Source: a virus | DNA: 20,792 nt | Strand: one strand, 5' to 3' | Virus record (IMG/VR): IMGVR_UViG_3300031650_000011 | Coordinates: 1 to 20,792 of that record | Shown here: positions 1-20,792 of the stretch, piece after piece | Position numbering within the stretch: position 1 is the first letter of the stretch | How the letters are laid out: the number at the start of each line of letters is the position of its first letter | The notes under the pieces: generated by a model | Told to the model about the DNA's origin: nothing | Seen by the model: the letters and a program-made list of their open reading frames with translations, nothing else | Databases searched by the model: none | Position numbers and translations under genes: made by a program

Positions 1-2
1 AT

Positions 3-1220
3 CCCAAAAACAAAACAAGCCTCCACAAATACCTGCAACTCTGGCCAAGAGGACACGGAAAAACCACAGGAATCATCCTATACATCCTCTGGCTAATCGG
101 CAACAACCCAGACATAAACGTGCAAATCGTAAGCAAAACCGCGAGTCAAGCAGAAGCAATATGCACAGCCTTGATGTCCACCATAGAGCACGACGAGAAC
201 TATATCAGACTCTTCGGCAACCTCAAACCAGCACAACCAATAAAGTGGACTAGCCAACAATTCATCATAAAACGAAACGAAATAAGCAAGAACCCCACAG
301 TCAAAGCAACCGGGTTAATGGGTCCAATCACAGGGGGAAGAAACGACCTAATCATAGACGACGACATCATAGACGAAGAAAACGTGAGAACCCGCTTGCA
401 ACTAGAAAAGGTAAGCACATGGTTCAACAAGATTCTGTATCCAACTTTGTATCCATGGGGCGGAATCATAGTCATAGGCACAAGATGGAGCTACGCCGAC
501 CTCTACGCAGAACTCATCGAAAAGTGGCCCCACAGCGTACTAGCCGCCATAGAACAAGACGAACACAAAAAACCAACAGGCAACGTGCTCTGGCCCCAAT
601 ACTGGCCCCTCAAAAAACTGCTAGAACGTAGAAACGAAATAGGCTCAACAATCTTCGACTGCCAATACCAGAATGACCCCACAGGCATGGAAGGATCACT
701 ACTCAAGGCAGAGTGGCTACGCAGCTACGACACGCCAAAACCGTACAAGCTCACATGGCTCGGAGTCGACCCCGCACTAGGCGAAGGCGACAAACATGGC
801 ATCGCAGTCATAAGCCAAACCCACACACTAGACCGCTACCACCTAAGAGAAGTGTGGTGCCAACGCGTACCCTTCCCCCTGTTCCTGAAGCAACTGAAAG
901 AAATGGCAAGTACATATAATCCAGCCAAAATCTACATAGAATCAAACGCCTTCCAGAAAGTGCTAATCTTCCTCCCTGAACTGCGTGGATTGCCCATAGT
1001 GCCCACCCAGACCCTTCGTGACAAAGAGTCGCGGTTCATTGCCATGAGCAGCCACTTTGAGGCAGAACGCATAAGAATCAACCCTATCCTTAACAGTCAA
1101 CAAAGCGAGTTCTGGAACCAGTGGGTGCAGTTTCCACGCGGACAATACGACGATGCTTTAGACGCGGTGGAAATCGTCAGTCGCAACACTGTGGGGCACC
1201 AAACAGGATTCTTCGCATAA
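3..1220 (+). CDS. terL: Terminase large subunit, 5'-truncated by window edge
   Basis: The reading frame is open to the left edge, so the gene starts outside the window; an internal GTG at 120 is not the true start. The protein is the ATP-driven motor and nuclease that packages viral DNA into proheads. The visible 405 residues carry a terminase Walker A (PRGHGKTT, bases 45-68), a Walker B-like acidic stretch (LIIDDDIID, about 352-378), and a GTRW segment. The C-terminal RuvC/RNase H-like nuclease shows three acidic motifs: GVDPALG (about 756), YIESN (about 934) and DDALDA (about 1149). Wobble positions are strongly A/C biased like the other head genes. It heads the packaging/head module and is followed after 19 bases by a zinc-ribbon gene. 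Motif order and spacing make the call firm; only the N-terminus is missing. Confidence 0.95.
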   Translation, partial: PKNKTSLHKYLQLWPRGHGKTTGIILYILWLIGNNPDINVQIVSKTASQAEAICTALMSTIEHDENYIRLFGNLKPAQPIKWTSQQFIIKRNEISKNPTVKATGLMGPITGGRNDLIIDDDIIDEENVRTRLQLEKVSTWFNKILYPTLYPWGGIIVIGTRWSYADLYAELIEKWPHSVLAAIEQDEHKKPTGNVLWPQYWPLKKLLERRNEIGSTIFDCQYQNDPTGMEGSLLKAEWLRSYDTPKPYKLTWLGVDPALGEGDKHGIAVISQTHTLDRYHLREVWCQRVPFPLFLKQLKEMASTYNPAKIYIESNAFQKVLIFLPELRGLPIVPTQTLRDKESRFIAMSSHFEAERIRINPILNSQQSEFWNQWVQFPRGQYDDALDAVEIVSRNTVGHQTGFFA

Positions 1221-1239
1221 TCATAAATGGTGAATCAAC

Positions 1240-1533
1240 ATGAAAGGTTTAAGCAAACTCAAAAGCTGGTTCAGGCGCACACACAAAATCGTGCCCTTAG
1301 ACAACTTTAACCCGACCAATCACCTGTCCACAGTGAAGGAGCACAGAGAAACCATCGAAGCCTACGCTTGCCCAAAATGTGGCAACAAGAACCTGAAAGT
1401 CCTGTCTCTTGAGGAAGGCGACAAGGGATGGGAAGCCACCGTGCAATGCAGCAGATGCCAGTCAAGCATGACTTTGAATAACACGGGGTTCAGAGCAAAC
1501 TTTCAGGACAAAATCGGGATAGAAAAGAAATAG
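1240..1533 (+). CDS. Small zinc-ribbon protein
   Basis: 97 residues. A basic N-terminus (KSWFRRTHK) is followed by a single zinc ribbon, CPKC near residues 44-47 and CSRC near 70-73, the usual two-knuckle arrangement for binding one zinc ion. The start ATG is preceded by GGTGA at 1229-1233, in the block ATGGTGAATCAA that recurs before other genes here. It lies 19 bases after terL and ends one base before the convergent methyltransferase stop. Its position between terminase and portal suggests a packaging or DNA-binding accessory role, but that is inference; no specific family is recognised. Confidence 0.75.
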   Translation: MKGLSKLKSWFRRTHKIVPLDNFNPTNHLSTVKEHRETIEAYACPKCGNKNLKVLSLEEGDKGWEATVQCSRCQSSMTLNNTGFRANFQDKIGIEKK

Positions 1534-1534
1534 C

Positions 1535-2161
1535 CTACGAGCAGTCTTTCGGGCTAACAGTTATGTAATTTTGTAAGCATTCTTGCGACAGTCGATTATC
1601 TATAATCTTTTTGAGAGATGAATCAACCTCAAAACCTATAAATTTTCTATCAAGTTCTTTACACACTTTTGCGGTAGTTCCTCCACCAACAAAAGGATCA
1701 AGAATTGTGTCGCCATTATTGGTTAAAACTGATATCACTTTTCTAGGAAAACTTGTATTTTGACCCCATGCATGAAACCGTTTATCACGTCCTTTGTCAT
1801 AATGAAGGTTAGCCAACCACTCGAGCCTTTTTGGTTTTCCTTTAGTCATAACAATCACTGGTTTACAACCTACCATAATTTTTTTAGACCAAAAACGAGG
1901 ATACCCACCCATGTGTTTTATTTCAAAAAGCCAAAACCAATCAAGATAAGGTTTCATCAAATCTAAAATTTCAGGTATAAATTGAGCTCCACAATAAGCA
2001 AAAAGATAACTTCCCTCTTTTAATACTCGTTCTCCTTCTCGAGCTAAATCACCGTAAAGATAAATGCAATCTTTAAGATATGGTGGATCAGTTATTATCA
2101 AGTCAATACTGTTTGATGGAAGTTTTGCCATTCCTTCTCGAGCATCTTCAAATGATATCAT
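1535..2161 (-). CDS. Beta-class DNA methyltransferase (N6-adenine or N4-cytosine)
   Basis: 208 residues from the ATG at 2161; a TTG eight codons upstream is possible but less likely. The ATG has GGTGGG about 11 bases before it on the minus strand. The catalytic motif IV is DPPY (IITDPPYLKD, about residue 25-28) and the AdoMet-binding motif I, FVGGGTT followed by GFEVD, lies C-terminal. That motif order is typical of compact beta-class amino-methyltransferases. No restriction nuclease is adjacent, so it is probably an orphan enzyme protecting viral DNA from host restriction. It is transcribed against the head genes, is clearly more AT-rich than they are, and abuts the zinc-ribbon stop with one base between, all consistent with insertion between terL and portal. 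The target sequence cannot be predicted. Confidence 0.9.
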   Translation of the reverse strand: MISFEDAREGMAKLPSNSIDLIITDPPYLKDCIYLYGDLAREGERVLKEGSYLFAYCGAQFIPEILDLMKPYLDWFWLFEIKHMGGYPRFWSKKIMVGCKPVIVMTKGKPKRLEWLANLHYDKGRDKRFHAWGQNTSFPRKVISVLTNNGDTILDPFVGGGTTAKVCKELDRKFIGFEVDSSLKKIIDNRLSQECLQNYITVSPKDCS

Positions 2162-2166
2162 TTTCT

Positions 2167-2193
2167 TTATTTCCCACCAAAACAAATATTCAT
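2167..2193 (-). other. Mini-ORF (8 aa) preceding the DNA methyltransferase
   Basis: On the minus strand an ATG at 2193 has a good GGTGAAT site (2198-2204) and opens an 8-codon frame, MNICFGGK, ending in TAA six bases before the methyltransferase ATG. The GGTGGG site of the methyltransferase lies inside it. It could be a coupled leader peptide, or the remains of the original methyltransferase start after a one-base frameshift in the adjacent T-rich run. The sequence alone cannot decide. Confidence 0.35.
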
Positions 2194-2227
2194 TCTAATT
2201 CACCGTATTACTCTTCATAAACTTACC

Positions 2228-2237
2228 TTATAAAATC
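2228..2237. promoter_or_regulatory. TATA-like box serving portal and possibly the divergent methyltransferase
   Basis: CTTATAAAAT is a good archaeal TATA box on the plus strand, about 25 bases upstream of the portal ATG (2256), predicting a very short leader. Read on the minus strand it is ATTTTATAAG, which would place a start near 2206 for the methyltransferase. The core TTATAA is palindromic. Start-site positions are inferred from typical archaeal spacing. Confidence 0.55.
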
Positions 2238-2255
2238 TTTGAACAGGTCATAGAA

Positions 2256-4133
2256 ATGCCAACTGGATTCAGAACCCAAGCAGGACAACTAATCTCCCTA
2301 CAAGAAAAATTCAGGGGATACTTCGCAACAGGACAACCCACCCACAGACGACGCAAAATACACCTCGGCGAATACAGCTGGCGCAAACGCTGCAAATACG
2401 CAGAACAAATCGTGCAACAGCACCCCCTAGCCAAATCTCAAATCCTAACCATAGCAGGACAACTCATGGCAGACGGAGTATTCACAGAAGCAGCGTACAC
2501 TGAGGGGCCACACAAACGCAGAGCAGAAGAAGCCAAAGACCACATCGACGAACTCAACAAAAAAATAGGCCTCGACACCCTGCTATTCGACACCGCAACA
2601 GACATGGCAAAACTGGGCAGCTGCTTCTGGGAAAAAACCGAAACCCCAATCTACGATGTGCAAAGATTCACCCAACAGCAAACCATAGAACCCGCAGAAC
2701 AGGACATGAACGGCAACATAACCCGATGGCGCCAAAACAGCACAGAATGGACAACAGACAACATCATGCACTTCCCATGGAACATAACCGCAATCACATG
2801 GCCCTACGGCACCACCCTCTTCAGCGGGCTAGGATTAGTATTCGAGATTCTTGAACAACTACAAGTCGACGTACAAGAATTCATGCACCACGCAGCCTTC
2901 CCCTTCGAACTATGGCAAGTAGGCGACGGACAATACGTCCCACAGGGCACAGAAATAAGCAGCATCAGAACCGCCATAAAAAACTGGGAACCCGGGGAAC
3001 ACCACGTCACCAGCTACCCCATCGAATTGAAAACAGGAGGTACAGGCGACAAAACCATAACCAACCTCAACGAAATCCTAGACTTCCTCTACAACGAAGC
3101 CATAGATGGACTCATGATCCCTCCCATATCTAAGCAGTGGAGCAGCACCATGGCTTCAGCGCAGGAGATGTTGCCATGGGCGCGCGCCAACCTCATCCAG
3201 CCCATGCAGCGGATCATCAAACGCAAAATCGAAAACGAGTTGTACACGCCCTATCTTGAGAGTCTCGGTTACAGTGTGAAGGTTTGTCCTCGCCTGTCGT
3301 TTGAGGCTCCAGACGCACATAAGTTAGATGACATGGAGTACTGGATGGGGGCTGTGCAATCGAATATTGTACCTGCCGAGTATGCCGCGGAACAGCTTGG
3401 CTTTGACTTAGAGAAGATTAAGCGGTTACGTGACGAAGAGGCTCAGAGGCAGGCAGAGCAGATGCAGTTTCAGAAGGTTCAGATGCAACAGCAAGTTAAT
3501 CAGCAGCAGAATGAATCGCCTAAAAATGAGCCGAGTGTGGGCGAAACTTATAGGGGTGGGGGGTATTCCCGTTATTTAGGGGTTCCAACTCTCGAAGAGA
3601 GAGTGCTGAAAATTAAGGAGGATGAATGCACCGCTAATGGTGGGGTTTGGAAAACCATAAGGGGTACGCATGTGTGCATTAGGAAAGGTGAGACTGCGGC
3701 GGATGCGTTCAAGAGGACAACGGGGAAGAGTTTGGATAATAAGACACCAAAAGACATAAATATCCCTAAGGCAGATAATAAGACGGGAAAAGACATGATA
3801 GCGAAGAAAAAATACTCTAATATGATCACTCCAACAAGCTACAAGAAACCCATAGTCCTCATCAATGACAATACAGGAGAAACTGCAGTATTTGATTTTG
3901 AACATGAAACAAGAAATGCGGTGGGATACAAAACGAAACGTGGTGTTGTTTGGCTTCCAAAAAGCAACGCAATACCTGCCAATATGATGTATGACGCAAA
4001 AACTCGCCAAGTGGTGAAAGACCTTGGTTTCAGTACCCATTCTGCAACCGCTTATCGTGTCAAAGATTGGCTCTGGCAACAACATGCCATCGGCATACAA
4101 AAATATCGTGAACTAGACCCATCATACAAATAG
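2256..4133 (+). CDS. Portal protein with C-terminal extension
   Basis: 625 residues. It forms the dodecameric ring at the head vertex through which DNA passes. About 400 N-terminal residues follow the plan of SPP1/HK97-type portals: an N-terminal alpha/beta region, GLGLVFEILEQLQVD helices near 190-205, DGLMIPPISK near 285-295, and a crown-like helical part followed by a Q-rich stretch (MQFQKVQMQQQVNQQQ). The order terL, portal, MuF-like protein supports the call. Beyond about residue 430 it carries a GGGYSRYLG linker, a two-Cys segment (DECTANGG..THVCIRKGE) and a lysine-rich domain of about 110 residues that I do not recognise. Third-position usage changes sharply near base 3130, and the last 350 bases are AT-rich, suggesting a mosaic gene. 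The start has AGGTCA seven bases upstream. Confidence 0.85.
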   Translation: MPTGFRTQAGQLISLQEKFRGYFATGQPTHRRRKIHLGEYSWRKRCKYAEQIVQQHPLAKSQILTIAGQLMADGVFTEAAYTEGPHKRRAEEAKDHIDELNKKIGLDTLLFDTATDMAKLGSCFWEKTETPIYDVQRFTQQQTIEPAEQDMNGNITRWRQNSTEWTTDNIMHFPWNITAITWPYGTTLFSGLGLVFEILEQLQVDVQEFMHHAAFPFELWQVGDGQYVPQGTEISSIRTAIKNWEPGEHHVTSYPIELKTGGTGDKTITNLNEILDFLYNEAIDGLMIPPISKQWSSTMASAQEMLPWARANLIQPMQRIIKRKIENELYTPYLESLGYSVKVCPRLSFEAPDAHKLDDMEYWMGAVQSNIVPAEYAAEQLGFDLEKIKRLRDEEAQRQAEQMQFQKVQMQQQVNQQQNESPKNEPSVGETYRGGGYSRYLGVPTLEERVLKIKEDECTANGGVWKTIRGTHVCIRKGETAADAFKRTTGKSLDNKTPKDINIPKADNKTGKDMIAKKKYSNMITPTSYKKPIVLINDNTGETAVFDFEHETRNAVGYKTKRGVVWLPKSNAIPANMMYDAKTRQVVKDLGFSTHSATAYRVKDWLWQQHAIGIQKYRELDPSYK

Positions 4134-4146
4134 GAGGAATAAAAAG

Positions 4147-4323
4147 ATGTCGTCTTTAAAAATTTTTGATAATGAGGAACAAAACTTGCTATACAACCAA
4201 TTTTTGCAAGCTAATGCAAGAGGAGACTTTGAGACTGCAAAGAAGTTAGCAAAAATTCTTTCAGAACATAATAGAAAAGACCCCGAGTTCAGGAAACTAT
4301 TAGATCAAATTGGAATAAGGTAG
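4147..4323 (+). CDS. Small hypothetical helical protein (58 aa)
   Basis: A short charged frame, MSSLKIFDNEEQ to LLDQIGIR, preceded by a strong AGGAGG at 4132-4137 that overlaps the portal stop codon, so the two genes are translationally coupled. Composition (FETAKKLAKIL, FRKLLDQIG) predicts two amphipathic helices. It is AT-rich like the portal tail immediately before it, and the two may have arrived together. No family recognised; the ribosome site and uninterrupted frame are the main evidence. Confidence 0.6.
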   Translation: MSSLKIFDNEEQNLLYNQFLQANARGDFETAKKLAKILSEHNRKDPEFRKLLDQIGIR

Positions 4324-4330
4324 TGTAAGT

Positions 4331-4498
4331 ATGAATTGCCCTAAATGTGGAACTGAAATAAAGCCTATAAGTTACCGTTTCACGAAGAGTCTCACCAAGT
4401 CGGGTAACAGCCTCGTAATCACAATCACCGATGAAGTCAAGCAAACACTGAACTTAAAACATGGCGACTTACTGGAAATACAAATCACAAAACAATAA
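4331..4498 (+). CDS. AbrB/SpoVT-like small DNA-binding protein
   Basis: 55 residues. A CPKC knuckle at residues 3-6 precedes a swapped-hairpin AbrB-type segment: LTKSGNSLVITI, then DEVKQTLNLKHGDLLEIQI. This matches the common form of archaeal AbrB regulators and MazE-like antitoxins (T/SKSGNSL..TI, then L.L..GD.LEV). Such proteins bind DNA as dimers. Its own gene contains the 12-mer CACGAAGAGTCT (4381-4392) found beside the promoters of the two cassettes at 12.8 and 14.0 kb, with a TATAAG 16 bases upstream of the core. That this protein binds the 12-mer is only a hypothesis. No toxin partner is evident next to it. Confidence 0.7.
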   Translation: MNCPKCGTEIKPISYRFTKSLTKSGNSLVITITDEVKQTLNLKHGDLLEIQITKQ

Positions 4499-4502
4499 TA
4501 TC

Positions 4503-4527
4503 TCCCTTTTTTTATTTATTTTTTTTA
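4503..4527 (+). terminator. T-tract terminator
   Basis: Directly after the AbrB-like stop the sequence becomes almost pure T (two runs of eight T's split by short A-containing steps). Runs of T in the non-template strand are the standard intrinsic terminator of archaeal RNA polymerase. It separates the portal/AbrB unit from the MuF-like gene, which starts three bases later. Confidence 0.6.
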
Positions 4528-4529
4528 AG

Positions 4530-4946
4530 ATGTATAACCTTATTGAACAAGCTGACCGTACAGACTCCTATAGTCCACATAACTGGTGGATATTCGACGC
4601 AAAGCAGACCAGCCCCAAAACCTGCCCAGTATGCCAATCACTTGACGGGTCACATTACAGGGGCGACGAACTGCAAACAGCATTTCCGTATCACATCCAA
4701 ATTTCAGCCAACAAAATCAAAGCAAAAGTTCACCCGCATTGTAGATGCTTGCTGATTTGGACAGGATACACCAAAGACGTGCTGACTAACCCCTACGGCA
4801 TCCTAGACCGCAAACGCGAAAGAGTGAAGATACCAGAGAAGGATAAGGTGAAGCTGTCACCCAGCCAATGGAGAATGTGGGCTGGAGTGGCACATTATAG
4901 CAGAGAAACATTCAGAGGAAAAAGAAGATGGAACACCCAAGCCTAA
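4530..4946 (+). CDS. Mu-F-like minor head protein
   Basis: 138 residues from the ATG at 4530. An in-frame ATG at 4461 lies within the AbrB-like gene and would add a translated T-tract, so it is rejected. The core shows the Mu gpF C-terminal signature: CPVCQSLDG, then a spaced HPHCRCLLIW, Cys/His residues probably holding a metal ion. MuF-like proteins sit near the portal and are injected or structural. It is much shorter than full MuF proteins and covers only the signature domain. It ends 19 bases inside the next gene. Confidence 0.85.
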   Translation: MYNLIEQADRTDSYSPHNWWIFDAKQTSPKTCPVCQSLDGSHYRGDELQTAFPYHIQISANKIKAKVHPHCRCLLIWTGYTKDVLTNPYGILDRKRERVKIPEKDKVKLSPSQWRMWAGVAHYSRETFRGKRRWNTQA

Positions 4947-5206
4947 ATAGAGCAAAAACCACAAACTTCACCACTAAACCGTTAGTGGACGCCAAAGAAA
5001 TCGAAGCCATAGCAAAAAAGGCGTTACTTAAAGAGGTAGAAGCGGAAATCGAAAGACTAACACATCAAGATGACACACAAAAAGAGATATTGTATATTCT
5101 CAAAGAAATAAGAGAAGTGGTGACCAAAACCAGCGAAGAAAACGCGAAAACAGCTGCAACCAAGTTATTGGTGCTAAACAGAATTAAATATCTATTGGGG
5201 ATGTGA
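4928..5206 (+). CDS. Small coiled-coil protein
   Basis: 92 residues, mostly helical and highly charged, with heptad-like stretches in KEIEAIAKKALLKEVEAEIERL and IREVVTKTSEENAKTAATKLL written here as two segments. It overlaps the MuF-like gene by 19 bases and has GAGG at 4915-4918. Position suggests a minor virion or assembly protein; no family recognised. Confidence 0.7.
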   Translation: MEHPSLNRAKTTNFTTKPLVDAKEIEAIAKKALLKEVEAEIERLTHQDDTQKEILYILKEIREVVTKTSEENAKTAATKLLVLNRIKYLLGM

Positions 5207-5209
5207 ACG

Positions 5210-5854
5210 ATGACTGAACTGTTCAGTGACGGTTTCGAGAGTGGAAACTTCGATGAATGGACATCAAACAATACAACAGACACATTTACAGTAGACACAA
5301 ATAACCCTCATCATGGAACATACGACGCAGAGTTTTCTATAGCGTCTGGCGCAACTAAATATGCTCGATGCAGAAAAACAATAGCTTCAAATCCAATAGT
5401 TTACATGAGAGGTTACTATTATTTCGACAGCTTTTCAACAATCACAGCACCACACCATATAGGATTAATTTCGATAGGCAGTTACCCAAACGTAGCAACT
5501 GCAATTATCGTAAAAAGCGATGCCACTAATTATTGGGGTGTAGAAGTTTGGGAAACATCACAAACAAAATATGTTAGCGCAGTTGAGCCGACAACGGAAA
5601 AATGGTATTGTGTAGAGCTGCTTCGAGACGTAACTAACAACATTGTTACTTTATGGATTGACGATGTAGAAGTTATAAGCGAAAGCAAAGCTCAAACGGT
5701 GAACACAACAAACGTTGACGGTGCAATATCTTGGATAACCTATGGTGCGGCAGTAGGTCAATGTGACTGTGTTGTTGTCGCCGACGCATACATCGGATGC
5801 GAAGCAGAAGGCGGGCAACAACTATTCACATTAATTAACATGATGGAGTACTAA
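5210..5854 (+). CDS. LamG/concanavalin-like jellyroll protein
   Basis: 214 residues. The opening FSDGFESGNFDEW, the central YMRGYYYFDS and WYCVELLRD, and the repeated beta-strand pattern ending WIDDVEVI are typical of laminin-G/concanavalin A-like lectin folds found in virion decoration and receptor-binding proteins. It starts three bases after the coiled-coil gene with GGGGATGTGA upstream. It may bind sugars at the particle or host surface. Fold-level assignment only; no catalytic residues are evident, so a glycosidase is unlikely. Confidence 0.65.
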   Translation: MTELFSDGFESGNFDEWTSNNTTDTFTVDTNNPHHGTYDAEFSIASGATKYARCRKTIASNPIVYMRGYYYFDSFSTITAPHHIGLISIGSYPNVATAIIVKSDATNYWGVEVWETSQTKYVSAVEPTTEKWYCVELLRDVTNNIVTLWIDDVEVISESKAQTVNTTNVDGAISWITYGAAVGQCDCVVVADAYIGCEAEGGQQLFTLINMMEY

Positions 5855-5856
5855 AA

Positions 5857-6639
5857 ATGGCAAGTCATTACCTAAGAAAATATGGAGTAGAGGCAACAGT
5901 AGACTTTGAACTCTACAAGCTTGATGGCACAGGACTAAAAATCGATGCTGCGTCTGCAACTGGAGACATCACATTAAACAGGGATGAAGCCGCAGAGGAA
6001 CAGCTTGACGCGGACGCCTTCGTTGATGAGGGCAAAAGTTACTCTCTGGTGCTGTCCGCCACTGAAATGGAGGCAGCCCGAATAATTGTTCACATCATAG
6101 ACCAGTCATCTCCGCAGGTTTGGCTGGACAAAACCCTTATCGTGGAAACCTACGGCAACGCCTCAGCTCAGCATGCCTTCGATTTAGACACCGCAACACA
6201 GGATGTGAATCTGACCAAAATAAGCGGAGACACGCAATCCGCCACAGACCTTAAAGACTTCGCTGATGCGGGTTATAACCCCGCAACAAACAAAGTCACA
6301 GGAGTACTATTAACTGACACCACAACCGCCGTCACAAACGCGGTCACGGTAAGCGACAAAACAGGATTCAGTTTAGCCGCTGACCAATCAGGCGTTACCA
6401 TCGGCACAGTCAACACAGTATCCGCTACTGGAATCGACGGAATATGGGACGAAGTAATAGAAGGCACATTAACGGGAAGACAAACACTTCGCCTTAACTT
6501 AGCCATGTTGGCGGGAAAAAGCAGCGGTGGTGGAACTGTAACACTCAAATACCGAGACACAGGAGACGCAAAAGATAGGCTAACCTTCACAGTAGACGCG
6601 AATGGCAACAGAACAGGTGTAGCAAGGAACGTGAGCTAA
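5857..6639 (+). CDS. Fibre- or adhesin-like virion protein
   Basis: 260 residues. The N-terminal part (YGVEATVDFELYKLDGTGLK, DEGKSYSLVLSATEMEA) looks like a beta-sandwich stem domain; the middle is a low-complexity T/A/V repeat resembling a fibre shaft; the end (GKSSGGGTVTLKYRDTGD, TFTVDANGNRTGV) is a motif I have seen in uncharacterised proteins of tailed viruses. GGAG lies at 5845-5848. With the neighbouring LamG-like protein it probably forms a surface appendage, although its location on the head side of the genome is unusual for tail fibres. Confidence 0.5.
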   Translation: MASHYLRKYGVEATVDFELYKLDGTGLKIDAASATGDITLNRDEAAEEQLDADAFVDEGKSYSLVLSATEMEAARIIVHIIDQSSPQVWLDKTLIVETYGNASAQHAFDLDTATQDVNLTKISGDTQSATDLKDFADAGYNPATNKVTGVLLTDTTTAVTNAVTVSDKTGFSLAADQSGVTIGTVNTVSATGIDGIWDEVIEGTLTGRQTLRLNLAMLAGKSSGGGTVTLKYRDTGDAKDRLTFTVDANGNRTGVARNVS

Positions 6640-6640
6640 A

Positions 6641-6871
6641 ATGGTTCTCATAAAGGCTGGCGTATGGCATACAACAGTGTGGGCAGACAGAACATGGCAA
6701 ACAGACTTGTGGCTCGAGTACGGCACATCAACCCCCCCAAGAATTCCCCCAAAATTGGGAATGTACCCCGCACGTCGCAGACGTTTACGCCGACCAAACC
6801 CATTCATATCTGAGCTACGTTTAAACAGAGAACTCGCTAAAGCATTAATTGACTTCTTTGAATTAGATTAA
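6641..6871 (+). CDS. Small basic hypothetical protein
   Basis: 76 residues following the previous stop by one base. It begins with W-rich repeats (KAGVWHTTVWADRTWQTDLW), continues through a Pro/Arg stretch (MYPARRRRLRRPNP) and ends in a short helix. The Trp-rich start looks like a truncated version of small phage hypothetical proteins. An overlapping minus-strand frame is a shadow. Function unknown. Confidence 0.6.
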   Translation: MVLIKAGVWHTTVWADRTWQTDLWLEYGTSTPPRIPPKLGMYPARRRRLRRPNPFISELRLNRELAKALIDFFELD

Positions 6872-6890
6872 AAAAAAGAGGAAAAAAAGG

Positions 6891-9107
6891 ATGCCACCCT
6901 ACAAAATCAAAGAATCGTTTAGATGGCTCAGCCCAGAATTCACCTACAACGATGCCCCCGGAGACAAAGTGATAATCAGAGGCACAGCACTGTTTAGCGC
7001 AGAAAAATACTTTGACAAAGGCATAAGCCAAAATATGCGACGCTACGTACAAGACGAACTCTTACGAAGTGCTCGTACCCTAAGAGGCGCATACATTGAT
7101 GTTAACCATGAAATGAGTCAATGGGAGGAAACAGGCAAACACGGACGAAAACCCACCCTGAAAGGACATGTACTCTTCGGCGAAGAAGAAGAAGGCACCA
7201 TAGAATACGTCGCTGAAGTAAACCACTCTGAGTACACCCAAAAAATACGCGACACCGACAAAGTGAGAAACGGGACACTCTCTGAAGAAGCATACACTAA
7301 CAAATGGGGCGTAAAACCCCTATTAGGCGTCAGCGTAGACGCAACCTTCAATCACCTACAATGCAAAATTTGTGGACAAAAATTCTATGACCCCAAAAAA
7401 TTTGAAGAACACATGATAAATGAAGAACACATAAAAAACTTCAAATGGGAACCACGACAAATCGCCTTTAAAGGTCTCAGCATTGTAGAACCCCCAGCAC
7501 AACCCGGAGTAAGTGGGGCAAATTTTGAAATTGTAGAAACAAGCCAAAAAGGCTTTTCACAGTTACTGGAAACGGTAATAAAAACAGCAAAGGAAAAAGA
7601 AACCATGAAAACCGCAGAAAAGAAAGGCGTACCCTACCTAATCAAAGAACAGGACGAAACCCCGCCTGAACCAGAAAAAGACGAGCATGGATGCGGACCC
7701 GACGAAGAATGGGACGGAACAAAATGTGTACCCAAAAAAGAGGAACCCACAGCCACAGAACAGGCAACCCCAGCCCCCAACACAGGCACACAATCTGAAG
7801 GCGAACCAGAAAAGCTAACCTGCCCAGAAGGATTCCACCTAGTCACCGACGATCAAGGCAACCAAACCTGCGAAGCAGACCTGCCGCCCCCGCCAATCGA
7901 CAAACCCACAGCCACAGAAGCAGACGCCAACCCAGTACAACCCGCAGTGTCCACTCAAGTAGCGCCACAAGCAGAAGACGGCGTCGTAGTAACGGTTACA
8001 GACACCCAATCCCCCTGCCCGACTGGACAGCACCGCGACCCAACCACTGGACTATGCATCGCAGACGACGCGATTGTTGAGCCGCCCCCAAACATTGCGA
8101 CAGAAGCCGTCAAGTTGCCGCGAATCCTAAAACTGGGCGAACCCTTCGCAGGCTACAAGAACATGGATGACTGTATAGCCAAGAACCCTGATAAGGAAGA
8201 CCCCGCAGCCTACTGCGCCACCATCATGCGTAAAGTCGAAGGCGACAAAGCAAGCGAAATCAAAGAATCAAAGGACATCTACGAGACACAGCAAACTCTC
8301 ACCAAGAAACTGCAGGAAATCGACACAAGAGGCTACGCAAGAGACGCACAGCTGGCAACATCAATCAACAGCGTCAACCGAGCGGCAGCCGCCAACTATA
8401 GGCAGGCAGTCAACGTTCTAAACCACGTCAACGCCATAGCAGAAAAAACCCTGACAGACACCAAGAAACTGACCCGAAACGTGGAATCCGCAGCCAACCA
8501 TAACCTGCTCGCAGAAACCAAGAAACTGCGAGCCTCAGACACAATGTTGCAGAGCCAAATCAAAGAAGTCACAGCAACATCCACGAAAAACCATCAGCAA
8601 CTGCAGAGCCAAATCATAGAGGCAACAGAAGCCGCCACGAAGAGCCATAAGCAACTGCAGGAGTACACCACAGCCCAAATCAGCAAACTAGCCACGTCGA
8701 CGGCGAAGGAACTGCAGACTCTTCGTAAAGCAAACCCGCAGACCATCAAGGAGATGCAACAGTTAAGACATGAGATAGAGGAAACCAAGCAGTTGGCGAC
8801 ACAACAGAAAAAAGACTTCGAAACCATACTCGCAACCGCAGACAAAACAGTCGAAAACCTGCAGGAACAAGTGAAAACCCTAGAGGAATGGAAGGCAACC
8901 CAAGAGAAGCAACTGACAGAAACCCAAAAGAAAGAAAAAGACAAGAAAACCCAGCAGGACACAATCAAGGAGGCGCTTGAGCCACTGCAAACCCAAATCA
9001 GCAACCTCGAAGCCAAACTGCACGGCAACTTCAAACAAACCCACAAAACCCCGCCAAACGAAGAGTCAGCCGACGACTCAGACCAACTGCCATACGACAG
9101 CGACTAA
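6891..9107 (+). CDS. Prohead protease fused to scaffold-like coiled coil, with zinc finger
   Basis: 738 residues. The N-terminal 200 resemble herpes/HK97-type prohead proteases: VNHE with His near 73 and GVSVDA with Ser near 148 as catalytic candidates. A C2H2 finger (CKIC at 158-161, His 174 and 180) lies within or just after this domain. A Pro/Glu-rich linker holds three short two-Cys loops (about 268-279, 312-327 and 379-391), then a segment GYKNMDDCIAKN..YCATIMRKV typical of viral head proteins. The final 270 residues are a long coiled coil rich in K, Q and E. Position just before cement and capsid genes fits a protease plus internal scaffold in one chain. Cleavage and the exact catalytic triad are inferred. 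Confidence 0.75.
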   Translation: MPPYKIKESFRWLSPEFTYNDAPGDKVIIRGTALFSAEKYFDKGISQNMRRYVQDELLRSARTLRGAYIDVNHEMSQWEETGKHGRKPTLKGHVLFGEEEEGTIEYVAEVNHSEYTQKIRDTDKVRNGTLSEEAYTNKWGVKPLLGVSVDATFNHLQCKICGQKFYDPKKFEEHMINEEHIKNFKWEPRQIAFKGLSIVEPPAQPGVSGANFEIVETSQKGFSQLLETVIKTAKEKETMKTAEKKGVPYLIKEQDETPPEPEKDEHGCGPDEEWDGTKCVPKKEEPTATEQATPAPNTGTQSEGEPEKLTCPEGFHLVTDDQGNQTCEADLPPPPIDKPTATEADANPVQPAVSTQVAPQAEDGVVVTVTDTQSPCPTGQHRDPTTGLCIADDAIVEPPPNIATEAVKLPRILKLGEPFAGYKNMDDCIAKNPDKEDPAAYCATIMRKVEGDKASEIKESKDIYETQQTLTKKLQEIDTRGYARDAQLATSINSVNRAAAANYRQAVNVLNHVNAIAEKTLTDTKKLTRNVESAANHNLLAETKKLRASDTMLQSQIKEVTATSTKNHQQLQSQIIEATEAATKSHKQLQEYTTAQISKLATSTAKELQTLRKANPQTIKEMQQLRHEIEETKQLATQQKKDFETILATADKTVENLQEQVKTLEEWKATQEKQLTETQKKEKDKKTQQDTIKEALEPLQTQISNLEAKLHGNFKQTHKTPPNEESADDSDQLPYDSD

Positions 9108-9120
9108 GCCACGTCCTAAC

Positions 9121-9130
9121 TTTTTATCAT
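9121..9130 (+). promoter_or_regulatory. Candidate promoter of the capsid operon
   Basis: TTTTTATCAT is a weak TATA-like box in the AT-rich gap after the protease gene. A start about 25 bases downstream would give a leader of about 80 bases containing the two hairpins described next. The T-run could alternatively serve as a terminator for the upstream unit. Confidence 0.35.
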
Positions 9131-9172
9131 AATTCTTTCACATTCACCTAAGTTACTTACTCACAGTCACTA

Positions 9173-9206
9173 CCCTAGAAATAGGGCACACCACGCGAGA
9201 AACGTG
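9173..9206 (+). promoter_or_regulatory. Two adjacent 5'-leader hairpins before the cement gene
   Basis: CCCTA-GAAA-TAGGG (9173-9186) is a perfect 5-bp stem closed by a GNRA-type GAAA tetraloop. CACG (9192-9195) pairs with CGTG (9203-9206) six bases further on. Both precede a strong GGAGG at 9218-9222. They could stabilise the leader of an abundantly expressed capsid mRNA. Confidence 0.45.
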
Positions 9207-9229
9207 AAAAAAACATTGGAGGAAAAAAC

Positions 9230-9703
9230 ATGGCAGACACAGACAACTGGGAAACACAAGAAGGATACATCTGTCAAGGCAACGTAATCGGATTCGTTGA
9301 ACTCGGAACAGCCGCAGTCGCGGGAGAACCCCTAGGCTTCGGCGACCCCGCCGCAAACAAGATAGTCATGAACCTGTACAGCGGCGAAGCCAACGCAGTA
9401 GGCGTCGCCCTCAAAGGCGGAGTCACAGGAGACAAAATCCCCGTCTGCTTCTACGGCGTAGTAAAGATGGTCGCATACAGCACCGTCACCGTCGGAGCCG
9501 CAGTAATCAACAGCGCCACAGCAGGAACAACCATCACATACGGCAACGTCACCCCACTAACAGCAACAGACACAGGCAACCTCGTCGACGTTCTAGTCAG
9601 CAACAACGGAACAGGCACAGCATTCATCCTAGGCATGGCACTACAGGCAGGAACCACACTAGGAGACGAACTGCTCGTACTGGTAGGCGGCTTCGGACGC
9701 TAA
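9230..9703 (+). CDS. Capsid cement/decoration protein, DUF2190-like
   Basis: 157 residues, small-residue and beta-rich, with the order seen in DUF2190 head proteins: an early EGYICQGNVIGF strand, AGEPLGFGD, then AVGVALKGGVTGD and a series of short Gly/Thr strands. Such proteins decorate the outside of HK97-type capsids. The start has GGAGG at 9218-9222 with a seven-base spacer. It is followed by the first major capsid gene after 20 bases, the usual cement-capsid pair. Confidence 0.75.
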   Translation: MADTDNWETQEGYICQGNVIGFVELGTAAVAGEPLGFGDPAANKIVMNLYSGEANAVGVALKGGVTGDKIPVCFYGVVKMVAYSTVTVGAAVINSATAGTTITYGNVTPLTATDTGNLVDVLVSNNGTGTAFILGMALQAGTTLGDELLVLVGGFGR

Positions 9704-9723
9704 ACACAAGGAGATGAACAAAG

Positions 9724-10875
9724 ATGACAATGAACCTGAAAGAAATCCTAGACGCAACCAAACCAAACCGCCAAGCAATCGGACGCTGCATGGAACAGAC
9801 AAAACCGTTCTTCCACCCCGAAGACGCAAGCATCTACACGGGACTTAAACAGCAACAGCAAAACGACATCCAAGAATACCTAACCAAAATCCCACTCAAA
9901 CGGCTAGTCGAAAAACTGGCAAGAGAAGACCCAAGCCTAAAAGAGTACCTCGGACACAGCGGAGCACTAACCACAGGAGCCACAGGAGAAGCAGGAGCCA
10001 ACTACCTGCTGCCCGACAAAATCTACGCTGAACTCTTCGAAAACGCAAGATGCGCAGACATCACCCCAATCGTCAGCAACGTCGTAGACACGCCCGGAGC
10101 AACACTTAAAATCGACGTAGAAAAAGACGGCACATTCAAGCCCCACTTCGGAGCATCAGGTGGAGAAGCGCCAGACGAAACAATAGAAACCGCGCAGGGC
10201 ACCATCACCCCAAGACTCTTCAGCATCAACATAGGCGTAACCAACGAAATGATAGAAGACAGCCTCTTCGACCAGATGGAAACACACGTCAGAATCGCAG
10301 GCAAAGCTATGGGCGAATGGAGCACCAAAATGTGCCTCTTCCCCATCATGGAAGACCACAGAGGAACAACAACCACATTCAGGGTCGAAGGCGATTACAA
10401 CGGCGTGAACAGCGGAGGTGCAACAACCTTTGACATCTCAGACGTGCTAGAGGCAGAAGGCGCAAATTCAACAGACGGATTCGACACGACACACCTGATC
10501 ATACCCCCACACGGACCACAAACGCTATTGTTGGGAGCCGCAGGCTACCCGCACGACTGGACAAAACTGAAAGACGTAGTCAACCTATCCAACAACCCCA
10601 TAGCAAACATCTGCGGAATCGACGTAGTCAGAGTCAAACACATAACCACATCCGACACAAGCGACGAAACAAGCTACATCGCCGGACTCTACGCCACAAC
10701 CTGGCACGCACTTGCAGTCAACAAAACCTACGGCATCCAAACCGTCAGGAAGCGGTGGCTCAAAATCGAAAACTACAGCGACCCCATCAGAGACTTGGTC
10801 GGCGCAGTCGTATCCGCACGGCAGGGACACCTAGTAGCCTACGCAGACGCATGCTGTGTAATCAACTACGCATAA
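9724..10875 (+). CDS. Major capsid protein 1 (HK97 fold)
   Basis: 383 residues. The N-terminal 75 are helical and charged, like a delta/scaffold region; GALTTGATGEAGANYLLP marks the start of the capsid body. Conserved pieces include TNEMIEDSLFDQ near the spine helix and RKRWLKIENYSDPIRDL near the C-terminus. AGGAGATGA at 9709-9717 precedes the ATG. It is paralogous along its whole length to the next gene. Order after protease and cement makes the capsid call strong; which paralogue dominates the shell is unknown. Confidence 0.85.
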   Translation: MTMNLKEILDATKPNRQAIGRCMEQTKPFFHPEDASIYTGLKQQQQNDIQEYLTKIPLKRLVEKLAREDPSLKEYLGHSGALTTGATGEAGANYLLPDKIYAELFENARCADITPIVSNVVDTPGATLKIDVEKDGTFKPHFGASGGEAPDETIETAQGTITPRLFSINIGVTNEMIEDSLFDQMETHVRIAGKAMGEWSTKMCLFPIMEDHRGTTTTFRVEGDYNGVNSGGATTFDISDVLEAEGANSTDGFDTTHLIIPPHGPQTLLLGAAGYPHDWTKLKDVVNLSNNPIANICGIDVVRVKHITTSDTSDETSYIAGLYATTWHALAVNKTYGIQTVRKRWLKIENYSDPIRDLVGAVVSARQGHLVAYADACCVINYA

Positions 10876-10895
10876 GCGGAGACCTGAATCTCCGC
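10876..10895 (+). terminator. Hairpin directly after MCP1 stop
   Basis: GCGGAGA and TCTCCGC form a perfect 7-bp GC-rich stem with a 6-base loop (CCTGAA), starting on the base after the stop codon and followed by a pyrimidine-rich tract. No long T-run follows, so partial termination, processing or 3'-end protection are all possible. Confidence 0.5.
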
Positions 10896-10924
10896 CCCCA
10901 ACTTCCCCTTTCTTAAACAAAAAC

Positions 10925-10951
10925 ATATAATTCCTTTAAAAATAGAGGTGA
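10925..10951 (+). promoter_or_regulatory. Candidate promoter and ribosome site of MCP2
   Basis: ATATAA (10925-10930) and TTTAAAAATA (10935-10944) are TATA-like; GAGGTGA (10945-10951) is a strong ribosome site ten bases before the ATG at 10961. MCP2 thus seems able to be transcribed separately from MCP1. Confidence 0.45.
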
Positions 10952-10960
10952 AAAACCAGA

Positions 10961-12085
10961 ATGTTAAACATAAAAGAAGCAGTAGACAAAACGCGACCAC
11001 AACTAGCCAAAACAAAAGAATTCATGGAACAGCACAACTACTTCGACCCCCAACAATGCAACATCTACGCTGGACTCAAACGCAGCACACAACGCGAACT
11101 CTCAGAAACCCTACACAAATGCACGCTCCGCGACCTACTGAAGGGACTAAGCAAACGCGAACTAAAAGGACTCAAAGAGTTTCTGCCAACCGCAGGCGGA
11201 CTAACCACAGGATCGCTCGGCACCGCAGGCGCACAGTACCTAGTTCCCACATGGATGAGCCAGAAACTGTACGCAGCAAGCACAGGTACAGACATCGTGC
11301 CCCTAATCAGCGCAGACGTGTTTGAACCCAGAGGCGGCGACTGCACAGTCCCCATTGGCGTACTAGCCACCCAACAACTAGGCGAAGGAACAGTGGCACA
11401 TGAAACAGTCGACGCAGACGCTGCAACAATAAAGCTGGTGAAAATCAGCGCCCCCATAGTCGCAACCAACGAGATGATAGAGGACACCGAGTACGGCTTA
11501 ATCGAATGGCACATACAGAAGGCAGGCGAAGCCATGGGACGCACAGGCGGAAACCTAGCCCTCAATGTCCTAAAAACAGCCACAGACGGTTACGGTACAG
11601 TAGTAACTGGAGCGGCAAGTGCTTCTGAAACAAAACCAAACGAAATACTGGATATGTTCGAGGAAGTAAGCCGAGGGGACAGCGTCATCCAACCAGTCTG
11701 CGACACCATGATAATCACTCCAGAAGCATGGAGCCACAGCGCGTCAGGCGTAGAAGTGGCAGGAGGAACAGCAGGAGACTTCTGGAGAGGCGAACCAATC
11801 ACCCAACGAAGTCCCGCACAAGGATTTACCCTTGTCTACCACGGCATGGACACGCTATTCAGTGGATCAACAAGTATATGCACAGGCGGCGGAGGCGCAG
11901 CCATGACAGAATGCAAAACTATAGTGTTCGACAGAAAGCAAGCCATGGTGACTGCACGCAAGAACTGGCTCAGAATCGAAGACTACAGCAACCCAGTCAT
12001 GGACTTGGCGGGCGCAATCGTTTCTGGCAGACAGGACAGCGTCACGGTTGTAGACTGCGCGATCGGAGTGGTGACAGAGGCATAA
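10961..12085 (+). CDS. Major capsid protein 2 (HK97 fold), paralogue of MCP1
   Basis: 374 residues. It matches MCP1 block by block: IYAGLK against IYTGLK, GGLTTGSLGTAGAQYLVP against the same region, TNEMIED followed by H...AG.AMG, and RKNWLRIEDYSNP..DL against RKRWLKIENYSDP..DL. This is a tandem duplication that has diverged well. Separated from MCP1 by a hairpin and its own promoter-like sequence. It may form a second shell component (for instance pentons) or a minor variant; degeneration is not evident, as the frame is complete and the motifs are retained. Confidence 0.85.
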   Translation: MLNIKEAVDKTRPQLAKTKEFMEQHNYFDPQQCNIYAGLKRSTQRELSETLHKCTLRDLLKGLSKRELKGLKEFLPTAGGLTTGSLGTAGAQYLVPTWMSQKLYAASTGTDIVPLISADVFEPRGGDCTVPIGVLATQQLGEGTVAHETVDADAATIKLVKISAPIVATNEMIEDTEYGLIEWHIQKAGEAMGRTGGNLALNVLKTATDGYGTVVTGAASASETKPNEILDMFEEVSRGDSVIQPVCDTMIITPEAWSHSASGVEVAGGTAGDFWRGEPITQRSPAQGFTLVYHGMDTLFSGSTSICTGGGGAAMTECKTIVFDRKQAMVTARKNWLRIEDYSNPVMDLAGAIVSGRQDSVTVVDCAIGVVTEA

Positions 12086-12122
12086 TTTAATGATGAACAA
12101 ACTAAACAAAAGAGGGCATTAA

Positions 12123-12467
12123 ATGAGTTTTCAAGCTAAGGTAGAGTGTCCTCGCTGTCACCAAATCTGGACGCTCCCACAGGGAAGCCCCGGAACATAC
12201 TGCACCTGCCATCTATTCTGTCAGTATGGCACTAAGCCATCTGACTGCAGTTTGACAGATGCGTATTATGAGGGCAACTGGGGCTGGCCCGTGGGCAGTG
12301 ACCAGAACCCGAAGGATGAGGGCGCGAAGGTTTGGGAGCGCACCAAGTACTGCAGTGTCCACGAAGTTTATAGCACTAAGGAACCAATTTGGTTGGAGGT
12401 GAACTGGGAAGAATGGTATCAAAAAAGAAGGTTACCAAGAAAGATGCGGGAACTGCAGAAAAGATAG
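12123..12467 (+). CDS. Cys-rich zinc-binding hypothetical protein
   Basis: 114 residues with CPRC near residues 9-12 and several further Cys/His residues (YCTCHLFCQYG near 26-35, YCSVHE near 76-81), suggesting one or two zinc sites. GAGGGC lies upstream of the ATG. The G/T-ending codons differ from the A/C bias of the capsid genes. It overlaps the next gene by 55 bases. No family recognised. Confidence 0.65.
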   Translation: MSFQAKVECPRCHQIWTLPQGSPGTYCTCHLFCQYGTKPSDCSLTDAYYEGNWGWPVGSDQNPKDEGAKVWERTKYCSVHEVYSTKEPIWLEVNWEEWYQKRRLPRKMRELQKR

Positions 12468-12760
12468 TAATGCCAATAGCTTTGGAAGATTCTGAAATAC
12501 AGGATGGCGACGTAACACTTCCATTACTTGACGAAGAGTCTACTGATGAAGTTCCTGAAAAAGCAAGCACCGCCAAAACAGAAACCACAGAACAACCCGT
12601 CGAGGAACCCAAAGTCGCGTTCGTTGACGAAACCACCAAACTGCTCAATCTGCTGGGCGAAGCTCCGCCTGTGCCCCTGATTCTATCGATAGAGGACGCG
12701 GTCAAGTTCGTTGACAGGTACAGAGTGTGGAAACTGAAAGTCAAGGCAGAAACTGGCTAA
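12413..12760 (+). CDS. Acidic hypothetical protein, possible head accessory
   Basis: 115 residues from the ATG at 12413, chosen over an in-frame ATG at 12389 because GGAGGTGA at 12395-12402 sits ten bases before it. A lysine-rich start (MVSKKKVTKKD) leads into an acidic, disordered middle (LLDEESTDEVPEKAS) and a C-terminal helical segment (SIEDAVKFVDRYRVWKLKV). The DEES codons contain one copy of the ACGAAGAGTC word (12531-12540). Small genes after MCP often encode head-completion proteins, but this one does not match one I know. Confidence 0.6.
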   Translation: MVSKKKVTKKDAGTAEKIVMPIALEDSEIQDGDVTLPLLDEESTDEVPEKASTAKTETTEQPVEEPKVAFVDETTKLLNLLGEAPPVPLILSIEDAVKFVDRYRVWKLKVKAETG

Positions 12761-12766
12761 AGAAAT

Positions 12767-12775
12767 CTTAAATAC
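12767..12775 (+). promoter_or_regulatory. TATA-like box of cassette 1
   Basis: CTTAAATAC lies just after the stop of the preceding gene. The CACGAAGAGTCT word follows with about the same spacing as in cassette 2. Typical archaeal spacing would put the start near 12795. Confidence 0.5.
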
Positions 12776-12780
12776 TAAAT

Positions 12781-12999
12781 CCACGAAGAGTCTATGGTGG
12801 TGAATCAATGTGACTGAGGGTGAATTTTTACGACAATGGGCTGAACTTAGAAATTCAACATTGGACATGCAAACCGCATTAGTAATGATTCTTTCAAACC
12901 TTGAAAGAGACTTAAAAAAAGCGGCAATGACAGACTTTGAAACAGGCACCTATGGTGCAACCATGAAAACAATCAAGTACTGGTTTGGTGACTCTTCGT
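12781..12999. repeat. Cassette 1, bounded by inverted repeats
   Basis: ACGAAGAGTC at 12783-12792 and its inverse GACTCTTCGT at 12990-12999 bound a small ORF. The right end shares a 21-bp identical block with cassette 2 (12979-12999 and 14301-14321). The left 45 bases are also near-identical to those of cassette 2 (12781 onward against 14033 onward), whereas the interior has diverged. Confidence 0.75.
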
Positions 13000-13022
13000 C
13001 AAATGTAAAGATTCTTGGATAA
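12810..13022 (+). CDS. Small cassette protein 1 (70 aa)
   Basis: GTG start with GGTGA at 12799-12803. The chain begins V-TEGEF and reaches WFGDSS near its end, then runs seven residues further (SNVKILG). The same ends, V-DEGEL and WFGDSS, occur in the cassette 2 protein, where the stop follows directly. The middle is helical and charged (LSNLERDLKKAAM). No known domain recognised. A TATA-like box and ribosome site support expression. Function unknown; it precedes a 34-aa ORF and the glycosyltransferase. Confidence 0.6.
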   Translation: MTEGEFLRQWAELRNSTLDMQTALVMILSNLERDLKKAAMTDFETGTYGATMKTIKYWFGDSSSNVKILG

Positions 13023-13042
13023 GTCTACTTGATTGGTCAAAA

Positions 13043-13147
13043 ATGAAAAACACTTGGAACAAAATCCCACCAGACAAACAGAAAATAATCCTGAAAGAAG
13101 GGTACTGGAGCAAAGGAAAAGGAATATTCGATGAAGACTCTTCGTAG
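13043..13147 (+). CDS. Very short ORF (34 aa) ending in the repeat
   Basis: MKNTWNKIPPDKQ to GIFDEDSS, closing with the inverse word (13136-13145) and a TAG in the same frame as in the other cassettes (GAC TCT TCG). Its upstream AGTCTAC...GGTCAAAAATG loosely resembles the cassette leader. It ends nine bases before the glycosyltransferase ATG. It may be a reduced third member of the series; real translation is uncertain. Confidence 0.4.
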   Translation: MKNTWNKIPPDKQKIILKEGYWSKGKGIFDEDSS

Positions 13148-13156
13148 GTTCTTATC

Positions 13157-14011
13157 ATGACTCAGCAAATCGAAAAACAACCCCAACAGCAAAAACAGAA
13201 ACATTCCCGCATCTTCATAGGCATACCAACTGGCCCTCCGAAATTATACAGCACCTACATCATGGTAGCCGCACTCGCAAACCTCGACTACGACAACTAC
13301 GAAATCCATTGGGCAGTCACAGGAGGATACGACAACAAGCTCTTCGGCGACTTCAAACGTAGACTCAAAAAACTCAACGAAGCAGTCAAATGGCCCGACA
13401 ACGTCACATGGCACATTCACTACGTGCCACTCAGCAAAAAGGAGCGCATGACCCGATACCAGCCCATCCTCAGAAACAAAACAGTCCTCAGAGACGCCTT
13501 CCTAGACACCGACATCCCCTACTTCCTGCTGCTGGGCGGAGACAACCCGCCCCCACGCAACGCCATCCACAGATTACAGAAAGCCGACGCGGACATCAGC
13601 ATCGGACTCTGCTACCAGCGCCCAAACGTAGACCAAAGATGCGGCACCTACCCGCTTGTGTGGCGCTACGCATGGATGCCGCAGGAGCTAGAGAAGTTCA
13701 AAGACGAGCTTGACCCGCTTGTGCTGGATGAGCTTCGGCTGGCATGGCTCCACTGCCCCGTCATGATTCCCCTCATGTTCGACCCAAACTGGAAACGCAA
13801 ACGGACAGTCTGGGGCATCACAGGCGGCGACGGCTGCGCCCTAATCAAGCGCAGGGTGCTGGAGATGATTGACTGGGGCGTCACGCCCGACAACGCGTAC
13901 CACAGCGAAGACATCCACTTCATGACTCTAGCGCTGTGGCACGGCTTCACAACAGCCTGCGCCGTAGACTTGCACATTCCACACTTCGACCCAGACGGCA
14001 AAGCATACTAA
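13157..14011 (+). CDS. GT-A-type glycosyltransferase
   Basis: 284 residues. After a Q/K-rich start, IFIGIPTGPP opens a Rossmann-like nucleotide-binding half; FLLLGGDNPPP takes the place of the GT-A DxD region near residue 125; GGDGCALIKRRVLE and SEDIHFMTLALWHGF resemble acceptor-side motifs of family-2-like enzymes, with a late D..IPHFD. It would transfer a sugar from a nucleotide donor, perhaps to virion proteins or host surface glycans. No signal peptide or membrane segment, so cytoplasmic. It follows a cassette directly and starts MTQ, as does the radical SAM gene after cassette 2. Donor and acceptor cannot be inferred. Confidence 0.8.
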   Translation: MTQQIEKQPQQQKQKHSRIFIGIPTGPPKLYSTYIMVAALANLDYDNYEIHWAVTGGYDNKLFGDFKRRLKKLNEAVKWPDNVTWHIHYVPLSKKERMTRYQPILRNKTVLRDAFLDTDIPYFLLLGGDNPPPRNAIHRLQKADADISIGLCYQRPNVDQRCGTYPLVWRYAWMPQELEKFKDELDPLVLDELRLAWLHCPVMIPLMFDPNWKRKRTVWGITGGDGCALIKRRVLEMIDWGVTPDNAYHSEDIHFMTLALWHGFTTACAVDLHIPHFDPDGKAY

Positions 14012-14017
14012 CAAAGA

Positions 14018-14026
14018 TTTTATAAG
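14018..14026 (+). promoter_or_regulatory. TATA box of cassette 2
   Basis: TTTATAAGC, seven bases after the glycosyltransferase stop, is a good archaeal TATA box. CACGAAGAGTCT follows at 14034-14045, between the box and the expected start near 14047. Confidence 0.6.
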
Positions 14027-14032
14027 CGATTG

Positions 14033-14321
14033 CCACGAAGAGTCTACCAGTGGTGAGTCAACGTGGATGAGGGAGAACTAAAAAAGCGAATAGAAGCAAA
14101 TTTTGGCAATAATCTTGAAATGATACTTAGAGAAATTCCTGACTTACAAAATAATATTAAATTTGCTGGAAGTAAACTGAAAAAATATGCTCTTGGAATG
14201 TGTTTTATCAAGATTGACTTGGCAAAAAAAGAATTCCCAAATTTTGATGATTTTAATGATATAATTAGTGGAAATGCACGAGCACAAGCATGGTTCATTA
14301 ACTGGTTTGGTGACTCTTCGT
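14033..14321. repeat. Cassette 2, bounded by inverted repeats
   Basis: ACGAAGAGTC at 14035-14044 and its inverse at 14312-14321. Left and right ends match cassette 1 as described there. The right repeat overlaps the start codon of the radical SAM gene (GTG at 14320). Confidence 0.75.
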
Positions 14322-14323
14322 GA
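14063..14323 (+). CDS. Small cassette protein 2 (86 aa)
   Basis: GTG start with GGTGAG at 14052-14057. It is AT-rich and helical, beginning V-DEGELKKRIEANFG and ending INWFGDSS at the stop. Ends match cassette protein 1, but the middle is different and longer (a hydrophobic YALGMCFIKIDL segment). The TGA stop overlaps the GTG of the radical SAM gene, which implies translational coupling. No known domain recognised; a small regulator is one possibility. Confidence 0.6.
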   Translation: MDEGELKKRIEANFGNNLEMILREIPDLQNNIKFAGSKLKKYALGMCFIKIDLAKKEFPNFDDFNDIISGNARAQAWFINWFGDSS

Positions 14324-15258
14324 CTCAAACCGTAGAGCAGATGAGTTTCGAGGAATTCATCGATAACCCCCCCTTCCCTAGATTTGTTCAATTTGAAACA
14401 AGCACAATTTGTAACGCACGGTGCCTCATGTGCCCACACGACAAAATGAAGAAACGTCCACAAGCGCCGTGGAGTCTAATCTCAAAGATAATCCGCGAAG
14501 TCGCACCCAAAGTCGACGCGGTCTGCCCCTTCCTCATGCAGGACCCCACACTCGAACCCCGCCTAGTCCCAATCCTAGCCAACATCAAACAACGCAACCC
14601 AGCCTGTCAGACAATCGTCTACAGCAACATGAACCACCTCCCCGACGCAACAATCAAAGGCATAGTAGACACACAAATCCTCGACGAACTCCACATCAGC
14701 TTCTACGGACCAACCGAAGAACTATACAGGAAATGGCAGCCCCCACTAAACCGAGAACGCACAATCATCAACATCAAAAAATTTTACCTCTACAGGCAAC
14801 TAACCAAACGACTCAAACCAAAAATAACCCTGCACGTACTATCTGTGCCAGAAATCATGGACGCAATAGCAGGATACGGCGACGTCACAAGCTACGTCGA
14901 CAGCGTCGCAAACGTGCAGTACGACACCTTCCACGGCGACATCCCAGACCTAGCAGGCGACCAAACACGATACATGGGCAAGCCAGCCCCGCGTGTGCCC
15001 TGCCAGCGACTGTGGACGGGAATGAACATCCACTCAAACGGCAACGTGGTGCCCTGCTGCATCGACTACAACGACGAACACGTCCTCGGCAACGTAATCG
15101 AACAATCAGCAGAGAAAATGTGGAACAGCCTCGAATTCGCCAAATTCAGGAAACTGCACACAGAGGGCAGATGGAACGAAATCCCCATGTGCAGACGCTG
15201 CAGAGTACACGAGTACCAATTCAACAAAGGGTGGGTTGATTGGTGGACGAAAAAATAA
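14320..15258 (+). CDS. Radical SAM/SPASM enzyme
   Basis: 312 residues from the GTG overlapping the cassette stop. The N-terminal core has the radical SAM cluster motif CNARCLMC (CxxxCxxC, near residues 29-36) and an ELHISFYG strand. A SPASM-type C-terminus shows VPCQRLW, GNVVPCCIDY, LGNVIEQSAEKMWNS and MCRRCRVHEY, ligands for an extra iron-sulfur cluster. SPASM proteins commonly modify peptides or proteins (thioether or C-C crosslinks, epimerisation) or act on small metabolites. A peptide substrate could be one of the small neighbouring proteins, but that is speculation. Rare in virion-gene neighbourhoods; A/C-biased codons match the structural genes, so it has been resident for some time. 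Confidence 0.9.
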   Translation: MTQTVEQMSFEEFIDNPPFPRFVQFETSTICNARCLMCPHDKMKKRPQAPWSLISKIIREVAPKVDAVCPFLMQDPTLEPRLVPILANIKQRNPACQTIVYSNMNHLPDATIKGIVDTQILDELHISFYGPTEELYRKWQPPLNRERTIINIKKFYLYRQLTKRLKPKITLHVLSVPEIMDAIAGYGDVTSYVDSVANVQYDTFHGDIPDLAGDQTRYMGKPAPRVPCQRLWTGMNIHSNGNVVPCCIDYNDEHVLGNVIEQSAEKMWNSLEFAKFRKLHTEGRWNEIPMCRRCRVHEYQFNKGWVDWWTKK

Positions 15259-15740
15259 ACAAGTGCCGTCAATGTGGTGTAGTTCTAGTTAAAGATGTAA
15301 ATTGGTTTAAGTCTTTCGTAGATAAAAAACACGGAAGATATTATTTGTGTAAACAATGTGCAATTGAATCCTCTAGAAAATGGCGACTAGAAAACCCAGA
15401 AAGAGTTAATTTTTTGCAAAGTCGCAACCATCATAAAAAAATTCAAAAATACAGAAAACTGATTTTAGATTTATTAGGAAACAAATGTAATAATCCAACT
15501 TGCCCCATTTCACCTGAAAAGTTAGATAAAAGAGCTTTACATATTGACCATGTTAACGGTGGAGCATATCAAAAGGGGAGAAGAATAAATTCTGGTAGGT
15601 ACCCTCAATATCTTAAAAAAGTCTACAATGAGTTAAAAAACGGTTCAAAAGATTATCAACTATTATGCGCTTATTGTAATTGGATGAAACGATTTAAAAA
15701 TAACGAATTACCTACACCAAGGTGTAAAAAAGGTGGCTAA
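15240..15740 (+). CDS. HNH homing-type endonuclease
   Basis: 166 residues counted from the TTG at 15240; the GTG at 15243 is the alternative start. Two CxxC knuckles at the front (CRQCG, CKQC) precede a basic helical linker (NFLQSRNHHKKIQKYRK), then the HNH core: LHIDHVNGG and LLCAYCNWMKR, with a structural CNNPTC. It overlaps the radical SAM stop and the next gene. It is AT-rich unlike either neighbour, so it is likely an inserted mobile nuclease. Confidence 0.88.
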   Translation: MVDEKINKCRQCGVVLVKDVNWFKSFVDKKHGRYYLCKQCAIESSRKWRLENPERVNFLQSRNHHKKIQKYRKLILDLLGNKCNNPTCPISPEKLDKRALHIDHVNGGAYQKGRRINSGRYPQYLKKVYNELKNGSKDYQLLCAYCNWMKRFKNNELPTPRCKKGG

Positions 15741-16038
15741 ACAAAAAATAACCTACAGCCAAGTGCTCGAAAAACTCAGCCTACCCCCGGACACAGACAA
15801 GGTTAAACGATGCAACTTCTGCGGCAACCTGCTTCACCTAATCAAAGTCAACGACATCGTCGGCTTCTGGGTACACAAAGGAGAGGACGTGCAGAAATGT
15901 GAAGAGGCAAACAAGATGTATCCGGGTAAGCCCATGATAGTTCAGAACATGAACTTTTACCGCGAGATGAAAAACATCTGGATGGGAATAAGACAGGCAA
16001 AGGAGAACAGAAAAGATGGTGGGAATCCCAAAAATTAG
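15733..16038 (+). CDS. Small zinc-finger-like protein
   Basis: 101 residues from the GTG inside the HNH gene's end. It begins MAKQKITYSQVLEKL, has CNFCGNLL near residue 27-30 and one later Cys, and ends in a basic helix (IRQAKENRKDGG). A single CxxC and a lone Cys/His set could form one zinc site. Overlap at both ends indicates translational coupling in this accessory operon. No family recognised. Confidence 0.6.
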   Translation: MAKQKITYSQVLEKLSLPPDTDKVKRCNFCGNLLHLIKVNDIVGFWVHKGEDVQKCEEANKMYPGKPMIVQNMNFYREMKNIWMGIRQAKENRKDGGNPKN

Positions 16039-16228
16039 CGAATACAATCGCAGTTGCCTAAACTGCCACTGGTTCCAATTCAACACAAAACGTCCCACAA
16101 GACTCAACAGAGAATGCTGCTACCCCGGCAAAGTCACAACCAAACGAGGAGTCTGCATGATGTGGAAGGACACACGCACACTCTGGCAACGGCTGCGCGG
16201 AGAAAAAATAATGAAGGCATTCTGTTGA
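16016..16228 (+). CDS. Cys-rich small protein
   Basis: 70 residues. CLNCHWFQFNTKRP is followed by ECCYPG and GVCMMWKD, a Cys pattern (C14, C17, C34, C35, C47) resembling small zinc or iron-sulfur proteins. It overlaps the previous gene by 23 bases and its TGA overlaps the TTG of the methyltransferase. A parallel frame running into the methyltransferase from 16054 is considered a read-in extension rather than coding. Confidence 0.55.
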   Translation: MVGIPKISEYNRSCLNCHWFQFNTKRPTRLNRECCYPGKVTTKRGVCMMWKDTRTLWQRLRGEKIMKAFC

Positions 16229-16890
16229 CTGAACTAGACACCCCTAACTATTACAGTCAATGGCAGAAGATGCCCGGAAACCCGCTAACATGGCAGAACA
16301 CGCAAGAGCAAGTCAACCACAAAGGACGCGCATGGATTGCAGATCACATAAAGAAAACCAGCAAATCAGTCCTCGACATAGGCTGCGGTATAGGACTAGA
16401 CTACGATCACTATAAAGACGGCTGCATCAAATATCTGGGCGTAGACATCACCCCAAAGTTTGTTGAAGCCGCCAAACAGAGAGGCGCCCCCGCAGAAGTC
16501 GGCGACGTGCTTAACCTCAGATTCAAAGACGAAAGCTTCGACACCGTATACTGCAAAGACCTTCTCATACATCTGCAACCCGGAGAATGGCGCCGCGCCC
16601 TAAAGGAGATGGCGCGCGTCGCAAAAAAGCAGATAATAACCCTAGAGGACAGATGGAGAAACGAAACCGTCTACGCGCTCATAGAGAAACATGCAAGCTT
16701 CAACGAAAGCAAACACGACTTCGAGATGCTGCTGTTCTTCCACAACACATACAACGAATCCGACTTTCTGAAGCAGGCATGCCTGCTGGGGCTGAACGTT
16801 GAAACCCGACTGGTGAAATGCAGTCCCCCAATCCGAAGTTTAGATGGTCGTGTACGCTTCAGTCAAATCACAATCTACACCAAAGAATAA
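16225..16890 (+). CDS. Class I SAM-dependent methyltransferase
   Basis: 221 residues from the TTG at 16225; an ATG at 16054 would overlap the Cys-rich gene and add an arginine/histidine-rich shadow. Motif I VLDIGCGIGLDYDHY, the acidic end of strand 2 GVDITPKFVEAA, motif GDVLNLRFKDESFD and post-motif LIHLQPGEWRRALKEMARV match Methyltransf_11-type enzymes acting on small molecules, sugars or proteins. No DNA-type NPPY motif. It closes the accessory operon with the glycosyltransferase and radical SAM enzyme and may act in the same modification. Confidence 0.85.
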   Translation: MTELDTPNYYSQWQKMPGNPLTWQNTQEQVNHKGRAWIADHIKKTSKSVLDIGCGIGLDYDHYKDGCIKYLGVDITPKFVEAAKQRGAPAEVGDVLNLRFKDESFDTVYCKDLLIHLQPGEWRRALKEMARVAKKQIITLEDRWRNETVYALIEKHASFNESKHDFEMLLFFHNTYNESDFLKQACLLGLNVETRLVKCSPPIRSLDGRVRFSQITIYTKE

Positions 16891-16908
16891 CGTTGCCATC
16901 TTTGTGTG

Positions 16909-16955
16909 GTTTAGTCTAGCCTAAACAGCAAAAAAAGCTAAGGCGTATTTTTAGC
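16909..16955. terminator. Hairpins between convergent operons
   Basis: GTTTAG/CTAAAC (16909-16914 and 16921-16926) and GCTAA/TTAGC (16937-16941 and 16951-16955) form two short stems between the convergent stops at 16890 and 16959, with a 7-A run between and a T5 run inside the second. Likely a bidirectional transcript end. Confidence 0.45.
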
Positions 16956-16958
16956 CCG

Positions 16959-17159
16959 TTACTCTGTTTTCTTCAAGTCGCGTATCCGCATCACAATCTC
17001 TGAAATCCGCTTTTTTCGCGGCAAATCAATAACAAGTTTGCCGCGCTCCATACAGTCTATACACACATTGAAATCGATGCTTGTTCCATCATAGAACACA
17101 AACTTGCACGGATAAACGACTTTAACTTGGTCTCCGCAGCAGTCACACCAAAGCGTCAT
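16959..17159 (-). CDS. Small zinc-ribbon protein
   Basis: 66 residues. CDCCGD near residue 5-10, another Cys at about 18 and CIDC near 33-36 outline a zinc ribbon; the C-terminus is basic (LPRKKRISEIVMRIRDLKK). It begins one base after the stop of the membrane-protein gene, so the two form a minus-strand operon. Possibly a small regulator; family not recognised. Confidence 0.65.
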   Translation of the reverse strand: MTLWCDCCGDQVKVVYPCKFVFYDGTSIDFNVCIDCMERGKLVIDLPRKKRISEIVMRIRDLKKTE

Positions 17160-17160
17160 C

Positions 17161-17472
17161 CTATATCCCCCAGATGATAGTTAAGATGGTGAGGTTGTTT
17201 ACTATAACAGCTGTGTAGATGCCGACCAAGACCAGAAGGTTGACGTTAAGCGCCAGTAAGCCTTTTGGAACGTTCTTTGCGGCACAGAATTTATATGCTG
17301 CAACAAAGATTCCCGCGTAGACAACGGTTAACAGCAGCTTGAGGGGGATCAGGTTGACAGAGAATAGGGGGTTAAGCTCTGCGGCGTCTATCGAGAAGCC
17401 GTGCAGTGTGGTGGCTACGTCAGCCACATTCAATGTGATGAGAGTAATTAGTAGAGTTGCTTGTTTGCTCAT
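17161..17472 (-). CDS. DUF5658-like membrane protein
   Basis: 103 residues from the ATG at 17472; the ATG at 17484 overlaps the GGTGA of the better start. Three or four hydrophobic segments (ATLLITLITLNVADVATTL, LKLLLTVVYAGIFVAAY, LLALNVNLLVLVGIYTAVIV) place it in the membrane. LNVADVATTLHGF with AELNPLF resembles the DUF5658 pattern (N..D..TT, then E.NP). Function of that family is unknown. In a virus it may influence host membrane or superinfection, but this is conjecture. Confidence 0.65.
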   Translation of the reverse strand: MSKQATLLITLITLNVADVATTLHGFSIDAAELNPLFSVNLIPLKLLLTVVYAGIFVAAYKFCAAKNVPKGLLALNVNLLVLVGIYTAVIVNNLTILTIIWGI

Positions 17473-17503
17473 TTGATTCACCATGTATATTATGGTTATC
17501 CTG

Positions 17504-17512
17504 TTTATTAAA
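17504..17512. promoter_or_regulatory. Bidirectional TATA-like box
   Basis: TTTATTAAA on the plus strand reads TTTAATAAA on the minus strand, a near-palindrome. It lies about 25-30 bases from the starts of both divergent genes (17536 plus, 17472 minus), which suits archaeal TBP spacing on both sides. Confidence 0.5.
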
Positions 17513-17535
17513 TGTTACGATAGGAGATATTTTGT

Positions 17536-17925
17536 ATGGCGACAATAACAGCACAAACCCTACTTGACAGAAACAACTGGGCAACCACGGACATACATGC
17601 AACCGCAGTCACAGCCCTAACAAGAGTAGAGTACCTCATAGACGACGCCATAGACTACATAAACGGCGAAGCAGGAACAACAATAAGCAACATGGGCGGC
17701 GGAGGCGCAGGAAGCAAAACGGTCACCGTCACAGCCGCGCAAGCGCCGATAGTCAGAGCGTTAGCTGCACTTCTGGTGCGAGCGTACTTGGATAAGGGAC
17801 CAAACGTTGGCATAGGCGGGCTGGGGGTAACAGCGATAATATCTGACCCTCAGTATAAGCTTCACATGATGATGATAATGCAGGGCATCAACAGGTTGAG
17901 GGGAAGAAGCTTTGTCCGCACCTGA
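17536..17925 (+). CDS. Head-tail adaptor candidate
   Basis: 129 residues. The pattern ITAQTLLDRNNWATTDI, LIDDAIDYINGEAG and then two helices with an exposed Gly-rich loop (NMGGGGAGSK) resembles helical head-tail connector proteins that bind beneath the portal (HK97 gp6/SPP1 gp15 type). The start has GGAGAT at 17524-17529. It is followed by an overlapping head-closure candidate, as expected in neck modules. Assignment by pattern and position only. Confidence 0.55.
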   Translation: MATITAQTLLDRNNWATTDIHATAVTALTRVEYLIDDAIDYINGEAGTTISNMGGGGAGSKTVTVTAAQAPIVRALAALLVRAYLDKGPNVGIGGLGVTAIISDPQYKLHMMMIMQGINRLRGRSFVRT

Positions 17926-18514
17926 CTTCGGGCAGATAAGACGCAGACTAGAGCAGCTGGGTGTGTCAACTGAGGTTACGTACTACGCGTTGGCTTTGGG
18001 TGCGCAAGATTCAGAGACTGGACAGTACGCGCAAGGGTTCACCCCGTCTACGATAGACATGATTCTGGTTCCGCATGAGCCATCTTTTGTGGTTCTGCCG
18101 TCTGGAGTGGACAGCCAGAATGTGGCTACGGGGTACACTGACACGCAGGTGTTTGAGGGCGACAGAATCGAGGATGCCAACGGTTTAGACTATGTGGTTA
18201 ACACTGTGGTTGAGCATGCCTTCGGAGACAAGACAATCTACTACGAATGCGAACTGGCTATGCTGTTTCCCTACACGCAGTCAGACGTAGTGTACCCTTA
18301 TCCTGCACCGCCGACTGAGGGAGGATTATCATTGAATGTTGGAGTAGCATTGTTTAAACCATTGACGATAGAGTCTATTCTTGATGATGTAGTGGCGTAC
18401 GATAACACTGAGAAAACCTGTTCAATAGGCACAGTCTTGGACGTTGATGGCCCAAGAAATAATCAAACATTCACCTGTTCAATAGGCACGATTTTGGATG
18501 TTCAAGTAGTATAA
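17912..18514 (+). CDS. Head-closure (neck) protein candidate, paralogue A
   Basis: 200 residues from a TTG overlapping the adaptor gene by 14 bases, with GAGGGGAAG upstream. The body (about residues 5-125) is a beta-rich neck-type domain with FEGDRIEDANGLDYVV and IYYECELAML. The same layout recurs in the gene at 19181. A C-terminal tail absent from that paralogue carries a repeated TCSIGT(V/I)LDV unit. Codons are less A/C-biased than in the capsid genes. Head-closure role inferred from order and from the GD.I.D..G..YVV pattern. Confidence 0.55.
   Translation: MSAPDFGQIRRRLEQLGVSTEVTYYALALGAQDSETGQYAQGFTPSTIDMILVPHEPSFVVLPSGVDSQNVATGYTDTQVFEGDRIEDANGLDYVVNTVVEHAFGDKTIYYECELAMLFPYTQSDVVYPYPAPPTEGGLSLNVGVALFKPLTIESILDDVVAYDNTEKTCSIGTVLDVDGPRNNQTFTCSIGTILDVQVV
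18416..18489 (+). repeat. Direct repeat at the C-terminus of paralogue A
   Basis: A 17-bp identical unit (ACCTGTTCAATAGGCAC) occurs at 18416-18432 and 18473-18489, each followed by diverged codons for TVLDV or TILDV. It encodes two copies of a CSIGT-LDV strand. Confidence 0.8.
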
Positions 18515-18534
18515 AATGGAGATGACAAAACAAA

Positions 18535-19176
18535 ATGTACACACCACTAAAACTGTTTTGGCAAATAACCATAACGGATACTAAAACAGGAAAAATAATC
18601 AGAAGAACACGCAAGCGATTAAGTCATAGTTTTGTTAAACAGTTCTTGCAGTTACTAGAATTTAGTTTTAGACATGCATGGGGAGGAGCAGGTGATACCG
18701 TAAACATTATAGATACAGGTAACACATCGAGAGCAGCGGCAATGGATACTATGAATAGTGCTACCACTGCTGTACCGCGTTATTTTTTTGCTGTAGACGC
18801 ACCAGAAGACGACGACACTTATGGAATAGTCGTTGGCAGTGACAACACTGCAGAAGACAATACCGATTACAAACTGAATACACAAATCGCTGATGGTGCA
18901 GCCGCTGGAGAACTTGATTACACCTCACACACTTGGGTAACTTCAGCAGTTGTAGGCGCAAACGTGGACTTCCAAATACAAAGACCCTTCATCAACAACA
19001 GCGGCGGAAATGTGACAATAGAAGAATGTGGCATATACTTGAAAACGTGGTGTGTTAGCGGGTCAACAATGGTTACCGGATATATTTTCTGTATTGTCCG
19101 TGACACCACAGGAACCGTCACTGTAGCAGATGGGCAAACCGCCACGGTAGACTACACATTCAGAACCACGGTGTAG
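18535..19176 (+). CDS. Tail-associated hypothetical virion protein
   Basis: 213 residues with GGAGATGA upstream. RLSHSFVKQFLQLLEF starts an N-terminal helix; then DDDTYGIVVGSDN, DYKLNTQIADGAAAGELDY and IQRPFINNSGGNVTIEECGIYLK, ending in GQTATVDYTFRTTV. This arrangement is familiar from uncharacterised virion proteins of tailed viruses. It sits between two paralogous neck genes. Probably structural; exact location unknown. Confidence 0.5.
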   Translation: MYTPLKLFWQITITDTKTGKIIRRTRKRLSHSFVKQFLQLLEFSFRHAWGGAGDTVNIIDTGNTSRAAAMDTMNSATTAVPRYFFAVDAPEDDDTYGIVVGSDNTAEDNTDYKLNTQIADGAAAGELDYTSHTWVTSAVVGANVDFQIQRPFINNSGGNVTIEECGIYLKTWCVSGSTMVTGYIFCIVRDTTGTVTVADGQTATVDYTFRTTV

Positions 19177-19180
19177 CACC

Positions 19181-19555
19181 TTGAGTCACTTCCAACAGTA
19201 CGAGCAGCTAAAAAGAAGAATCACAGGATTAGGCGCAAGCGTAGACGTAACCCACTATGTCCTATCATTGGGCGCACAGGATGGCACCACAGGAATATAC
19301 GCGAAAAGCTTTGCTGGAGCCGCAACAATAGAAATGCTCATAGTTGGCAAAGCAGCAATGCAGATGGTCACAGCTATGGGAGTAATCTTCAGAAGCGACG
19401 CAGTAGGCTTCACAAAAGACACAATCAGCGAAGGCGACGAAATCAAAGACTCAGCAGGCACCTACTACGTCATAGACAGCATCAAGAGCCACTACGTCGG
19501 CGACCAGCTAATCGCGTACGAGTGCCAGCTAACCCATCTCCCACTACATGAATAA
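19181..19555 (+). CDS. Head-closure (neck) protein candidate, paralogue B
   Basis: 124 residues from a TTG. It aligns with the N-terminal 125 residues of the gene at 17912: YEQLKRRITGLGASVDVTHYVLSLGAQD against FGQIRRRLEQLGVSTEVTYYALALGAQD, here cited by parts (LGAQD shared), and EGDEIKDSAGTYYVIDS against EGDRIEDANGLDYVVNT. It lacks the C-terminal tail. The two copies imply duplication with one gene between them. Confidence 0.6.
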   Translation: MSHFQQYEQLKRRITGLGASVDVTHYVLSLGAQDGTTGIYAKSFAGAATIEMLIVGKAAMQMVTAMGVIFRSDAVGFTKDTISEGDEIKDSAGTYYVIDSIKSHYVGDQLIAYECQLTHLPLHE

Positions 19556-19570
19556 CATGAGTGAAGTATC

Positions 19571-19612
19571 ATGGTTTACGACGCAAGAAACAGGACAAAA
19601 ACTACACATTGA
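19571..19612 (+). pseudogene. Broken 5' copy of the gene at 20243
   Basis: MVYDARNRTKTTH followed by TGA. The first ten codons parallel MVYDPRQRTK of the gene at 20243, with about 24 of the first 30 bases identical. Similarity stops where the minus-strand HNH gene ends (its stop is at 19602-19604). This is the left-hand remnant of the interrupted target. Confidence 0.65.
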
Positions 19613-20192
19613 TTGAATTGACAGTTAATCCAGTATGACATTGTTGACAAACCGTAATCACATTTAATGGTTCTGCATAGTTTTCATGATGATGTTGTAA
19701 TCTATGTTCTGAACCGCAAACTTCACAATTAGATATGATAGGATAATAATAGTTTGCTTGATTGATTGCAAACCGCATTTCTTTCTTATTTGTCATGTAC
19801 TCACGATGGAGTTTGTTGACCTTGTCTTTATTATTTGTACAATAAATTTTTCTATAATCTAACATTTTGTCTCTATTCTTGTAATAGTACTCTTTTGCCT
19901 TTACTTTCTCTTTGGCTTTCACCATTGGATCTAATCGGCACTTACGCATACGCAATTTTGTTTGCTCTTTATACCTATCAGGATTCTTACGATAATATTC
20001 TCTTGTGCGAGAAATGCACTCTTTTCGATGTTTGCGATAATATTCACGATCACGTTCTAAACATTCCTCGTAATGTGTTGCTCGATATTTCAGATGTGCC
20101 AATTTTTCCCGTTCCTTAACTTCAGGTCGTTTACGTGCCTCTCGATGATATTCTGCATCATGCCGCCTTCTTTCCTCTTTACTCATCGGCAT
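19602..20192 (-). CDS. HNH endonuclease with basic repeat DNA-binding region
   Basis: 196 residues, ATG with GGAGG upstream on the minus strand. The first 140 residues are basic helices with a repeated REYYRK(H/N) unit and similar KAKEYYYKNRD, likely DNA-gripping. The nuclease core follows: CEVCGSEHRLQHHHENY, then VCQQCHTGL, with two CxxC pairs for zinc and the HHH active region. It is AT-rich and antisense to the neck genes. The broken start copy beside its 3' end identifies it as an inserted mobile nuclease. Confidence 0.9.
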   Translation of the reverse strand: MPMSKEERRRHDAEYHREARKRPEVKEREKLAHLKYRATHYEECLERDREYYRKHRKECISRTREYYRKNPDRYKEQTKLRMRKCRLDPMVKAKEKVKAKEYYYKNRDKMLDYRKIYCTNNKDKVNKLHREYMTNKKEMRFAINQANYYYPIISNCEVCGSEHRLQHHHENYAEPLNVITVCQQCHTGLTVNSINV

Positions 20193-20242
20193 GGGTTTTC
20201 CTCCATTTACAATTCACTAATAAAGGTTAATGTGATATAAAA

Positions 20243-20710
20243 ATGGTGTACGATCCGAGACAAAGGACAAAGGTATTTTTAGACGATAAATTGACAGCCG
20301 CCAACATGAAAGAAGACAACGGCGCAACCAACGCAGCATTCATCGTACACTTCAGCGACCCCCCATACCCCCTCAAACTCGTGTTCTACGGAACAAAAAA
20401 CATAGACATCATATTCAGCGTGGACACGCCCACCACAGCCGCAAAACTGGACTGGGACGGAACAATCATAGGCTACAGAGAAACCGTGCCCATCAGCATC
20501 TACACGGTAGACAAGACGGGAATCACGGGCACCGAGCTACGTTGGAAGGCGGAAGCCGAACTCAGAAGGATCGTTGAGACCTACCCTGTCGACCCAGCAG
20601 TCGATACATACCGCAGCCTAAACAGAGTATCAAAGAATGACAGGTGGATGGGCGGCTGGATACTGCACAGCGTCACCTACAACCTAACCTATGAGAGGGA
20701 TACAACCTAA
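20243..20710 (+). CDS. Neck/tail-completion protein candidate
   Basis: 155 residues. A mixed alpha/beta protein beginning MVYDPRQRTKVFLDDKLTAA, with a beta part (VFYGTKNIDIIFSVD, VPISIYTVDKTGITG), a helix (LRWKAEAELRRIVETY) and a final strand WILHSVTYNLTYERD. Size and position after head-closure genes fit a tail-completion protein. The HNH insertion lies directly upstream, and the present start has AAAGGTTAATGTGAT before it. It overlaps the next ATG by one base. Confidence 0.6.
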   Translation: MVYDPRQRTKVFLDDKLTAANMKEDNGATNAAFIVHFSDPPYPLKLVFYGTKNIDIIFSVDTPTTAAKLDWDGTIIGYRETVPISIYTVDKTGITGTELRWKAEAELRRIVETYPVDPAVDTYRSLNRVSKNDRWMGGWILHSVTYNLTYERDTT

Positions 20711-20792
20711 TGGTAAGCATAAGCTATGGTCATGGCAACCTCTACGATTTTGGCAGCAACTTCCTATTTGAAGGAAGCACAGTCTACACTGC
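20710..20792 (+). CDS. Start of next structural gene (3'-truncated by window edge)
   Basis: The ATG shares its A with the previous TAA. The visible residues MVSISYGHGNLYDFGSNF are followed by LFEGSTVYTA to the edge. A tail tube or tail sheath-related protein would be expected here, but too little is visible to say. Confidence 0.5.
   Translation, partial: MVSISYGHGNLYDFGSNFLFEGSTVYT

Follow-up and report, generated by a model that had tools for sequence, protein, structure and literature searches.

Two short stretches of a viral DNA begin and end alike and have different middles, and the question they raise is what their common ends are for. They lie at 12783-12999 and 14035-14321 of the window, as the whole stretch analysed here is called (20,792 nt, or 20.8 kb; IMG/VR record IMGVR_UViG_3300031650_000011). 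Their 21-bp right ends, ACTGGTTTGGTGACTCTTCGT, are identical (12979-12999 and 14301-14321), and their left ends align from a TATA-like box through the start of a small ORF, with small indels. Between the ends the DNA is unrelated, with an alignment score reached by 76 of 500 shuffles. Their small ORFs (70 and 86 aa) reach the residues WFGDSS, either stopping there or continuing beyond. A first-pass annotation had described them as two cassettes with conserved ends and diverged centres, and that description stands. Each cassette has the 10-letter word ACGAAGAGTC (W) near its left end and the inverse word (W') near its right.

Judging from its sequence, the window is part of the genome of a tailed archaeal virus, a virus of Bathyarchaeota. 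It contains a terminase (PHROG, 6e-78), a portal, a long coiled-coil ORF and two tandem HK97-type capsid ORFs, and close terminase relatives from whole genomes lie inside Bathyarchaeota MAGs (66% identity to that of locus L139). G001 (IMGVR_UViG_3300031553_000038, 23 kb) shares its main blocks with the window at 96-99% identity and has seven copies of W. G005 (IMGVR_UViG_3300031651_000170, loci L021 and L147) has a terminase 79% identical to the window's and no W at all. Additional terminase relatives (L020, L022, L024, L106, and L108) have one to three copies each in the parts examined. Some other features of the window were recorded as well. The capsid ORFs (9724-10875 and 10961-12085) have about 30% mutual identity, and such a tandem pair is also found in L021, L027, L035, L036, and L037; the coiled-coil ORF has a 54-bp tandem duplication (8548-8655, 80% identical); and a second endonuclease-like ORF is found at 19602-20192 on the minus strand (phrog_2340, 1.6e-08).

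Comparison of the genomes shows four hypervariable accessory-gene slots, a to d, separated by stable genes, with the two cassettes in slots b and c. Except for the W' copies, which are on the minus strand, all features of these two slots are on the plus strand. Slot b opens with a TATA-like box, TTAAATAC (12768-12775), recognized from the sequence and in a scan for TATA boxes followed by W, and W itself lies 7 nt below it (12783-12792, predicted at about -15 to -6; conserved at position 18788 of G001). The Shine-Dalgarno sequence GGTGA (12799-12803) and orf70 (12810-13022) follow. The longer shared motif GGTGARTCAA is mostly this Shine-Dalgarno sequence plus a spacer, with other gene-start copies at 1229 and 17473. 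W' at the 3' end of orf70 (12990-12999) falls in WFGDSS, after which there are seven more codons. Between this cassette and the next gene is a second cargo ORF, the 34-aa orf34 (13043-13147), which ends EDSS-stop with W' at the stop (13136-13145); homology to G001 resumes at 13155. The gene that comes next (13157-14011) is 99% identical in G001 and 37% identical in G005. It had been labelled a glycosyltransferase in the first-pass annotation, for which Pfam, NCBIfam, and PDB sequence profiles give no support, and it is called putative or GT-like here.

In slot c the TATA-like box TTTATAAG (14019-14026) marks the edge of the exchanged segment, with G001 homology stopping at 14024. W lies 8 nt below it (14035-14044), followed by orf86 (14063-14323). 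The closing W' (14312-14321) does double duty, as the DSS-stop of orf86 and as the spacer and start of the gene that follows (GGTGACTCTTCGTGA). That gene (14320-15258) had been called a radical SAM enzyme, a solid assignment (Pfam SPASM, 3.5e-17; Radical_SAM, 5.9e-07). Structure models of the orf86 and GT-like proteins were unusably poor (pLDDT 54 and 38, respectively).

The orf86 product belongs to a small protein family with members in L108 (orf101), G005 (L147:466-681), and L035 (L035:5353-5610), in differing genomic places, sharing the motifs EGELKK..., A[KR]K[ED]FP, and WxxKWFG. A profile search of IMG/VR for further relatives found only the L108 contig. The orf70 product resembles this family only over a final stretch of 12 residues running up to WFGDSS, so that a simple duplication, the alternative raised in the first-pass annotation, is no explanation for the pair; orf70 seems rather to be a different body joined to the same ends.

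The slots differ in content from one virus to the next. In slot b, orf70 and orf34 are replaced by an unrelated 88-aa ORF (orf88) in G001 and an HNH gene in G005. The orf86 that fills slot c in the window gives way to an HNH gene in G001 and to nothing in G005, where the flanking genes have a stop/start overlap. Slot d, after the radical SAM gene, has an HNH/endonuclease VII-like gene in the window (15240-15740, plus strand) and a 47-aa ORF ending in W' (orf47) in G001, and is again empty in G005. Slot a, flanked by a zinc-ribbon ORF and the portal gene, is on the minus strand and contains a DNA methyltransferase in the window (1535-2185), short ORFs in G001, and a different ORF in L020, all with common ends: TTTATAAG, ATGAAGAGTA, and GGTGAAT in order on the left, and GTTAGCCCGAAAGA... 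with the C-terminus VSPKD[SC]S on the right. The slot a promoter of the window has a W-like sequence, ATGAAGAGT, 8 nt below TTTATAAG (2210-2218, minus strand).

The cassette ends had been proposed to act as recombination borders or as a portable leader bringing accessory genes under a common promoter/coupling arrangement. Different cargo between the same borders and empty sites, the two checks suggested in that annotation, were both found in the relatives; together with the divergence edges near W' described below, they support the first part of this. The second part is contradicted by G005, where the GT-like gene, the radical SAM gene, and the gene after them are in the same order as in the window, although there are no W-cassettes there. 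That this genome has no W, two of the slots empty, and the third occupied by an HNH gene argues that the cargo is the small ORF and that the enzyme genes after it belong to the stable backbone. At the start of the G001 radical SAM gene (L009:12416-12560), beside the HNH insertion, the first codons are replaced or shifted relative to the window, as if the insertion had damaged the gene start.

W is not confined to cassette borders. There are nine exact copies in the window (five forward, four reverse), and the word is spread over promoters, unrelated ORF ends, and the interiors of conserved genes. The most frequent 10-mer in each of 100 dinucleotide-preserving shuffles of the window had only 3-5 copies. 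Allowing one mismatch, 15 copies were found where 1.24 would be expected. The density is about 430 per Mb in the window and 300 per Mb in G001, whereas three Bathyarchaeota MAGs together have 13 copies in 8.4 Mb, or about 1.5 per Mb, which rules out a host word. The 15-mer GGTGACTCTTCGTGA was not found in 257 genomes of the Bathyarchaeota class. A general phage junction is ruled out too: among 64 IMG/VR contigs with this 15-mer, only G001 has more than one W. The right-end 19-mer has no exact IMG/VR match in other viruses, and Rfam gave no match. Nor does every relative have a word of its own, since in other terminase relatives longer than 8 kb no dispersed 10-mer exceeds six copies, and most have 3-4. 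An 11-copy 10-mer in L117 comes from a 12-bp tandem repeat (GACTGAAGCCCA, L117:1283-1472) and is not dispersed like W. GANTC methylation as a driver was rejected for want of enrichment (81 sites observed, 74 expected), as was CTCTTC as a general Shine-Dalgarno spacer, found in just 3 of 183 cases.

The copies fall into three kinds of position. A TATA-like box with W 7-8 nt below it is found at two slots of the window (b and c) and at slot b in G001, and the near copy ATGAAGAGTA lies below such a box at slot a in three genomes; the arrangement is found nowhere else in the sequence of the relatives that was scanned. Slot d has neither a TATA-like box nor a W on its left side. These promoters are putative, and their transcription starts are predictions from TATA spacing; with the usual archaeal spacing, W would be at about -15 to -5.

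The second kind of position is at the ends of ORFs, where W' supplies DSS and the T of the stop codon in at least eight mostly unrelated ORFs. These include orf86 and orf34 in the window; orf88, orf47, and the portal gene in G001 (the last also in L020); and L022 orf101, L024 orf157, L106 orf60, and L108 orf101, the last with no W in its promoter. The codons are GAC TCT TCG without exception, the stops are TGA, TAG, or TAA, and the stop usually runs directly into the next start codon. Members of the orf86 family lacking W' end instead in WFGDK-stop (G005) or WFGGE-stop (L035), which suggests that DSS has been added; in G001 the counterpart of the L024 ORF terminates in GDSQ. A protein tag is disfavoured by the invariant codons and by the presence of the same word in untranslated promoters. 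Elsewhere in L108, a one-mismatch W' (GGGGACTCTTCATGAAAG, L108:8329) serves as the start of an ORF that opens with MKVCVLGLGTIGEP and by eye resembles a nucleotide-sugar dehydrogenase.

The third kind is inside genes. W lies within a short zinc-ribbon/AbrB-like ORF at 4382-4391 (plus strand) and within coding sequence at 9058-9067 and 12531-12540 (plus strand, the latter encoding DEES), both conserved in G001. W' lies within coding sequence at 8717-8726 (minus strand), with no counterpart in G001. In L022 a conserved ParB-methyltransferase-like gene contains both W' and W at a distance of 33 bp, encoding DSS and HEES where the L020 counterpart has DNG and KDED. This ORF (L022:551-1756) is a ParB-like and DNA methyltransferase fusion with homologs in L020, L107, L110, L112, and L120.

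Some copies of W are near points where related genomes diverge. Edges of divergence between G001 and the window lie within 40 bp of four of the six testable G001 copies (p=0.0005), three of them 2-5 bp from a W', and within 40 bp of three of the nine window copies (p=0.013), both figures being confounded with gene starts. Within a 5,965-bp block 99% identical between the two genomes, 19 of the 60 differences fall in a single 55-bp patch (8696-8750) in a 738-aa ORF, centred on the window-only W' at 8717-8726. In L024, W' results from a cluster of three changes, around which the sequence is nearly identical to G001, and a short intergenic insert bearing W' at position 5021 of G001 is missing from L024. 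There is no local divergence around the backbone copies at 9058 and 12531. As the edges coincide with gene starts, W' could be passive there, and with so few genomes its roles as cause and as bystander cannot be separated.

The reading preferred here, although tentatively, is that W is a lineage-specific dispersed cis word at slot promoters and gene junctions, probably binding a regulator, and that the slots turn over by recombination at their borders. A viral or host DNA-binding protein would recognize W; in the slot promoters, where W falls after the TATA box and before the predicted start of transcription, such a protein would govern the slot ORF. Where genes end, W' on the stop/start junction would let an incoming slot gene adopt the shared leader and pass translation on to the next gene. 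Turnover would proceed through recombination at the short shared borders, probably assisted by the HNH endonucleases of the same slots, and W itself may guide the exchange. A point against an operator is that W is found in both orientations relative to genes and within coding sequence, neither of which a simple operator needs. The lack of W on the left of slot d and in the promoter of L108 orf101 also counts against this reading. The only candidate repressor was a weak HTH ORF (L039:1579-1860).

The divergence patterns suggest a different emphasis, in which W is mainly a recombination or gene-conversion word, comparable to Chi or uptake sequences, where exchange begins or resolves, and builds up because W-bearing tracts win. 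This is possible but on balance unlikely. The patch at 8717, the L024 changes, the G001 insert, the paired words present in L022 and absent in L020, and the coincidence of divergence edges with W all fit it. The quiet backbone copies do not, a patch in which W has appeared or disappeared must by definition differ there, and we know of no recombination protein that recognizes W. A fuller version, a genome-wide recombination word peculiar to this archaeal virus lineage, written by small conversion tracts into promoters, gene ends, and coding sequences and directing accessory exchange at fixed slots, seems unlikely; it would give W the role that Chi or uptake words have in directing exchange in cells. 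Alternatively, W and W' might act as RNA, forming a 10-11 bp stem in read-through transcripts, with the small ORF inside it and the next ribosome site masked, such that translation of the small ORF would control the downstream enzyme. Each of the three intact pairs has the W:W' stem in its centroid fold, W' overlaps the Shine-Dalgarno sequence and start of the next gene, and the slot a pair would retain two G-U pairs in G001 and L020. That pair is broken in the window, however, the z-scores are -0.97, -0.90, and -2.60, and W' is found without W at slot d, the portal gene, L024, and L108. Moreover, the predicted starts are downstream of W, so that slot transcripts would lack it, and this explanation appears improbable.

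If the cassettes were moved by a site-specific recombinase or transposase, as integron-, shufflon-, or MITE-like units with W as terminal repeat, inverted W ends flanking unrelated cargo and the tandem W'-ORF-W' at 12990-13145 would be accounted for. The lone copies of W and the varied contexts of W' fit this badly, though; no target-site duplication was found flanking either cassette, and no tyrosine or serine recombinase (PF00589, PF00239) in the window and six relatives, whose records are fragments. It is considered very improbable. An old duplication of a small gene with a conserved C-terminus, combined with viral mosaicism, would make the word a by-product. The orf86 family is a genuine one, with conserved WFG ends, and turnover of HNH genes and small ORFs is common in tailed viruses. 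Such an origin is nevertheless already disfavoured, and seems quite improbable: orf70, orf34, orf88, orf47, the portal gene, and the ORFs ending in W' in L022, L024, and L106 have the word in common and are unrelated in sequence, W is also found in promoters and gene interiors, and the shuffle controls count against a by-product.

Among known systems, that of W is closest to three from phages, yet does not fully match the definition of any. PeSLs (promoter-early stem-loops) are mobile regulatory cassettes of T4-type phages (Arbiol et al., 2010; Comeau et al., 2014; as presented in PMC4503421 and PMC3950731). Like W, itself a putative regulatory sequence, they are short shared sequences at gene junctions around which small genes are shuffled. 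Compared with PeSLs as outlined in those accounts, W is a 10-bp word of an archaeal virus, found in both orientations and also inside genes, and the W slots have no unit of promoter plus terminator hairpin. W and W' are 190-270 nt apart, and the folds contain no compact promoter-adjacent hairpin of the kind that would form an adjacent stem-loop terminator. The start-associated sequences (SAS/ESAS) of Cluster K mycobacteriophages, whose role is unknown, are, like W, asymmetric short words repeated at unrelated gene starts near the ribosome site (PMC3203893). SAS are directly upstream of start codons and nearly all in one orientation, whereas W has five forward and four reverse copies, those at 4382, 8717, 9058, and 12531 lie within ORFs, and others are in promoters and at ORF ends. 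The stoperators and operators of Cluster A mycobacteriophages are asymmetric genome-wide sites, including at a promoter (PMC9283540, PMC6550527). W likewise has copies at predicted promoters with TATA-like boxes and others dispersed, although its orientation is mixed and no repressor was found. The density of W is similar to that of stoperators.

Two other kinds of element share some of its properties. DNA uptake sequences and Chi-like words are enriched asymmetric 8-12-mers, in both orientations, in and between genes, and tied to recombination; they are known from cellular genomes, however, and W has no demonstrated uptake or RecBCD-type partner. Free-standing homing endonuclease insertions are known in tailed phages, and HNH genes fill the same slots in other relatives here, but the W cassettes have no endonuclease.

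The means by which tailed viruses, without a recombinase, acquire and shed small genes at set positions are still debated, and little is known of the viruses of uncultured archaea. W looks like a signal for control or exchange, and since a single 10-bp word marks the borders, ideas about both exchange and regulation can be tested culture-free, in metagenomic reads and transcriptomes. If W is an operator, it would offer a handle on gene control in the viruses of Bathyarchaeota.
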